Assembly: GCF_900188025.1 (NCBI RefSeq)
Contig: NZ_FZNO01000003.1
Span: 124,001-188,000, forward strand
Direction of reading: 5' to 3'
DNA from: Blastococcus mobilis
GTDB lineage: Bacteria > Actinomycetota > Actinomycetes > Mycobacteriales > Geodermatophilaceae
Length of the DNA stretch: 64,000 nucleotides
A program made the position numbers and the translations under genes. Positions 1 through 64,000 of the stretch are shown piece by piece. Within the stretch, counting starts at the first letter, position 1. Each line of letters opens with the position of its first letter. Under the pieces are notes generated by a model that did no database searches, had not been told where the DNA came from, and saw only the letters and a list, made by a program, of their open reading frames with translations.

Positions 1-3000
1 CGGTGAGCTCGGGGATGGTGACCTCGGAGCCGAACAGCGAGGGCTGGTCGTCGCGCCGGCTGATCCGCCCCTTGACCACGATGATCTGGTCGCGCACGAC
101 CTTCTCGGAGACCTCGGCCCACGTCTTGGGGAAGAACAGCACCTCGATGCCCGACTCGAGGTCCTCCAGCGTCGCGATCGCCCACGGCGCACCCTGCTTG
201 TTGGTGCGCGGCGAGACCGAGGTGAGGATGCCGGCGATGGTGACGTTCGCGCCGTCCTCGACGCCGCCGGCGTTGATCTCGGCGATCGGGGTGTCGGCGT
301 TGGCCGCGAGCACGTGCTCGACGCCGTGCAGCGGGTGGTCGGAGACGTAGAGGCCGAGCATGTCGCGCTCGAACATCAGCCGCTCGCTCTTGGACCAGTC
401 GGCGGTCGGGATGGTGATGTCGAGGGCGCTGCCGAACGGGTCGTCGGCCGCGTCGCCCTCGCCGAAGCTGCCGAACAGGTCGAACTGCCCCTCGGCCTCC
501 TTGCGCTTGAGCCCCATCGCGGAGTCGACGGCCTGGGCGTGGATCGCGACGATGCCCTGCCGGGAGTGGCCGAGCGAGTCGAAAGCACCGGCCTTGGCCA
601 GGGACTCGATGACCTTCTTGTTGCAGGCCACGGTGTCGATCTTGCGCATGAAGTCCGCGAAGTCCTTGAACGCGCCCTTCTCCTCGCGCGCCCGGACGAT
701 CGACTCGACGACGTTGTGCCCGACGTTGCGCACCGAGGCCATGCCGAAGCGGATGTCGGTGCCGACAGCGGTGAAGTCCCAGGACGACTCGTTGACGTCG
801 GGCGGGAGCACCTTGATGCCCATCCGGCGGCACTCGGCCAGGTAGATCGGCCGGCGGTCCTTGTCGTCGCCCACGCTGGTGAGCAGGCCGGCCATGTACT
901 CGGCCGGGTAGTTGGCCTTGAGGTAGGCCGTCCAGTAGGAGATCAGCCCGTACGCCGCCGAGTGCGCCTTGTTGAAGGCGTAGTCGGCGAACGGGACCAG
1001 GATGTCCCAGAGCGTCTTGATCGCGGCGGCGGAGAAGCCGTTGGCCTTCATGCCGGCTTCGAAGCCGACGAACTCCGCGTCCAGGACGGACTTCTTCTTC
1101 TTGCCCATCGCGCGGCGCAGCAGGTCGGCCTTGCCGAGCGAGTACCCGGCGACCTTCTGCGCGATCGCCATGACCTGCTCCTGGTAGACGATCAGGCCGT
1201 AGGTCTGGCCGAGGATCTCCTCCAGCGGCTCGGCCAGCTCCGGGTGGATCGGCGTGATCTCCTGCTGGCCGTTCTTGCGCAGGGCGTAGTTGGTGTGCGA
1301 GTTGGCGCCCATCGGCCCCGGGCGGTAGAGCGCACCGACGGCCGAGATGTCCTCGAAGTTGTCCGGCCGCATGAGCCGCAGCAGCGACCGCATCGGACCG
1401 CCGTCGAACTGGAAGACCCCGAGGGTGTCGCCCCGGCCCAGGAGCTCGTAGGTCGCCTTGTCGGTGAGGTCCTTGCTGAGTTCGTCGAGGTCGATCGGCT
1501 CCTTGCCGTTCGCCACGATGTTGCGCAGGGCGTCGTCGATGACCGTGAGGTTGCGCAGCCCCAGGAAGTCCATCTTGAGCAGGCCGAGCGTCTCGCACGT
1601 CGGGTAGTCGAACTGCGTGATGACGGCGCCGTCGGCCTCGCGCCGCATGATCGGGATGCTGTCGATCAGCGGGTAGCGGCCGATGATCACGCCGGCGGCG
1701 TGCACGCCCCACTGGCGCTTCAGGCCCTCCAGTTTGCGGGCCTGGTCGACGACCTCGGCCGCGCCGGGGTCGGACTCGTACCGGGCACGGAACTCCGCGG
1801 CCTCCTTGTAGCGCGGGTGGGCCGGGTCGAAGATCCCCGAGAGCGGGATGTCCTTGCCCATCACGCCCGGCGGCATGAGCTTGGTCAGCTCGTCGCCCAC
1901 CGAGTACGGGCGGTCGAGCACTCGGGCGGCGTCCTTGATCGCGGCCTTCGCCTTGATCGTGCCGTAGGTGACGATCTGGCTGACCCGCTCCTCGCCGTAC
2001 TTCTCGGACACGTAGCGGATGACCTCGCCGCGGCGGCGGTCGTCGAAGTCGATGTCGACGTCGGGCATCGAGACACGCTCAGGGTTGAGGAACCGCTCGA
2101 AGATCAGGCCGTGGGCCAGCGGGTCGAGGTCGGTGATGCCCATCGCGTAGGCGGCCAGCGAGCCCGCGGCCGAACCACGGCCCGGTCCGACGCGGATGCC
2201 GTTGTCCTTGGCCCAGTTGATGAAGTCGGCGACCACGAGGAAGTACCCCGGGAAGCCCATCTGGCAGATGATCCCGGTCTCGTAGTCGGCCTGCTTGCGC
2301 ACGTGGTCGGGGATGCCGTTCGGCCACCGCTTGTGCAGGCCGCGCTCGACCTCCTTGACGAACCAGGAGGTCTCGTCCTCCCCCGGCGGGAGGGGGAAGC
2401 GCGGCATGAGGTCGGCGCCCTCGGTGAAGGTCACCTCGCACTGCTCGGCGACCAGCAGCGTGTTGTCGCAGGCCACCTGCAGGTCGCCGGGGAACAGCGC
2501 GCGCATCTCGGCCGCGCTCTTCAGGTAATAGCCGTCGCCGTTGAAGCGGAAGCGGTTGGTCTCGTTCAGCCGGGAGCCGGTCTGGATGCACAGCAGCGCG
2601 TCGTGCGCCGCGGCGTCCTCCTTGTGCGTGTAGTGCAGGTCGTTGGTCGCCAGCAGCGGGATGCCGAGGTCCTCGGCGATCGCGAGCAGCGCCGGTCGGG
2701 TCTTCTTCTCGATCGACAGCCCGTGGTCCATCAGCTCGGCGTAGAAGTTCTCCTTGCCGAAGATGTCCTGGAAGTCGGCGGCCGCCTGGCGGGCCTTGTC
2801 CTCCTTGCCGGCGCGCAGCCACATGTTCACCTCGCCCGACGGGCAGCCGGTGGTGGCGATCAGGCCCTTGCCGTACTTCTCGAGCAGGTCGCGGTCGAAG
2901 CGCGGCTTGCGGTATTGCCCCTCGAGGCTGGCCAGCGAGGAGATCCGGAAGAGGTTGTGCATCCCCTCGGTCGTGCGGGCCAGCAGCGTCATGTGGGTGT

Positions 3001-3319
3001 ACGCGGCCTTGCCGCGGTTGGACCCGCCGTCGCCCTCCTCGTCGATGAGGTTGTCGCCGAAGTCGAAGGGCGCACGGTCGAACCGGGAGCCGGGCGTGTA
3101 GTAGCCCTCCATGCCGATGATCGGCTTCACGCCGGCGCCGGTCGCCTGCTTGTAGAAGTCGTAGGCGCCGAAGACGTTGCCGTGGTCGGTCATGGCGAGG
3201 GCCGGCATGCCCTGGGCGGCCGCGGCCGCCGTCACCTCGGGCAGCTTGGCCGCGCCGTCCAGCATCGAGTACTCGGTGTGGACGTGGAGGTGCGCGAACG
3301 AGTCGGACGTGCTGCTCAC
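1..3319 (-). CDS. dnaE: DNA polymerase III alpha subunit (replicative), 3' end cut
   Basis: Catalytic subunit of the replicative DNA polymerase (C family). Only the first 1106 codons are in the window; family members are usually near 1180 residues, so the extreme C-terminus lies off the left edge. The GTG start at 3319 follows GAGGAG by 12 nt and gives an N-terminal PHP domain with the motif HLHVHTEYSMLDG at residues 9-21, all three His present. The palm carries PDVDIDFD at residues 419-426 (metal-binding Asp), and the GLLKMDFLG motif is encoded near 1560-1590. It is transcribed alone or ahead of unseen genes. A second C-family polymerase lies at 54.6-58.4 kb; this copy has the intact PHP His set and is the likely essential one. 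Identity is secure. Confidence 0.96.
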   Translation of the reverse strand, partial: MSSTSDSFAHLHVHTEYSMLDGAAKLPEVTAAAAAQGMPALAMTDHGNVFGAYDFYKQATGAGVKPIIGMEGYYTPGSRFDRAPFDFGDNLIDEEGDGGSNRGKAAYTHMTLLARTTEGMHNLFRISSLASLEGQYRKPRFDRDLLEKYGKGLIATTGCPSGEVNMWLRAGKEDKARQAAADFQDIFGKENFYAELMDHGLSIEKKTRPALLAIAEDLGIPLLATNDLHYTHKEDAAAHDALLCIQTGSRLNETNRFRFNGDGYYLKSAAEMRALFPGDLQVACDNTLLVAEQCEVTFTEGADLMPRFPLPPGEDETSWFVKEVERGLHKRWPNGIPDHVRKQADYETGIICQMGFPGYFLVVADFINWAKDNGIRVGPGRGSAAGSLAAYAMGITDLDPLAHGLIFERFLNPERVSMPDVDIDFDDRRRGEVIRYVSEKYGEERVSQIVTYGTIKAKAAIKDAARVLDRPYSVGDELTKLMPPGVMGKDIPLSGIFDPAHPRYKEAAEFRARYESDPGAAEVVDQARKLEGLKRQWGVHAAGVIIGRYPLIDSIPIMRREADGAVITQFDYPTCETLGLLKMDFLGLRNLTVIDDALRNIVANGKEPIDLDELSKDLTDKATYELLGRGDTLGVFQFDGGPMRSLLRLMRPDNFEDISAVGALYRPGPMGANSHTNYALRKNGQQEITPIHPELAEPLEEILGQTYGLIVYQEQVMAIAQKVAGYSLGKADLLRRAMGKKKKSVLDAEFVGFEAGMKANGFSAAAIKTLWDILVPFADYAFNKAHSAAYGLISYWTAYLKANYPAEYMAGLLTSVGDDKDRRPIYLAECRRMGIKVLPPDVNESSWDFTAVGTDIRFGMASVRNVGHNVVESIVRAREEKGAFKDFADFMRKIDTVACNKKVIESLAKAGAFDSLGHSRQGIVAIHAQAVDSAMGLKRKEAEGQFDLFGSFGEGDAADDPFGSALDITIPTADWSKSERLMFERDMLGLYVSDHPLHGVEHVLAANADTPIAEINAGGVEDGANVTIAGILTSVSPRTNKQGAPWAIATLEDLESGIEVLFFPKTWAEVSEKVVRDQIIVVKGRISRRDDQPSLFGSEVTIPELT

Positions 3320-3483
3320 GGGTACTTGTGACTCCTCAATGGTCGTGCGTGCCCGGCCGGCAGGAACTCCGCTCGGGCGACCGGCGGGGAAGACACGGTC
3401 CGGTGCGACGATCCTCGCACTGGGAGAGGTCTACTCCGAGGGTCTGACAGGACGTGTCTTCTCACAGGCCGACCGATCCCAGA

Positions 3484-3542
3484 AGGACCCCCTGCCCCCC
3501 ACCACTCGCACGCTCGCGGCAGGCCCCTGCAGGGGGCCGCCT
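3484..3542 (-). terminator. hairpin downstream of GNAT gene (family A)
   Basis: Starts right after the stop codon of the GNAT gene. The arms GACCCCCTGC (3486-3495) and GCAGGGGGCC (3529-3538) pair with one G-U type mismatch around an inner GGCAGG/CCTGCC pairing. There is no long T run, as is usual in high-GC actinobacteria. Very similar elements lie at 5780, 18131, and a related type at 12612 and 24157. Confidence 0.6.
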
Positions 3543-3995
3543 TCAGAGCCGCCGGACCATCGTCACGTGCGGAATCCCGGCCTCGAGATATTCCTCACCG
3601 ACGGCCGTGTAGCCCACCCGCTCGTAGAACCCCCGGGCGGTCACCTGGGCGTGCAGCTCCACCTCGGTCACCCCGCGCAGGACCGCCTGCCGGTGCAGTT
3701 CGGCGAGGACGGCGGCGCCGTGCCCACGGCCGCGGACCGACGCGTCGGCCGCCATCCGGCCGATCGACGCCCTTCCGTCCTCGCGGAGCAGGAGCCGGCC
3801 GGTGGCCACCACCCTGCCGCCGGCGTCACGGCTGAGCGCGTGGACGGCGGTGGCGTCCGCGGCGTCCTGCTCGATCTCCGGCGGCACGCCCTGCTCCTCG
3901 ACGAACACGCGGGTGCGCAGGGCCGCCACCTCGGGCCGGTCCGCCTGCGTCGCCACGGACGCGACGGCCCCACTCCCCCCACCCACCCGGGTCAC
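3543..3995 (-). CDS. GNAT family N-acetyltransferase
   Basis: Predicted 150-residue acetyl-CoA-dependent acyltransferase of unknown substrate. A single GNAT domain fills the protein: the N-terminal part has RTRVFVEEQGVP, typical of the ElaA/PhnO-like branch, and the acetyl-CoA loop is RGRGHGAAVL. It ends in a standard GFYERVGY...PHVTMV strand pattern. The GTG start (3995) overlaps the stop of the CPBP gene as GTGA, which argues for translational coupling and rules out the much longer upstream reading of this frame (it would run inside the CPBP gene). ElaA-like function is an inference from the N-terminal motif. Confidence 0.85.
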   Translation of the reverse strand: MTRVGGGSGAVASVATQADRPEVAALRTRVFVEEQGVPPEIEQDAADATAVHALSRDAGGRVVATGRLLLREDGRASIGRMAADASVRGRGHGAAVLAELHRQAVLRGVTEVELHAQVTARGFYERVGYTAVGEEYLEAGIPHVTMVRRL

Positions 3996-4771
3996 GCCGT
4001 CCGCCCAGCGGGGAGCACCCGCGCCGGCACGAGGAGGAAGCGCAGGTCGATGACGGCGTGCAGGACGACGGGGAGGAGCAACGAGCCGGTCTGCAGGTAG
4101 ACCGCCGCCATCACCCCGCCGAGCACGCCCGTGGTGACGATGCCGACCCGGCCCTGATAGGCGTGCGCCAGACCGAAGGCAACGGCGGCGACGAGGACCA
4201 GCACTCCGGTGGGCAGTCCCCCGGCCAGTGCCGCGACCACCGCGAGGAAGAACCCCCGGTACAACCACTCCTCGCACACCGCGGCCGTCAGCCCCACCAC
4301 GGTGAACAGCCGCCGTTCCCGGGCGGTGCGGGGCAGCAGCGCCAGCGTGGCGTGCGCCTCCGGCTCGGCGTGCCGCCCCTCCCCCGGCCGGCGCGCCGAC
4401 TCGGCGTCCAGGAGGGCTCCGGACCGCAGCGCACGGGTGGAGACGACCACGAAACCGAGCACGAGCAGCAGCACGAGGCCGGTCACCGGGCCGGGCCACT
4501 GCTGCGGCCAGCGCAGGCCGACCTGGCCGGCGTCGACCCCGGGGGCCGACAGCCACACGATCAGTGCCAGCAGAGCCAGTCCCCACTCGAGCACGAGCAA
4601 CCGCCGGTAGAACGAGACCCGGGCACCGGGCTCGGTGCGCAGCCGGCCTTCGAACCGCCGGTGCAGCACGTGCCCGACCATGGGCTCGCCGAGGACCAGG
4701 TAGCCCGCCACCACGAGCGCGGCGAGGGCTCCGGGACCGAAGTCGGTGAGGGAGCCCGGCAGGCCACTCAC
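3992..4771 (-). CDS. CPBP family intramembrane metalloprotease
   Basis: A 259-residue multi-pass membrane protein of the CAAX protease / bacteriocin-processing (CPBP, Rce1-like) family. The three family motifs are present: EExxxR as E167-E168...R172, FxxxH as F199...H203, and HxxxD as H238...D242. Hydrophobic segments lie near residues 13-28, 58-76, 96-112, 155-182, 187-204 and 210-226. The GTG start at 4771 sits 11 bp after the pseudouridine synthase stop (4783). It is followed by the coupled GNAT gene. The substrate cannot be told from sequence. Confidence 0.88.
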   Translation of the reverse strand: MSGLPGSLTDFGPGALAALVVAGYLVLGEPMVGHVLHRRFEGRLRTEPGARVSFYRRLLVLEWGLALLALIVWLSAPGVDAGQVGLRWPQQWPGPVTGLVLLLVLGFVVVSTRALRSGALLDAESARRPGEGRHAEPEAHATLALLPRTARERRLFTVVGLTAAVCEEWLYRGFFLAVVAALAGGLPTGVLVLVAAVAFGLAHAYQGRVGIVTTGVLGGVMAAVYLQTGSLLLPVVLHAVIDLRFLLVPARVLPAGRTA

Positions 4772-4782
4772 CGGTCCCGGGT

Positions 4783-5730
4783 TCAGGTCTCGGCGCGCAG
4801 GACGGCCAGCGCGCCGGCGAGGTCGGGCGGGTAGTCGCTCGTGAGGTCCACCCAGCGGCCGTCTGCGGGGTGCGGGAAGCCGAGGCGGACCGCGTGCAGC
4901 CACTGCCGCTCCACGCCCAGCCGCGCGGCCAGCGTCGGGTCGGCGCCGTAGGTCATGTCACCCACACACGGATGGCGCAGTGCGGAGAAGTGCACCCGGA
5001 TCTGATGGGTCCGCCCGGTCTCGAGCCGGATGTCGACCAGGCTGGCCGCCGGGAAGGCCTCGGTGACCTCGTAGTGGGTGACCGACGGGCGCCCGCCGCT
5101 GACCACCGCGAACCGCCAGTCGTGCTTCGGGTGGCGGTCGATGGGCGCGTCGATCGTGCCCCGCGACGGGTCGGGGTGGCCCTGCACCAGCGCGTGGTAC
5201 CCCTTCTCGACCGTGCGCTCCTTGAACGCCGCCTTGAGCGCGGTGTACGCCCGCTCGCTCTTGGCGACCACCATGACGCCGGTCGTCGCGGCATCCAGGC
5301 GGTGCACCACGCCCTGCCGCTCGGCGGCACCCGAGGTGGAGATCCGGTAGCCGGCCGCGGCCAGGCCGCCGATCACCGTGGGGCCGTCCCATCCCGGGCT
5401 CGGGTGGGCCGCGACGCCGACGGGCTTGTCGACGACGACGAGGTCGTCGTCGTCGTGCAGGATGCCCATGCCCTCGACCGGCCGGGGCGCGACCGGTTCC
5501 CCCGGTGGCGGCGGGAGCTCGACCTCCAGCCAGCTGCCGCCGATGAGCCGGTCGCCCTTGCCGCGGACCCGGCCGTCGACGACGACGTTGCCCGCGTCGG
5601 CGACGTCGGCCGCCGCGGTCCGGGACAGCCCGAACAGCCGCGAGAGCGCCTGGTCGACCCGCTGCCCCTCGAGCCCGTCGGGCACCGGCAGGGCACGGTG
5701 CATCCCGGGCACGCTCGTCATGCCGCCCAT
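4783..5730 (-). CDS. RluA/RluD family 23S rRNA pseudouridine synthase
   Basis: A 315-residue pseudouridine synthase. An N-terminal S4 RNA-binding domain (about residues 21-80) precedes the catalytic domain. The active-site motif [14 protein letters not shown] places the catalytic Asp at residue 146, and [10 protein letters not shown] follows. It sits directly after lspA in the usual actinobacterial lspA-rluD-dnaE order, which favours RluD (large-subunit helix 69). The ATG at 5730 is chosen because GGAG lies about 9 nt upstream; ATG at 5721 or 5703 would shorten the protein slightly without touching the S4 domain. RluD versus another RluA subgroup is not settled. Confidence 0.9.
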
Positions 5731-5779
5731 TGTGACGTGCTCCCGTCGTGACGTACTGGAACGGCCGCTCTGCAGGTAG

Positions 5780-5854
5780 AAACACCCCCTGCCCCCACCA
5801 CTCACGAGCTCGCGGCGGGGCCCTGCAGGGGGCTGGTGGGGGGCAGGGTGGTCC
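5780..5854 (-). terminator. hairpin downstream of lspA (family A)
   Basis: A long inverted repeat just past the lspA stop. The left arm around 5783-5800 (CCCCCTGCCCCCACCA) pairs with TGGTGGGGGGCAGGG at 5835-5849; the loop contains CGAGCTCG. It has the same layout as the element at 3484, which supports a shared terminator-like family. Confidence 0.6.
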
Positions 5855-5858
5855 TTCT

Positions 5859-6431
5859 TCAGGCGGCGTCCGTCGCGGCCTGGTCGGTGCTCCGGGAACC
5901 GTCGAACTCGATGCCACGCAGGGCCAGCACGGCCCCGAGGATCCCGCCGCAGACGATCGCCGAGTCGGCGACGTTGAAGACCGGCCACACCCGGCCGTCG
6001 GGGCCGAAGACGGAGAGGAAGTCGACCACTCCCCCGCGCAGGAACCCCGGATCGCGGAAGATCCGGTCGACCAGGTTGCCCAGGGCACCGCCCAGCACGA
6101 GGCCGAGCGCGACGGCCCACGCGGTGGAGAACAGCCGGCGCGCCGTCCGCACGATGACGACGGCCACGGCCAGCGCGACCAGGCTGAACACGACCGTGAA
6201 GCCCTCGGCGAAGGAGAAGGCCGCACCGGTGTTGCGCAGGTGGGTGAGGTACAGCGCCCCACCGAGCAGGCGGATGTCCTCACCGGGCTCGATGCTCGCG
6301 ACCACGGCCAGCTTGGTGACCAGGTCGGCGAGCAGGACGGCGGCGGCCAGCGTGAGCAGGAGCCGGGTCCGAGGGCGGCGACCGCCGGCGGCGGCCGGGG
6401 TGTCCGCGGGGTCGGCGGGCTGCTCGGACAG
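5859..6431 (-). CDS. lspA: lipoprotein signal peptidase II, apparent CTG start
   Basis: Aspartic membrane protease that cleaves prolipoprotein signal peptides. With a start at 6431 it is 190 residues with four hydrophobic segments. NTGAAFS is at residues 67-73; GNLVDR gives catalytic Asp122 and FNVADS gives catalytic Asp156. No ATG, GTG or TTG occurs in frame near the expected N-terminus; the next in-frame ATG is at 6647 and would add 72 residues rich in Arg, Trp and Pro. A CTG preceded by GAGGAG with 6-nt spacing gives [10 protein letters not shown], a normal-looking N-terminus, so CTG is my choice. Enzyme identity is certain; the start is the weak point. Confidence 0.9.
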
Positions 6432-6556
6432 GACGGGCTCCTCGGCTGGGGTCGGCCAGTGGCCGCACGGCCACCGACGTCGACGATAACCGCGCCGCCA
6501 CCGCCGGTACGCGACTGCGTCAACCCCGCCGCCCGCATCGTCGAACCGCAGCCAGG

Positions 6557-6592
6557 GGCCATGGCGATGCAGGCATGGCCATGGCGATGCAG
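6557..6592. repeat. 16-bp direct repeat upstream of lspA
   Basis: GGCCATGGCGATGCAG occurs twice, at 6557-6572 and 6577-6592 (20-bp period), in the 219-bp gap between the transporter ATPase stop and lspA. No function is evident. It could be recent local duplication in a leader. Confidence 0.7.
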
Positions 6593-6650
6593 ACGCGGCG
6601 GGTAGGCGGCCGGGCCGCAACGGCGTTGGTCCCGGCGGCCCGGCCACAGC

Positions 6651-7907
6651 TCAGGCGGCCCCGACCCTGGCGGCCCCGCCCCGGGACTCGTCGAGCTGCT
6701 CGACCCGGTCCTGCGTCGCCAGCCGGGTCAGCTCGGCACCGGCCTCGGCGTCGCGGGTGAGGTTCTCCCCGGAGGTCGGGTCGAAGACGTGCACCTTCCG
6801 GCTGTCGAGCCAGAATTCGGCCTCCCTGCCCTCGCGGATGCGGCTGGTGGAGTCGATGGACACGATCGCCTGGGTACGCAGTTCCTCGGAGTCCAGCTCG
6901 CGCGAGAGGTCGCGCAGCTGCGCGGTGATCGCCTCCGGTGCCTCGTACGGGATGTAGGCGAACTGCGAGTCCCCGAGCCATTCGGTGACGTCGACCCGTG
7001 CCCGGAACATCGACCCGAGGGGACGCTTCGCCTCGTCAACCAGGCTGGCGTCCTCGAAGTACTCGGGCCGGATGCCGACCAGGAGCAGGTCCCGGCCGCG
7101 CACCGCCGCCGCCCGCTTCTCGTCGAGCTCGATGGTGCCGAAGGGTGTGTTCAGCCGGTTGCCCTCCGGCGTCGCCGGCAGGAAGTTCATCGGAGGGGAG
7201 CCGATGAAGCCGGCGACGAACAGGTTGACCGGCTGCTCGTAGAGCTCGCGCGGTGAGGCGACCTGCTGGATCTTGCCCTTGCGCAGGACGCACACCCGGT
7301 CGCCGAGGGTCATGGCCTCGGTCTGGTCGTGGGTGACGTAGACGGTGGTGATGCCGAGCCGGCGCTGGAGACGGGAGATCTCCGTGCGCATCTGGCCGCG
7401 CAGCTTGGCGTCGAGGTTGGACAGCGGCTCGTCGAAGAGGAACGCCTCGGCCTGCCGCACGATGGCGCGACCCATGGCGACGCGCTGACGCTGGCCACCC
7501 GACAGGTTGGCCGGCTTGCGCTCGAGGTGCTCCTTGAGCTCCAGCACGTCCGCGGCCTCGGTGACGCGGCGGCGCACCTCGTCGTCGGGGGTCTTGGACA
7601 GCCGCAACGGGAAGGCGATGTTCTCGTAGACGGTCATGTGCGGGTACAGGGCGTAGTTCTGGAAGACCATCGACAGGTTGCGGTCCCGGGGGGCGAGGTC
7701 GTTGACCCGCTTCCCGCCGATGATCATGTCGCCACTGGTGATGTCCTCGAGGCCGACGATCATCCGCAGCAGCGTCGACTTTCCGCAGCCGGAGGGGCCG
7801 ACGAGGATCATGAACTCGCCGTCGGCGATGTCGAGGCTGACGTCGTTCACGGCCGGGAACCCGTCGCCGTACTGCTTGACGATGTTGCGCATCTCGATCG
7901 AAGCCAT
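6651..7907 (-). CDS. sugar ABC transporter ATPase, SugC/MsmX-like
   Basis: A 418-residue ATP-binding subunit of a carbohydrate importer. Walker A GPSGCGKST is at residues 37-45, the Q-loop Gln at 83, signature LSGGQ at 135-139, Walker B with Glu160, and switch His193. The C-terminal 170 residues form the MalK/UgpC-type regulatory OB-fold region (VGIRPEYF motif). It is the last gene of a minus-strand cluster binding protein - permease - permease - ATPase, the same order as lpqY-sugA-sugB-sugC of mycobacteria, which imports trehalose. Subunit lengths also match that system. The substrate is an inference from gene order and size. Confidence 0.9.
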   Translation of the reverse strand: MASIEMRNIVKQYGDGFPAVNDVSLDIADGEFMILVGPSGCGKSTLLRMIVGLEDITSGDMIIGGKRVNDLAPRDRNLSMVFQNYALYPHMTVYENIAFPLRLSKTPDDEVRRRVTEAADVLELKEHLERKPANLSGGQRQRVAMGRAIVRQAEAFLFDEPLSNLDAKLRGQMRTEISRLQRRLGITTVYVTHDQTEAMTLGDRVCVLRKGKIQQVASPRELYEQPVNLFVAGFIGSPPMNFLPATPEGNRLNTPFGTIELDEKRAAAVRGRDLLLVGIRPEYFEDASLVDEAKRPLGSMFRARVDVTEWLGDSQFAYIPYEAPEAITAQLRDLSRELDSEELRTQAIVSIDSTSRIREGREAEFWLDSRKVHVFDPTSGENLTRDAEAGAELTRLATQDRVEQLDESRGGAARVGAA

Positions 7908-7956
7908 CAGTCCTCGTCCCCTCGATGGGTCGGTGTAATGCGGAGCATGGCGGGGG

Positions 7957-8790
7957 TCATCCCTTGACGGCGCCGTTGGTGAGGCCGGCGACGATGCGAC
8001 GCTGGAAGAGCAGGACCAGGATGACGACCGGGATGGTGACGATCACCGCGGCCGCGGCGATCGCGCCCGTCGGGTCCTCGAACTGTGAGGCGCCGCTGAA
8101 CAGGCCGAGGGCCGCCGGCACCGGCCGTGCCGCCTCGGTCGAGGTCAGGACGATCCCGTAGACGAAGTCGTTCCAGGCGATGAAGAAGGCGATGATCGCC
8201 GTGGTGAAGACCCCGGGCGCAGCGAGCGGGACGATCACCTTCCGGAAGGCCTGCCACGTCGTCGCGCCGTCGACCTGGGCGGCCTGTTCCATCTCCCACG
8301 GGATCTCGCGGAAGAACGCCGACATGGTCCAGATCGAGATGGGGAGGGTGAGCGACAAGTACGGGAGGATGAGCCCCGGCCACGTGTCGTACAGCCCGAT
8401 CTGACGCCACACGTTGAACAGCGGCGTGACGATCGAGATGACCGGGAAGATCGCCACACCGAGCGCGGTCGAGAGGATCAACCGCTTGCCGCGGAAGTCC
8501 AGTCGTGCGATGGCATAGGCCGCGAACATCGCCAGCACGCACGAGATGAAGGTGGCGATCAGGCAGATGCCGAAGGAGTTCCGCAGCGCCGGCAGGAAGA
8601 GGCCGCTGGCACTGCCGGTCAGGATGGTCGTGTAGTTCTCCCAGGACACGTTCGTCGGGGCGAACTGGCCGTTGGCGATGTCCGACGGCGCCTTGAGGGA
8701 GATCGAGATGATCCAGGCGATCGGGAAGAGCGCGTAGACGACGATCACCGCCCCGCCGATCCACCACATGACCTTCTTCTGCGTGGACAT
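7957..8790 (-). CDS. sugar ABC transporter permease, SugB-like
   Basis: A 277-residue inner-membrane permease of the MalG/SugB type. A first membrane segment starts at about residue 9, five more follow, and the cytoplasmic EAA-type loop reads EQAAQVDGATTWQAFRKVIVPLAAPG, the contact site for the ATPase. The ATG at 8790 lies 3 nt after the stop of the first permease. It should pair with the SugA-like protein to form the translocation pore. Confidence 0.92.
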   Translation of the reverse strand: MSTQKKVMWWIGGAVIVVYALFPIAWIISISLKAPSDIANGQFAPTNVSWENYTTILTGSASGLFLPALRNSFGICLIATFISCVLAMFAAYAIARLDFRGKRLILSTALGVAIFPVISIVTPLFNVWRQIGLYDTWPGLILPYLSLTLPISIWTMSAFFREIPWEMEQAAQVDGATTWQAFRKVIVPLAAPGVFTTAIIAFFIAWNDFVYGIVLTSTEAARPVPAALGLFSGASQFEDPTGAIAAAAVIVTIPVVILVLLFQRRIVAGLTNGAVKG

Positions 8791-8793
8791 CGG

Positions 8794-9753
8794 CTACTCC
8801 CCCCGCGCCTGGGACAGGTTGATCTTGAAACCCTTGATGAAACCGAACGCGATCATCACGACCGCGATGAACAGCAGGACCGAGACCGCGGAACCCAGAC
8901 CGATCTCCAGGCGCGCGATCGTCTGCCGGTAGGCGAGGAACGAGACCGACTCGGTGCCGTTGGCGCCGGCGGTCATGATGAAGATGCTGTCGAAGACCCG
9001 GAACGCGTCCAGGGTGCGGAACAGCACGGCGACCATGATCGCCGCCTTCATGTTCGGGATCGTCACCTTCCACAGCCGCTGCCACCACGTGGCCCCGTCG
9101 ACCATGGCGGCCTCCTGCAGCACGTCGGGAACCTGGGCCAGGCCGGCCAGCAGCAGCAGGGAGATGAACGGCGTCGTCTTCCAGATCTCGGCCAGGCAGA
9201 TGACCAGGATCGACGTACCCCAGTCGCCGAACCAGTCGGTGTCCGCCGCGACGCCGGGGAGCCAGGTGAACCAGCTGTTGACGAACCCGGTGTTGATGTC
9301 GAAGGCGAACTGCCAGGCGAAGGCCGACACCACCGTGATCACCGCGTACGGGATGAGGATGGCCGCCCGGACGACCGGCCGGATGGAGCTCAGCGCCTTG
9401 GCCATCACCATCGCCAGGCCGAACCCGAGGACGAGCTCCACCGCGACCGTCACCACCGTGATGAAGACGGTGACCCAGATGGACTGCCACCACAGGGAGT
9501 CGGTGAGGATCACCCAGTAGTTGCTCAGACCGATGAACTCGCGGTTGTCCGGGTCGGTCAGCCGGTAGGAGAAGAGCGACTCGTAGACCGCCTGCAGGAT
9601 GGGATAGGCGGTGACCGCCAGCATCACCACGAAGGCGGGGCCGGCCAGCAGCCAGCCGAGCCGCCGTTCAGCCCGCGACCGGTCGCTGATCCCGCCCTTC
9701 GGCGCCTGGACCGGTTCGGTCTTCTTGACGGGTGGAAGCGTGGTCTGGGTCAC
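8794..9753 (-). CDS. sugar ABC transporter permease, SugA-like
   Basis: A 319-residue permease of the MalF/SugA type. A soluble N-terminus of about 30 residues is followed by six membrane segments, and the EAA loop reads QEAAMVDGATWWQRLWKVTIP. The GTG start (9753) overlaps the stop of the binding-protein gene as GTGA. It partners the permease encoded just downstream. Confidence 0.92.
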   Translation of the reverse strand: MTQTTLPPVKKTEPVQAPKGGISDRSRAERRLGWLLAGPAFVVMLAVTAYPILQAVYESLFSYRLTDPDNREFIGLSNYWVILTDSLWWQSIWVTVFITVVTVAVELVLGFGLAMVMAKALSSIRPVVRAAILIPYAVITVVSAFAWQFAFDINTGFVNSWFTWLPGVAADTDWFGDWGTSILVICLAEIWKTTPFISLLLLAGLAQVPDVLQEAAMVDGATWWQRLWKVTIPNMKAAIMVAVLFRTLDAFRVFDSIFIMTAGANGTESVSFLAYRQTIARLEIGLGSAVSVLLFIAVVMIAFGFIKGFKINLSQARGE

Positions 9754-11102
9754 AGCAGTTGCTCCCCTCGCAGGACGGCGGTGATCAGCTCGCTCGCCTC
9801 TTCACCGGTCGTTCCTGGTTCGACCGAGGACGCCGGGTGGTAGACGCGCTGGAGCGCCCCCGACACCTCGCTGTAGTAGACGGTCTGCGGCCGGGGCGCT
9901 GCCTGCTCCAGGGACTCCCGGATCACGGGCGCCTGCGGGAAGACCTCGAGCACCTCGGGGTCGTCGTAGACCGAGGCCTTCGACGCGGGGTTCCCGTTGG
10001 TCGTGAAGTAGTAGGCCTGGTTCTCCTCGGAGACGATGCACTCCGCGGCCTCGTACGCGGCGTCGACGTTCGCGCTGAACGCGCCCACCACGAGGTTGAT
10101 CCCGCCGTACGGTGGCGCGCTCGACTCGTCCTCGAGGACCCGCGGATAGAGCGCCCAGCCGTAGTCCTCGGGCACGCTGGGGTCCAGCGTGCCCGCCTCG
10201 ACCGCGTCGAGGGCCCGGCCCCAGACGAACGGCCAGTTCACCATGAAGGCGGCGTCGCCCTCCTCGAAGTCGGTGACGTTGGCGTCCTCACCCGCGGTGC
10301 TGAAGGCCGCTCCCCCGACGGTGCTGACGTTGCGCATCACCTCGGCGGCCCGCACGGCGGCGTCCGAGGTGAGCCCGAGTCGGACGTCCTCGGGGTTGTC
10401 GGCGGACCTCTCGATGATCGAGCCGCCCGCTGATTCGATGAGCGCGTTGACCCAGACGGTCAACGCCTCGGCGCGGATGCCCTGGGCGGCGATCGCGGTG
10501 TCCTGTTCCTCGGCTACCTGGACGAGCTGCTCCCAGGTGACCGGCTGCTCCATGTCGAGGCCCGCCGCCTCGGCCACGGACTTCTTGAACCAGAGCAGCT
10601 GGGTGTTGGCCCAGAACGGGACGGCGACCAGCTCGTCCTTCCACGTCGACCCGTCGATGGCGCTCTGCACGACGCCCTCGGTGACCCGATCGGCCACGTC
10701 GTCGGGCACCGGGGCGAGGAAGCCCGCTTCGGCGAACTCGGGGATGTACGGCGGGTCCAGGCTGACGAGGTCGATCGAGGCGTCCCCCGCGGCCAGGCGG
10801 CGGATGAGTTGCTCGCGCTGCTGGGAGGACTCGCGGGGCAGCTGCGCCGTCTCGATGGTGTAGGCGCCGCCGGCTTCCTCCGTGCACCGGCTGGCGATCT
10901 CGGCCTGCCCCCCGGCGTCGGGGTTGATGTACCAGGTCAGAGTGGACGCATCACCGCTACCGCCCCCGCACCCGGCCAGCGTGCCGGCGGTGACCAGGAG
11001 TGCAGCGGTACCGGCGAGCCCACGCCGAGGCGGCCTGCGCCTGGCTCGGGAAGGAGCGAGCACCCCGTCTCTGGGGCGTCCATCGCCAGGAGCTATCGGC
11101 AT
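9750..11102 (-). CDS. extracellular sugar-binding lipoprotein, LpqY-like
   Basis: A 450-residue solute-binding protein (MalE-type family 1). An Arg-rich N-terminus leads into a hydrophobic stretch and the lipobox TLAGC, so Cys45 would be lipidated and cleaved by LspA (encoded about 4.7 kb away). The mature part carries the usual WANTQLLWFKK and DFEEGDAAFMVNWPF motifs. The ATG at 11102 follows GGAGG with 8-nt spacing. A TTGACA hexamer lies upstream on the minus strand at 11184-11179, but I could not place a convincing -10. Trehalose is the predicted ligand by analogy with LpqY only. Confidence 0.88.
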   Translation of the reverse strand: MPIAPGDGRPRDGVLAPSRARRRPPRRGLAGTAALLVTAGTLAGCGGGSGDASTLTWYINPDAGGQAEIASRCTEEAGGAYTIETAQLPRESSQQREQLIRRLAAGDASIDLVSLDPPYIPEFAEAGFLAPVPDDVADRVTEGVVQSAIDGSTWKDELVAVPFWANTQLLWFKKSVAEAAGLDMEQPVTWEQLVQVAEEQDTAIAAQGIRAEALTVWVNALIESAGGSIIERSADNPEDVRLGLTSDAAVRAAEVMRNVSTVGGAAFSTAGEDANVTDFEEGDAAFMVNWPFVWGRALDAVEAGTLDPSVPEDYGWALYPRVLEDESSAPPYGGINLVVGAFSANVDAAYEAAECIVSEENQAYYFTTNGNPASKASVYDDPEVLEVFPQAPVIRESLEQAAPRPQTVYYSEVSGALQRVYHPASSVEPGTTGEEASELITAVLRGEQLL

Positions 11103-11246
11103 TCGTATCGCCTCCGTTGTCGCGCCAGCGACAGAGGGGTCACCGCGGTGATCGGAGCGTGGTGCAGGTCATAAGGGGTGTCAATTCGAACCGTTGCGGA
11201 TCCGTCGATCGCCACCGGACCGAGACATGACCGGCTCGCCGTCCGG

Positions 11247-12485
11247 TCAGCCCTTCGGGCCCAGCTCGGCGATGACCGACGGTGTCGTGATCTCGGGGGG
11301 TGTCCGGGGCAGCACGGTGTCGAAGTAGGAGCGTGCCGCCTCCGTCGTCCCGACGTCCCGCTGGGCCTTCTCGGACAGGAACCACCGGTGTTCCAGCACC
11401 TCGTGGAACACCTCCGCCGGCGCCAGCCGGCCGACCAGGTCGCGGGGGATGGACTCCACCACCGGCTGGTAGACCTCGGCCAGCCAGCGGTGCGCGGCGA
11501 AGGACTCGGACACCGGCCCCCCGGCCGTCGACTCCAGGTAGGCGCGGAAGGCCCGGATGTCGTTGAGCAGCCGGCGCGCCTGCCGTTCCTGCACCTCCAG
11601 TCCGGTGAGCCGGAGGAGTTCCCGGCGATGCTGCCCGGGCTCGGCGACCCGCGTCTCGACCCGGAGCTTGGCGCCCTCGTCGGAGGTGACGAGCTCCATC
11701 TCCCCCACGTCGAACCCGAGGTCGTTGAGCCGCTGGAGCCGCTCGGCCACCCGCCACCGCTGCTCGTCGACCCCGAAGACCTGCTCGTGGGTGACCTCGT
11801 CCCAGAGCGCCTCGTAGCGCGGCGCGAGGCTCTCGGCGACCTCGATCGGGTCGATGACCGACGGCAGGAGATCGCCGGACTGCAGGTCCAGCAGCTCACC
11901 GCCCACCCGCTCGCGGGCGAGGTCGACGTCGTGGGCGCGCAGCCACGGCGACAGGGCCGGATGCCGTTCCGCGGTCTCCGCGTCCACCAGGTGGGCGACC
12001 AGCGCCCCGGCGTCCGGACGGAAGAGGGTGTTCGACAGCGAGCAGTCACCCCAGAAGACGCCGGCCAGGTGCAGCCGCACCAGCAGTTCCACCAGCGTGT
12101 CCAGCAGTTGATCGGCCGAGTGCTCGCCGCGCGCGCTGGAGAACAACCACCGGTAGGACATCGAGTACTCGAGGTAGCGGGTGACCAGGATCGCCTCCTG
12201 GTCGTGCGGCCGGTCCACGCAGATGCCGAGCGCGGAGACCGTCGGCAGGCCCTCCTCCTCGAACTCGCCCAGCAGCCGGTACTCGTGCCGGGCCAGCCGT
12301 TCGGAGATCTCCTTGAGCGCGAAGACGCGGCCGCCGGAAGCGACGAACCGGACCACGTGGCGGGAGATGCCCCGCTGCGGCACCTCGAGCAGCAGGCTCG
12401 GGTCCCACTCCTGCAGAGGTCGGTCCCAGGGCAGGCTCAACAGCCCTGCCGCCTCCGCGGCGGGCGGACGGAAGAGGAACCGCAT
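11247..12485 (-). CDS. DUF4032 protein with kinase-like fold
   Basis: A 412-residue protein of the actinobacterial DUF4032 family (N-terminal part related to lipopolysaccharide/protein kinases). Kinase-type residues can be picked out: Lys58 in FALKEI, a candidate helix-C Glu68 in HEYRLL, the catalytic-loop pattern HLAGVFWGDCSLSN (Asp147, Asn152), and Asp168 in LVDAET where the DFG Asp would be. The C-terminal half (from about residue 240) is the DUF4032-specific domain. The ATG at 12485 follows GGAG; a longer reading of the frame has low-complexity sequence. It sits alone between the sugar transporter and the antiporter. The substrate is unknown. Confidence 0.85.
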   Translation of the reverse strand: MRFLFRPPAAEAAGLLSLPWDRPLQEWDPSLLLEVPQRGISRHVVRFVASGGRVFALKEISERLARHEYRLLGEFEEEGLPTVSALGICVDRPHDQEAILVTRYLEYSMSYRWLFSSARGEHSADQLLDTLVELLVRLHLAGVFWGDCSLSNTLFRPDAGALVAHLVDAETAERHPALSPWLRAHDVDLARERVGGELLDLQSGDLLPSVIDPIEVAESLAPRYEALWDEVTHEQVFGVDEQRWRVAERLQRLNDLGFDVGEMELVTSDEGAKLRVETRVAEPGQHRRELLRLTGLEVQERQARRLLNDIRAFRAYLESTAGGPVSESFAAHRWLAEVYQPVVESIPRDLVGRLAPAEVFHEVLEHRWFLSEKAQRDVGTTEAARSYFDTVLPRTPPEITTPSVIAELGPKG

Positions 12486-12611
12486 CGCGCGCTCCGTGGG
12501 TCGCCGGATGGACGCCGTCCACTGGTGGCCACCATCCCACGGCGCGGACCCGGCCGCTGTCGGGCCGCCCTTCGGGGGCCGCGCCGAGCGTGCGTGGCGT
12601 GGGGGGAAGGT

Positions 12612-12665
12612 GGCCCCGTCCGGAGGCTCACCCCGAGCGCGCGAGGGGTGAGAGGGACGGGGTCC
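12612..12665 (-). terminator. hairpin downstream of antiporter (family B)
   Basis: Lies a few bases past the antiporter stop. The outer arms GGCCCCGTCC (12612-12621) and GGACGGGGTCC (12654-12664), the inner arms CTCACCCC (12627-12634) and GGGGTGAG (12644-12651), and the loop GAGCGCGCGA form a bipartite hairpin almost identical in plan to the one after ftsZ. Confidence 0.65.
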
Positions 12666-12671
12666 TTTCAT

Positions 12672-14183
12672 TCAGTCCAGCTCGGTCGCGGCGCCCCGTT
12701 CCCCGCGCCAGCTGGCCAGTCGGCCGGCGCGGCTGACCGCCCGCAGCCGCCGTTCGGCCTCGGGCCGGGAGCGGCGCGCCGACACCAGGAGCGCCTGGTC
12801 GCCCCGCATGAGGCGGGTCGTGTCGTCGGGGACGAAGGACCGGCCGTCGCGCACGATCAGCACCACGGCGGCGTCCTCGGGCAGCCGCAGCTCGGGCAGG
12901 TACACCCCGTGCAGGCGGGAACCGGCGGGCACGGTCAGCTGCATGAGCTCGGCGTCGAGCTCCTCCAGCGGGGCGGCCTCGACCTGCACGTCACGGGGGG
13001 TCATGGGGGTGGCGATCCGGAGGCGCCGCGCGACCCACGGCAGCGACCAGCCCTGGATCACCGTGAAGACGACCACCAGCACGAACACCGTGTCGAAGAC
13101 CGTCGTCGCCCCGGGCACCTCCGCGGTCAGCGGGATGATCGCCGCGACGATGGGCACCGCCCCGCGCAGTCCCGCCCAGGAGATGAACGCCTGCTGGGCC
13201 AGCGGGAAGCGGAACCACGCCAGGCTGGCCACCACCGACAGGGGCCGGGCGAGGACCAGCAGCACTCCGCCGACGAGGAGCGCGGGCCCGATGGCCTCGG
13301 GCAGCCGGTCCGGCGAGACGAGCAGACCGAGCAGGACGAACAGCCCGATCTGCGCCAGGGACGCCATGCCCTCGGCGAAGCCGACGCTGGCGGTGCGGTG
13401 GGGCACTGCCGCGTTGCCGAGCACCACACCGCACAGGTAGACCGCGACGAAACCCGAGGTGTGCGCCAGCGACGCGGTGGAGTACGCCAGGACGCAGAGC
13501 GCCAGCGTCGCCAGGGGGTAGAACCCGGCCACGGGCAGGGCGACCCGACGCAGCAGCGCGGCGCCCGCGAAGCCGATGCCGATCCCGATGACGGCGCCTC
13601 CGGCGAGCTCGGCGGCCACGACCAGACCGACCAACCACCACGGCTGCGTCGTCTCCCCCGTGAGGGACTCGGCCAGGACGGTCACCACAAGGATGACCGG
13701 GGCGTCGTTGAGGCCGCTCTCGGCCTCCAGGGAGGCGGCCAGCCGGCGCGGAAGGGGCAGCCGCCGCAGGGTGGCGAAGACCGCGGCGGCGTCGGTCGAG
13801 CTGATGACCGCGGCCAGCAGGAGGGCGAAGCCCCAGTCGTAGCCGAGGAGCAGGACACCGACGGTCGCCGTCACGCCCACGCTCACCGCGACGCCGACCG
13901 TGGACAGCGCGACGCCGGGCCCGATCGCCCGGCGGACGTCGGCCCACCGCGTGGTGAGGCCGCCCTCCGCCAGGATGACGACGAGCGCGGCATACCCCAG
14001 CGTGTGGGTGAGCTGGTAGTCCTCGAACTGGACACCGAGGCCGCTCTCGCCGAGGGCGAGACCGAGCGCCAGGTAGAGCAGGAGGCTCGGCAGTCCGACC
14101 CGGTCGGCGAGCCGGAGGGCGACAGCGGCGACGAGGACGACCAGCGCTCCGACGGCGAGGGCGACGGTGACCGTGGTGTTCAC
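12672..14183 (-). CDS. CPA1 family potassium/proton antiporter
   Basis: A 503-residue cation:proton antiporter. An N-terminal Na_H_exchanger domain (about residues 5-390, roughly a dozen hydrophobic segments) has the ion-site signature SSTDAAAVF and ESGLNDAP. It is followed by a TrkA-C-like cytoplasmic domain (about 400-490, with LPEDAAVVLIVRDG and MRGDQALLV), as in NhaP2/CvrA proteins. The GTG at 14183 is used; the same frame continues far upstream on the opposite strand of ileS and must not be counted. It is divergent from ileS across 114 bp. K+ rather than Na+ is the usual annotation but is not provable here. Confidence 0.88.
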   Translation of the reverse strand: MNTTVTVALAVGALVVLVAAVALRLADRVGLPSLLLYLALGLALGESGLGVQFEDYQLTHTLGYAALVVILAEGGLTTRWADVRRAIGPGVALSTVGVAVSVGVTATVGVLLLGYDWGFALLLAAVISSTDAAAVFATLRRLPLPRRLAASLEAESGLNDAPVILVVTVLAESLTGETTQPWWLVGLVVAAELAGGAVIGIGIGFAGAALLRRVALPVAGFYPLATLALCVLAYSTASLAHTSGFVAVYLCGVVLGNAAVPHRTASVGFAEGMASLAQIGLFVLLGLLVSPDRLPEAIGPALLVGGVLLVLARPLSVVASLAWFRFPLAQQAFISWAGLRGAVPIVAAIIPLTAEVPGATTVFDTVFVLVVVFTVIQGWSLPWVARRLRIATPMTPRDVQVEAAPLEELDAELMQLTVPAGSRLHGVYLPELRLPEDAAVVLIVRDGRSFVPDDTTRLMRGDQALLVSARRSRPEAERRLRAVSRAGRLASWRGERGAATELD

Positions 14184-14297
14184 CGGGCACCGTCCATGGG
14201 GGGCAGTCTCCCGTACGGGTGTTTCTGCGCCGTTCCGGCGCGGCCGGGCGAGGACGCGCCCGGCGACCCGTTTGGCGGTTCGGGGAGAATGGGTCCC

Positions 14298-17200
14298 GTG
14301 AGTGCCCCCGCCCCCGCCGGTCCGTTCGCCGCGCTGCCCCCGCAGGTCGACCTGCCGGCCATGGAGAAGCAGATCCTGCAGCGCTGGGAGGCCGACAAGG
14401 TCTTCGCCCGGTCGCTGGAGGCCTCCGCCGGCAAGCCGCAGTGGGTCTTCTACGAGGGTCCGCCCACCGCCAACGGCCGGCCGGGGACCCACCACATCGA
14501 GGCCCGGGCGTTCAAGGACGTCTTCCCGCGGTTCAAGACCATGCAGGGCTGGCACGTGCCCCGCCGGGCGGGCTGGGACTGCCACGGGCTGCCCGTGGAG
14601 ATCGCCGTGGAGCAGGAGCTGGGGTTCGCGGGCAAGCCCGACATCGAGCGCTACGGCATCGCCGAGTTCAACGCCCGCTGCCGCGAGTCGGTGGAGCGGC
14701 ACGTCGACTCGTTCGCCGAGCTGACCCGCCGCATGGGCTACTGGGTCGACATGTCCACGGCCTACTGGACGATGGACCCGGCCTACATCGAGAGCGTCTG
14801 GTGGTCGCTCAAGCAGATCTTCGACAAGGGCCTGCTCGTCGAGGACCACCGGGTCGCCCCGTACTGCCCGCGCTGCGGCACCGGCCTGTCCGACCACGAG
14901 GTCGCCCAGGGCTACGAGACGCTCACCGATCCCTCGGTCTACGTCCGGCTGCCGGTCACCAGCGGAGAGTGGGCCGGCAAGGCCGACCTGCTGATCTGGA
15001 CGACGACGCCCTGGACGCTGCCGTCGAACACGGCGGTCGCCGTCCACCCGGACGTGACCTACGTCGTGGCCCGCACGGACGCCGGCACCTTCGTGGTGGC
15101 CGAGCCGTTGGTGACCGCGGTGCTGGGCGAGGACGTGGAGATCCTCGCCCGCACGAGCGGCCGCGACTGGGAGCGGGTCCACTACCAGCGGCCCTTCGAG
15201 CTGGTGGAGTTCCCCGAGGGCGACGCGCACTACGTCGTCCTGGCCGACTACGTGACCACCGACGACGGCACCGGCCTGGTGCACCAGTCGCCGGCATTCG
15301 GCGCGGAGGACCTCGCGGTCTGCCGCGGCTACGGCCTGCCGGTGGTCAACCCGATCGACCCGACCGGGCACTTCCTGCCCGAGCTCCCGCTGGTGGGCGG
15401 GCACTTCTTCAAGGCCGCCGACGCCGCGCTGGTCGAGGATCTGCAGTCCCGCGGCGTCCTCTTCCGCGAGCTGCGGTACGAGCACAGCTATCCGCACTGC
15501 TGGCGCTGCCACACGCCGCTCATGTACTACGCCCAGCCGTCCTGGTACATCAGGACCAGCGCGATCAAGGATCGGCTGCTCGCCGAGAACGAGAAGACGC
15601 ACTGGCACCCGGAGAACATCCAGTGGGGCCGCTACGGCGACTGGCTGAACAACAACGTCGACTGGGCGCTCTCCCGCGACCGCTACTGGGGGACGCCGCT
15701 GCCGATCTGGCGCAACGACGCCGACCCGTCGAAGCTGATCGCCGTCGGGTCCCTCGCCGAGCTGTCGGAGCTGACCGGCCGGGACCTCGCCGGCCTCGAC
15801 CCGCACCGGCCGTTCATCGACGACGTCACCTTCACCCGCCCCGGTGAGGAGGGCACCTACCGGCGGGTCCGGCAGGTGATCGACGCCTGGTACGACTCCG
15901 GGTCCATGCCGTTCGCCCAGTGGGGCGCACCGCACCGCAACAAGGAGAAGTTCGAGGCCTCCTACCCGGCGCAGTTCATCTGCGAGGCGATCGACCAGAC
16001 CCGCGGCTGGTTCTACACGCTGATGGCGGTCGGCACCCTGGTGTTCGACGAGAGCTCGTACGAGAACGTGCTGTGCCTGGGCCACATCCTCGCCGAGGAC
16101 GGCCGCAAGATGAGCAAGCACCTGGGCAACATCCTCGAGCCCATCCCGCTCATGGACCGGCACGGCGCCGACGCCGTCCGCTGGTTCATGCTGGCCGGCG
16201 GCTCGCCGTGGTCGGCCCGCCGGGTGGGACACGAGACGCTGTCCGAGGTCGTCCGCAAGGTCCTGCTCACCTACTGGAACACCGCGAGCTTCTTCACGCT
16301 GTACGCCGACACCAACGGCTGGGACCCGGCATCCACGCCTGCCCCTGCACGGGCCGAGCGGCCGCTGCTGGACCGCTGGGCGCTGGCCACACTGGCCGCC
16401 GTCACCGAGGACGTCACCACGGCGCTGGAGGACTTCGACACCCAGGGTGCCGGCCGGCTGCTCGCCGGGTTCGTCGACGACCTGTCCAACTGGTACGTCC
16501 GCCGTTCCCGCCGCCGGTTCTGGGACGGCGATCCCGCCGCCCTGGCCACCCTGCACGAGGTCCTCGACGGCCTGACCCGGCTCATGGCCCCGTTCACCCC
16601 GTTCGTGACCGACGAGGTCTGGACCCGCGCGGTGCTGCCCGGCCTCGGCGGGGACGCGCCCGACTCGGTGCACCTGGCCTCGTGGCCGGCCGTCGACGAG
16701 GACGCCCGTGACGACGAGCTCGTGGCCCAGGTGACCCTGGTCCGTCGCCTGGTCGAGCTGGGCCGCTCGGCTCGCACCTCGGCGAAGGTGCGCACCCGTC
16801 AGCCGCTGGCCCGCGCGGTCGTCGCGGCGCCCGGGTGGGCCTCGCTGCCTGCCGAGCTGATCGCCGAGGTGGCCGACGAGCTCAACGTGCTCGACATGGC
16901 CGAGCTGTCGGGTGCCGACGGTGCGTTGGTCGACGTCAGCCTGAAGGTCGACTTCCGGGCCGTGGGGCGGCGGCTGGGCAAGCAGGTCCAGGCCGTGGCG
17001 AAGGCCGTGGCCGCCGCCGACGCGGCCGAACTCACCGCCGCCTACCGGGCGGGCACCGCGACCGTGCAGGTCGACGGCGCGCCCGTCCCGCTCGAGGACG
17101 GCGACCTGATCGTCACCGAGACGCCGCGGGAGGGGTGGACGGTGGCCAGCGGGGGCGGACTGACCGTCGCGCTGGACCTCGCCCTCACGCCGGAGCTCGA

Positions 17201-17513
17201 ACGCGCCGGACTCGTCCGCGAGGTGGTCCGCCTCATCCAGGAGGCTCGCAAGTCCAGCGGACTGGAGGTCAGCGACCGGATCGAGCTGTGGTGGACGGCC
17301 GAGGACGAGCAGATCCGGCGGGCTCTCACCGAACACGAGTCGCAGTTGGCCGCCGAGGTGCTCGCCACGGCGGTGCACCCCGATTCCGAGGGCCCGGACC
17401 CCCGATCGGCGACGGTCCCCGAAGCGCTGGGCGGCCGCGCCGCCCGCGTGGACGGCCTGCCCGGACTGCGGATGAGCATCGCCCGCACGGGAGGTTCTCT
17501 CGCCGGGAGGTGA
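14298..17513 (+). CDS. ileS: isoleucyl-tRNA synthetase
   Basis: Charges tRNA-Ile. 1071 residues, class I. The HIGH-type motif is HHIE at residues 65-68 in GPPTANGRPGTHHIEAR, and the KMSKS loop is KMSKH at 604-608. The CP1 editing domain lies between them. The length and KMSKH form match the long IleRS type common in actinobacteria. The GTG at 14298 (GGGGAG 10 nt upstream) is preferred; an in-frame ATG at 14289 is only 2 nt from that Shine-Dalgarno. The gene ends 6 bp from the convergent zinc-ligand protein gene. I found no T-box motif in the short 114-bp leader region. Confidence 0.95.
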   Translation: MSAPAPAGPFAALPPQVDLPAMEKQILQRWEADKVFARSLEASAGKPQWVFYEGPPTANGRPGTHHIEARAFKDVFPRFKTMQGWHVPRRAGWDCHGLPVEIAVEQELGFAGKPDIERYGIAEFNARCRESVERHVDSFAELTRRMGYWVDMSTAYWTMDPAYIESVWWSLKQIFDKGLLVEDHRVAPYCPRCGTGLSDHEVAQGYETLTDPSVYVRLPVTSGEWAGKADLLIWTTTPWTLPSNTAVAVHPDVTYVVARTDAGTFVVAEPLVTAVLGEDVEILARTSGRDWERVHYQRPFELVEFPEGDAHYVVLADYVTTDDGTGLVHQSPAFGAEDLAVCRGYGLPVVNPIDPTGHFLPELPLVGGHFFKAADAALVEDLQSRGVLFRELRYEHSYPHCWRCHTPLMYYAQPSWYIRTSAIKDRLLAENEKTHWHPENIQWGRYGDWLNNNVDWALSRDRYWGTPLPIWRNDADPSKLIAVGSLAELSELTGRDLAGLDPHRPFIDDVTFTRPGEEGTYRRVRQVIDAWYDSGSMPFAQWGAPHRNKEKFEASYPAQFICEAIDQTRGWFYTLMAVGTLVFDESSYENVLCLGHILAEDGRKMSKHLGNILEPIPLMDRHGADAVRWFMLAGGSPWSARRVGHETLSEVVRKVLLTYWNTASFFTLYADTNGWDPASTPAPARAERPLLDRWALATLAAVTEDVTTALEDFDTQGAGRLLAGFVDDLSNWYVRRSRRRFWDGDPAALATLHEVLDGLTRLMAPFTPFVTDEVWTRAVLPGLGGDAPDSVHLASWPAVDEDARDDELVAQVTLVRRLVELGRSARTSAKVRTRQPLARAVVAAPGWASLPAELIAEVADELNVLDMAELSGADGALVDVSLKVDFRAVGRRLGKQVQAVAKAVAAADAAELTAAYRAGTATVQVDGAPVPLEDGDLIVTETPREGWTVASGGGLTVALDLALTPELERAGLVREVVRLIQEARKSSGLEVSDRIELWWTAEDEQIRRALTEHESQLAAEVLATAVHPDSEGPDPRSATVPEALGGRAARVDGLPGLRMSIARTGGSLAGR

Positions 17514-17519
17514 GCCGGG

Positions 17520-18116
17520 TCAGCCGCTCCGGCCGGCCCTCCGTTCCCGGGCCCGCTGGGCGAGGGTGCGGTCGGGGGCGCAGACCGCGCACGGCGTGAA
17601 GCCGTCGGTCCGCGCCTCGTCCAGCGGCAGCGGGATCGCCGTCCGCCCGCTGAGGTGTACGCACCCGGCCAGGTGGTAGCGCGGGCGCTCGTCGACGACG
17701 AGCACCTCGTCGGTGAGGTCGACCACCATCAGCAGATCGGTGACCTCGACCTCCTCGACCGGCGGGTCCGCCAGTTGCTCCGGCTCAGCGGCGACCGACG
17801 CGGCGGTCGCCCCGGCCGGCACGACGGCGGCTGCGTCGGACGCGCGGTCGTCGACGGCCCGCGGCGGCGGAGAGCCGCTGCCGGGCTCGCGCGCCGGCCC
17901 ATCCCCGGGCGACACCGGCGTCACGGGCGCTGCGGGAGCGGCCACCGCCTCCGCGCGGGTGGCGGCGCCCATCTGCCGCCGGGTCAGGGCGAGCAGGACC
18001 GCAGCCACCACGCACACCGCGACGCATGCCCAGTAGAGGGCGGTCATCCCGGTGAGGATGCCCGCGACGAACAGTCCGAGGCCCAGGAGCACCAGCAGGC
18101 CGGCAGCCAAGATCAC
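17520..18116 (-). CDS. membrane-anchored protein with His/Cys metal-site motif
   Basis: A 198-residue protein that I do not recognise as a named family. Two hydrophobic segments at about residues 2-19 and 24-43 form a hairpin anchor, followed by a Pro/Ala-rich linker. The C-terminal domain has YHLAGC, then FTPCAVC about 25 residues later: a His-x3-Cys ... Cys-x2-Cys set resembling the Ada-type zinc-binding fold used as an accessory module in several proteins. The GTG start is at 18116. It is convergent with ileS and downstream of divIVA. Zinc binding is an inference from the spacing of the four ligands. Confidence 0.7.
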   Translation of the reverse strand: MILAAGLLVLLGLGLFVAGILTGMTALYWACVAVCVVAAVLLALTRRQMGAATRAEAVAAPAAPVTPVSPGDGPAREPGSGSPPPRAVDDRASDAAAVVPAGATAASVAAEPEQLADPPVEEVEVTDLLMVVDLTDEVLVVDERPRYHLAGCVHLSGRTAIPLPLDEARTDGFTPCAVCAPDRTLAQRARERRAGRSG

Positions 18117-18130
18117 GCTGCGACTCTAGA

Positions 18131-18187
18131 AGGACCCTCCGCTCCCCACACCTCGCACGCTCGGCGCGGCCCCCTGCGGAGGGCCCC
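18131..18187 (-). terminator. hairpin element (family A) between divIVA and the metal-site gene
   Basis: The arms GGACCCTCCGC (18132-18142) and GCGGAGGGCCC (18176-18186) enclose the CTCGCACGCTCG core found in the sister elements at 3484 and (varied) 5780. It lies 14 bp upstream of the next gene's start and about 60 bp beyond the divIVA stop. Confidence 0.5.
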
Positions 18188-18207
18188 TTCAGCAGCCCGG
18201 GACGCCG

Positions 18208-18237
18208 CAGGGCCCGGACCGAACGGTCCGGGCCCTG
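18208..18237. terminator. perfect hairpin after divIVA
   Basis: A 14-bp perfect inverted repeat (CAGGGCCCGGACCG at 18208-18221, its complement at 18224-18237) with only AA between the arms, 12 bp beyond the divIVA stop. This is a strong candidate terminator of the division operon, without a T tract. Confidence 0.75.
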
Positions 18238-18249
18238 GGTGCACGAGGT

Positions 18250-18978
18250 CTACGCGGGTGCGTGCTGGTTCTGCCGGTTGGCCGCTGCCGGCTCCGCGGA
18301 TCCACGACTGTCCAGGTCGCGCAGGTGCGACTCCAGGTAGGAGCGCAGCCGGGTGCGGTACTCCCGCTCGAAGGTCCGCAGCTCCTCGATCTTGCGCTCC
18401 AGGCTGCTGCGCTTCTCCTCCAGGCCGCTCATCGCCTCGACGTGCCGGCGCTCGGCGTCCTGCTCCAGAGCCGCCGCCTTGGCCCGCGACTCGCGCTCCA
18501 TCGTCTCGGCGCGCGTCCGGGCATCCCCGACCATCGACTCGGCACGGTGCTTGGCCTCGGCGACCATCTGCTCGCTCTTGGTGCGGGCCTCCGCCATCAA
18601 CCGTTCACTGTTGGTCTTGGCGCCGGTCAGCATCTGCTCGGCCTGCGTCTTGGCCTCGTTGACGTAGCGGTCCGCGGTCTCGGTGGCCAGGGCCAGCATC
18701 CGCGAGGCGCGGGCGCTGTCGTCCTCACGCGGCTGCTGCACCGGCGGCGGGGGCGGGGCGGTGGGGGCCGGGGTGGCCACCGCAGCCGGCGCCTCCTCCA
18801 TCCGGGCACCGCCGCGGCCGACGGTGGAGCGCAGCTCGTTGTTCTCCTCGATGAGGCGCGCGAGCTCGGCCTCCACGACGTCGAGGAAGGCGTCGACCTC
18901 GTCCTCGTCGTAGCCCCGCTTCCCGATGGGCGGCTTCTTGAAGACGACGTTGTGCACGTCGGCAGGCGTGAGTGGCAT
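18250..18978 (-). CDS. divIVA: DivIVA/Wag31 polar growth scaffold
   Basis: Coiled-coil protein that marks curved membrane at poles and septa and recruits wall-growth machinery in actinobacteria. 242 residues: an N-terminal DivIVA domain ([14 protein letters not shown], then [12 protein letters not shown]), a Pro/Ala linker at about residues 60-90, and a long Ala/Glu/Arg-rich coiled coil to about residue 225. The ATG at 18978 is chosen over an in-frame GTG 9 nt upstream because GAGGTGA is ideally placed before it. It follows yggT and sepF, as in other actinobacterial ftsZ-sepF-yggT-divIVA blocks. Confidence 0.94.
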
Positions 18979-19068
18979 CGGGGTCACCTCGGGTGGGACG
19001 GCGGGAACAGGGACGTTCTCGGACGAGCGGCGGCGGACCAGGCCGGTTCCGCGCTGGTCCCGATGGCC

Positions 19069-19362
19069 TCAGCCATAAGCGAGCGAGTCCGTGATGCTCT
19101 TGAGGATCAACACGGCGATCAACAGCACCATAAACCCGAGGTCCAGTCTGATGGACCCCAGGTTCAGGGGCGGGATGACCTTGCGCACCGCCTTCAGCGG
19201 AGGGTCGGTCGTGGCGTAGACGACTTCCAGCCCCGCGGCGACGAGCCCGGAGGGCCGCCAGCTGCGGGCCAGCACCATCACCCAGTCGACGACGAACCGC
19301 GCGAAGAGCAGGACGAGGAAGACGAGCAGGACCGACGAGACGATCTGCCAGATGAGAGCCAC
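19069..19362 (-). CDS. YggT family membrane protein
   Basis: A 97-residue protein with two YggT-type hydrophobic segments (residues 5-27 and 74-92). Between them lies the conserved DPPLKAVRKVIPPLNLGSIRLD, which reads as the re-entrant amphipathic part. The GTG start is at 19362, 68 bp after sepF. YggT proteins sit next to sepF and divIVA across Gram-positives and are thought to act in envelope or septum assembly; the exact role is not known. Confidence 0.92.
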   Translation of the reverse strand: MALIWQIVSSVLLVFLVLLFARFVVDWVMVLARSWRPSGLVAAGLEVVYATTDPPLKAVRKVIPPLNLGSIRLDLGFMVLLIAVLILKSITDSLAYG

Positions 19363-19430
19363 GGTCCTCGTTCGTTCGGGGCACCTAGCGTGCCGTGTCC
19401 ACCGTCGCGCGAGCTCCCCTCACGCACGCC

Positions 19431-20171
19431 TCAGGACTGGTTGAAGAACCCGCCTTCGCGGATCCGGGCCTTGTCCTCGGCCGTCACGTCGACGTTCTGC
19501 GGGCTGAGCAGGAAGACCTTCGCCGTGACGCGCTCGATACTACCGCGCAGTCCGAAGGACAGGCCCGCAGCGAAGTCGACGAGCCGCTTCGCGTCGGAGT
19601 CGTCCATCTCGGTCAGGTTCATGATGACCGGCATGCCGTCCCGGAACCGCTCCCCGATCGTGCGCGCCTCGTTGTAGGTGCGCGGGTGCAGGGTGGTGAT
19701 CCGGTAGGGCTGCGGCGCGGGGGCCGGTGTCGGCTCCGCGACGGCCACGACCGGCTCACGGACGGGGAGCTTCGCGGCGGTCGCGCCCACGGGCCCGCTG
19801 CCCATGGCGCCGTTGCCCATCCCCGAGCCGGCCGTTCCCGTGCCGCTCAGGGCGCTCACCCGCGACGGGGTACCGGCGGCGCCGGCCGGCGCGAGGCCGA
19901 TCGGGCGCACGGCACGCTCGCGGCGCACCGGCAGAGCCTCCGGCTCGCGCGCCGGGGGGAGGTCGTCGACGTCCGGCGCGTCGTCGCCGTAGCCCGACGA
20001 GTACTCGTCCTCGTAGGGGCCGTCGTACCGGTCGTCGGCGTACCGACCGGCGTAGCGGCGGTCGTGCTCCGGGTGCTCCGGCTGGCGGGCGTCGTACCGG
20101 CCGTAGCCGCGGGCGTCGTCGTCCTCGACGAGCCCCAGGTAGATACCCATTCTCCGCATGGCTCCAGCCAT
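19431..20171 (-). CDS. sepF: cell division protein SepF
   Basis: Membrane anchor for the Z ring that binds the FtsZ C-terminal tail. 246 residues: the N-terminal amphipathic helix [14 protein letters not shown], an acidic/Tyr-rich linker, then the SepF core (about residues 150-235) with [19 protein letters not shown] and [14 protein letters not shown]. The linker is longer than in Bacillus, as is common in actinobacteria, which lack FtsA and ZipA. The ATG at 20171 has GGGGGAGG upstream. It lies in the same strand block as ftsZ, whose C-terminus carries the matching peptide. Confidence 0.95.
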
Positions 20172-20222
20172 CGGACCTCCCCCTCTGCTGGCGTCCTCAG
20201 CGTCGCGTCCGTACTGCGGTCG

Positions 20223-20987
20223 TCACGGCCCGCCGGAGGCTCCGGAGGCCCGAGTGACCCGTGTGACTCGAGTGGCTGGTGAGTTCTGATCTCCGTCGCA
20301 GGGTAGGGGCCGATCGCCGAAGAGCGCGGTTCCGACACGCACGATCGTCGCGCCGGCCGCGACGGCCGCCTCGAGGTCCCCGCTCATGCCGGCGGACAGG
20401 TCGACCGCCTCGGGGTGGTCCGCTCGCACCCGGGCGGCGAGGGCGGCGAGCCGGTCGAACGCCGGCCGCGGGTCCTCCCCGAGGGGAGCGACGGCCATCA
20501 GACCACGCAGCCGGAGGCCCGAGGCGGCGGCGACGAGATCGGCCAGGGCGGGAACGTCGTCGGGCAGGGCCCCGCCGCGGGCGGCCTCTCCCCCGGGCTG
20601 TCCCCCGAGGTCCACCTGGAGCAGCACCTGCACGGGGCTCCCCTCCCGGCCCACCCGGTCGAGCACGGCGGCCAGCGACGGCCGGTCGACCGAGTGCACG
20701 ACGGCACCGAGCCGGGCCACCGCAGCGGCCTTGTTGCGCTGGAGCTGGCCGACGAAGTGCCACCGCAGCGGTAGGTCGGCGAGCTCGGTCGCCTTGCCGA
20801 CGAGTTCCTGCGCCCGGTTCTCGCCGAAGTCGGCCTGGCCGAGCCCGGCCAGGGCGCGGACGTCGGCGGCGGGCCAGGTCTTGCTGATGGCGAGCAGGGC
20901 GACCGACGCCGGGTCGCGTCCGGCCGCTCGCGCGGCTGCGGCGATCCGCGCCTGGACCGAGCGCAGATTGCCTTCCAGATCGGCCAT
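20223..20987 (-). CDS. YggS/PROSC family PLP-binding homeostasis protein
   Basis: A 254-residue alanine-racemase-fold protein that holds pyridoxal phosphate and balances vitamin B6 and amino-acid pools. Lys36 in LLAISKTWP is the PLP-binding residue, with the FGENRAQEL and HFVGQLQRNK motifs. Family members are about 230 residues; here a tail with a VTRVTR direct repeat adds about 20. The conserved ftsZ-pgeF-yggS-sepF order is kept, except that an acyltransferase gene is inserted before it. Confidence 0.93.
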   Translation of the reverse strand: MADLEGNLRSVQARIAAAARAAGRDPASVALLAISKTWPAADVRALAGLGQADFGENRAQELVGKATELADLPLRWHFVGQLQRNKAAAVARLGAVVHSVDRPSLAAVLDRVGREGSPVQVLLQVDLGGQPGGEAARGGALPDDVPALADLVAAASGLRLRGLMAVAPLGEDPRPAFDRLAALAARVRADHPEAVDLSAGMSGDLEAAVAAGATIVRVGTALFGDRPLPCDGDQNSPATRVTRVTRASGASGGP

Positions 20988-21036
20988 GCCGCTGATCCTT
21001 CCAGCCGACGCTCCCGGCTGACTGCACCCTGCCCGG

Positions 21037-23202
21037 TCAGCCGCCGGCCATCGCCACGGTGACGTGCGCGTCGATGACGGGCGCGAGCCAGGTCGCGTAG
21101 CCGACCGTGAGGTGGTTGTCGTCGCGGTAGACCAGCTGATTGCCGACGATCACCGGGCAGCGGGCGGGTGTGCAGAAGAGGTCGGTCAGCACCGCGTAGT
21201 GACCGGCGCCGGCCGCCGTCGCCTGCTCCTCAGCGATGATCCCGGCATCGCTCACCGCGGCGGCGCGGTCGGGGCTGCAGGCGGTGGCCGAGTCGAGGTG
21301 CGCGGACAGGCAGGTCGGGACGAAGGAGCGCGGGTCGGGAACCGGACCCAGCACCAGGACGGCGGCGCCGGTGGACCGCAGCTCCCCGACGAGGCGCGTC
21401 AGGCTGTCGAGCCACTGACGGCTGTAGACGGTGAACCCGAAGTCGGAGCCGTACCGGCGGGACATGCTCAGGACGATCAGGGCCGGTCGTTCCCTCCGCA
21501 GCCGGTCGAGGACCTGGCCGCGCCACTGCGTGCACTCGGTGTAGGTGCGACCCAGGTAGGGGCTGGTGATCGGGAGGTCCAGCAGCGGGCAGGTCACCTT
21601 CCCCATGGTCTCCAGCCGCCACTGCCGCCGGGCGGCGACCTGCTCGAGTGCGGGGAACCACATGGCGGCGTGCGAGTCCCCGACCAGCGCTACGCGGGTC
21701 GCAGACGCGGCGGCGCCGTAGGCGCACTCGCCCTGCCCCACGTAGAGCCACGACCGCACGCAGCCGTTGACGAAGACCTCCGGTTTCTCGGCGAAGGCAT
21801 CGGCCAGCGGCGGGGTCAGGTTGGACGGCACGGCCTGACGATCGGCCGACGCGGCCACCGCGGCGTGGACCTGTGCGGTCAGCGCCTCCAGCGCCGCCTT
21901 CGCGGGATCCGGGGTCGGCTCCGCCGGTGGCGCCGGTGGCGCCGGGGCCGCCGGTGGCCGTGCCTCGATCTCCGGAGCCCGGGCCGCCGCGCCGCGGCCC
22001 ACGGGTGTCGGAACGGTGGACACGAGAACCAGCGACGCGCAGACGCCCATCGCGGTGAGTGCGCCGCCGAGGAGGAGGCTGCGGCCGCCGGAGGCGCGCA
22101 ACGGCGCCGCGAACCGGACCGGGTTCTCGACGGCGACGAGCGTGAGCATCGCCAGCCCCCCGGCCACGGCGGCCGCGACCAGGCGGGCGGTCAGGCCGAG
22201 GGAGTGACCCATGACCACAGGGCCCAGCAGCAGCACCGGCCAGTGCCACAGGTACCAGGAGTACGACAGGCGCCCGATCAACCGCATCGGCGGGCTGGAG
22301 AGGGGAACGCCCACGCCCCGATCGGGTCGCGAGCAGCCGCCGATCACCACCAGCGCCGCCCCCAGCCCCGGCAGCAGCGCGGCCACGCCGGGGTACGGCG
22401 TCGACTCGTCCAGCCGGACGGCGGCCAGCGCGATCAGCCCGAGCCCGGTCCAGCCGGCGAGCCCGGCCGCCGGGTCCGGCAGCCGGCGCCACCAGGCCGT
22501 GCTCAGCGCCACCAGACCGCCCACCGCCAGCTGCCACGCGCGCGACGGGAGGGAGAAGAAGGCCCACGGTGGCAGGTCGGTGGTCCAGCGCAGGGAGAGC
22601 AGGAACGAGGCTCCCGCGACCACACCGAGGACGATCAGGGCCGGCAGCACCGGACGCCGGCCGCCCAGCGGCAGCCGGTCGCGGTTCCTGCTGAGCCGCG
22701 AGCCCAGCCATGCGGCGGCGATCAGCAGCGCCGGCCAGAAGAGGTAGAACTGCTCCTCCACGCCCAGGGACCAGTAGTGCTGGACCGGCGAGGGCGGAAC
22801 GTCCGCGGTGAGGTAGTCGGTCCCTTGGACGGCGAAGCGATAGTTGCCGACGTACAGGGCGCCTGCGACGACGTCGCCCAGGACGGACCGCGCCTGGAGC
22901 GGGGGGAGCAGCCAGACCGACGCCACCGCGGTGGTGACCAGGACCAGGACACCGGCCGGCAGCAGACGGCGGGCACGGGCGCCGTAGAACCGGGCCAGCC
23001 GGACCCTGCCGCTGCTCTGGACCTCCCGCCACAGCAGACCGGTGATGAGGAACCCCGAGATGACGAAGAAGATGTCGACGCCGACGAACCCGCCCGGAAG
23101 ACCAGGCACGTCGGCGTGGAAGAGGACGACCGCCAGCACCGCGACGGCGCGCAGGCCCTCGATGTCAGGACGGAACCGGGAGTTCCGCCCGCGGCCCTCC
23201 AT
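21037..23202 (-). CDS. acyltransferase-3 / SGNH fusion (OafA-like)
   Basis: A 721-residue membrane O-acetyltransferase. The N-terminal acyltransferase-3 domain (about residues 10-390, roughly ten membrane segments) has RPDIEGLRAVAVL, FHADVPGLPGGFVGVDIFFVIS-type sequence and YSWYLWHWP. An Ala/Pro linker (about 405-430) follows. The C-terminal periplasmic SGNH domain has the GDSH nucleophile block at 508-511 and the catalytic Asp694/His697 pair in DDNH. Such fusions acetylate surface polysaccharides or peptidoglycan. It sits inside the division cluster between pgeF and yggS, where other actinobacteria have no gene, so wall acetylation at the septum is an attractive but unproven guess. Confidence 0.9.
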   Translation of the reverse strand: MEGRGRNSRFRPDIEGLRAVAVLAVVLFHADVPGLPGGFVGVDIFFVISGFLITGLLWREVQSSGRVRLARFYGARARRLLPAGVLVLVTTAVASVWLLPPLQARSVLGDVVAGALYVGNYRFAVQGTDYLTADVPPSPVQHYWSLGVEEQFYLFWPALLIAAAWLGSRLSRNRDRLPLGGRRPVLPALIVLGVVAGASFLLSLRWTTDLPPWAFFSLPSRAWQLAVGGLVALSTAWWRRLPDPAAGLAGWTGLGLIALAAVRLDESTPYPGVAALLPGLGAALVVIGGCSRPDRGVGVPLSSPPMRLIGRLSYSWYLWHWPVLLLGPVVMGHSLGLTARLVAAAVAGGLAMLTLVAVENPVRFAAPLRASGGRSLLLGGALTAMGVCASLVLVSTVPTPVGRGAAARAPEIEARPPAAPAPPAPPAEPTPDPAKAALEALTAQVHAAVAASADRQAVPSNLTPPLADAFAEKPEVFVNGCVRSWLYVGQGECAYGAAASATRVALVGDSHAAMWFPALEQVAARRQWRLETMGKVTCPLLDLPITSPYLGRTYTECTQWRGQVLDRLRRERPALIVLSMSRRYGSDFGFTVYSRQWLDSLTRLVGELRSTGAAVLVLGPVPDPRSFVPTCLSAHLDSATACSPDRAAAVSDAGIIAEEQATAAGAGHYAVLTDLFCTPARCPVIVGNQLVYRDDNHLTVGYATWLAPVIDAHVTVAMAGG

Positions 23203-23336
23203 CCGACGAGGCTAGGCGCGCCGGCCGCCCTCCAGGAGGCGTCGCGCCATCCCCCGGAGCATCGGCCGGGGGCGTCGGGCACGGCGGCCGGTCCGCGTGC
23301 CGGACCAGCCGGAGCCGGCCCCCTCGTCCGCGGTAC

Positions 23337-24068
23337 TCAGCCGAGCCAGACGATCCCTGCCTGCCGCCCGGTGACGCCGTCGCGCCGGTGGGAGAAGAGG
23401 TGGGGATCCTCCGCGGTGCAGCGCGGGTCCTGGACGACCTCGGGGATCCCGGCGCGGCGCAGCCCGTCAGCGACGGCGGCCCGCAGGTCCAGGCCCGGCG
23501 TGCCCTTCCGGGTGCGCACCGCGGCAGCCGGCGCGACGCGGGCGACGTCGGCCTGCATCTCCGCCGGCACCTCGTAGCACTCCCCGCACACCGCGGGTCC
23601 CAGCAGTGCGCTCACGTGCCGGGCCCGTGCGCCCAGACTCGCCATGGCCGACAGCGTCGCCGGGACGACGCCGCGCCGGACCCCTTCGCGCCCGGCGTGC
23701 ACGGCGGCGACCACGCCGGCGACGGGGTCGGCCAGCAGCACGGGAACGCAATCGGCGACCAGGACGCACAGGACGAGCCCGGGCGTGGTGGTCACGAGCG
23801 CGTCCGTGCCGAGCACCGGGCCGTCCTGGGGACCGTCGACGACGGCGACGCCGGTGCCGTGCACCTGGTTCATCCAGACCAGCCGGTCCCCCGGCACGCC
23901 CAGCTCGCGGGCGACCCGATCGCGGTTGGCCGCGACGTCGGCCGCGTCGTCACCGACGTGGTCGCCCAGGTTGAAGGAGTCGTAGGGAGGACGGGACCGG
24001 CCGCCCCGCCGGTCGGTGACGACCCGGCGGGGCCGCACCGCCGACGAGGCGGCCGGTGAAGTGCTCAT
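23337..24068 (-). CDS. pgeF: laccase-domain purine nucleosidase / YlmD
   Basis: A 243-residue protein of the Cu/Zn oxidoreductase-like family (YfiH/YlmD/PgeF), now known to act on purine nucleosides and on mis-incorporated L-Ser in peptidoglycan precursors in E. coli. The metal ligand blocks are visible: NQVHG, VADCVPVLL, and AVHAGREGVRRG. The ATG at 24068 gives the family length; the longer reading would run into two 24-bp direct repeats in the gap. It directly follows ftsZ, as in most Gram-positives. Which of the two reported activities applies here cannot be read from the sequence. Confidence 0.9.
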   Translation of the reverse strand: MSTSPAASSAVRPRRVVTDRRGGRSRPPYDSFNLGDHVGDDAADVAANRDRVARELGVPGDRLVWMNQVHGTGVAVVDGPQDGPVLGTDALVTTTPGLVLCVLVADCVPVLLADPVAGVVAAVHAGREGVRRGVVPATLSAMASLGARARHVSALLGPAVCGECYEVPAEMQADVARVAPAAAVRTRKGTPGLDLRAAVADGLRRAGIPEVVQDPRCTAEDPHLFSHRRDGVTGRQAGIVWLG

Positions 24069-24090
24069 CGAGGACGACCTTACGGCCCCG

Positions 24091-24139
24091 TCCCGGGCCA
24101 CCCCAGGTGACGTGGTCCCGGGCCACCCCAGGTGACGTG
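24091..24139. repeat. tandem 24-bp direct repeat between ftsZ and pgeF
   Basis: Two exact copies (24091-24114 and 24116-24139, 25-bp period) of a sequence beginning TCCCGGGCCACC and ending GGTGACGTG. They lie between the ftsZ 3' hairpin and the pgeF start. The role is unknown; they could be a duplicated operator or a local slippage product. Confidence 0.8.
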
Positions 24140-24156
24140 CTGGAGCGGCCCCCCGC

Positions 24157-24210
24157 GGCCCCGTCCCGGGTCCCACCCTGAGCTTGCGAAGGGTGGGGAG
24201 GACGGGGTCC
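24157..24210 (-). terminator. bipartite hairpin downstream of ftsZ (family B)
   Basis: Two bases past the ftsZ TAA. The outer arms GGCCCCGTCC and GGACGGGGTCC and the inner arms CCCACCCT (24172-24179) and AGGGTGGG (24190-24197) enclose a 10-nt loop. It is nearly the same plan as the hairpin at 12612, so likely an intrinsic terminator or attenuator that separates ftsZ from pgeF. Confidence 0.7.
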
Positions 24211-24212
24211 TC

Positions 24213-25511
24213 TTACTGCTTGAGGAACTCCGGGATGTCGAGCTCTTCCTCGAAGTCGTCACTGGAGAGCGGACGCCGGCCGGAGACCGGACCGGGGATG
24301 GGCGGCAACGGCGGCACGGTGATGCCGCCCCCGTTCACGGCGGCCGGGCGCGCCGGAGCCGCCGCGGGGGCAGGTGCCGGAGCCGCGGCCTCCACCGGAG
24401 CGGCAGGCGCCGCCTGGGCGGTCTGCGGGACGACCCGCCGCTCTCCCCCCGGCTGCTGACCCAGGGGCGACATCGGCCGGCGGTACGGCGGGAGGCCCGC
24501 GGGCGCCGAGGCAGCGGATCCGCCCGCGGCCGCTGCCGCCTCGGCGGCCTGGCGGGCACTGGGCCGGCCGCTGTCGAAACCGGCGGCGATGACGGTCACC
24601 CGCACCTCGTCACCCAGCGCGTCGTCGATCGTCGCACCGAAGATGATGTTGGCGTCCGGATGCGCCGCGTCGGACACCAGCGAGGCGGCCTCGTTGATCT
24701 CGAAGAGACCCAGGTCCGACCCGCCGGAGATCGACAGCAGCACCCCGTGCGCGCCCTCCATCGAGGCCTCCAGCAGCGGGCTGGCGATGGCCTGCTCCGA
24801 GGCGAGCAGCGCACGGTTGTCACCGCGCGCGCTCCCGATGCCCATCAGCGCCGAGCCTGCGCCGGACATGACCGACTTGACGTCGGCGAAGTCCAGGTTG
24901 ATCAGCCCGGGCGTCGTGATCAGGTCCGTGATGCCCTGGACACCGGACAGCAGCACCTGGTCGGCGGTGCGGAACGCGTCCATCACGCTGACGTTGCGGT
25001 CCCCGAGCTGCAGCAGCCGGTCGTTCGGGATCACGATCAGCGTGTCGCACTCGTTGCGCAGTTCCTCGATGCCCGACTCGGCCTGGACCGCGCGCCGCTT
25101 GCCCTCGAAGGCGAACGGCCGCGTGACCACACCGATGGTCAGGGCGCCGAGCTTGCGGGCGATGGACGCCACGACCGGCGCCCCGCCGGTACCCGTGCCC
25201 CCACCCTCGCCCGCCGTCACGAAGACCATGTCCGCCCCCTGGAGGACCTCCTCGATCTCCTCGCGGTGGTCCTCGGCGGCCTGGCGCCCCACATCGGGCT
25301 GGGCGCCGGCACCCAGCCCGCGGGTGAGCTCGCGGCCGACATCGAGCTTGACGTCGGCGTCGCTCATCAGCAGCGCCTGCGCATCGGTGTTGATCGCGAT
25401 GAACTCGACCCCCTTGAGGCCGACCTCGATCATGCGATTGACCGCGTTCACCCCGCCGCCGCCGATGCCGACGACCTTGATGACCGCTAGATAGTTGTGC
25501 GGAGGTGTCAT
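24213..25511 (-). CDS. ftsZ: cell division GTPase FtsZ
   Basis: Bacterial tubulin that forms the Z ring. 432 residues: the GTPase domain with [10 protein letters not shown] at 15-24, the tubulin signature GGGTGTG at 103-109, and the synergy loop [18 protein letters not shown] near 205-222. An Ala/Pro-rich linker (about 320-415) leads to the conserved tail [15 protein letters not shown], the SepF-binding peptide. The ATG at 25511 gives the normal N-terminus. It is preceded by a 411-bp non-coding region, so it can be transcribed separately from ftsQ. Confidence 0.98.
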
Positions 25512-25922
25512 GCGGCGCTCCCCAACTGGACCCTCATCCTCAAGTACAGGCTTACAGTTATGTCAACTTGGTCGACGTGGATGAAGTTAGGTGGGTCCGG
25601 AGAGGCGCTACAAGCACCCTCATCGGGTCGGCGTGTCGGTGACAGCGGATCGCACCGAACACTGGCGACCCGTTGGTCACATCAGCACCACTGCGTGTGA
25701 CGACCCGCCTGTGGAACGTCTCATGTCGGGGTCCAGACCCTGTGAGGTTCCTGGATCGGGAACTCGCCAAAGAGATGTTGCGCGCCGGGCGTGTCGCTGC
25801 TGCTGGCGTGTCGGCCGCAGGAACCGCCGGGAGCGCTCCGGAGGCAGCGGGCCACCCACTGCGACGGTCGCCGTGCGCTGGACGGGAGGAGCGCGTCCGC
25901 GTCGGGCCGCGGCCCCGTCGAC
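25512..25922 (-). promoter_or_regulatory. 411-bp ftsZ upstream region
   Basis: No supported gene. Reading toward ftsZ, the last 60 bases contain TTGACA (25566-25561), then TAAGCCTGTACTTGAGG and TGAGGGT. The block CCTGTACTTGAGG is a partial palindrome of the form CCTnnAnTnnAGG and resembles the AT-richer element found before ftsZ in other actinobacteria. I could not fit a clean -10 at 16-18 nt. The rest is unusually poor in coding-like codon bias and may hold further ftsZ promoters, which are multiple in Streptomyces and mycobacteria. Confidence 0.55.
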
Positions 25923-26783
25923 CTAGCGGAGGACCACTGCGGCGGGCGTGCTGACGTCGATGGTCCCCGCCGGTTCGAGGCTGCCGTCGGCGATCTGCTC
26001 GAGCAGCCCCACCAGCGCGGCGGCCTTCGCGTCGGATTCCGACGCGTCGCCCCAGCGCACGACGGTCCCGTCGGTCAGCGTCAGCGAGATGTCGTCGGCG
26101 CTGGAGGCGGCGGCACCGGTCACCTGCTTGCGGACATCGGCCGGCAGCGAGCCGACCGCGGCGATGCCGGCCAGGGTGGCGGCATCGTCCGGTCCCGGGG
26201 ACCGGACGTCGAGCGGCACGACACCGTCGGGCGGGGAACCGGTGACCGTGTCGAACAGCACGCCCTCGGCGTCGATGAGGGATCGGCGTCCCGGCTCGCC
26301 CACGACGGCGACCGGCACCCGCTCCACGACGGTGATCACGACGCTGGCCGGCCAGTCGCGGGTCACCTCGACCGACGCGACCTGGGGAAGCCGGGCCACC
26401 CGTGCCTCCGCGGCATCGACGTCGACCCGCAGCAGCGGCGTCCCCCCGCCGATGCCCGCTGCCTCCTGGACCAGATCGGCCGACAGGGTGGCGAGACCGT
26501 CGACCTGCACCGCGCGCACCGTGAGGACCGGACCGGCCAGCAGCAGCCAGGCGAGGAGCGCCACGCCCACGCACGCGGCGACGGCCTGCACCGGTCGGCG
26601 GCGTGCGCCCGCGGGCCGGCCGCTCCGCCGGGCCAGCGGGGTGACCGCCGCGGACGGGTGCCTCGTGCTCCCCCGGCGCTGGTTCCCGTGGCGCTCGGGC
26701 CCCCGGCGGTCGGCACTGCGGCCCCCGGCCCTCCGCTGGGGACCGCCACTGCGGTCCCGCGTGGTCGTGCCGGACCGGCTCAC
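25923..26783 (-). CDS. ftsQ: cell division protein FtsQ/DivIB
   Basis: Single-pass divisome protein linking FtsW/FtsI to the Z ring. 286 residues: an Arg/Gly-rich cytoplasmic tail (about 1-75), a membrane segment AVAACVGVALLAWLLLA, a POTRA domain starting VRAVQVDGLATL, and the FtsQ/DivIB beta domain. The GTG at 26783 overlaps the murC stop as GTGA, which fixes the start against a much longer in-frame reading inside murC. It is followed by the long ftsZ leader. Confidence 0.92.
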   Translation of the reverse strand: MSRSGTTTRDRSGGPQRRAGGRSADRRGPERHGNQRRGSTRHPSAAVTPLARRSGRPAGARRRPVQAVAACVGVALLAWLLLAGPVLTVRAVQVDGLATLSADLVQEAAGIGGGTPLLRVDVDAAEARVARLPQVASVEVTRDWPASVVITVVERVPVAVVGEPGRRSLIDAEGVLFDTVTGSPPDGVVPLDVRSPGPDDAATLAGIAAVGSLPADVRKQVTGAAASSADDISLTLTDGTVVRWGDASESDAKAAALVGLLEQIADGSLEPAGTIDVSTPAAVVLR

Positions 26784-28228
26784 CGGTCCGCGCCCGCCGG
26801 ATCTCCGCCGGTTCCCGCCCGCAGGGCCGCGAGCACCTCCGGACCGACCATGGAGACGTCTCCGGCCCCCATGGTCATCACCAGGTCGCCCGGCCGGGCC
26901 CGCGCGGCCAGAGCGGGGGCGGTCGCCGACCAGGAGGGCTCGAACAGCACGCGGCCGGGCGGCAGCGGGACGGCGTCGGCCACCATCGCACCGGTGACGC
27001 CGGGGACCGGGTCCTCCCGGGCGCCGTACACGTCCATCACCACGACGTCGTCGGCGAGGCCGAGGGCCTGCCCGAAGCCCTCCGCGAACTCCTGGGTCCG
27101 GCTGTAGAGATGGGGCTGGAAGGCGACGACCAGCCGCCCCTCCCCCGCGACGGCACGGGCGGCCTTCAGCTGCGCGGTGACCTCGGTCGGGTGATGGGCG
27201 TAGTCGTCGTACACGCGCACCCCGCCGGCGACGCCCTTCAGCTCGAACCGTCTGTGCACACCGCCGAAGCGGGCCAGGCCCTCGATGAGGTCGGCCGCGG
27301 GCAGCCCCAGCTCGAGACCGGTCAGCAGCGCGGCGGCACTGTTGAGCGCCATGTGCTCCCCCGGCACCTGGATCCGCACCCGCCCCAGCTCGACGCCGTC
27401 GAGGGTCGCCGTGTAGCTGGTCGCGTCCTGGCCCACCTCGAGCCCGGACAGCCGCAGGTCGGCGTCGGCAGCACGGCCGTAGGTGCGCAGGCGAGCCGTG
27501 CAGGACACCGTGCGCAGCCGCGCGGCGCCCGGGTCGTCGGCGCACACCACGACGAACCCGGCCGGGTCGACGGTCTGGAGGAACCGGTCGAACGAGTCCT
27601 CGACGGCCGCCAGGTCGCCGTAGTTGTCGAGGTGATCGGCCTCGACGTTGGTCACGATCGCGCTGAAGGGGGCCAGGAGCAGGAAGGACCGGTCGCTCTC
27701 GTCCGCCTCGGCGACGAAGACGTCGCCCTCCCCCGCGTGCGCATTGCTGCCCGATTCGTTGAGGTCACCGCCGATCGCGAACGACGGGTCGACCCCGCAC
27801 GCCTGGACGGCGACGGTCAGCATCGAGGTGGTCGAGGTCTTCCCGTGCGTACCGGCCACGGCCACGCTGCGCCGGCCCGCCATGACCGCCGCCAGGGCCA
27901 CGGCCCGGGGCAGCACCCGCAGCCCGAGCTGCCGGGCGACCGCCAGCTCGGGATTGTCCGGTCGGATCGCGGTGGAGACGACCACGGTGTCGGCCCCGTC
28001 CAGGTTCGCCGGGTCGTGGCCGACGGCCACCTGCGCGCCGAGCGCCCGCAGCGCAAGCAGGGTCGGCGTGTCGCGTCGATCGCTTCCCGAGACGCGGACA
28101 CCGCGGGCGAGCAGGATCCGCGCGATGCCGCTCATCCCGGCTCCACCGATGCCCACGAAGTGCACCGCACCCAGCTCCTCGAGCGTCGGCACGGGATCGG
28201 TCCAGGCAGCGACGTCGGCCGCGCTCAT
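26780..28228 (-). CDS. murC: UDP-N-acetylmuramate--L-alanine ligase
   Basis: Adds L-Ala to UDP-MurNAc. 482 residues with the N-terminal Rossmann block [14 protein letters not shown] at 23-36, the ATP loop GTHGKTST at 126-133, and the Mur-ligase [10 protein letters not shown] motif. Both ends overlap neighbours by 4 nt (ATGA with murG, GTGA with ftsQ). It is one of three Mur ligases in this cluster; the next enzyme in the pathway, MurD, is not encoded here. Confidence 0.97.
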
Positions 28229-29358
28229 CGCTGCCCCCCGGACTCGGTCCGCGCCTCGGCGGCCGGCGCGCCCACCTCGAGCACGATGTCGGCCAGCCGG
28301 TCGTCGGCGTCGGGCACCCCGGCGGCCGCGGCGTGCCGGGCGTACCCGGACAGCGCCGCGGGGTCGGTCAGCACCGGCACGAGGTGCTCGGTGATCCAGT
28401 CCGCGTCCAGGTCCGCGTCCTCGACGAGCAGTCCGCCGCCGGCCTCGACCACCGGCAGCGCGTTGCGGCGCTGCTCACCGTTGCCGATGGGCAGGGGCAC
28501 GAAGGCCGCGGGCAGTCCGACGGCGGAGAGCTCGGCCACGGTCACCGCGCCGGCCCGGCAGAGGGCGAGATCGGCAGCGGCGTAGGCGAGGTCCATGCGT
28601 TCCAGATAATCGACGACCACGTAGGGGGCACTACCCGGGGGGCGACCGGGGACGGTCACCTCGGTGTTCTTGGGGCCGCGGGCGTGCAACACCTGGATCC
28701 CGGCGGCGGTGAGCGCATCAGCGGCGGCGACCCCGGCCCGGTTCAGCGTCTGGGCGCCCTGCGAGCCGCCGAACACCAGCAGCGTGGGACGGTCGGCGTC
28801 CAGCCCGAACTCGGCCCGGGCCTCGACCCGCCGCGCCGCGCGGTCCAGCGAGCTGATGGCGGTGCGCAGGGGCATCCCCACGTGCTCGCCGCGGTACAGC
28901 GGCGTCCCCGGCGCGGTGACGGCCACCCGGGCGGCCAGCCGGGCACCGACGCGGTTGGCCAGGCCGGGCAGGGCGTTCTGCTCGTGGACGACGATCGGCA
29001 CGCCCGACCTGCGGGCCGCCAGATACGCCGGCAGGGCGACGTATCCGCCGAAGCCGACGACGACGTCGGCGGACACCTCGTCCAGGAGGGCGCGGGTGTC
29101 CGCGACCGCCCGCCGGACCCGGCCGGGGACCCGGAGCAGGTCGACGGTCGGCTTCCGCGGCAGGGGCACCGGCGGGATCAGCCGGAGGTCGTAGCCGCGG
29201 GCCGGAACCAGCCGGGTCTCCATGCCGCGGGCGGTGCCCAGACAGGTGATCCGGAGGTCGCCGTCCCTGCGGCGGAGGGCGTCGGCGAGAGCGAGCATCG
29301 GCTCGATGTGCCCGCCCGTGCCACCGCCGGCCAGGACGACGCTGCGGGTCCGGCTCAT
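28225..29358 (-). CDS. murG: UDP-GlcNAc:lipid I glycosyltransferase
   Basis: Makes lipid II from lipid I at the cytoplasmic membrane face. 377 residues, GT28 family: the N-terminal loop [30 protein letters not shown], and the second-domain [11 protein letters not shown] with the donor-site run [22 protein letters not shown]. The ATG (29358) overlaps the ftsW stop. A longer in-frame reading goes back into ftsW and is not real. Confidence 0.96.
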
Positions 29359-30905
29359 CGGGCACCCCCGGGCCGCCGGGGCGCTCCTGCGGGGGGCTGG
29401 CGACGCCCGCCACCCCGGGCACCGTTCGCGGCGGGGCGGCGGTCCCGAGGCGGCACGACACGCTCGCGGAGCGGCTGGGCCTCGGCAGGTGGAGCCGTCC
29501 GCAGTGCGGCCCCCCGGCGCGCGTCGGGCCGGGACGGCGCGGCCCGGGTGCGGAGCAGGGTCCGGCCACCGCCGCCCGGCGATGGCACCGGAGCGCGGTC
29601 CTCCGGCCGGCGGCGCGGCCGCACCGGGTCGACCGCCGCTGCGGGCACGGGCAGGAGGAGCCGGGCGATCCGGCCGCGGGTCTGGGCGCGCTGCGCCTCG
29701 ATGGCGGCGGGCTCGGACCGGGCGAAGCGGGCCAGCAGGCCGACGATGAAGAGCGTGAGGATGAGGGACGTGCCACCCGCGGAGATCAGCGGCAGCGTCA
29801 CCCCGGTCACCGGCAGCAGCCCGACCACGTAGCCCATGTTCATGGCGGCCTGACCGACCAGCCACACGGTGATGCCGACGCTGGCGAGCTGCACGAACCG
29901 GTCGGCCGAGCGGCGGGCGATGCGGAACCCGGCCCAGGCCAGCACGCCGTAGAGGGCGACCACGACCAGGCAGCCGAGGAAGCCGAGCTCCTCGCCGATG
30001 ATCGCGAAGATGAAGTCGGACTCCGCCTCCGGGAGGAGGTTCCACTTCATGGCGCTGTTGCCCAGCCCCACACCCCAGAAGCCGCCGGTGGCCAGCGCGT
30101 ACATGCCACGGATGGCCTGGAAGCCGCCGTCGGTGGGGTCGGCGAACGGGTCGAGGAACGACGTGATGCGGGACATGCGCTCGGGCGACACCGTCACCAC
30201 GGCGGCGAGCCCTGCAGCGCCACCGGCGATGGCCCAGCCGAACCAGCGCAGCGGCATCCCGCCGGCCCAGAGCAGTCCGACCAGCACCAGCCCGAGGCTC
30301 ACGACGCCGCCGAAGTCCGGTTCCGCGATGATCAGCAGCGACAGGATCCCGAAGACCGGCACCACCGGGACGAGCAGCGACGACGTGGTCAGGTAGCGCT
30401 CGCGCAGGGCGAGGACGTGCGCGCCCCAGAGCGCGAACACGAGCTTGGCGATCTCCGAGGGCTGCAGCAGGGCGAAGCCCAGGTCGAACCACTGCCGTGC
30501 CCCGTTGAGCTTCACACCGATACCGGGCACCAGGACCAGGAGCAGCATCGCTGCGACCACGATCAGCGCGACCGGCGACCACCGCCGGATCAGCCCGGTC
30601 GGCAGTCGCAGGGCCACCAGCATCGCGACGACGCCCAGCCCTGCCCAGATCAGCTGCTGCACACCTGGGGCCCACGCGGGCTGGTCCTCCAGCGCAGCCT
30701 CGATCGAGGAGGCGGAGAAGACCATGACCAGACCGATGGCCAGGAGCAGCCCGGCCGAGCCGAGGACGAGGTGGCTGCTGGTCATCGGGCCGTCCAGCCA
30801 GGCAGGCCCCTGGAAGCGCGAGGGGCGCTCGTGGCGGGTCGGCGTGGCGCGCTCGCGGGCGGAGCGCTCAGCGCCCGACGTCCGCGGCCGGGTGCTGGCG
30901 GTCAT
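29355..30905 (-). CDS. ftsW: peptidoglycan glycosyltransferase FtsW (SEDS)
   Basis: Septal SEDS polymerase working with the PBP encoded 4.5 kb upstream. 516 residues with about ten membrane segments, the [12 protein letters not shown] loop, AEPDFGG, and the SEDS signature [16 protein letters not shown]. The last 120 residues (after [12 protein letters not shown]) are a long Arg/Pro/Ala-rich cytoplasmic tail, longer than in E. coli. The ATG at 30905 overlaps the stop of the preceding 43-codon ORF as ATGA. Confidence 0.95.
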
Positions 30906-31033
30906 CGGAGGCCGCCCCGCTCGTCCGCGCTCATGACCCCATCGTCGCTGCTGGGCCGCCCCGCCAGGCCGATCCCCGGTGCGTGTCGCGCGAGGAGGAC
31001 CGACGGCCTGCCGGTGGGTGACGCGTCGCTCAC
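30902..31033 (-). CDS. 43-codon bridging ORF in the murD position
   Basis: A GTG-started ORF of 43 codons that overlaps the mraY stop (GTGA, 31033-31030) and the ftsW start (ATGA, 30905-30902), so it fills the gap exactly as a full gene would. The translation starts MSDASPTGRPSVLLARHAPG and ends [12 protein letters not shown]. In most actinobacteria this slot holds murD (about 450-500 codons). The first 15 residues could pass as a MurD N-terminus (a GRPSVLL strand), but no ATP loop or ligase motif exists. I read it as either an in-frame deletion scar of murD kept for translational coupling or a leader peptide. Whether it is translated is unknown. Confidence 0.5.
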   Translation of the reverse strand: MSDASPTGRPSVLLARHAPGIGLAGRPSSDDGVMSADERGGLR

Positions 31034-32109
31034 AGCCCGACGATGTTCAGCCAGTCGGCGTAGAACAGCCCGATGCCGAAAGCGACGGCCATCGCCGTCA
31101 CCAGCCAGAACCGCACGATGACGGTGTTCTCCGTCCAGCCCGCGAGCTCGAAGTGGTGATGCAGCGGCGCCATCCGGAAGACCCGCCTGCGGGTCGCCCG
31201 GAAGAAGGCGACCTGGATGACCACCGACAGCGTGACCGCGACGAACAGCCCACCCAGCACGATCAGCAGCAGCTCGGTACGCGTCACGATGGCCAGGCCC
31301 GACAGCAGGCCACCCAGGGCCAGGGAGCCGGTGTCACCCATGAAGATCCGGGCCGGACTGGTGTTCCACCACAGGAAGCCGAGGCAGGCGCCCAGGCCGG
31401 CGGCCGCGACGAGGGTGACGTCCAGCGGGTCGCGGACGGTGTAGCAGCCGTCGATGAGCTCGTTGGCGCAGTCGTGGGTGAACTGCCAGAAGGAGATGAA
31501 GACGTAGGAGGCGAACACCATGGCCGAGGAGCCCGCCGCCAGGCCGTCCAGACCGTCGGTGAGGTTCACCGCGTTGGAGAAGCCGGCGATGAACAGGTAG
31601 GCCAGGATCACGAAGGCGATCGAGCCCAGCGCGAACGGGGCGATGTCCCGGACATAGGAGACGACGGTGGACGCCGGCGTCACGCCGTCGCTGTTGGGGA
31701 AGTTGATGGCGAGCACCGCGAAGGAGACGCCCACCAGCAGCTGGCCGACGAGCTTGGCGGTCTTGTTGAGCCCGAGGCTGCGACGGTGACGGATCTTGAG
31801 GTAGTCGTCCAGGAAGCCGACGGTGCCCATGCCCACCATGAGGAAGATCAGCATCAGCCCGCTGGCGGTGAACCCCCAGTTGTCCCGACCGCCCAGGAAC
31901 AGGTGCGCGGCCACGTAGCCACCGACGGTCGCACCGACGATCACCGTGCCGCCCATGGTGGGCGTGCCCTTCTTCGACAGGTGGCTCTCCGGCCCGTCGT
32001 CCCGGATCTCCTGCCCCAGCCCCTGCCGGCGGAAGGCACGGATGGCCAGCGGGGTGAGCAGGATGGAGATGATCAGGCTGAACCCGGACGCGATCAGGAC
32101 CGACCTCAT
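31030..32109 (-). CDS. mraY: phospho-MurNAc-pentapeptide translocase
   Basis: Makes lipid I on undecaprenyl phosphate. 359 residues, ten membrane segments. Catalytic Asp pair DD at 101-102 (GFLDDYLK), NLTDGLDG at 182-189, and the HHH motif at 317-319 in MAPLHHHFEL. The ATG at 32109 overlaps the murF stop. Its own stop overlaps the small bridging ORF. Confidence 0.97.
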   Translation of the reverse strand: MRSVLIASGFSLIISILLTPLAIRAFRRQGLGQEIRDDGPESHLSKKGTPTMGGTVIVGATVGGYVAAHLFLGGRDNWGFTASGLMLIFLMVGMGTVGFLDDYLKIRHRRSLGLNKTAKLVGQLLVGVSFAVLAINFPNSDGVTPASTVVSYVRDIAPFALGSIAFVILAYLFIAGFSNAVNLTDGLDGLAAGSSAMVFASYVFISFWQFTHDCANELIDGCYTVRDPLDVTLVAAAGLGACLGFLWWNTSPARIFMGDTGSLALGGLLSGLAIVTRTELLLIVLGGLFVAVTLSVVIQVAFFRATRRRVFRMAPLHHHFELAGWTENTVIVRFWLVTAMAVAFGIGLFYADWLNIVGL

Positions 32110-33500
32110 GCGCCGGCCCCCGTGGTCAGGAGGTCGGCGGCGAGCAGTTCCAGCCCATAGGAGCGGCTGGCCTTGACCAGGACGACGTCCCCGGGACGGA
32201 GCACCTCCGACAGCAGCTCGCGGGCAGCGGCCCGGTCCGGCACGTGCACCGACTCCTCTCCTGCGCGACGCCCTGCGGCGGCGGCGCCCTCGGCTATGCC
32301 TACCGCATCGGCTCCCACGGCCACGATCAGGTCCACGCCCGCGGCGACCGCGTCGCGGCCCAGCCGCTCGTGCTCGGCCGGCGCGTCCGCACCCAGCTCA
32401 CCCATCCCACCGAGGACGGCGATCCGGCGCTCGCCGGGCAGCCCGGCGAGCGCGGCGAGCGCCGCCCGCATCGACTCCGGGTTGGCGTTGTAGGCGTCGT
32501 TGACGACGGTCACCCCGTCGGCGCGGCGGTCGACCTCCATCCGCCAGCGGCTGCGCGGAGCGGCCGCGGAGAGAGCCGCCGCGATCTCCGCGGGCGGCAT
32601 GCCCACCGCGAGCGCGGCCCCGGCGGCCGACAGCGCGTTGGCGACCTGGTGCTCGCCGACCACCTGCAGTGCCACCGGGTGCTCCTCGCCCGCCACGACC
32701 AGCGTGAAGCGGGGGCGGGCCGAGTCGTCGAGCGTGACGGCGGTGGCCCGGACGTCGGCGTCCGTCCCCCGGCCGGTGGTCAGGACGGCCGCGTCCGTGC
32801 GGGGTGCCATCCCGAGGACCCGGGGGTCGTCGGCGTTGAGGACGGCGGTCCCGTCCTCGGGCAGCGCCTCGACGAGTTCTCCCTTGGCCGTCGCGATGCC
32901 CTCGGGGCTGCCGAACTCGCCCAGGTGTGCCGAGCCGACGTTGAGCACCACCCCGACCTGCGGGCGGGCGATGCGGCACAGGCGGGCGATGTGCCCCGGG
33001 CCGCGGGACCCCATCTCCAGCACCAGGAAGCGGGTGTCCTCGTCGGCGTCGAGGACGGTGAGCGGCAGACCGATGTCGTTGTTGTACGAGCCCGGCGGGC
33101 TGACGGTGGGCCCGGCGGCGGCGAGCACCTGGCCCAGCAGGTCCTTGGTGGAAGTCTTGCCGGACGAGCCGGTGATCCCCAGCGTCCGCAGTCCCCCGGC
33201 GGCCAGCCGGGCGTGCACCCCGGCGGCCAGCCGACCCAGTGCGGCGACCGGGTCCTCGACGACGACCGTCGGCAGCGCGTCGTCGGGGCGGGTGCTCAGC
33301 GCGGCCACGGCACCGGCGGCCGCGGCCGCGGCCAGGAAGTCGTGGCCGTCGACCCGCTCCCCCGCGACCGCGACGAACAGGTCGCCGGGCGCCACCGTGC
33401 GGGAGTCGAGCGTGACCTTCCCGGTGACGCGGGCACCGTCGGGTCGGGTCAGCACGCCACCGGACAGCTCGGCCACCTCGGCCAGCGACAGCGGGATCAT
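32106..33500 (-). CDS. murF: UDP-MurNAc-tripeptide--D-Ala-D-Ala ligase
   Basis: Adds D-Ala-D-Ala to complete the pentapeptide. 464 residues: a substrate domain, the ATP loop GSSGKTST at 111-118, the central VLEMGSRGPGHI motif, and the NDAYNANPESM block. The ATG at 33500 overlaps the murE stop by 4 nt; its stop overlaps mraY. Confidence 0.97.
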   Translation of the reverse strand: MIPLSLAEVAELSGGVLTRPDGARVTGKVTLDSRTVAPGDLFVAVAGERVDGHDFLAAAAAAGAVAALSTRPDDALPTVVVEDPVAALGRLAAGVHARLAAGGLRTLGITGSSGKTSTKDLLGQVLAAAGPTVSPPGSYNNDIGLPLTVLDADEDTRFLVLEMGSRGPGHIARLCRIARPQVGVVLNVGSAHLGEFGSPEGIATAKGELVEALPEDGTAVLNADDPRVLGMAPRTDAAVLTTGRGTDADVRATAVTLDDSARPRFTLVVAGEEHPVALQVVGEHQVANALSAAGAALAVGMPPAEIAAALSAAAPRSRWRMEVDRRADGVTVVNDAYNANPESMRAALAALAGLPGERRIAVLGGMGELGADAPAEHERLGRDAVAAGVDLIVAVGADAVGIAEGAAAAGRRAGEESVHVPDRAAARELLSEVLRPGDVVLVKASRSYGLELLAADLLTTGAGA

Positions 33501-35071
33501 GCGGTCCCCAGCGCCGCGAGCACCTCGCGCAGGACGTCCCGGTCGTCGAAGGGATGCACGATGCCGGCGACCTCCTGGCCCGTCTCGTGCCCCTTCCCGG
33601 CGACGAGCAGCGTGTCCCCGGGGCCGGCCAGGGCGACGGCGGCGGCGAGCGCGTCGCGACGGCCGGCGACCTCGTGCACCTCGGCGCGGCGTTCCGCGGG
33701 GACGTCCCGGGCCCCGGCGAGCATCGCGGCGCGGATGACCGCCGGGTCCTCCGAGCGTGGGTTGTCGTCGGTCACCACGAGGATGTCGCTGGCCTCGGCG
33801 GCGGCGGCACCCATCGCGGGCCGCTTGCCCGGGTCACGCTCGCCCCCGCAGCCCAGGACGGTGATCAGCCGGCCCTCCGTCGCCCCGCGCAGGGCGGTGA
33901 GGGCCGTGGTGACGGCATCGGGCGTGTGGGCGTAGTCGACGACGGCGACGAACGGCTGGCCGGCCTCGACGGGCTCCATGCGGCCGGGGACGACGGTCGC
34001 GGCGATGCCGGCCAGCGCCGTCTCCACGGGCACGCCGACGGCGTCGAGGAGGGCGACGGCCAGAACGGCGTTGGCCACGTTGAAGCGCCCGGGCAGCCGT
34101 AGCCGCCCCGGCCAGGTACGCCCGCCGGGGCCGGAGAGCGTGAAGGTCGAGCCACCGTCGGGCGCGGTCGCCACGTCGGTCGCGCTCCAGTCGGCCGGGC
34201 CGGTGATCGACACGGTCCCGGCATCCGGCCGCAGTCCGGCCAGCCGGCGACCGGCCTCGTCGTCGACGTCGACGACCTCCGCCGCGGCCCGGCCGTCGAA
34301 GAGCATCGCCTTGGCCCGGAAGTACTCCTCGAGGTCGCCGTGGAAGTCCAGGTGGTCCCGGCCGAGGTTGGTGAACCCGGCGGCGGCGAACCGCACGCCG
34401 CCGACCCGGCCCAGCACCAGCGCGTGGCTGGACACCTCCATGACGACGGCGGAGACCCCCGACCCGGCCATGGTCGCCAGGAGCGCGTGCAGGGCGGGCG
34501 CCTCGGGGGTGGTCCGGACGCTGGGGAAGGCGGTCTCGGTGGGTGCGCCGTCGGCGGCCCGGCCACGTGTCCGGGTCTGCACGGTGCCGATGAGCCCGGT
34601 CCCCAGGCCCGCGGCGGCGAGGCCGGCCTCGACGAGGTAGGCCGTCGTCGTCTTGCCGTTCGTGCCGGTGATGCCGATGACGCGGAGCGCGCGGCTGGGC
34701 TCGCCGTAGACGCGGTCGGCGACGAGGCCGAGCACCGCTCGGGGGTCGTCCACGACGCACACCGGCAGGCCGGCGGTCGCAGCCGTCTCCCGGCCCGTCG
34801 GGTCGGTGAGAACGGCCACCGCGCCGCGACGAGCCGCGTCGGCGGCGAATCGGGCGCCGTGGGTCCTGGCGCCCGGCAGGGCGGCGTAGAGGTCACCGGA
34901 CCGCACCTCGCCCGACGCGAGCGTCACGCCGGAGATCACCGGGTCGCCGGCTTCGCAGCCGGAGACGGGAGCGCCGACGAGATCGGTGAGGTCGGCCAGC
35001 GTCAGGGGACCGGTCAGCGGCCGGTCCCCCACGGGCCGGGGCACAGACCCGGCATCGGTCGTCGGGGTCAC
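33497..35071 (-). CDS. murE: UDP-MurNAc-L-Ala-D-Glu--meso-DAP ligase
   Basis: Adds the third stem residue. 524 residues, ATP loop GTNGKTTT at 136-143. The DNPR motif at 436-439 is the signature of meso-diaminopimelate specificity, so the wall should be mDAP-type (A1gamma). The start is GTG at 35071 after GGAG; about 20 extra N-terminal residues precede the first beta strand. Its substrate, the D-Glu dipeptide, requires a MurD activity that is not encoded in this cluster. Confidence 0.96.
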   Translation of the reverse strand: MTPTTDAGSVPRPVGDRPLTGPLTLADLTDLVGAPVSGCEAGDPVISGVTLASGEVRSGDLYAALPGARTHGARFAADAARRGAVAVLTDPTGRETAATAGLPVCVVDDPRAVLGLVADRVYGEPSRALRVIGITGTNGKTTTAYLVEAGLAAAGLGTGLIGTVQTRTRGRAADGAPTETAFPSVRTTPEAPALHALLATMAGSGVSAVVMEVSSHALVLGRVGGVRFAAAGFTNLGRDHLDFHGDLEEYFRAKAMLFDGRAAAEVVDVDDEAGRRLAGLRPDAGTVSITGPADWSATDVATAPDGGSTFTLSGPGGRTWPGRLRLPGRFNVANAVLAVALLDAVGVPVETALAGIAATVVPGRMEPVEAGQPFVAVVDYAHTPDAVTTALTALRGATEGRLITVLGCGGERDPGKRPAMGAAAAEASDILVVTDDNPRSEDPAVIRAAMLAGARDVPAERRAEVHEVAGRRDALAAAVALAGPGDTLLVAGKGHETGQEVAGIVHPFDDRDVLREVLAALGTA

Positions 35072-35197
35072 GGGGCTCCAATCTACCGGCGCGCACCCGC
35101 CGGACTGCGCACCTCGTCGGGGCAGCCCGCCGCGGGCAGGGGTGGGCTGGCCCCGGCCGCCGTTCTGGCGGGCCGGGGTGGGTTCAGGGGACTGTGG

Positions 35198-36979
35198 TCA
35201 GGGGGTGCCGGTGAGCACGAAGTCGGGCCGGGCCGTCCCGGAGGGGACGACGCCGTCAGCGGTCAGCGCGTAGCGGAGGATGTCGGCGAAGACCGGCGCG
35301 GCCACCTGGCCGCCCTCGGCCGAGCTCGAGGGGCGCTCGAGGTCGACGGCGACGACGTACTGCGGGTCGTCGGCGGGCGCGAAGCCGACGAACGTGGTCA
35401 CGTAGCCGCCACCCGCGTAGCAGTTGCACTCGGGATTGGCCCGCTGGGCGGTGCCGGTCTTCCCGGCCACCCGGAAGCCCTCGATCTGGCCCAGCGGCGC
35501 CGTGCCGCCCGGCCCCACGACCGCCTCGAGCATGTAGGCCATCTCGTGGGCGGTGGCCTCGCTGATCACCCGGGTGGCCTCGGGGGCCGGCGTCTCGGTG
35601 ACCCGACCGTCGGGCCCGGTCACCGACTCGACGATGCGCGGGGGGATCCGCACGCCGTCGTTCGCGATCGCCTGGTAGATCGCGGCCATCTGCAGGGTCG
35701 TGACCGACACGCCCTGACCGATCGCGACGTTGGCCGCCCGGATGCCGCTCCAGTCCTCAGAGTCCTGCAGGATGCCGGCGCTCTCACCGGGCAGCTCGAT
35801 CCCGGTGGTCTCGCCGACACCGAAGGCCCGCAGGTACCGCTCGAGCTTCTCGTCGCCGACCTCGCGGGCGAGCATGATCGTGCCGACGTTGCTGGACTTG
35901 GCGAGGATGCCGGTGACCGTCCAGTCGATCGGCTCGTGGTCGTGGGCGTCGGTGACGACGCGGTCGCCGGCCCGGATGTGGCCGTCGACGGTCAGGACGT
36001 CGTCCGGCTCCGCGACACCTTCCTCCAGTGCGGCCGACAGCGTCACGGCCTTCATCACCGAACCGGGCTCGAACACGTCGGACACCAACGGGTTGCCGAG
36101 CAGGTCGGGATCCGTCGTGGAGTACTTGCCGGGGTCGTAACCCGGGCACGAGCCCATCGCGACCACCTGGCCGGTCCGGACGTCCAGCACGACCGCGGAG
36201 GCCTGGGTCGTGGCGCCGTCCGCGCAGGCCTGGCCGAGCCGCTGCTCGGTGACGTACTGCAGGTCCTGGTCGAGGGTCAGGGTGACGGAGTCGCCGTCCG
36301 TGGCGGGGGTGGACTCGTCGATGCCCGACGGGATGGGGTGGCCGCCGCTGCCGACCTCCACCCGCCGCTGGCCGGGCCGACCGGCGAGCTCCTCCTCGAA
36401 GGTCCGCTCGATCCCGGCGAGTCCCTCGCCCTCCCGGCCCACGAATCCGACGACCTGGCCGCCGACGGCGCCGGCCGGGTAGAGCCGGACCGGGTCGTCC
36501 TCGAACAGGATCCCCGGCAGCTCCAGCGCGTCGATCGCGTCGGTGGTCTCCGGTGAGACCTGGGTGGCGAGGACGACGTAGCGGCTGTCCTTGGACAGTC
36601 GCTCGGTCAGCTCGGGCACCGGGACGTCCAGCAGCGTCGTCAGCGCCAGGGCGGTCCGTTCCGGATCGCGGACGACCTGGGGGTCGGCCACCACCCGGAA
36701 GGCGTCGACGGTGTAGGCGAGGGGGTTGCCGTCCCGGTCGAGGACGGCCCCGCGCAGCGCCGCGATGGGATAGGTGCGCAGCCGGTCCTGCTCCGCAGCG
36801 TTGGCGTAGGCCGCGCCGTCGACCCCCTGGAGCACCGCCAGCTTGCCGACCACGAGCACCAGCAGGCTGATCATGAAGATCAGGCCCCACCGGTTGCGCA
36901 TCCCGCGCTGGTCCATCGACAGGCCCACGCCGCTGCGCCGGCTGCCGGGGACGCGACGGGAGGTGAAGGCGTTCGGCAC
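35198..36979 (-). CDS. ftsI: septal penicillin-binding protein (FtsI/PBP3)
   Basis: Class B transpeptidase. 593 residues: a short cytoplasmic tail, one membrane segment (about 32-50), a pedestal domain from about 70 with RGAVLDRDG, then the transpeptidase domain. Active-site motifs: Ser307-x-x-Lys310 in EPGSVMKAV, SSN at 362-364, and KTGT at 507-510. A pair of Cys in NPECNCYAGG near 515-520 is a common actinobacterial insert. The GTG start at 36979 lies 3 nt after the ftsL-like stop. A 126-bp gap separates it from murE. Confidence 0.96.
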   Translation of the reverse strand: MPNAFTSRRVPGSRRSGVGLSMDQRGMRNRWGLIFMISLLVLVVGKLAVLQGVDGAAYANAAEQDRLRTYPIAALRGAVLDRDGNPLAYTVDAFRVVADPQVVRDPERTALALTTLLDVPVPELTERLSKDSRYVVLATQVSPETTDAIDALELPGILFEDDPVRLYPAGAVGGQVVGFVGREGEGLAGIERTFEEELAGRPGQRRVEVGSGGHPIPSGIDESTPATDGDSVTLTLDQDLQYVTEQRLGQACADGATTQASAVVLDVRTGQVVAMGSCPGYDPGKYSTTDPDLLGNPLVSDVFEPGSVMKAVTLSAALEEGVAEPDDVLTVDGHIRAGDRVVTDAHDHEPIDWTVTGILAKSSNVGTIMLAREVGDEKLERYLRAFGVGETTGIELPGESAGILQDSEDWSGIRAANVAIGQGVSVTTLQMAAIYQAIANDGVRIPPRIVESVTGPDGRVTETPAPEATRVISEATAHEMAYMLEAVVGPGGTAPLGQIEGFRVAGKTGTAQRANPECNCYAGGGYVTTFVGFAPADDPQYVVAVDLERPSSSAEGGQVAAPVFADILRYALTADGVVPSGTARPDFVLTGTP

Positions 36980-36982
36980 GAG

Positions 36983-37486
36983 TCAGTTCCCGTCCCCGGG
37001 AGTGGGAGCCTCCGCGGGGGCCGGGGTGCCGCGCAGGATCGAGCCGCCGTCGGGGTCGATCACGAGGTAGGCGGCCGGTCCGGCGGGGACCATCCCGGCC
37101 GCGACCGCCGCCCGGGCGATCTCGGCGGGCGCGCCACCACTGACGACCTGCTGCTCCAGCCGCTGGACCTCCTGGGCGCGCGCGGCGTTGTCGGCCCGCA
37201 GCTCGGTGGCCTTGAGCGAGTCGACGGCGATTCCCGTGTTGAGGACCAGCAGACCCAGCGTGGTGCCGATCAGCATCGCGACGACCAGCAGCACGAAGGG
37301 CGCACGGGGGTGCCACAGCGCCCGGGGCGCCCGTCGGCCGGGCCGGACGGCGGCCGGGCCCGGCACGAGGCGCAGCTCCGGGCGCGGGGTGGCGCGGGAA
37401 CCGGTGCGCCGGCTCGGCGTCGCGGCCCGGACGGTCGAGGAGGTCCGGACCGACGGTGGGGTGACGCGGGCGGTGGCGCGGGTCAT
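36983..37486 (-). CDS. FtsL-like septum protein
   Basis: A 167-residue bitopic protein in the ftsL position. The basic cytoplasmic tail (1-62) is followed by a membrane segment [21 protein letters not shown], a short heptad region ([24 protein letters not shown]), and a C-terminal Pro-rich end. The ATG at 37486 overlaps the rsmH stop. FtsL proteins diverge quickly, so the call rests on position and topology. Confidence 0.85.
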
Positions 37487-38478
37487 GCGGCTCTCCGGAT
37501 GCGCTCGGCGGCACGGACCCGCGCGGACGCCGCCCGGGGGTTGGCGGCGAGCTCCTCGTCGGTGGCTGCCTCGCCCCCCCGCGTCAGGAGGCGCAGCACG
37601 GGGCCGAGCTCGGGCACCGGCATGGGGAACTCCGGTGGGGTCCGGTCGACGGCGTCGGCGGCCAGCGTCTGCTTGACGATCCGGTCCTCGAGGGAGTGGA
37701 AGGTGATGACGACGATCCGCCCGCCGACGGCGAGGGCATCGACCGCCGCGGGCAGTGCCCGGTTCAGGACGCCGAGCTCGTCGTTGACCTCGATGCGCAG
37801 CGCCTGGAAGGTCCGCTTCGCGGGGTGGCCGCCGGTGCGGCGGGTGGCCGCCGGGATGGCCTCGCGGACGAGCTCGGCCAGCCGGCCGGTGCTGGTGAAG
37901 GGCTCGCGGGCCCGTTCCCGGTCGATCGCCGCGGCGATGCGGGTGGCGAAGCGCTCCTCGCCGTACACGCGGAGGACGCGGGCGAGTTCCTTGGGCGAGT
38001 AGGTGTTCACGACGTCGGCAGCGGTCCGTGCGGCTCCCGGGTCCATCCGCATGTCCAGCGGCGCGTCGGCCGAGTAGCTGAAACCCCGGTCGGGCCGGTC
38101 CAGTTGCAGCGAGGAGACGCCGAGGTCGAACAGCACTCCCTGCACCTCCTGGATGCCGAGGCGGCTGAGCACGTCGGGCAGCTCGTCGAAGACGGCGGGC
38201 ACCAGGGTGGCCCGCTCGCTGTGCCCGGCGGCCTCGATCCGGCGGGCGGCCTCCGCGCGCGCCTCGGGGTCGCGGTCCAGGCCGACGAGCCGGAGTCCGG
38301 GATGGGCGTCGAGCATCGCCAGCGCGTGGCCGGCCAGCCCGAGGGTGGCGTCGACGAGGACGGCGCCGTCGGCGGCGCAGGCGGGGCCGAGGAGTTCGAG
38401 GACGCGCTCGAGCAGGACGGGCACGTGCACCGGAGGCCGCAGTGGGCCCTGCGCCGCGGCAGATCCCGTGCTGCTCAT
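37483..38478 (-). CDS. rsmH: 16S rRNA (cytosine-1402-N4) methyltransferase
   Basis: Methylates C1402 in the ribosomal P site. 331 residues: [13 protein letters not shown], the SAM loop [15 protein letters not shown] (the family usually has GGHS here, so the second Gly/Ser positions differ), [14 protein letters not shown], and the C-terminal [13 protein letters not shown]. The ATG is at 38478. It is second in the mraZ-rsmH-ftsL-ftsI order but separated from mraZ by 417 bp of repeats. Confidence 0.95.
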
Positions 38479-38564
38479 CGTCGACTGCCTCTCGAAGGGG
38501 TCCGGGGTTGCTTCCCGGAATGGTGCCGCGCCGGGGAGCCCGGGGGTGGGACGCGCGGGCTCCG

Positions 38565-38640
38565 GTGGAGCGGGGTGGGGCGAGTGGAGCGGAGTGGGGC
38601 GAGTGGAGCGGAGTGGGGCGGGTGGAGCGGGGTGGGGCGC
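38565..38640. repeat. four-copy 19-bp tandem repeat
   Basis: Exact frame of four units: 38565-38583, 38584-38602, 38603-38621, 38622-38640. The consensus is GTGGAGCGGRGTGGGGCGR, with variation only at two positions. It is purine-rich on the plus strand and could form G-quadruplex-like structure (repeated GG/GGGG runs). Each unit also contains GTGGGG, which resembles the TGGG core bound by MraZ. Confidence 0.9.
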
Positions 38641-38786
38641 CGGGGGCGGCTGGCGGTCAGCGCCGTGGATGGGAGCCCGCCCCCCGCGGGGGCCGCCTGG
38701 CGTCGGGGAAGAGCGTCAGGTGACGTCCCGCGGGGGCGGGGTGGTCCGCCCACCCGCTGCGGAGTCCTCTCGAGGACGGCGGGACC

Positions 38787-38842
38787 GAGCCGCGGGGAAG
38801 GCGGCTGGGGCCCGGACCGGTCGAGCCGCGGGGAAGGCGGCT
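38787..38842. repeat. duplicated hairpin unit downstream of mraZ
   Basis: GAGCCGCGGGGAAGGCGGCT occurs at 38787-38806 and 38823-38842. Each copy folds on itself (GAGCCGC / GCGGCTC, seven pairs in the second copy). They lie 55-110 bp beyond the mraZ stop and could terminate or slow transcription out of mraZ. Confidence 0.7.
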
Positions 38843-38895
38843 CGAACGGGATGTCCTCGATGACCCGGTCGTTGCGGGTGGAGGCGTTCCCGGGA

Positions 38896-39330
38896 TCACG
38901 ACAGCGTCGGCATCCCCTCGCTCTCCATGTCGGCGTAGGCGGCCTCGAGTTCGGCCACGTAGGCCTCCCAGTTGGCGGCGTCCCAGATCTCGAAGCGGGT
39001 GTCCACGCCGACGACGACGACGTCGCGGTCCAGCCCGGCGTACTCCCGGAGGCTCGCGGGGATGGTGATGCGGCCGGTCTTGTCCGGCTCGATCTCGACC
39101 ATCGAGCCGAAGCTCATGCGGGCGGCCATGCGTGCCCGCGCGGTGTCGGAGGGCGCCATCGCGGCCATCGCAGCGCTCTGCTCGGCGACCCGGGCCATGG
39201 TGAGGCCGTAGATGCAGCGCTCCTGGCCCTTCTTGATCACCATGCCGTCGGCCACCTGGTCGCGGAAGCGGACGGGGAGGGCGAGCCGGCCCTTCTCGTC
39301 GAGCCGCAACGGATAGCTGCCGACGAACAC
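38896..39330 (-). CDS. mraZ: MraZ transcriptional regulator
   Basis: DNA-binding regulator of the dcw cluster and RsmH antagonist. 144 residues, close to the usual 143-152. Two SpoVT/AbrB-like repeats: YPLRLDEKGRLALPVRFRD (about 5-23) and EIEPDKTGRITIPASLREYAG (about 78-98). The GTG at 39330 has a strong GGGGGTGAT Shine-Dalgarno. Three TGGG-type boxes lie about 80-105 bp upstream, consistent with self-regulation. Confidence 0.95.
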   Translation of the reverse strand: MFVGSYPLRLDEKGRLALPVRFRDQVADGMVIKKGQERCIYGLTMARVAEQSAAMAAMAPSDTARARMAARMSFGSMVEIEPDKTGRITIPASLREYAGLDRDVVVVGVDTRFEIWDAANWEAYVAELEAAYADMESEGMPTLS

Positions 39331-39411
39331 CGGATCACCCCCTGCATCGGTCCTCCCGTGGCCCTGCGGAGACCCCGGACGGTCCCTGCCTCCCCACCGG
39401 GCGACACAGTA

Positions 39412-39436
39412 ACCCACCAGCCCCCACTGGACACCA
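39412..39436 (-). promoter_or_regulatory. MraZ box (three TGGGN repeats, 10-bp period)
   Basis: On the minus strand: TGGTG at 39436-39432, TGGGG at 39426-39422, TGGGT at 39416-39412, each separated by 5 nt. This is the spacing known for MraZ operators. A TACTGT hexamer follows at once (39410-39405) and could be the -10 element, which would put the operator across the promoter spacer. The first repeat deviates at one position. Confidence 0.75.
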
Positions 39437-39585
39437 CTCCACACCGTGTCGTGACCAGCCGCCCCCACCGCTGCCCTCAGTGCGTCGGCGGCGGAACCGC
39501 GCAGGTCACCGGCGAGGTCCGCGCCGCCCGCCGCGCGCCGGGGCCAGGCCGGGGCGAGCCCGGTTCCAGAACGGTTTCCGCCACG

Positions 39586-39591
39586 TACGGT
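39586..39591 (+). promoter_or_regulatory. -10 element for a leaderless moxR transcript
   Basis: TACGGT is followed by 6 nt (GGAGAG) and then the GTG start of the MoxR gene. This -10 to start spacing is typical of actinobacterial leaderless mRNAs, and the purine run just before GTG is too close to serve as a Shine-Dalgarno. No good -35 is visible. Confidence 0.45.
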
Positions 39592-39597
39592 GGAGAG

Positions 39598-40581
39598 GTG
39601 ACGGAGGCGACACGCACCGCCGACGGAGCGGCCGGTCCCTCGGTCGACGTCGCCGCGGTCGGCGCGGGGATCGCGGCCAACGTCGGCCGGGTCGTGCAGG
39701 GCAAGGACGACGTCGTGCGGCTGGCGCTGGTGGTGCTGCTCGCCGAGGGTCACCTGCTGATCGAGGACGTGCCCGGCGTCGGGAAGACGACCCTGGCCAA
39801 GGCGCTGGCGTCCTCCGTCGACGCGACGGTCCGGCGCATCCAGTTCACACCCGACCTGCTGCCGAGCGACGTCACCGGGGTGGCGGTCTACGACCAGGAG
39901 ACCCGGGCGTTCGAGTTCAAGCCCGGCGCGATCTTCGCCAACATCGTGGTGGCGGACGAGATCAACCGCGCCTCCCCGAAGACGCAGTCGGCCCTCCTGG
40001 AGTGCATGGAGGAGCGTCAGGTCACCGTGGACGGCGTCAGCTACGAGCTGGCCCGTCCGTTCCTGGTGATGGCGACGCAGAACCCGCTGGAGATGGAGGG
40101 CACCTATCCCCTGCCCGAGGCCCAGCGCGACCGGTTCACCGCGCGGGTCTCCATGGGTTACCCCGGCCGCGACGCCGAGCTGGCGATGCTCGACGAGCGG
40201 TCGACCGCCGACCCGCTGGCCACACTGCCCCCCGTCGCCGACGCGGCCACCGTGCGCGACCTCGTCCAGGCGGTCGGCGGCCTCTACGTCTCCGAGGCGG
40301 TGCGGCGCTACGTGGTGGGCCTGGTCGAGGCGACGCGTCGGTCCCCGCACCTGCGACTGGGTGCCTCGCCGCGCGCCGGGCTGCAGCTCCTGCGGGCGGC
40401 CCGGGCCTCGGCCGCCCTGTCCGGCCGGGACCACGTGCTCCCCGACGACGTCCAACTGCTCGCCGGCCCGGTGCTGGCCCACCGCCTGCTGCTGACCGCC
40501 GAGGCCTCCCTGGGCCGGCGCAGCGCCGAGCGGGTCGTCACCGAACTGCTGTCCACCGTGCCGGTACCGCGCGGGCGCTGA
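39598..40581 (+). CDS. MoxR family AAA+ ATPase
   Basis: A 327-residue chaperone-like ATPase. Walker A PGVGKTTL at 59-66, Walker B with Asp120-Glu121 in VVADEINRASPKTQ, sensor block ATQNPLEMEGTYPLPEAQRDRF, and the C-terminal lid. The first gene of an operon with a DUF58 protein and a membrane transglutaminase, a triad seen widely in actinobacteria that is thought to assemble or activate cell-envelope proteins. The GTG start at 39598 fits a leaderless transcript. It is divergent from mraZ. Confidence 0.93.
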   Translation: MTEATRTADGAAGPSVDVAAVGAGIAANVGRVVQGKDDVVRLALVVLLAEGHLLIEDVPGVGKTTLAKALASSVDATVRRIQFTPDLLPSDVTGVAVYDQETRAFEFKPGAIFANIVVADEINRASPKTQSALLECMEERQVTVDGVSYELARPFLVMATQNPLEMEGTYPLPEAQRDRFTARVSMGYPGRDAELAMLDERSTADPLATLPPVADAATVRDLVQAVGGLYVSEAVRRYVVGLVEATRRSPHLRLGASPRAGLQLLRAARASAALSGRDHVLPDDVQLLAGPVLAHRLLLTAEASLGRRSAERVVTELLSTVPVPRGR

Positions 40582-40587
40582 GCTGCC

Positions 40588-41985
40588 GTGCCGACGCCGG
40601 CGAGCCGCGTGCTCTCCTCACTGACCGTCCGCGGACGGTGCGTCGTGGCCGGTGCGGTCACGTTGCTGCTCGTCGGTGCCCTCCTCGGCGAGCGGCCGCT
40701 CGTGCAGCTGGCGATCTTCACCCTGGCCCTGCCGCTCGTCTCGGCCCTGACGGTGGCCCGGGAGCGCTTCCGGCTCAGCGCCCGGCGCACGGTCACGCCG
40801 CCCCGCGTCCCGCGCGGGGAGACCGCGGACGTCGTCCTCGAGATCGCGAACGCCGACACCCGGATGGGTGGACTGTGGGTGCTGACCGAGCACGTGCCGG
40901 GCGAGCTGGGCACGTCGCCGGTGTTCGTGGTCGAGCGACTGGCCGCAGGGGCGCGCACGACGCTGCGCTACCGCGTGCACGGCCACCGGCGAGGCCGGCA
41001 CACCCTCGGCCCGCTGCGGCTGCGGCTGGTCGACCCGTTCGGACTGGTGGAGCGCGGCGCCGTCGGTGCCGACAGCGCACCCCTGCTCGTCGTCCCCCGC
41101 GTGCGGCCGCTCGTTGCCGGCGGCCCGGCCGGTGGGCAGGGTCGTGGCGGCGAGGGCTCCCGCCGGTCGATCGCCGTGCAGGGCGAGGACGACGTCAGCA
41201 CCCGGGAGTACCGCCACGGCGACGATCTCCGGAAGGTCCACTGGCGCGCGACCGCCCGCACCGGCGAGCTCATGGTGCGGCTCGAGGAGCGGCCGTGGCG
41301 GGCGCAGGCCACCCTCCTCCTGGACACGCGCGCACGCGCCCACCTGGTGGCGCCGCACGCTCGGCCTGCCGGCCGGACCGACCGTCCCCGGCCGGGCCCC
41401 GCCGGAGACGACGCGCCACCGCTGGACAGTCTGGAGTGGGTGGTGGAGGCCGCCGCCAGCATCGGGACGGACCTCGCCCGCCGGGGCGCCACGCTCCGGG
41501 CGGTCACCGCGACCGGCGAACTCCTCCCCTCCGCGGGACGCGGCCAGCTGAGCGCGGAGGATCTGCTCGACCGGCTCGCCGGCGTCGGGCCCTCCCGTGT
41601 CTCGGGCCTCGACATCGGGGTGGAGCAGGCGTGCCGGGCCGCCGGCGAGGGGCCGGTCGTCTGCCTGCTGGGTGCCGTGGGCCCCGACGACGTCGTGTCG
41701 CTCATCCGCGGCCGCTCCGGACCGACGACCGACCTGGCCGTGCTCACCGACATCGAGAGCTGGGTGGACACCGGGCACGGCCGCGGTCACCGGGGGCCGT
41801 CGGCCGCCTCGCGCGGCGCGCTGGCCGCCCAGCGCGAGGAGGCCGCGACCCTCCTGCGGGCGGCGGGCTGGCGGGTGGCCGTCGCCCGCGCCGACACCGC
41901 CGTCGCCGAGGTCTGGGCCACCCTGGGCGCTCCGGCGCAGGCGGACCCGGTCACCGTCGCGGGTCTGCACGGAGGCAGGACGTGA
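40588..41985 (+). CDS. DUF58 domain protein
   Basis: A 465-residue protein with two membrane segments at the N-terminus (about 19-34 and 38-55). A beta-rich region is followed by the DUF58 signature VSTREYRHGDDLRKVHWRAT at 203-222 and a vWA-like C-terminal domain. DUF58 proteins are usual partners of MoxR ATPases. The GTG start is 6 nt after the moxR stop; its stop overlaps the transglutaminase start as GTGA. Confidence 0.9.
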   Translation: MPTPASRVLSSLTVRGRCVVAGAVTLLLVGALLGERPLVQLAIFTLALPLVSALTVARERFRLSARRTVTPPRVPRGETADVVLEIANADTRMGGLWVLTEHVPGELGTSPVFVVERLAAGARTTLRYRVHGHRRGRHTLGPLRLRLVDPFGLVERGAVGADSAPLLVVPRVRPLVAGGPAGGQGRGGEGSRRSIAVQGEDDVSTREYRHGDDLRKVHWRATARTGELMVRLEERPWRAQATLLLDTRARAHLVAPHARPAGRTDRPRPGPAGDDAPPLDSLEWVVEAAASIGTDLARRGATLRAVTATGELLPSAGRGQLSAEDLLDRLAGVGPSRVSGLDIGVEQACRAAGEGPVVCLLGAVGPDDVVSLIRGRSGPTTDLAVLTDIESWVDTGHGRGHRGPSAASRGALAAQREEAATLLRAAGWRVAVARADTAVAEVWATLGAPAQADPVTVAGLHGGRT

Positions 41986-44351
41986 ACGACCAGGACGTCC
42001 GGACCGCGGGAGCCGCGGCGCTGGCAACCCTCCTCGGGGCCGCGGCGCTGACGCCGGTCTACACCTCCGCCGCGTGGCTGGGGCCCGTGGTGGCGGTGGT
42101 GCTGACCGTCCTGGCCGGCGGACTGCTGCTGCGGGCGGGCGGGGCGGCTCTCCGGACCGGCCTGACTCGCGGGCGCGCCGCCTCCGACGACCTGTCGGCG
42201 CTCGGTGTGGTCCTGGTGCCGGTGGGCCAGCTGGCGCTGGTCCTGTGTGTCCTCACCGCTCTGTTCGCACCCGCGCGGGCGGTCGCGGGACTCCTGCCGA
42301 CGGAGGCGAGTCTCCGGCAGCTCGCCGCGGTGCTGAGCGAGGGCCTGGCCGAACTCCGCGAGCAGGCGACCCCGGCGCTCCCGCTCACCGGCCTGCTGGC
42401 ACTGACCGCCGTGTTCGTGGGCCTGATCGCCGTCCTGGTGGACCTGGTGACCGTGGCCGGACGGCAGGGCGGCCTCGCCGGGCTCGGGCTGCTGGTCCTC
42501 TACTGCGTACCGGTGGTGACGATCACCGGAACGATCGGGCTGGTCGCGCTGGTGGCACCGGCCGCGGGTCTGGCGCTCCTGCTGTGGACCGACCAGCGCC
42601 GACGGCTGGCCGACTCCGGGCGGGCGACCCGGCGCGCCCTGGGCACCGGCGGAGTGGCCGCGCTGCGGATCGGGGCGGTCGCCCTCGTGGCGGGCCTGGT
42701 GCTCGGACCCCTGGTGCCGACCCTGACGGAGGGCTCGCTCGCCACCGGGCTCGGAGGCGGGTCCGGCAGTGCCACTGGCACCTCGCTGGACCCGGTGGCG
42801 GCGATGCAGGGCCAGCTGACGCTGCCCGAGCCGATCCACCTGCTGCAGGTGGAGACCTCGGTGGAGGACCCGGGCCATCTCCGAGCCGTGGCCATCGACG
42901 AGTACGACAACGAGTCCGGCTGGACGCTGAGCAACATGCGCGGCGAGGAATCCGTCGCCGACGACGACCGCCTGGCCCCGCTCCCGGAGCGCCTGTCGAA
43001 CCGGCCGGTCACCGTGACGATCCAGGTGCTGGAGCACGACGACCGATTCCTGCCGATGCCCTTCTCCCCGCTGTCGGTCCGCCTGGACGACGACGGGGAC
43101 GACGGCTGGCGCTTCGACCCCGACACCGGAACCGTCTACGGCCGTGAGGTGACCAGCGGCGGCCGGAGCTACACGGTCACCGCCGTCGAGCCCCGCCCCA
43201 CGGCGGCCGAGCTCGCCGAGGCGCGCCCGCTGGCGCCGGGCAGCCCGATCCAGCAGCAGTTCACCGCACTCCCCCTCCTGGACCCGCGGGTCACCGATCG
43301 GGTCGCCGAGGTGACCGCCGGGGCCGACACGCCCTACGAGCGGGTCTCCCGCATCCACGGCTTCCTGACCGACCGCGCCAACGGCTTCACCTACAGCCTC
43401 TCGACCGCGCCCGGCACCAGCGGTGACGACCTCGTGGACTTCCTGCAGCTGCGCCGCGGCTACTGCGAGCAGTACGCCGGCGCGATGGCGGTCATGGTGC
43501 GGGCCGCCGGCGTGCCCGCCCGGGTCGCGCTGGGATACACGCCCGGCACCGAGCGGGACGACGGCAGCCGCCTCATCACCAGCGACGACGCGCACGCCTG
43601 GGTGGAGGTGTACTTCGAGGACCTGGGCTGGGTGCCCTTCGACCCGACGCCCATCGCCCGCGACCGCGCCGTCGACCTGCCGTGGGCGCCCCGCGCGGAC
43701 GAGCGGGACGACACCGACGGCCGGGCCGAGGCGCCCGCGCCCACCGTGCCCGCGCGGCCCCTCCCCTCCGTTCCGCAGCACCGCGACCCCGGCGCCGCCC
43801 CGACCGTGCCGTCGGGCCAGGGTGCCGACGACCTGCTGTGGCGGCTCGCCGGCGGGCTGGGCATCACCGCGCTGGCCGGCGCGCTCGTGGCGACGCCGGC
43901 CGGAGTGCGCGCCCTGCAGCGGCGGCGCCGCGTCGCCGCGGGCACCGCAGGGGCCCTGTGGGACGAGCTGACCGCGAGTGCCCTGGACGCCGGGGTGCGG
44001 CTGCACCCGGCCTGGACGCCCCGGCAGTCGGCGCGCGAGCTGGGCGCCGTCCTGGCCCGCTCGGGGGCGTCCGGCGGGCCGGGTACCGACGCGGTCGTGC
44101 GACTGGCCCTGGCCGAGGAGGCGGCCAGCTACGGGCCGACCGCCGGGGAACGGGCACATCCCGACCTGCCCGTGGCGCTGCAGACGGCACGCAAGGCCCT
44201 CCTGGGCTCGCTGCCTCCCGGGAAGCGGCTGCGGGCGCGGATCTGGCCGGCGTCCCTCGTCAGCGGCGCCGGGAGCCGGCTGGTGGCGGAGGCGGGCCGA
44301 CGGCTGTCCCTGCACCGGATCCGGCGGGGGCGGCGGACGCGGACGGTCTGA
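41982..44351 (+). CDS. membrane transglutaminase-like protein (DUF3488/TgpA)
   Basis: A 789-residue protein with about seven N-terminal membrane segments (residues 10-245), an extracytoplasmic transglutaminase core, one more membrane segment (about 630-650) and a cytoplasmic DUF4129-like tail. The catalytic triad can be read as Cys495 (RRGYCEQYAG), His538 (DDAHAWVEV) and Asp554 (VPFDPTP). It forms the third member of the MoxR-DUF58-transglutaminase operon. The substrate is unknown; envelope protein cross-linking or processing is the family guess. Confidence 0.92.
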   Translation: MNDQDVRTAGAAALATLLGAAALTPVYTSAAWLGPVVAVVLTVLAGGLLLRAGGAALRTGLTRGRAASDDLSALGVVLVPVGQLALVLCVLTALFAPARAVAGLLPTEASLRQLAAVLSEGLAELREQATPALPLTGLLALTAVFVGLIAVLVDLVTVAGRQGGLAGLGLLVLYCVPVVTITGTIGLVALVAPAAGLALLLWTDQRRRLADSGRATRRALGTGGVAALRIGAVALVAGLVLGPLVPTLTEGSLATGLGGGSGSATGTSLDPVAAMQGQLTLPEPIHLLQVETSVEDPGHLRAVAIDEYDNESGWTLSNMRGEESVADDDRLAPLPERLSNRPVTVTIQVLEHDDRFLPMPFSPLSVRLDDDGDDGWRFDPDTGTVYGREVTSGGRSYTVTAVEPRPTAAELAEARPLAPGSPIQQQFTALPLLDPRVTDRVAEVTAGADTPYERVSRIHGFLTDRANGFTYSLSTAPGTSGDDLVDFLQLRRGYCEQYAGAMAVMVRAAGVPARVALGYTPGTERDDGSRLITSDDAHAWVEVYFEDLGWVPFDPTPIARDRAVDLPWAPRADERDDTDGRAEAPAPTVPARPLPSVPQHRDPGAAPTVPSGQGADDLLWRLAGGLGITALAGALVATPAGVRALQRRRRVAAGTAGALWDELTASALDAGVRLHPAWTPRQSARELGAVLARSGASGGPGTDAVVRLALAEEAASYGPTAGERAHPDLPVALQTARKALLGSLPPGKRLRARIWPASLVSGAGSRLVAEAGRRLSLHRIRRGRRTRTV

Positions 44352-44368
44352 CCTGCGCCCCGGACGAC

Positions 44369-44400
44369 GTGAGCCGCCGTCCGGGCGGACAGCGGCTCAC
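44369..44400. terminator. bidirectional hairpin between convergent genes
   Basis: GTGAGCCGC (44369-44377) and its complement GCGGCTCAC (44392-44400) form a perfect 9-bp stem with a 14-nt loop that can pair further (TCCG/CGGA). It lies 17 bp past the transglutaminase stop and 27 bp from the DUF3040 stop, so it can serve both. Confidence 0.75.
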
Positions 44401-44427
44401 GGCGGGAGCGGGACGGCGCCCCGGCAG

Positions 44428-44838
44428 CTACTGGTCGTAGCGGCGGCGGAAGCGCTCCTCGAGACGGTTCTTCAGCGGCTGACGGCCGGCGCGACCACCA
44501 CGGCCGGAACGACCGGGGCCGGCCGGGCCACGGCTCCCGGCGGGCGGGCTGCCGGCCTCGACCACGCCGGTCGCGGCCTTGTAGTTGAGGACGCCGAGGG
44601 TGACGCCGGCGAAAGCGACCAGGAAGCCGAAGACCCCCAGCGGCACCGATCGGGCGACCGCGCCGCCGACGAGGACGGCCAGACCGACCACGACGAGGCC
44701 CGCGCCGACCTGCAGCTTGCGGCGTGCTTTCAACCGGCGGTCACCGGTGCGTACGGACGAGGCGAACTTGGGATCGTCATCGACGAGGGCGCGCTCGATC
44801 TGCTCCAGCAGACGCTGCTCGTGTTCGGAGAGCGGCAC
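44428..44838 (-). CDS. DUF3040 membrane protein
   Basis: A 136-residue actinobacterial protein. It begins with the family signature MPLSEHEQRLLEQIERAL, has two adjacent membrane segments (about 42-62 and 66-86) and a basic Gly/Arg-rich C-terminus. The GTG start is at 44838. Homologues are commonly found next to mraZ in mycobacteria, so its presence here is conserved synteny. The function is unknown. Confidence 0.9.
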   Translation of the reverse strand: MPLSEHEQRLLEQIERALVDDDPKFASSVRTGDRRLKARRKLQVGAGLVVVGLAVLVGGAVARSVPLGVFGFLVAFAGVTLGVLNYKAATGVVEAGSPPAGSRGPAGPGRSGRGGRAGRQPLKNRLEERFRRRYDQ

Positions 44839-44963
44839 GTCGACCTCCAGGTGGGCGGAGCCAGGGCCGTCGGTGGCTCCCGCCGACGGTGACTTCGAGG
44901 ATACGAGGCCTTTGCAGGCTGCGAAAGGCGACCGCGCGGCGACCGGTCAGGATCATCTCGCGA

Positions 44964-46262
44964 TCACTCCTCGGGGTACTCAACGGCCGATCCCCCGCTC
45001 GGGTTCCGCGCCGTCCTCGGGAGCGAATCCGCGCTGGTCCGCCCCGTGCCCGGCCGTCCCGTGCCCGGCCGTCCCGTCCGAAGCAGCAGCGTCGCCGGCC
45101 GCACCGCGCCGGCACCGAACCGGCGAGCGGCCCGGTCCGCGGCCAGCTCGGCGTCCCGGCGGCCGCGCTCCCGGGCACCGAGCTCCAGCTGTCGGGGCGC
45201 GGACCCGGCGTCGACCAGGCGTTCGGCTCGCACCCCAACCAGCCGGATGCGGGCCCGGTCGAGACCGAGCGCGTCGAAGAGGGCGCGGGCGGTGTCGTAC
45301 AGCTCCTGGCCGACGTCGGTGGGCACGTCGAGGGTGCGGCTGCGGGTGATCGTGGCGAAGTCGGCGAACCGGACCTTGATGCTCACCGTGCGGGCCAGCC
45401 ATCCGCCGGAGCGGAGCCGGCCCGCTGTCCGCTCGGACAACAGCAACAGCTCGCGGTGGATGACGGCCGGGTCGTCGACGTCGGTGCCGAAGGTCTCCTC
45501 GTGACCGGTCGACTTCTCCGGCTCGTCCGGCACCACCCGCCGGGGGTCCCTGCCCCAGGACAGCTCGTGCAGGTGCGTGCCGACCGCCGCTCCCAGTCCG
45601 CGTTGCAGGGTCTTCACCGGCACGTGCGCGAGGTCGCCGACCGTGCGCAGCCCCAGTCGGAGCAGCGACTCCTCCGTCTTGGGGCCCACTCCCCAGAGCG
45701 CCCCCACCGGCAGCGGGTGCAGGAAGTCCATGACCTCCGGCGGGCGGACGATCAGCAACCCGTCGGGCTTGGCCCGGGCGGAGGCGAGCTTGGCGACGAA
45801 CTTGGTGCCCGCCACCCCGACCGAGCAGGTGATCCCCTGCTCGTCGAAGACGCGGGCGCGCAGGTACTCACCGATCTCCGCGGCGTCACCCAGCCGGCGC
45901 CCGGCCCCGGACACGTCGAGGAAGGCCTCGTCCAGCGACAAGGGCTCCACGAGAGGGGTGACCGAGCGGAACAGCGCCATCACCGACCGGGAGACCTCGG
46001 TGTAGAGCGCCATGTCCCCCGGCAACACCGTCGCCGTCGGGCACAGCCGCAGGGCCCGGGCGGTCGGCATGGCCGCGTGCACGCCGTAGCGGCGGGCCTC
46101 GTAGGTGGCCGAGGTGACCACGCCCCGGTTGCCGGCCCCGCCGACGATCACCGGGGTCCCGGCCAGCTCGGGACGTCGCCGCACCTCGACGCTGGCGAAG
46201 AACGCGTCCATGTCGACGTGCAGGACGCTGCATCCCTCCGCCCGCCCGGCCGGCGATCCCAC
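44964..46262 (-). CDS. dinB: DNA polymerase IV (Y family, translesion)
   Basis: Error-prone lesion bypass polymerase. 432 residues from the GTG at 46262, which has AGGAGGG 4 nt upstream. The alternative ATG at 46280 overlaps a LexA box and lacks its own Shine-Dalgarno. Catalytic Asp17 (HVDMDAFFASVEV), and Asp111-Glu112 in PLSLDEAFLDVSG. Helix-hairpin-helix GALWGVGPKTEESLLRLG and the little-finger domain follow. Expected to be SOS-induced because of the box at 46280-46295. Confidence 0.95.
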   Translation of the reverse strand: MGSPAGRAEGCSVLHVDMDAFFASVEVRRRPELAGTPVIVGGAGNRGVVTSATYEARRYGVHAAMPTARALRLCPTATVLPGDMALYTEVSRSVMALFRSVTPLVEPLSLDEAFLDVSGAGRRLGDAAEIGEYLRARVFDEQGITCSVGVAGTKFVAKLASARAKPDGLLIVRPPEVMDFLHPLPVGALWGVGPKTEESLLRLGLRTVGDLAHVPVKTLQRGLGAAVGTHLHELSWGRDPRRVVPDEPEKSTGHEETFGTDVDDPAVIHRELLLLSERTAGRLRSGGWLARTVSIKVRFADFATITRSRTLDVPTDVGQELYDTARALFDALGLDRARIRLVGVRAERLVDAGSAPRQLELGARERGRRDAELAADRAARRFGAGAVRPATLLLRTGRPGTGRPGTGRTSADSLPRTARNPSGGSAVEYPEE

Positions 46263-46279
46263 GAAACCCTCCTCTCGCA

Positions 46280-46295
46280 TCGAACACCTGTTCGA
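46280..46295. promoter_or_regulatory. LexA (SOS) box of dinB
   Basis: TCGAACACCTGTTCGA on the plus strand: a perfect match to the actinobacterial SOS consensus TCGAAC-N4-GTTCGA. It is 17 bp upstream of the preferred dinB GTG start. Confidence 0.9.
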
Positions 46296-46489
46296 CGGCT
46301 GGGGGGAGACTAACGGGCCCGGGCGGCGACGCGCGCGTGTCGGCGCCCGCCGTCTCGCGCCGCTGGGACCGGCGCTGGAGCCGGTCCCCGAGATGGTGGG
46401 AGTACAGGTGTCGAACGAGGATGGCCGAGGTAAGCAGCGACGGTGGGCTGCCGTCCGGCAGCCGACGATCGATCCTGGACGGAGATGCC

Positions 46490-46783
46490 ATGGCGCTCGA
46501 CGACGACATGACCAGCACGGAGGGCCCGGCCGACGGTGGGGCGTCCGGCACGCCGGGAGCCCGCGACGGCGGTGCCGACGGCGGAGCGGACGGCGGCGCG
46601 GACGGCGGTGCCGATGGGGGTGCCGATGGCGGCGCCGATGGGGGTGCCGATGGCGGCGCGGACGGCGGCGCGGACGGCGGTGCCGATGGGGGTGCCGATG
46701 GCGGCGCGGACGGCGGCGCGGACGGTGGCGCGGACGGCGGCGCGGACGGCGGTGCCGATGGTGGCGCGGACGGTTCCGCCTGA
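46490..46783 (+). CDS. Asp-Gly-Gly-Ala repeat protein
   Basis: A 97-residue ORF starting MALDDDMTSTEGPADGG after GGAG. Residues 26-97 are 18 consecutive four-residue units: 17 DGGA and a final DGSA. The composition is acidic with no hydrophobic core, so it should be disordered, or might bind divalent metal through the repeated Asp. Its TGA overlaps the CTG that opens the cupin frame. I do not recognise the protein. Whether it is expressed is uncertain, but the codons vary between units (GCC/GCG, GGC/GGG/GGT), and the frame stays open to a natural junction. Confidence 0.45.
   Translation: MALDDDMTSTEGPADGGASGTPGARDGGADGGADGGADGGADGGADGGADGGADGGADGGADGGADGGADGGADGGADGGADGGADGGADGGADGSA
46565..46780. 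repeat. 18-copy 12-bp tandem repeat
   Basis: 216 bp of GACGGCGGNGCN-type units, all in the frame that reads Asp-Gly-Gly-Ala on the plus strand. Copy number is likely to vary between strains by slippage. Confidence 0.9.
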
Positions 46784-48117
46784 CCGAGGACCCGAGCACC
46801 CAGGGCCGGGCGGAGCATGAGTTCCGCCCGGCCCTGTGGCGGTGCACGAACATCGATCCGCAGGTCTTCGCCGAGCGGTACTGGGCCCGCCGCCCCCTGC
46901 TGACCCGCGCCGCGGACACCGGCGGTTCCTTCACCGACCTGCTGGACCTGCCCGCCGTCGACGAGCTGCTCTCCCGCCGCGGGCTGCGCACCCCTTTCCT
47001 GCGCATCGCCAAGGACGGCGCCGTCGTCGATCCCGAGCGCTTCACGACCTCCGGGGGCGCGGGCGCCGAGATCGCCGACCAGGTGTCCTCCGACGCTGTC
47101 CTGCGACTGTTCGCCGAGGGCAGCACCGTCGTGCTGCAGGGTCTGCACCGGCTCTGGCCGCCGCTGATCGAGTTCGCCGACCAGCTGGCCGCCGATCTCG
47201 GCCACCCCACCCAGGTCAACGCCTACATCACCCCGCCGTCCTCACGCGGGTTCAGCCCGCACTACGACGTGCACGACGTCTTCGTCCTGCAGGTGGCCGG
47301 TGAGAAGCACTGGACCATCCACGAGCCGGTGCTCCGCGACCCGCTGCGCACCCAGCCGTGGAACGACCGCGCCGCCGACGTGGCCGCGGCGGCCGAGCGC
47401 GAGCCGGTGATCGACGCCGTCCTGCGCCCCGGTGACGCGCTCTACCTACCCCGGGGCTTCCTGCACTCGGCCACGGCGCTGGGCGAGATCAGCGCCCACC
47501 TGACCATCGGCGTCCACTCCGTCACCCGGTGGGCCGCAGCCGAGTCGGCGCTCGACCTCGTGCGCACCCTCGCCGCCGACGATCCGGAGCTGCGCGGTTC
47601 CCTGCCCCTCGGCCTCGACCTGGGCGATCCCGACTCGGTGCGCGAGGACGTCGCCGCGGTCATCACCGGCCTCCGGGACTGGCTGGACCGCGTCGACCCC
47701 GCCGAGGTCGCCGACCGGCTGCGGGCCCGTACCTGGGCGCAGGTGCGCCCGGAGCCGGTGGCCCCACTGGCGCAGTCGACCGCCGCGGCCGCGCTCACGC
47801 CCGAGACCGTGCTGCGGCTGCGCCGCCGGTTGCGTTGCTCCCTCCGGGACGGCGCCGACGGCCGGCCGACCCTGCTCGCCGGACGGCGCTCGCACTCCTT
47901 CCCCGCCGACGTGCGGCCGGCGTTGACGGCGCTCCTGGCGGCCGGGGAGCTGAAGGTGGGGGACCTTCCCGGGCTGGAGCCCGCCGACCGGATCACCCTG
48001 GCCCGGCGGCTGGTCACCGAGGCCGTCGTCACCGTCACCGATGCCACCCTGGCCGATGCGGGAACAGCCGGCGGGCACGATGGGACCCGTGACGACGCAC
48101 CCGGGACCGGCCGATGA
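46780..48117 (+). CDS. JmjC-type cupin oxygenase (ribosomal oxygenase-like), CTG start
   Basis: A Fe(II)/2-oxoglutarate-type cupin of the YcfD/RoxA (ribosomal protein hydroxylase) family. The conserved domain begins at RCTNIDPQVFAERYWARRPLL and has no ATG, GTG or TTG in frame within a sensible distance. CTG at 46780 overlaps the stop of the repeat ORF as CTGA and gives 445 residues. Iron ligands are His161 and Asp163 (SPHYDVHD) and His229 (RGFLHS). C-terminal winged-helix-like region after about 330. In YcfD the substrate is ribosomal protein L16; the target here is not known. Confidence 0.88.
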   Translation: MTEDPSTQGRAEHEFRPALWRCTNIDPQVFAERYWARRPLLTRAADTGGSFTDLLDLPAVDELLSRRGLRTPFLRIAKDGAVVDPERFTTSGGAGAEIADQVSSDAVLRLFAEGSTVVLQGLHRLWPPLIEFADQLAADLGHPTQVNAYITPPSSRGFSPHYDVHDVFVLQVAGEKHWTIHEPVLRDPLRTQPWNDRAADVAAAAEREPVIDAVLRPGDALYLPRGFLHSATALGEISAHLTIGVHSVTRWAAAESALDLVRTLAADDPELRGSLPLGLDLGDPDSVREDVAAVITGLRDWLDRVDPAEVADRLRARTWAQVRPEPVAPLAQSTAAAALTPETVLRLRRRLRCSLRDGADGRPTLLAGRRSHSFPADVRPALTALLAAGELKVGDLPGLEPADRITLARRLVTEAVVTVTDATLADAGTAGGHDGTRDDAPGTGR

Positions 48118-48142
48118 TCGGCCCGCGGACCCGGTGGGGGGC

Positions 48143-49126
48143 GTGACGGCCGCCGGAAGCGCCCCGCCCGACGCGACCGTCCCCGACGACGTCCTCGGCA
48201 CCGAGGTGCCCGCCCGACCCCTGGGGCGGCTCGACGCCGGCCGGTGCTCGGTCCAGGCCCTGGCCCGGGGCGACTCCCCCGTCGCCACCGCCTCCCCCGC
48301 CCAGCGCTGGCTGCTGATCGAGCAGCCCGGGCCGTGGGGGCGTGAGGCGCTGACCGAGTCACGGTTCGACGCCGACGTGGCGCCGATGCTGGCCAGACGG
48401 TCGCGCGAGGAGGGTGTGCGGCTGCTCCTCGTCCGCCGGCCCGGGGGGCGGCTGGCCGACTCCGGGCGCCGGTGGGCCTATGCCGACAGCCGCCCCGGAC
48501 GGGAGGGGCTGTGGTGGTCGGTCCGGACGTCCGACGCCGAACTGGTCACCGCTCCATGGGACGGCTCGGTCGGCGAGGCGGCGCCGGGACCCACGTACCT
48601 GGTGTGCACGCATGGCGGACACGACGCCTGCTGCGCGCTGCGCGGGCGGCCACTCGCCCGGTCACTCCCCGCACCAGGGGCTGACGATGTCTGGGAGTGC
48701 AGCCACCTCGGAGGTGACCGCTTCGCGGCGAACGTCGTGGTGCTGCCGCACGGCTTCTACTACGGACAGGTCCCCGGTGATGGCTCCGACCTGGTCGCCG
48801 CTCACGGCCGCGGGCAGGTGGCGCTGCCTTGGCTGCGCGGCCGGGCCGGCGTCCCGGCGCCGGGGCAGGCCGCCCAGCACTTCGCCCGCGGCGAACTGGG
48901 GCTGTTCGGCATCGACGACCTGCCGGTGGTGTCGGTGGAGCAGCGGACACCGCCGGGGTCGGAGGTCGAGCGCTGGCTGGTGATCCTCGCCGGCCCGGAC
49001 GGCGAGGTCGTCACCAGCGTGGAGAGCCGCCCGTCCGCCGACGCAGCCCATCTCACCTGCCGGGCGACCCATCCGGCGCACTCCCGCACCTGGCACGTGA
49101 CGTTCGCGGGCGGTCCGGTGGCCTGA
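48143..49126 (+). CDS. sucrase/ferredoxin-like protein
   Basis: About 327 residues, thioredoxin-fold ferredoxin family (Suc_Fer-like). The cluster motif is CTHGGHDACCALRGRPLA followed by ECSHLGGDRFAANVVVLPHG, with Cys and His ligands suited to a [2Fe-2S] or metal site. Several starts are possible: ATG 48080 and GTG 48089 lie inside the cupin gene; GTG 48143 after GGTGGGGGGC is chosen. It follows the cupin closely, so both may be one transcript. Function in actinobacteria is not known. Confidence 0.82.
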   Translation: MTAAGSAPPDATVPDDVLGTEVPARPLGRLDAGRCSVQALARGDSPVATASPAQRWLLIEQPGPWGREALTESRFDADVAPMLARRSREEGVRLLLVRRPGGRLADSGRRWAYADSRPGREGLWWSVRTSDAELVTAPWDGSVGEAAPGPTYLVCTHGGHDACCALRGRPLARSLPAPGADDVWECSHLGGDRFAANVVVLPHGFYYGQVPGDGSDLVAAHGRGQVALPWLRGRAGVPAPGQAAQHFARGELGLFGIDDLPVVSVEQRTPPGSEVERWLVILAGPDGEVVTSVESRPSADAAHLTCRATHPAHSRTWHVTFAGGPVA

Positions 49127-49132
49127 CCGGCG

Positions 49133-50323
49133 TCAGCCCAGCGCGCGCCCCCGGGCGACCAGCAGGGGGATCGCCAGCTCGGTCGCGGTCAGTGAGCCGT
49201 GGTAGGCGACCAGGCGGCTGGGCCCCGGCTCCAGGCGTGGGGTGGTCAGTGCCCAGGTGCCCCGCGCGAGCGCGACCACGTCCCCGATCCGCGCCGCCAC
49301 CGCGTCGTCGACCGGGCCGAAGATGCCGCTGGCGACGGCGTCCTCCCGGCTGACCACCCACGCACGGTGGCCCAGGACCTCGCGCCAGCTGTGCAGCACG
49401 TCGTCCTCGGCCCCGGGCTCGGCGTGCACGTAGCGGGCTCGCGGCTCTCCCGCCAGCAGCCGGACGCCGTCGGAGAGATCGGGCTCCTCGTCCAGGTCCA
49501 CGCGGGTGACGTCGGGGACGTCGAGCATCCCGTGGTCGGCGGTGACCAGGAGTGCGGCATCGTCGGGCAGGCCCGCGACGAGTTCCTCGACGACCCGATC
49601 GACGAAGGCCAGCTGGGCCCGCCAGCTCGGCGAGTCCACTCCGCGCACGTGGCCGGTGAGGTCGAGCTCGGGGATGTAGCCGTAGACGAGCGCGCGCGGC
49701 GTGGCGGCCAGAGCGCCGAGGACCAGGGCGCAGACGTCTCCGTGGCTGACGGCACCGGTGTAGGTCGCGCCCCGATAGACGGCGCGGGTGAGCCCGGAGC
49801 CGGCATAGGCGTAGGGCCCCACCGCAGTGGCCGACACCCCGGCCGTCTCGGCCTGCTCGAAGACGGTGCGCCGGGCCTGCCAGACGGCGGGGTCGGGGTC
49901 GTCGACCCATTGGACGTGGTTGAGTGTCCGGCCCTCCCCCGTTGCGCCGCCCTCTCCGGGGACGAGGGTGACGAAGCCGAGGATGCCGTGACTGCCCGGC
50001 GGAAGCCCGGTGCCGAGGGTCGCGAGACTGACCGGGGTGGTGCTGGGGCAGGGGGCCGACAGGTCCCCGACCGGGCTGCTGAGCGCGGCGAGGGTGGGTG
50101 CGAACTCGGCGTGGGCGCGGACGAGGTCGGCGCCGAGGCCGTCGATCAGCAGCACGGCCACGCGACGAGCGCCGCCGAGGACCCCGGTCAGGTCGAGCGG
50201 GTCGCGGGCCAGGGCACCGCGGCCCACCGGGACGCCGAGCGCCGTGGCTGCACCGGGCAGCACGTCGGCCAGGGTGGCGGCGCCGTACGGCGGCACCGCC
50301 AGGTCCGGCGGCAGCGGGATCAC
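49133..50323 (-). CDS. nucleotide pyrophosphatase/phosphodiesterase-like (alkaline phosphatase fold)
   Basis: A 396-residue enzyme of the alkaline phosphatase superfamily, NPP-like. Metal and nucleophile motifs: VAVLLIDGLGADL (Asp61), PCPSTTPVSLATLGTG (Thr95 or Thr96 as nucleophile), GYIPELDLTGHVRG and LVTADHGM. No signal peptide is seen, so it is probably cytoplasmic. The GTG start overlaps the methyltransferase stop as GTGA. The gene is convergent with the ferredoxin-like gene (6 bp apart). Substrate unknown. Confidence 0.88.
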   Translation of the reverse strand: MIPLPPDLAVPPYGAATLADVLPGAATALGVPVGRGALARDPLDLTGVLGGARRVAVLLIDGLGADLVRAHAEFAPTLAALSSPVGDLSAPCPSTTPVSLATLGTGLPPGSHGILGFVTLVPGEGGATGEGRTLNHVQWVDDPDPAVWQARRTVFEQAETAGVSATAVGPYAYAGSGLTRAVYRGATYTGAVSHGDVCALVLGALAATPRALVYGYIPELDLTGHVRGVDSPSWRAQLAFVDRVVEELVAGLPDDAALLVTADHGMLDVPDVTRVDLDEEPDLSDGVRLLAGEPRARYVHAEPGAEDDVLHSWREVLGHRAWVVSREDAVASGIFGPVDDAVAARIGDVVALARGTWALTTPRLEPGPSRLVAYHGSLTATELAIPLLVARGRALG

Positions 50324-51087
50324 GGACGAGCGGCCAGGACGTGCAGGCCGGTCGCGATGTCGCGGTAGGGCGAGGCTTCGGCGAGGGCCAGCTCGAGCGC
50401 GCGGACGGCCCGCGGATCGGCGCCGGAGGTGGACTCGAGCAGGTCGGCGACGACGGACACACCGCGCCACGTCCCCGGACGCAGGCCGGCACCCTCGACG
50501 AGGGCGAGCAGATCGGCCGGGGTGAAGCGCCGACGTGCCGGCCGGGCGCGGCCGGGCGCCGGGTCACGGTCCTCGAGGAGGGCGAGGGCCTCGACGGGGT
50601 GACCTGCCACGGCTCGGGCGAGGACGGCGCCGGCGCGGTTGACCGTCGCGATGCTCACCTGGCCGCCCGGTCGAAGGGCCCGGGCGATCTCCCGGAGGGT
50701 GACCGCCGGGTCGTCGACCACCTCCAGCACGTAGTGGCAGAGCGCCACGTCATAACCGCTGTCGGATGTTCCCGCGCCGTCGTCGGTGACCGGCAGCACC
50801 TCGTGCAGCAGGTCGCCGTCGCCCTGGACGGCGTGCACCCGGGCACCGGCCCCGGCGGTGTCGGCCCGGCGGCGCAGGGTGGCCAGGGCGTCGGCGCTGG
50901 GGTCGACGACGGTGACGTCGTGGCCGAGCCGGGCCAGCGGGACGGCGAACATGCCACTGCCGCCACCGACGTCGAGCACCCGGAGGGGACTGCCCGCACC
51001 GACCAGCGGGTCGAGGGCGGCCCAGACGGCGGCGGTCCGGGCGGGCATCTGCTCCGCGGTCGGCGAGGCAGGGGACGACGACGTCAC
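50320..51087 (-). CDS. class I SAM-dependent methyltransferase
   Basis: A 255-residue methyltransferase. SAM-binding motif I is LRVLDVGGGSGMFAVPLA (DVGGGSG at 39-45), motif II TVVDPSADAL, and CHYVLEVVDDP as the acceptor loop. The family resembles SmtA/UbiE-like enzymes. The GTG start is at 51087. Coupled to the downstream phosphodiesterase gene. Substrate unknown. Confidence 0.87.
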   Translation of the reverse strand: MTSSSPASPTAEQMPARTAAVWAALDPLVGAGSPLRVLDVGGGSGMFAVPLARLGHDVTVVDPSADALATLRRRADTAGAGARVHAVQGDGDLLHEVLPVTDDGAGTSDSGYDVALCHYVLEVVDDPAVTLREIARALRPGGQVSIATVNRAGAVLARAVAGHPVEALALLEDRDPAPGRARPARRRFTPADLLALVEGAGLRPGTWRGVSVVADLLESTSGADPRAVRALELALAEASPYRDIATGLHVLAARP

Positions 51088-51151
51088 CTGCGGAAGCCTA
51101 GTGGCGGTCCCCTGTCGTCACAGGCTGCCGCTACCGGCCACCGCCGGCGGG

Positions 51152-51637
51152 TCAGGCCGAAACGCTGTCGGCGGCGCGCCGGATCTCGGCGATGTCGATG
51201 CGCTTCATCTGCAGCATGGCCTGGGTGGCACGCTGCGCCCGACCGGGGTCGGGATCGTTGAGCAGGCTCATGAGCTCGGTGGGGACGACCTGCCAGGAGA
51301 CGCCGAACTTGTCCTTGAGCCAGCCGCACTGGCTCTCCTCGCCGCCCTCGGTGAGCCGGGTCCAGTAGTGGTCGGCCTCCTCCTGGTCGCGGCACATGAT
51401 CTGGAAGGAGATCGCCTCGGTGAACGGGAACTGGGGGCCGCCGTTGAGGCCGGTGTAGGGCTGCCCGTCGAGGGTGAACTCGACGGTCAGGACGTCGCCC
51501 TCCTTCATCGGTGGGGGCATGTTCGGCCCGTAGCGGGTGACGTCGCCGATGCTCGAGTTCGGAAAGATCGAGGTGTAGTGCTCGGCGGCCTGCTCGGCCG
51601 TGCCGTCGAACCACAGGCACGGGATCTGCTTGGGCAT
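51152..51637 (-). CDS. VOC family protein (PhnB-like)
   Basis: A 161-residue PhnB/3-demethylubiquinone-methyltransferase-like VOC protein. It begins with the family pattern MPKQIPCLWFDGTAEQAAEHYTSIF-type strand and includes FTEAISFQIMCRDQEEADHYWTRL and FGVSWQVVP. One VOC module, expected to dimerise. The ATG is at 51637. Often annotated as a glyoxalase-like or antibiotic-resistance protein; no substrate can be assigned. Confidence 0.88.
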   Translation of the reverse strand: MPKQIPCLWFDGTAEQAAEHYTSIFPNSSIGDVTRYGPNMPPPMKEGDVLTVEFTLDGQPYTGLNGGPQFPFTEAISFQIMCRDQEEADHYWTRLTEGGEESQCGWLKDKFGVSWQVVPTELMSLLNDPDPGRAQRATQAMLQMKRIDIAEIRRAADSVSA

Positions 51638-51749
51638 GACTGCGTCCTCTCTCTCGCCGGCCGGACTGCCGGTGCGAGGGGTTGACCGTGCCCCTCCCCG
51701 AAACTCATCGAAAGACCGCAGCGATCGCCGGGTGCCGTCGATCCGCCGC

Positions 51750-53321
51750 TCAGAACGGGACGACGTCGACGCCTTCGGCGTACCCGAGAGGTGGCCCCAG
51801 CTCGTAGGGCTCCAGGAATGCGAGACCCGGTGGTCGGCTGACCCGTGTGACACCGCTGGGCGTGGTGACGAGCAGAGCGCCGTCGCCGTCGAGATGGAAG
51901 GCCCAGCCCGGGGCATGTGTCTTCAGCCGGTGGTGCCGGCGACACAGACAGCACAGGTTGGCACAGTCGGTCGGCCCGCCGTCGGCGTGCGCCACGACGT
52001 GATCGAGATCCGTCCAACCCGCCCTGTTGCGGCAGCCGGGATGACGGCACTGCCTGTCGCGGGCCCTCACCCACCTGCGTTGCGCTGCGGTGGGTGCGTA
52101 GCCCCCGGAGCGCGGCGGACGTTGCACCACGGGACAGCGGCAGTTCTCGTCGGAGTGGGAAGGACAGCCACGGCGCACGGCTCGCTCGAGCTCTCGCCGC
52201 GTCAGCGTGGCGAGCAACGCGCCCCCGGCTCCGAGCACATCCACGTGCAGCGAACCACCGGTCGGTGCCTGGAGCCCGCCGGGGCACACGGCATCCAGAG
52301 CGGTGAGCAATGCCCGCAGGTGCGCAGCGGTGATCGGCTCCCCCTCGACCTCGGCGACACCCGTCGGCGGGCCACCGATCTCGGGGGCGGACGGGTCGGG
52401 CAGAAGAGAGTTCAGCGGTGCGATCACCCGGAGCTCGGCGGTGACCGGACTCCGGGTGGCGTCCCACGGTCGGAGCGTCAGCGCGGCCGAGACCTCGGCG
52501 CGGATCTGACCGATCGGCCGCGGGTCGCCATCGAGCTTGGCCTGTCGGGCATGGGTGTCCACCGCGCTGTACATGGCGGCGGCCATGGGCTGCGGAAGGA
52601 CGGTCACCAGCTCTGCCATGCCGTCGAGCGCTGACCGGCGGAGCAGCACGTCAGCGGCCGACTCTGCCTGCTTCCGGCGACGCTCGGCGGCCTCCGCATC
52701 GCGACGGACGATCTCGGCGCGCACGAGGGCCTGCAGCCGAGTGACCGGCAGTTCCGGTGCCTGCGGCAGGACGACGGCCTCCACGGTCGCGAGCACGTGC
52801 GGATCGAGGTCCGCTCCGTGCCGGTCGACCTCGCGGGCGATGGCACGGGCGCGAGCCCAACTCAGCTCTCCGTCAGCCAGCGCCGCCCAGGTCTCCGACA
52901 GCCGGTGCACCAGGGTCAACGCCACCCCGGCCAGCCGGGTGGCCTCGGCGCGGGAGCAGTTGAGGATCAGCGCCAGCTCGTCGGGGAAGAACTCCGAGAT
53001 GCCCTCCAGCGCGGCGCTGGAACATGCCCAGCCGGAGGAGGCGGCGCCCGGTCGCCCAGGAGCGCGGTCGCGGTCGTCGCGACGACGGGCGGCCAGCGCG
53101 GCGATCATCTCCACCCGGTAGGCCCACAGCCTGCTGTCGGCGATGTTCGCCCGCCGCATCTCCTCGGCCAGTCCGGCATCGCAGCGGGACGCCACCGGCA
53201 TGAGCTCGCCGAGCCGCGTCGGATGCACGTCCACGCCGGCCGGGAGGACCTCGGCCGGCCACGGGGACGTGTCGAGCTGGTTCACCGTCAGCCCGACACC
53301 GAAGCCACCGCCTTCGAACAC
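51750..53321 (-). CDS. DUF222 / HNH endonuclease (13E12-type)
   Basis: A 523-residue protein: N-terminal DUF222 (about 30-340) and a C-terminal HNH nuclease with two CxxC-type zinc pairs (CRHPGC, CCLC) and catalytic DLDHVVAHADGG (His441), Asn455, and RRHHR (463-464). These proteins are multi-copy in actinobacteria and behave like selfish or mobile endonucleases (REP13E12 in mycobacteria). The GTG at 53321 is chosen without a clear Shine-Dalgarno; a TTG at 53369 is an alternative. It borders a lower-GC patch. Confidence 0.88.
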   Translation of the reverse strand: MFEGGGFGVGLTVNQLDTSPWPAEVLPAGVDVHPTRLGELMPVASRCDAGLAEEMRRANIADSRLWAYRVEMIAALAARRRDDRDRAPGRPGAASSGWACSSAALEGISEFFPDELALILNCSRAEATRLAGVALTLVHRLSETWAALADGELSWARARAIAREVDRHGADLDPHVLATVEAVVLPQAPELPVTRLQALVRAEIVRRDAEAAERRRKQAESAADVLLRRSALDGMAELVTVLPQPMAAAMYSAVDTHARQAKLDGDPRPIGQIRAEVSAALTLRPWDATRSPVTAELRVIAPLNSLLPDPSAPEIGGPPTGVAEVEGEPITAAHLRALLTALDAVCPGGLQAPTGGSLHVDVLGAGGALLATLTRRELERAVRRGCPSHSDENCRCPVVQRPPRSGGYAPTAAQRRWVRARDRQCRHPGCRNRAGWTDLDHVVAHADGGPTDCANLCCLCRRHHRLKTHAPGWAFHLDGDGALLVTTPSGVTRVSRPPGLAFLEPYELGPPLGYAEGVDVVPF

Positions 53322-53837
53322 ATGAGCGAGGCTACGGCGGGGGTACGACAGTTCCGCTGGTCCCCGCAACGGCGGTGTTCACGCGGAGCCGGCCAATCAG
53401 GCGCCATTCGAGACGGCCCGCTCGCTCGCCAGGAGCCGGCTCGCCGGGCTGACTCGACGTGAATGGGTGAGCCCTGCAACGTACGGCGAAGGCGTCTTCT
53501 GCGGGACAGCCCTATCTGCGGCCGGTCGGGTTTCCGCAGTGGGCGCTGCATGGGGTGTGGCTGGCCGGCCTTGTGCGACGCCCCGTGGGGCGGTTCCGGG
53601 TGCGGTGATGCTGATGCATCGCCGACCCGGCGCGCCGACCAATCAGGACCTGAAAAAGTGTTCGTGTTCGACCCCGACAGCCCGTTCGAATCATAGGGCC
53701 GTCTTCATCCGACCTAGTCGTCGCGCATTCCGTTCGGCGCCGGTTGAACCAGCCGACTCCGGAGACAAGGGAAGCTGCACCAAGACTTGAGGACTGGATG
53801 GCATTCCGATCGCTTTGCGCGCTACCAGGAGCGCGGA
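53322..53837. other. 516-bp gap, lower GC, no supported gene
   Basis: Between the HNH gene and the SnoaL-like gene. GC is visibly lower than in the neighbours (about 63 percent in 53701-53760) and codon bias is lost in every frame. One plus-strand frame ends VFVFDPDSPFES-stop at 53696, which looks like a protein C-terminus, but its upstream part has no recognisable domain. Probably decayed foreign DNA. Confidence 0.5.
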
Positions 53838-54221
53838 TCAGACGCTCCAATCGACATAGTCGGCGAAATGTGTCGCGACGCCGCCCGACATGCGCCAGAC
53901 GTGAGCACATGGCGCGTCGAGTGTTCGACCTTCGCTGTCTCTGCCGACAAAGCGGCCGGTCACGACGATCTGGTCACCGGCGTCCAGGAACTGGTCGGTC
54001 TCGAGGCCTACGACACCAGGACCACCCCAGTACTGCACGAACGACGTCCACACATCCTTCACGACGCTCTCGCGACCATGCCAGATTCCGCTGTACGGCA
54101 TTCCTCTGCCGTGCTCAACCCACTCGACATCCGGAGCCAGGATCTGGCTGGCAACATCGAAGTCCCCGCGACTGAACGCCCGGTAGGCATCCTGAAGTGA
54201 GACCACATCCGACTGTGACAT
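53838..54221 (-). CDS. SnoaL-like / NTF2-like polyketide-cyclase-fold protein
   Basis: A 127-residue NTF2-fold protein: VSLQDAYRAFSRGDFDVASQILAPDVEWVEHG and HGRESVVKDVW are typical SnoaL-like patterns. The C-terminus is HFADYVDWSV. The ATG at 54221 (AAGGGG upstream) is chosen over an in-frame ATG at 54272. It lies in the lower-GC patch and its codon usage is less GC-biased than its neighbours, so it may be a recent acquisition. Ligand unknown. Confidence 0.8.
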   Translation of the reverse strand: MSQSDVVSLQDAYRAFSRGDFDVASQILAPDVEWVEHGRGMPYSGIWHGRESVVKDVWTSFVQYWGGPGVVGLETDQFLDAGDQIVVTGRFVGRDSEGRTLDAPCAHVWRMSGGVATHFADYVDWSV

Positions 54222-54334
54222 CGCAGCACCCCTTCCCGCGAGGCGACCATCCTGCATCCACCCGAGGTCCATTTCCAGAGCCGTTGGTCCTTCCTCGGGG
54301 TGCGTAGACGCCTACCGAGGAGGAACGGGCGTCG

Positions 54335-54470
54335 TAGCCACGTAGGAAGTTCAATGCGGAGTTCCCGCCGGTGTGCGGTGCGGATCCTTTTCGAAAGGAG
54401 AAAGCCGATCGCGGCGGTCGCGCGGGAGTCAGGATCGACCGGGCCGCGCTGGCAACTGGGTGGCCATCAA
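54335..54470 (+). pseudogene. decayed transposase N-terminus (IS3-like orfA)
   Basis: Three short stretches in shifted frames line up in order with the start of an OrfA-type helix-turn-helix transposase: PRRKFNAEF (54338-54364), VRILFERRKPIAAVARESG (from 54378), and an -NWV- end (54454-54462). Related intact proteins read PRRKFDAEF...AVRI...KPIAEVARELGI...LGNWV. At least two frameshifts and the lack of a downstream orfB make this a remnant. The family assignment is by motif memory and moderately sure. Confidence 0.55.
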
Positions 54471-54587
54471 TCCGGACGCTCACGGCGGCTCGGATGAGCG
54501 ACGGCCACCGCCTCCCGTCGGTCGCCCCGTCAGACGGGCCTGTCTCTGAGGCCTCCCTTCAGGGCGAGCGTTCTCCTGCGCTATTGG

Positions 54588-57500
54588 TCAGTGGCCGGAG
54601 CTGCCCGGGCTGGAGTGCCAGAGCTTGCGGGGCGGTCCGGACGCCGCACGTCGGGCGGCGACCTTCGAGTCCTCGCCGGCGGGCTTGATGTCGGCGTAGG
54701 GCGACATGCGGAAGCCGGTCGGGTGGACCAGCACCGGGCGAACCACCACCGGCCGCGACCCGTGAGAGGCCGCGGCCCCGGCGATCGCCTGCTCGGTGAA
54801 CTCGCCCGGTGCGGCCATCAGCTCGCGAACGCCGTCCAGTCCGTCGGCCTCCCATGCCTCGTGCAGCGCCGGCAGCTCCCAGGCCCCGGTCGCCCGCAGC
54901 GAGACCCCGCGCGGGCCGGTCCGGCGGAGCACCCCCCGGATGACCAGCAGCCAGGAGTGGAACACCGTGGCGGCGTAGGGCCCCTGCGCGTCCTCGAAGA
55001 AGGTGGAGTCGGTGCAGCCGGTGCCGTCGTCGAGGGTCACGAACACCACCCGGCGGCCCGAGCGGATCGGCGGGGTCTGGGTCGCGACCTTGACCCCCGC
55101 GACCAGCACCTCCGCCCCGCTGCGGCAGGTGAGCAGCTCGCCGGCCGGAACCGCGCCGATCGCGGCCAGGAACGGCCGGTAGAAGTCGACGACGTGCCGG
55201 CTGGCGTCCAGGCCGAGCACCTCCAGCTCGGCGCGCACCAGCTCGGCGTCGGTGAACTCCGGAAGGCCGCTGCCCTCCGCCCAGCTCACGCCGGTCGCCT
55301 CGGGCCCCTGTCCCTCCTCTTCCGGGAGGTCGAGCCCCATGAAATCCAGGCTGAGCTGACCGCTGGAGCTCCCCCGCGCGCCGCTGCGGCTCCACCGGTC
55401 GAGTTCCCCGATCTGCAGCAGCAGGTCGCGGCGGGTGACCTGGTTGCGGCGGTGGGTCGGCCGGCCGGCCTCACGGTCGCGGACCCCGAAGCCGTAGAGC
55501 GAGTCGAAGCCACCGGCCAGCACCAGCCGCTCCACCACCGGCCGCGAGATCGAGGCGCGGTGCCAGAAATCCGTCAGTGACCGATAGGGCTGGCCGGTGA
55601 GGATCCGGGCGACCTCGTCGTCGGAGATGCCCTTCACGTCGGCCAGGGCCAGCCGGATGCCGTAGCGGGACGGGTCGCGCATGCCCGCCGGCATCCACTC
55701 CGGCCGCGGCCAACCCTCTACCTCTTCTTCAGCATCAGGGTGGGCCGCGAGCCGCTCGACCCGGTAGGTGTCGGCCGACGCGTTGACGTCCAGGCCCAGC
55801 ACCCGGATCCCGAAGTTGCGGGCGTCGTCGAGGATCAGCCGCTTCGGGTACATCCCCGGGTCGTGGGTGAGCACCCCGGCAAGGAAGGCGGCCGGGTGGT
55901 GGGCCTTCAGCCACGCTGACTGGTAGGTCGGCAGCGCGAACGCCGCCGCGTGGGCCTTGCAGAAACCGAAGGATCCGAAGGCCGCCAGCACCTCCCACAC
56001 CCGCTCGGCCACCTCGACCGGGTAACCCTCGTCCAGCAACCGGGGCACGAACCAGGCCCGCACCTCGGGATGGGCGTCCTTCTCCCCCAGCGCGCGGCGC
56101 ACCTCGTCGGCCTCGGCCAGGGTGACCCCGGCCATCCGGGCCACGATCTGCAGCACCTGCTCGTGGAAGACCACCACCCCGGCGGTCTCCTCGAGGCAGA
56201 ACTCCAGGTGGGGGTGCGGGTACTCGGTCTCCCGCCAGCCGTTCCGGGCCATGAGGAACGGGGTGACCATGTCGCTCTTCACCGGCCCGGGCCGGAACAG
56301 CGAGATGTCGATGATGATGTCCTCGAAGGTCTGCGGGCCGAACTTGCCGACCAGCTCCCGCTGACCCGGTGACTCGATCTGGAACATGCCGAGGGTGCGG
56401 GTGCTGCGGATCAGCTCGAACGTCGTCGGGTCGTCGCGCGGGACGGCGTCGATGTCGACGGTCTCGCCGTCGACCCGGGCCACCTCGTCGAGGGCGTGGG
56501 CGATCGCCGACTGCATCCGGATGCCGAGCAGGTCGAGCTTGAGCAGCCCCAGCTCCTCGACGTCGTCCTTGTCGAACTGGCTCATCGGGTAGCCGAGGTA
56601 GCTGTTCTCCACCGGCGTCCGGTCGAGCAGGGTGGCATCGGAGAGCAGGACCCCGCACGGATGCAGCGCGATGTGCCGGGGCAGCCCGTCGAGCCGGGCG
56701 ACGAGGTCGAACATCAGGTCCAGATCGCCGGTGCCGCCACCGCGGCGGGACCCGAGCCGGCTGGCCCGCAGCTCCGGCAGGTCCTTGAGCGCGGCATGCA
56801 CCTGGTTGGCCCGGATGTGCGGGAAGGCCTTGGCGACGGCGTCGATCTCAGCGGGCGGCAGCCCGAGCGCCGCGCCGACGTCGCGGATGGCGTGCCGGAC
56901 CCGGTAGGTGTCCATCATCGAGATGCAGCTGACCCGGTCGGCGCCGAAGCGGTCGATGACCGCGTCGTAGACCTCCATGCGACGGGCGGACTCCACGTCG
57001 ATGTCGACGTCGGGCAGCTGGTGGCGCAGCGGGGAGAGGAAGCGCTCCATCAGCAGGCCGTACCGCAGCGGGTCGACGTCGGAGATGCCGAGCAGGTAGG
57101 TGACCAGGCTGCCGGCACCGGAGCCGCGCGCGGCGGCCCGAACCCTCAAGCTCTTGATGAGGTCGACCACGTCAGCGACGGTGAGGAAGTACGACGGATA
57201 GCCGAGCTGGTCGATCACGGCCAGCTCCTCGTCCAGTCGTTGCCGCACCCGCTCGGACGGGGGCATGCCGCGTCGGCCCATCCCGGCCTCGCAGCGGGCC
57301 CGCAGCACCTGAGACGGGCCCATCCCCCGCTCTGCAGCCGTGGTGACGACGTCGAGCTCGGGATAGCGGACGCTGCCGATGCCGAGGTCCTCCCGGATGT
57401 CGACGGCGCACTGCTCGGCCAGCCGGGCGGTGCCCTCGAGCAGGCGCAGGGCGGCGTCACGGTCGGGACCGACGAGGTCCTCGGCCACCGCGGCCATCTC

Positions 57501-58364
57501 CTTGCCCGACTTCAGGTAGCCCTCGGCGGTGCGCCGGTCGACGTGCCGCTCGTCGAGCGGGACCAGCCGGCGGGCGGCGTCCAGCACGTCGGCGGTCGGC
57601 GCGTCGAGGGCGTCGACGTACCGGACGGCGTTGCTGAGCACCACCGGCACGCCCTGCTCGGCGGCGAACCGGAGCATCGCCTGCGCCCGCACGCGGTCTC
57701 CCCGGCCGCGGTGGTGGACGACCTCGAGCACCAGGCGGTCGGGCCCGAAGGCGGCGCGCCAGGCGTCGAGGTGGGCGGCGGCATGGTCGGCCCGGCCACT
57801 GAGCAGTGCCCGGCCCACCGTGGAGCCGGGCCCGAGCAGCGCGACCAACCCGTTCGCGTGCTCGGCGGCCGCCGCCAGCGAGCTCACCGGCTCGCCGCGC
57901 GTGCCGCGCAGATGGGTGGCACTGGTCAGCCGGCACAGCGACCGCCAGCCGGCACCGTCCCGGGCGAGGAAGGTGACCCGGGACAGCCGCGGGTCGACGC
58001 CGGCCCCGCCCCGGGCCGGCGCCCGACGGGACCCCGGACCCGGGCGGGGCGGGGACGTCGTGGCCCGTAGCCGCGGGGGTCGGGCTCCGGACGCCTCACC
58101 GCCGAGCGCGGTGGCCAGCGCCGGAGGCACCGTGGCGTCGAGGGCGGGGGCGACGGCGAGGTCCACCCCGAAGATCGGCCGCACCCCGGCCGACCGGCAG
58201 GCCAGCGCGAACTTCACCGCGCCGTACAGCCCGTCGCGATCGGTGAGCGCCAGGGCCGACATGCCGTGCTCGGCGGCCCGGGTCACCAGATCGGCGGGGT
58301 GGTTGGCCCCGTACCGCATGGAGTAACCGGAGGCGACGTGCAGATGGACGAAGGGGTCACTCAC
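54588..58364 (-). CDS. dnaE2: DnaE2-type error-prone DNA polymerase III alpha
   Basis: A second C-family polymerase, 1258 residues. The N-terminal PHP domain reads HLHVASGYSMRYG (His7, His9, with Ala11 where the replicative enzyme has a third His), so the PHP metal site is probably incomplete. The polymerase palm has LPDVDIDVESARRMEVYD. Near the C-terminus GQLSLDF fits the beta-clamp-binding pattern QxxLxF, followed by an OB-fold region. The GTG (58364) overlaps the HEPN gene stop. This type matches the Streptomyces DnaE2 branch rather than a canonical ImuC with ImuA'/ImuB, neither of which is seen here. Expected role: SOS mutagenesis. Confidence 0.92.
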   Translation of the reverse strand: MSDPFVHLHVASGYSMRYGANHPADLVTRAAEHGMSALALTDRDGLYGAVKFALACRSAGVRPIFGVDLAVAPALDATVPPALATALGGEASGARPPRLRATTSPPRPGPGSRRAPARGGAGVDPRLSRVTFLARDGAGWRSLCRLTSATHLRGTRGEPVSSLAAAAEHANGLVALLGPGSTVGRALLSGRADHAAAHLDAWRAAFGPDRLVLEVVHHRGRGDRVRAQAMLRFAAEQGVPVVLSNAVRYVDALDAPTADVLDAARRLVPLDERHVDRRTAEGYLKSGKEMAAVAEDLVGPDRDAALRLLEGTARLAEQCAVDIREDLGIGSVRYPELDVVTTAAERGMGPSQVLRARCEAGMGRRGMPPSERVRQRLDEELAVIDQLGYPSYFLTVADVVDLIKSLRVRAAARGSGAGSLVTYLLGISDVDPLRYGLLMERFLSPLRHQLPDVDIDVESARRMEVYDAVIDRFGADRVSCISMMDTYRVRHAIRDVGAALGLPPAEIDAVAKAFPHIRANQVHAALKDLPELRASRLGSRRGGGTGDLDLMFDLVARLDGLPRHIALHPCGVLLSDATLLDRTPVENSYLGYPMSQFDKDDVEELGLLKLDLLGIRMQSAIAHALDEVARVDGETVDIDAVPRDDPTTFELIRSTRTLGMFQIESPGQRELVGKFGPQTFEDIIIDISLFRPGPVKSDMVTPFLMARNGWRETEYPHPHLEFCLEETAGVVVFHEQVLQIVARMAGVTLAEADEVRRALGEKDAHPEVRAWFVPRLLDEGYPVEVAERVWEVLAAFGSFGFCKAHAAAFALPTYQSAWLKAHHPAAFLAGVLTHDPGMYPKRLILDDARNFGIRVLGLDVNASADTYRVERLAAHPDAEEEVEGWPRPEWMPAGMRDPSRYGIRLALADVKGISDDEVARILTGQPYRSLTDFWHRASISRPVVERLVLAGGFDSLYGFGVRDREAGRPTHRRNQVTRRDLLLQIGELDRWSRSGARGSSSGQLSLDFMGLDLPEEEGQGPEATGVSWAEGSGLPEFTDAELVRAELEVLGLDASRHVVDFYRPFLAAIGAVPAGELLTCRSGAEVLVAGVKVATQTPPIRSGRRVVFVTLDDGTGCTDSTFFEDAQGPYAATVFHSWLLVIRGVLRRTGPRGVSLRATGAWELPALHEAWEADGLDGVRELMAAPGEFTEQAIAGAAASHGSRPVVVRPVLVHPTGFRMSPYADIKPAGEDSKVAARRAASGPPRKLWHSSPGSSGH

Positions 58365-58855
58365 CTCCGCGGACCGGAAGCGGTGCCACCGACCATCCGC
58401 GGACGGGCATAGGTCACCCGGGGCGGCTCAGGAGCCGGCGAGCTGTCGAGGCAGTTCTCCACGACGGCGAGGAAGGCCCCGACGTCCCGGACCAGGTCGT
58501 CGGCCTCCCGCTCGGTCACCGCCCGGGAGAGCCCGGCCTCGGCGGCCGCACGCTTGGCCGCACCGGCGGCGAAGAAGGTGGCCCACTCCCCCAGCTCGGG
58601 CGCGACCTGCCCCAGCAGCACCCAGGCACTGCGGGGACGCCGGCGAGCGGGCTCCGGGCGGGTGCGGGCGGCCAGCACCGCAGCAGCGCCGCGTAGCGCA
58701 CCCAGATGGGCCGTGGCATAGCGCTGCCGGGGATCGGCGGCCGCGGCTGCCTCGGCCAGACCACGGTGCGCCTGGTCGAGGAGCTGGACGGCCGCCGCGG
58801 GCAAGGCGGGAGGCAGCGGCAACTGGCCGGCGGGGACGGCCCGGGCGGCGCCCAT
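58361..58855 (-). CDS. SAV_6107-type HEPN domain protein
   Basis: A 164-residue helical protein of the HEPN-like family named after Streptomyces SAV_6107, usually encoded beside DnaE2. Visible: AVQLLDQAHRGLAEAAAAADPRQRYATAHLGALRGAAAVL and RSAWVLLGQVAPELGEWATFFAAGAAKR, with no obvious RNase R-x4-6-H motif of classic HEPN toxins. Its ATG shares one base with the upstream stop (TGATG), and its stop overlaps dnaE2. Likely an accessory factor of the SOS polymerase; the mechanism is unknown. Confidence 0.85.
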   Translation of the reverse strand: MGAARAVPAGQLPLPPALPAAAVQLLDQAHRGLAEAAAAADPRQRYATAHLGALRGAAAVLAARTRPEPARRRPRSAWVLLGQVAPELGEWATFFAAGAAKRAAAEAGLSRAVTEREADDLVRDVGAFLAVVENCLDSSPAPEPPRVTYARPRMVGGTASGPRR

Positions 58856-59178
58856 CAGTCGTGCACCCGCACGAGCCACCAGCGGTTGCCCGCTGCGTCC
58901 CAGGAGAGGTCGTAGACCCCGGCGAAGCTGGTCCGGGAGCGCCCGGCCCGCACCGCCTCGACCCGCCACACCTCCTGGGTGGCGACCAGTTCGGCGGAGG
59001 CACCGCCGACGACGGCGTCCTGCCGCCACCACGGAAGGGTCTCGACCCAGGAGTCGAGCAGCTCCCCCACGAGGTACCGGGACTGCCCTCGCCAGAACTG
59101 GACCGGGCCCAGCGGCCCACGCTCGACCTGGACCTCTTCGCCGACCCGTCCAGCGACCTCACCGAGCACCCGGCTCAT
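58855..59178 (-). CDS. DUF6504 protein, first gene of SOS operon
   Basis: A 107-residue protein starting MSRVLGEVAGRVGEEVQVE. The core VQFWRGQSRYLVGELLDSW and YDLSWDAAGNRWWLVRVHD is the DUF6504 pattern: a small Trp-rich beta fold. It begins 94 bp downstream of a perfect LexA box and is coupled to the HEPN gene and dnaE2. Function unknown; association with translesion polymerases in actinobacteria suggests a mutasome part. Confidence 0.85.
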   Translation of the reverse strand: MSRVLGEVAGRVGEEVQVERGPLGPVQFWRGQSRYLVGELLDSWVETLPWWRQDAVVGGASAELVATQEVWRVEAVRAGRSRTSFAGVYDLSWDAAGNRWWLVRVHD

Positions 59179-59271
59179 GACAGCCTCCCCACCTCTCGCC
59201 CACGCACGCGCCGCTCCCGGCCACCGCCCCGGGCGGGGAAGTACCGGAGAGCGATGGAGGAGCGACGCTGC

Positions 59272-59287
59272 TCGAACAGTTGTTCGA
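59272..59287. promoter_or_regulatory. LexA (SOS) box of the DUF6504-HEPN-dnaE2 operon
   Basis: TCGAACAGTTGTTCGA, a perfect match to TCGAAC-N4-GTTCGA. It lies 94 bp from the DUF6504 start and 119 bp from the divergent YbaK gene, so LexA could affect both directions. Confidence 0.92.
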
Positions 59288-59405
59288 ACAGCGTTCAGTA
59301 GACCGGACCGCTTCCCCGCCGTCAAGACCGCGAGAACCGTGTCGCCGCTCGCTCCCGGAGGAACCACGACAGCACGGCGTCCGGGCCGGTGGCAGGATCG
59401 GATCC

Positions 59406-59951
59406 ATGACCCCGCCGGAGCACCCCCGGGTCGCCGAGGTCGCGCGACTGCTGCGCGCGGCCGGTGCCACCGGCACCGTGCGCCACCTCCCCGACAGCGC
59501 ACGCTCCGCCGCCGCGGCCGCGGCCCAGCTGGGCGTCGAGGTGGGCGCGATCGCCAACAGTCTCGTGTTCGACGTCGGCGGCAACCCGTTGCTGGTGCTG
59601 ACCAGCGGTGCCCACCGGGTCGACGAGACCCTGGTCGCCACCCTGCTCGGTGTCCCGGGGATCAGCCGGGCCACGCCGGAGTTCGTCCGCCGGCACACCG
59701 GCCAGGCCATCGGCGGCGTCGCCCCGATCGGCCACCCCGAGCCGATCGGCACCCTCGTCGACATCGAGCTGGCCCGCTACGACCAGGTCTGGGCGGCCGC
59801 CGGGCATCCGCACACCGTCTTCCCCACGACCTACGACGAGCTGCTCCGCCTCACCGGCGGCACGGCGGCAGAGGTCGGCACCGGCCCGACGGCCAGCACC
59901 CCGACGGCCGAGGCGGCCAGCACCCCGACGGCCGAGGCGGCTGCGCGATGA
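59406..59951 (+). CDS. YbaK/EbsC family aminoacyl-tRNA deacylase
   Basis: A 181-residue YbaK-domain protein that would hydrolyse mischarged tRNA (Cys-tRNA-Pro type). Conserved parts: ANSLVFDVGGNPLLVLTSGAHRVD, RHTGQAIGGVAPIGHPEP and a final strand HTVFPTTYDELLRLTGG. The C-terminus has a short duplicated STPTAEAA repeat. The ATG is at 59406. It is coupled to the next gene (ATGA) and heads an operon that runs into carotenoid genes. Confidence 0.9.
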   Translation: MTPPEHPRVAEVARLLRAAGATGTVRHLPDSARSAAAAAAQLGVEVGAIANSLVFDVGGNPLLVLTSGAHRVDETLVATLLGVPGISRATPEFVRRHTGQAIGGVAPIGHPEPIGTLVDIELARYDQVWAAAGHPHTVFPTTYDELLRLTGGTAAEVGTGPTASTPTAEAASTPTAEAAAR

Positions 59952-60535
59952 CCGACACGAAGCCCGCCACCCGCATCGTCGAGCTGCCCACCCCGTGGCT
60001 GCGTGAGCACATGCACGAGGCGCTGAGCATCTACGGCCTGGCGATGGGGTACGACTCCGCCGTCGTCGCCGGCCGCTACGGCTACGCCGTCCAGCACACC
60101 GAGCGCCCCGGTTTCCGGGCGGTCGGCGCTTTCGCCGAGTCTCCCGACGGCGAGCGGCTGGTCGGCTTCGGGTACGGCTATCTGATCGCCCCGGGCCAGT
60201 GGTGGCACGACCAGGTGCGGGCGGCACTCGACCGGCGGACGGCGAAGAAGTGGCTGCCCGGCGCCTTCGAGGTCTGCGAACTGCACGTCCACCCCGATCA
60301 CCAGAGCCGGGGGCTGGGCCGCCGGCTCCTGCACGCGCTGGTGGCCGATCTTCCCCACCCCACGGCCCTGCTCTCCACGCCGGACGCCGACACGAAGGCG
60401 TTCCGGCTCTACCACGCCGATGGGTTCGTGGACCTGGCGCGCGGCTACCACTTCCCGGGGGACTCCCGGCCGTTCGCCATCCTCGGCGCACGCCTCCCGC
60501 TGCATCCACGCGACCGGACCCCGACGAACAGCTGA
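59948..60535 (+). CDS. GNAT family N-acetyltransferase
   Basis: A 195-residue GNAT protein. The acetyl-CoA site is in VCELHVHPDHQSRGLGRRLLHALV, followed by LLSTPDADTKAFRLYHADGFVDL. The ATG overlaps the YbaK stop, and its own stop is 2 nt before the FAD enzyme start. The substrate is unknown; tight coupling to pigment genes could be by chance of position. Confidence 0.87.
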   Translation: MTDTKPATRIVELPTPWLREHMHEALSIYGLAMGYDSAVVAGRYGYAVQHTERPGFRAVGAFAESPDGERLVGFGYGYLIAPGQWWHDQVRAALDRRTAKKWLPGAFEVCELHVHPDHQSRGLGRRLLHALVADLPHPTALLSTPDADTKAFRLYHADGFVDLARGYHFPGDSRPFAILGARLPLHPRDRTPTNS

Positions 60536-60537
60536 GT

Positions 60538-62259
60538 GTGAGCACCCCTTCCCCGGCGGTCGAGCCCTCCGTCGATGTCCCCGTCGATGTCCAGGTCGAT
60601 GTCCATGTCGATGTCGCGGTGATCGGCTCGGGCCACAACGGGCTGGTCGCCGCCTGCTACCTGGCGCGCGCGGGTCTGTCGGTGGAGGTGGTGGAGTCCG
60701 ACAGCGTCCTCGGCGGCGCCGTCTCGACCGTGGAGCGCTGGCCGGGTGTCCGCGTCGACCGCGGCTCCAGTGCGCACGTGATCATCCGGCAGAGCGGCAT
60801 CCTCGAGGAGCTCGACCTCGCCGCACACGGCCTGCGCTACCTCGACTGCGACCCGTGGGGCTTCGCACCCGCGCCGTCCCCGGGAGATCCGGGGCCCGCG
60901 GGGCGTCCCCTCGTGTTCTCCGTCGACCTCGATGCCACCTGCGCCTCCATCGCCGAGGCGTGCGGCCCCGAGGACGCCGCCGCCTACCGCCGGTTCGTGC
61001 AGGTGTGGGGCCCGCGCGGCCGGGCGGTCGCCGCCTCGTTCGGTCGCCGGCCCGGCCCGGCGGGGCTCCTCCGCTCGTTCTGGCCCCTGGGGGCGCCGGC
61101 CGACGGGCGGCCGCGCACGCCCGGCGGGGAGCTGGCGGTCGACTTCCTGGGTTCCGGGAACGCCCTCCTCGACCGCTGGTTCCACAGCGAGCGGCTCAAG
61201 GCCGCGCTGGCCTGGTTCGGCGCCCAGTCCGGACCGCCGATGTCCGAGCCCGGCACCGCCGCGATGGTCGCCTGGGTGGCCCTCCTGCACGACGTACCGC
61301 CCGGGCACCCGGTGGGCGGCTCGGGTGGGCTGACGGCGGCTCTCCGCCGCCGGCTGGAGTCCGACGGTGGGCGAGTCGTGCTGGGCGACGGCGCCGCGCG
61401 ACTGCTCACCGAGGACGACGGCGCGGGGGGACGTCGGGTCGTCGGCGTGCAGACCGTCAGCGGTCGGCGGGTGCACGCCGACGCCGTCATCGCCGCCTGC
61501 CACGTGCAGGTCACCCGGGAACTCGCGGGGGACGCCGCCCCAACCGCACTGGTGGACGCCGACCCGCCCCTGGGCAACGGCTTCGGGCTCGTCGTGCGCG
61601 CACTCACCGACGCCCCGCCGAACTATCCGGGGATCTCCGCCGAGCAGTCCCTCCAGGGACTCCAGCTGCTCTGCACCGATCGCGCCGAACTCGCCTCGGC
61701 GCACGGCGACTGGGCCGCCGGCCGGCTCCCCCGCAGTCCGGTGCCGCTGGCGATGTGCTTCTCGGCCAGCGACGACACCCTCGCCCCGCCAGGACAGCAC
61801 GTCGTGACCATCTGGGGGCAGTGGTACCCGTACACGCTCGCGGACGGGGCGGACTGGGACGACCTGGCGGAGAGCGAAGCGCGCCGGCTCGTGGCCGCGG
61901 TCAACCGCTACGCCCCCGGGTTCGCCGAGTCGGTACAGCGACTGTACGTCCAGACGCCCCTGGCCCTGGAACGCGAACTGTCCCTCCCCCGTGGCAACGT
62001 CATGCACGTGGAGATGGGCGTGGCCAGCATGTTCGCCTTCCGGCCTACCCCGGCGCTCTCCGGCTACCGGGTCCCCGGCCTCCCCGGGCTCTACCTGGCC
62101 GGCGCGTCGACCCATCCCGGCGGTGGCGTGTCGGGCAACTCCGGGCGGACGGCGGCACGGGTGCTGCTGGCCGACCGGCGCGGGTTGCCGCGCGCCCGGG
62201 CGAGCGCGGGCCGTGCGGTCCGCCGGATGGCCGCGCGGCTGCGGCGGACACCGGCATGA
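60538..62259 (+). CDS. FAD-dependent carotenoid oxidase, CrtO/CrtI-like
   Basis: A 573-residue flavoprotein of the phytoene desaturase superfamily. Dinucleotide motif VAVIGSGHNGLVAACYLARAGL at about 27-47 (GSGHNG 30-35), and the C-terminal signature GLYLAGASTHPGGGVSGNSGR. The signature is that of CrtO-type beta-carotene ketolases and related desaturases. The N-terminus has an unusual VDVPVDVQVDVHVDV run, a four-fold 12-bp repeat, in front of the first strand. It precedes CruF-like and CruG-like genes, so the substrate is probably an acyclic or monocyclic carotenoid. The exact reaction is open. Confidence 0.87.
   Translation: MSTPSPAVEPSVDVPVDVQVDVHVDVAVIGSGHNGLVAACYLARAGLSVEVVESDSVLGGAVSTVERWPGVRVDRGSSAHVIIRQSGILEELDLAAHGLRYLDCDPWGFAPAPSPGDPGPAGRPLVFSVDLDATCASIAEACGPEDAAAYRRFVQVWGPRGRAVAASFGRRPGPAGLLRSFWPLGAPADGRPRTPGGELAVDFLGSGNALLDRWFHSERLKAALAWFGAQSGPPMSEPGTAAMVAWVALLHDVPPGHPVGGSGGLTAALRRRLESDGGRVVLGDGAARLLTEDDGAGGRRVVGVQTVSGRRVHADAVIAACHVQVTRELAGDAAPTALVDADPPLGNGFGLVVRALTDAPPNYPGISAEQSLQGLQLLCTDRAELASAHGDWAAGRLPRSPVPLAMCFSASDDTLAPPGQHVVTIWGQWYPYTLADGADWDDLAESEARRLVAAVNRYAPGFAESVQRLYVQTPLALERELSLPRGNVMHVEMGVASMFAFRPTPALSGYRVPGLPGLYLAGASTHPGGGVSGNSGRTAARVLLADRRGLPRARASAGRAVRRMAARLRRTPA
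60574..60621. repeat. four-copy 12-bp repeat in the FAD-enzyme gene
   Basis: GTCGATGTCC-type units encode Val-Asp-Val-x four times directly before the FAD-binding strand. Only the last unit corresponds to the normal start of the Rossmann fold; the other three look like slippage-born duplicates. Confidence 0.75.
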
Positions 62260-63074
62260 CGGCCGCCGTCATCGCGCGGCAGGGGTCACCCACGGCCGCG
62301 CGGGCGCTGCCGCTGCTCCTGGCCGGTGCACTGGTGCTCACCGCGATCGCCTATCCGCTCAGTTCAGGGTCGGCTCGTGACACGGTCAGCTGGACCATCG
62401 TCGTGCTGGGCTCGCTGCTCTCCGTCGTGCACGCCGCACTGAGCCGGGGAGCCCGGACGGGGGCCGCCCTGCTCGTCCTGGTCACCCTCACCGCGATCGC
62501 GTTCGAGGCGGTCGGGCTCGCCACCGGCTTCCCGTACGGGAGCTACCGGTACAGCGACGTCCTGGGCCCCACCCTGCTCGGCGTGCCGTTCCTCGTCCCG
62601 CTGGCCTGGCTGATGATGGCCTGGCCGAGTTGGGTGCTCGCCGAGCACCTGACCCGGACGGCACGGCCCGGCCGCCGGCGCGCCGCGCGCATCGCAGCCG
62701 CCGCCTACGTCTTCGCCGGCTGGGACGTCGTCCTGGATCCTCAGATGGTGCAGGCCGGGTACTGGACCTGGGCTCATCCGGACCCGGGACTGCCCGGCAT
62801 CGATACCGTCCCGCTCACCAATCTCGCCGGCTGGCTGCTCGCCGGGCTCGTGCTCATGGCGCTGCTCGATCTGCTGGTCGCCCGCACCGCAGTCCCCGGG
62901 CCGCCCCGGATCGGCGCCACGGCCCCGCTGCTGGCCCTCGGGTGGATGACCCTCGGCGGCGCGCTCGCGCACTCGGGGTGGCTGGGCCTGCCCGGGTCCG
63001 CCGCCTGGGGGGTCGCCCTGGCCGTCCCCGTGCTGCTGGTCCTGGCCGTCCGGGCCACCGCGCGACGCCGATGA
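62256..63074 (+). CDS. carotenoid biosynthesis membrane protein, CruF-like (DUF422)
   Basis: A 272-residue protein with about seven to eight membrane segments. The DUF422/CruF motifs FPYGSYRYSDVLGPTLLGVPFLVPLAW, AYVFAGWDVVLDPQMVQAGYWTW and IPLTNLAGWLL-type sequence (here VPLTNLAGWLL) are clear. CruF hydrates the psi-end of carotenoids at C-1',2'. Starts ATGA-coupled to the FAD enzyme and is coupled to the glycosyltransferase. This is the best family marker of the pigment operon. Confidence 0.9.
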   Translation: MTAAVIARQGSPTAARALPLLLAGALVLTAIAYPLSSGSARDTVSWTIVVLGSLLSVVHAALSRGARTGAALLVLVTLTAIAFEAVGLATGFPYGSYRYSDVLGPTLLGVPFLVPLAWLMMAWPSWVLAEHLTRTARPGRRRAARIAAAAYVFAGWDVVLDPQMVQAGYWTWAHPDPGLPGIDTVPLTNLAGWLLAGLVLMALLDLLVARTAVPGPPRIGATAPLLALGWMTLGGALAHSGWLGLPGSAAWGVALAVPVLLVLAVRATARRR

Positions 63075-64000
63075 GCGGTCGGCTGGTCCGGGCGCTCGCC
63101 GGGCTCTCCGTCGCGGGCGCCGTCCATGCGGCGCTCAACGTGGCACTGCTCCGCCGTCCGCCGGCCGACCCGCCGGCCGTGCGCCGGCCGGTGACGGTGG
63201 TCGTCCCCGCCCGCGACGAGGAGGAGCAGATCGGCGGCTGCCTGGCCGCCCTGCTCGACCAGCGGAGGGTTTCCGACCTCCGGGTCGTCGTGGTGGACGA
63301 CGGCTCGACGGACGGGACGGCGGCGGCGGTGCGCGCGGTGACCGACCCGCGGGTGCGGCTGGTCCGTGCCGACCCTCCCCCGGCCGGCTGGCTGGGCAAG
63401 CCGCATGCCTGCGTCACCGGAGCGGCCACGGTCCAGGACGACGACGCCCTGCTCGTCTTCGTGGACGCCGACGTCCGGCTGTTCCCCGACGCGATCGCCG
63501 GCGCCGTGGCCGTGCTGGAGCGGCACGACCTGGATCTGGTCTCGCCCTGGCCGCGCCCCGTGGCGCACGGAGCGGCCGAGCGGCTCGTGCAGCCCCTGGC
63601 GCCGTGGCTCTGGGCGACGACGCTGCCGCTGCGGGTGGCCGAGCGCTCCCGCCGGCCGTCCCTGGCGGCGGCCAACGGGCAGTTCCTGATGGTCGGCCGG
63701 CGTGCCTACGAGCGGGCCGGCGGACATGCGGCGGTACGGGGCGAGGTCCTCGAGGACATCGCCCTCCTCCGGGCGGTGAAGCGCGCCGGCGGTCGGGGTG
63801 TCCCGATCGACGGATCACGGCTGGCCGTCTGCCGGATGTACGACGGGTGGCCCGCGCTCCGGGACGGGTATGCGAAGTCGCTGTGGGCGGCGGTCGGTGG
63901 ACGTCCCTGGGCCGGCCTCGCCGGGGCGGCCGTCCTGACCGCCGTATGGGTGCTCCCGCCGCTCGCGGCGCTGCGCGGCTCGCGCGCCGGGCTGGTCGGC
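63071..64000 (+). CDS. family 2 glycosyltransferase, CruG-like, 3' end cut
   Basis: First 310 codons of a GT2 enzyme; the rest lies off the right edge. An N-terminal hydrophobic anchor (about 8-26), then VTVVVPARDEEEQIGGCL, VVVVDDGSTDGTA, and the metal motif FVDADVRL (132-134), with EVLEDIALLRAVKRAGG later. A second membrane segment starts near 270. With a CruF-like partner directly upstream, glycosylation of a hydroxylated carotenoid (myxol- or bacterioruberin-type) is the likely role. Confidence 0.85.
   Translation, partial: MSGRLVRALAGLSVAGAVHAALNVALLRRPPADPPAVRRPVTVVVPARDEEEQIGGCLAALLDQRRVSDLRVVVVDDGSTDGTAAAVRAVTDPRVRLVRADPPPAGWLGKPHACVTGAATVQDDDALLVFVDADVRLFPDAIAGAVAVLERHDLDLVSPWPRPVAHGAAERLVQPLAPWLWATTLPLRVAERSRRPSLAAANGQFLMVGRRAYERAGGHAAVRGEVLEDIALLRAVKRAGGRGVPIDGSRLAVCRMYDGWPALRDGYAKSLWAAVGGRPWAGLAGAAVLTAVWVLPPLAALRGSRAGLVG

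Follow-up and report, generated by a model that had tools for sequence, protein, structure and literature searches.

Two described systems stand closest to this locus. The first is the cell-wall pathway of Xanthomonas oryzae, Micromonospora and Salinispora, in which MurD2 ligates L-Glu and MurL then carries out the epimerisation with ATP; the actinobacterial carriers listed are Micromonospora, Actinoplanes, Verrucosispora and Salinispora (PMC8788868). Residues E197 and R358 are reported to set the L-Glu use of X. oryzae MurD2, and E. coli MurD with the substitution K319T accepts L-Glu (PMC8788868). The second is the ftsW promoter of Streptomyces venezuelae. There, ftsW is a direct target of activation by WhiA, which binds GACAC and gives a footprint on this promoter; a WhiA ChIP peak is placed at 269 bp from the start codon of ftsW, and an 'ftsW-specific promoter' within the cluster was inferred by the authors (PMC3781837). 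GACAC is a frequent word, with 15,116 occurrences in S. venezuelae (PMC3781837). WhiB is a co-activator of ftsW (PMC4850268).

The window, that is, the whole stretch of DNA analysed, comprises 64 kb of the soil actinobacterium Blastococcus mobilis (genome G000; 5.09 Mb, 99.99% complete). The division cluster (dcw) lies on the minus strand and reads murE, murF, mraY, ORF43, ftsW and, further on, murC, which is the usual order minus murD. The gap between mraY and ftsW is 124 bp (31029-30906) and holds no Mur ligase. ORF43 starts with GTG inside the stop of mraY (GTGA) and ends inside the start of ftsW (ATGA); it has no match in NCBIfam or Pfam at E 0.001. Loss of murD from the cluster, a GTG-started ORF of 43 codons coupled at both ends, and intact murC, murE and murF had all been put forward in a sequence-only reading of this DNA, and all are confirmed. 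Features of the cluster, all on the minus strand, are as follows.

26780..28228, minus strand: murC, intact (TIGR01082, 471 bits, above cut-off).
29355..30905, minus strand: ftsW, 516 aa (TIGR02614, 377 bits, above cut-off); the gene proposed to be served by the element described below.
30902..30934, minus strand: 10-codon mini-ORF, beginning 6 nt after the hexamer, its stop overlapping the ftsW ATG; predicted start of a leaderless mRNA.
30902..31033, minus strand: ORF43, 43 codons, GTG start; read as an in-frame murD relic between mraY and ftsW.
30932..30994, minus strand: segment homologous to intact MurD, LARHAPGIGLAGRPSSDDGVM against LARHAPMVPVVSVASGDDDGM of the murD-bearing relative G030; same frame, gapless, near codon 400.
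30941..30946, minus strand: GACGAT, putative -10-like hexamer, separated from GACAC by exactly 36 nt; TANNNT-like except for its first base.
30983..30987, minus strand: GACAC upstream of ftsW, a WhiA-type motif (GTGTC on the plus strand).
31030..32109, minus strand: mraY, 359 aa (TIGR00445, 307 bits, above cut-off); its TGA overlaps the GTG of ORF43.
32106..33500, minus strand: murF, intact (TIGR01143, 414 bits, above cut-off).
33497..35071, minus strand: murE, intact (NF001124, 570 bits, above cut-off).

The D-Glu-adding step had been expected to come from elsewhere in the genome, possibly by a MurD2/MurL-type pathway, and the genome search agrees with this. A single MurD-like gene above the cut-off is present, on contig C54, and a MurL-like gene lies beside it.

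C54:133516-134835, minus strand: murL, 439 aa (NF041275, 322 bits, E 3.6e-96).
C54:132243-133541, minus strand: murD2 (TIGR01087, 257 bits, passing the murD cut-off).

Gene murL is directly upstream of murD2 and overlaps it by 26 nt. MurL is the only NCBIfam match of the 439-aa protein, and most of NF041275 is covered. The score of 322 bits lies below the cut-off of 700 set for the model, a value reached by none of the 112 family and none of the 118 class genomes; this cut-off may therefore be specific to Xanthomonadales. MurL is 90-91% identical in four Blastococcus records. Glutamate racemase MurI (TIGR00067) has no match in the genome. D-amino-acid aminotransferase Dat (TIGR01121) reaches only 30 bits, with the cut-off at 277. 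The missing D-Glu-adding step is very probably supplied by MurD2/MurL, whose enzyme activities are predicted.

Likeness to the pathway described in PMC8788868 lies in the MurD-like gene adjoining a MurL-like gene, in MurI and Dat being without matches above cut-off, and in Arg at the K348 position of the MurD2-like protein. Differences from it, as far as its published list of genera and its described features extend, are that the host family is not among the actinobacterial genera listed there, that one family holds two distinct types of the pair, and that loss of murD leaves a conserved relic. MurD2/MurL is thus extended beyond those genera. Among the papers listed in a literature search, none names either protein for the genera concerned, which does not imply absence from print.

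Compared with the PDB by sequence, MurL matches nothing at E 0.01. It is predicted to have a QueC/QatC-like fold (model of L126:3001-4317, from a relative 91% identical). QueC and QatC, both PP-loop enzymes, are fold relatives with a sequence identity of 12-13%, and a common fold does not show the reaction. The predicted fold fits adenylation, of which it is no proof, and agrees with the adenylation mechanism proposed in PMC8788868.

MurL is present in 38 of 112 genomes of the family and MurI above cut-off in 69; both together occur in none. Within the genus of the window, MurL is carried by seven genomes (G000, G024, G025, G026, G029, G037, G038) and MurI by eight (G027, G028, G030, G031, G032, G034, G035, G036). 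One genus thus holds both cell-wall pathways, and close species can be compared directly for the swap of an essential step. Neither gene passes the cut-off in five genomes, namely G033, G069, G094 and G096, which are incomplete, and G017. The MurI match of G017 is split in two pieces (C1:939554-940289), a possible frameshift.

Junctions were read in 72 mraY regions and the window, comprising 37 MurL genomes and 36 others; G097 has MurL but no whole mraY and stands outside the 37. In all 37 readable MurL genomes, seven of them of the same genus, murD is missing at the junction and the mraY-ftsW gap is short. In murD-bearing relatives the gap is about 1.3-1.55 kb (33 of 36, sizes extrapolated from protein alignments; no gap was measured for G033, G035 and G086). 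An assembly artefact or chance is unlikely as the cause of the short gap. An assembly deletion, against which the sequence-only reading had wanted relatives compared, is rejected, all 37 readable junctions being in agreement.

In a tree of MraY, FtsW and MurF (69 genomes, without G033, G035, G060 and G086; some deep nodes weak, down to 0.26), MurL genomes form three clades: g1 (support 0.982), the g9 genomes G095 and G104 (0.997), and g3 with g11 (0.996). G060, which belongs to g3 and has both murD and MurI, is placed next to the g3 and g11 group in an FtsW tree. Two types of MurL are distinguished, and they separate in the MurL tree, which was built without the class loci L272-L278. Type A occurs in g1 and g9 genomes (named records Blastococcus and Modestobacter), with murL preceding murD2. 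Type B occurs in g3 and g11, with murD2 preceding murL, and is 32-38% identical to MurL of the window genome. From the three clades and the two types we infer at least two acquisitions of MurL and, on the MraY, FtsW and MurF tree, three losses of murD.

A simpler source of the missing step would be an ordinary MurD, relocated beside MurL and using D-Glu from some other source. In its favour, the gene on C54 passes the murD cut-off, and its product carries Asp at the position of E. coli residue 182. This reading is nevertheless held to be very unlikely: an overlapping MurL-like gene adjoins it, MurI has no match and Dat none above cut-off, and Leu and Arg replace the K319 and K348 seen in 15 of 16 canonical rows. 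Positions D182, K319 and K348 of E. coli are D, K and K in 15 of the 16 canonical MurD rows of the family; in the sixteenth, G111, the wrong frame was picked. The MurD-like proteins beside MurL have D, L and R in type A and E, L and R in type B. Among 80 loci of a named collection, 77 of which have a MurD-like gene in the flank and three none, the K319 position, covered in 75, always has L, I or F instead, and the K348 position, covered in 73, has R in 72. As the main reading, a relocated canonical MurD was rejected because the only other MurD-like gene above cut-off adjoins the MurL-like gene and lacks K319 and K348.

The specificity residues of the MurD2-like proteins differ by type. Glu occupies the E197 position in seven aligned type B members, whereas aligned type A members, including that of the window genome, have Asp in place of Glu197 of X. 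oryzae MurD2; E197 (E. coli D182) is a reported determinant of that one enzyme and is not reported as a rule for the family. Arg at the position of X. oryzae R358 (E. coli K348) is present in the window genome. L-Glu is the predicted substrate of the type A MurD2-like enzyme, the exact specificity of which may differ since type A lacks this Glu.

The remains of murD at the junction carry a conserved DNA element. GACAC-N36-NANNNT-N6-start codon is found in 36 of 37 junctions of MurL genomes. The exception, G058, has no match to the element; its interval, counted by eye, is 48. The stricter form CGACACG-N35-NANNAT-N6-RTG matches 36 of 37 junctions and 0 of 1850 dinucleotide shuffles, a comparison that ignores relatedness. 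CGACAC-N36-GANNNT-N6-RTG matches once in the 64 kb window, both strands considered, and the match is the element at ORF43. The first base of the hexamer is T in no tabulated junction or murD gene. Columns were compared without G058 in the murD-less set and without G035, G060 and G033 in the murD-bearing set. The distance from mraY to GACAC is 12-198 nt across junctions; since it varies, the fixed spacing is not common to the flank.

In 35 of 36 murD-bearing relatives the same element lies inside intact murD and in its frame, with a 36-nt spacing that in these genomes follows in part from protein conservation; in G035 the gene is cut by the contig end before the element. In the intact genes the block is translated as SLARHAP...SGDD..(M/V) or a close variant. 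It sits at around codon 400 of the open frame, with 68-85 codons left before the murD stop (one gene being cut by a contig end). ORF43 reads LARHAP...SSDDGVM in the same frame. Judged from this in-frame match, the LARHAP part of ORF43 is a murD relic, the rest of the gene having been deleted on both sides. Homology of codons 1-13 of ORF43 to the N-terminal part of murD was also considered; the by-eye comparison was not convincing.

The element is also present in frame in murD at 42 of 50 loci of the class, the sample comprising, out of 118 genomes searched, the 30 ftsW loci with the best scores and 20 more chosen from different families. The element as defined is missing at eight. Of these, L265 is murD-less, L268 has no match for murD or ftsW, and L257, L259, L260 and L262 retain the CGA codon without the full pattern. 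The Arg codon of the block, located by protein alignment alone and without use of any DNA motif (G035, L265 and L268 unaligned), reads CGA without exception: in 35 of 35 murD genes of the family and 46 of 46 class genes that have Arg, together 81 of 81. Two further class genes have Glu or Thr at this position. Among other Arg codons the share of CGA is 5.4% in family genes and 8.4% in class genes. Conservation of the protein accounts for the Arg, not for the choice of the codon.

It might be supposed that the relic is a neutral leftover, persisting since the deletions are recent or stopped at random. One inherited deletion per clade is possible, in which case the counts are not independent events. 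However, 36 of 37 junctions keep the 36-nt interval while the distance from mraY to GACAC ranges over 12-198 nt, and the block is common to three clades. A neutral leftover is highly improbable. What is conserved in the relic is its DNA and not the peptide, and this DNA would most likely be an ftsW promoter embedded in murD.

The reading frame is kept as well. In 33 of 37 junctions an open frame runs from the overlapping GTG of mraY into the relic, and it is preserved by 20 of the 23 distinct lengths (binomial 1.6e-7 if lengths are independent, which those of related genomes are not). Nearly all g3 junctions retain the frame. On this conservation a translational relay from mraY to ftsW is probably real too. 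The proposal of the sequence-only reading, an in-frame deletion of murD kept for coupling, stands as to the in-frame relic and the open frame. Coupling as the reason is supported in part; the strongest conserved feature, the DNA element, was missed in that reading and points to an embedded ftsW promoter.

Some g3 junctions (L066-L091) contain a GC-rich, repeat-like insertion of varying length between mraY and GACAC, of the GGACCACCCT...GGCGGCCGTTCCAGCACCTCACC type.

Were the relay the sole function, the relic being kept only for the passage of ribosomes and the GACAC block having no role in transcription, the 33 open frames and the 20 in-frame lengths would be explained. The same DNA block with its 36-nt spacing in three clades would not, nor would the fact that all 81 intact murD genes with Arg encode it by CGA; moreover, the frame is broken yet the block kept in G038, G039, G095 and G104. 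A function in the relay alone is unlikely.

Conservation of the small ORF itself is not borne out by codon-position data, in which the 43-codon peptide does not look conserved. A functional small protein would fit the GTG start, the overlaps resembling those of neighbouring genes, and the identical length of ORF43 in four of seven MurL genomes of the genus. In those four equal-length g1 ORFs, differences per site at positions 1/2/3 are 0.28/0.42/0.39, 0.14/0.21/0.31 and 0.23/0.20/0.20 for three parts of ORF43; in contrast, mraY of the same four genus members shows 0.02/0.005/0.26. Substitutions thus fall on all codon positions, unlike in mraY, and the frame continues into ftsW with no stop in g3 and g11. 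The peptide is probably not functional, and a dedicated small protein as the reason for ORF43 is extremely improbable.

Our preferred reading of ORF43 is a murD relic that has been retained for a predicted ftsW promoter within it and for an open frame from mraY to ftsW. A WhiA gene is present in the genome (TIGR00647, 341 bits, C51:48522-49424). In a cryo-EM study, WhiA reportedly sits on GACAC upstream of the -35 region and WhiB on sigma region 4. In the murD-bearing G030 and G022, GACAC lies about 230 bp upstream of ftsW (extrapolated). The WhiA/WhiB ftsW promoter of S. venezuelae is alike in having GACAC upstream of ftsW inside the dcw cluster, and its listed peak at 269 bp is similar to the distance in these two relatives (PMC3781837). 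It is unlike the present locus, where murD around the site is deleted and the site is about 80 bp upstream of ftsW. Two features are proposals of this analysis and not of the S. venezuelae papers: a -10-like hexamer at a spacing of 36 nt, and the leaderless start. In a literature search, no report was found of an ftsW promoter inside murD, with WhiA or with a leaderless start.

The following course of events is proposed. With a MurL-like/MurD2-like pair in place, canonical murI and murD would have become dispensable. The division cluster would then have lost murD, apart from about 21 codons of the 3' part, kept because those bases carry the ftsW promoter. The putative promoter consists of GACAC, 36 nt, a -10-like hexamer, 6 nt and the start codon, and would depend on WhiA, or WhiA and WhiB. 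A leaderless mRNA is predicted to start at the A of ATG, 30934; its 10-codon mini-ORF would hand ribosomes to ftsW through the ATGA overlap, and operon transcripts from mraY would use the GTG of ORF43 for the same hand-over. In six of seven murD-less g1 genomes, and likewise in G038, the start of the mini-ORF opens a short same-frame stretch ending in the ftsW start; the g3 and g11 genomes have this start in frame with ftsW. This account as a whole, replacement of murI/murD by MurD2/MurL and deletion of murD apart from the part with the ftsW promoter, is considered likely.

Among the genomes of the class, MurL occurs in 9 of 118. In one of them, G220, from another family of the order, mraY and ftsW are adjacent without murD; GACAC is kept, followed by a 42-nt interval, the hexamer GATGAT and GTG. 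Thirteen mraY loci of MurL genomes from outside the family (L207-L219) were compared, of which L209 and L218 could not be judged. Some of their murD matches overlap mraY, the query having extra upstream codons, and loci were judged by the mraY-ftsW distance. At 8 of 13, the distance from mraY to the ftsW match is about 120-260 nt, which leaves no room for murD, and the element as defined is missing; these murD-less loci argue against a universal rule. At 3 of 13, two of Kineosporia and one of a Frankiaceae MAG, a murD ORF with the element is present.

The two Kineosporia species have MurL and MurD2-like genes elsewhere and no MurI above cut-off. A murD-length ORF lies downstream of mraY in both (L213 and L217, of the genomes of L141 and L139). 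Its product has TGTRGKATT for TGTNGKTTT, DDSAATD for DDSKATN, and GGHGPAP or GGYGDVP for GGLLKG; the DHxDWH segment and the residues after it are missing. The block is retained with its 36-nt spacing. By its motifs, this cluster MurD looks like a dead enzyme kept for the embedded element, though it may have another role.

A broader generalisation is put forward as rather more probable than not, and with less assurance than the account for the family: across Actinomycetes the ftsW promoter would lie inside murD; once MurD2/MurL had made murD redundant, at least three lineages of one family, and G220 of another, would have deleted the gene around it, and Kineosporia would keep a broken murD that carries it. 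In that case, what can go when an essential gene is replaced would be decided by a regulatory element lying within it. Such a promoter of a division gene, located inside the gene of a neighbouring enzyme, would constrain a highly conserved bacterial gene cluster in a way that can be tested.

The Frankiaceae MAG (G118, the genome of L146) has MurL, a canonical cluster MurD and full MurI together; it may represent a transition or a mixed bin. MurL-like genes are also found in MAGs of Saccharibacteria, Sericytochromatia, Bacteroidales and Oscillospiraceae (L177, L178, L179, L180, L205 and others), mostly with an adjoining MurD-like gene, none being found for L205. These carriers lie beyond the taxa listed in PMC8788868.
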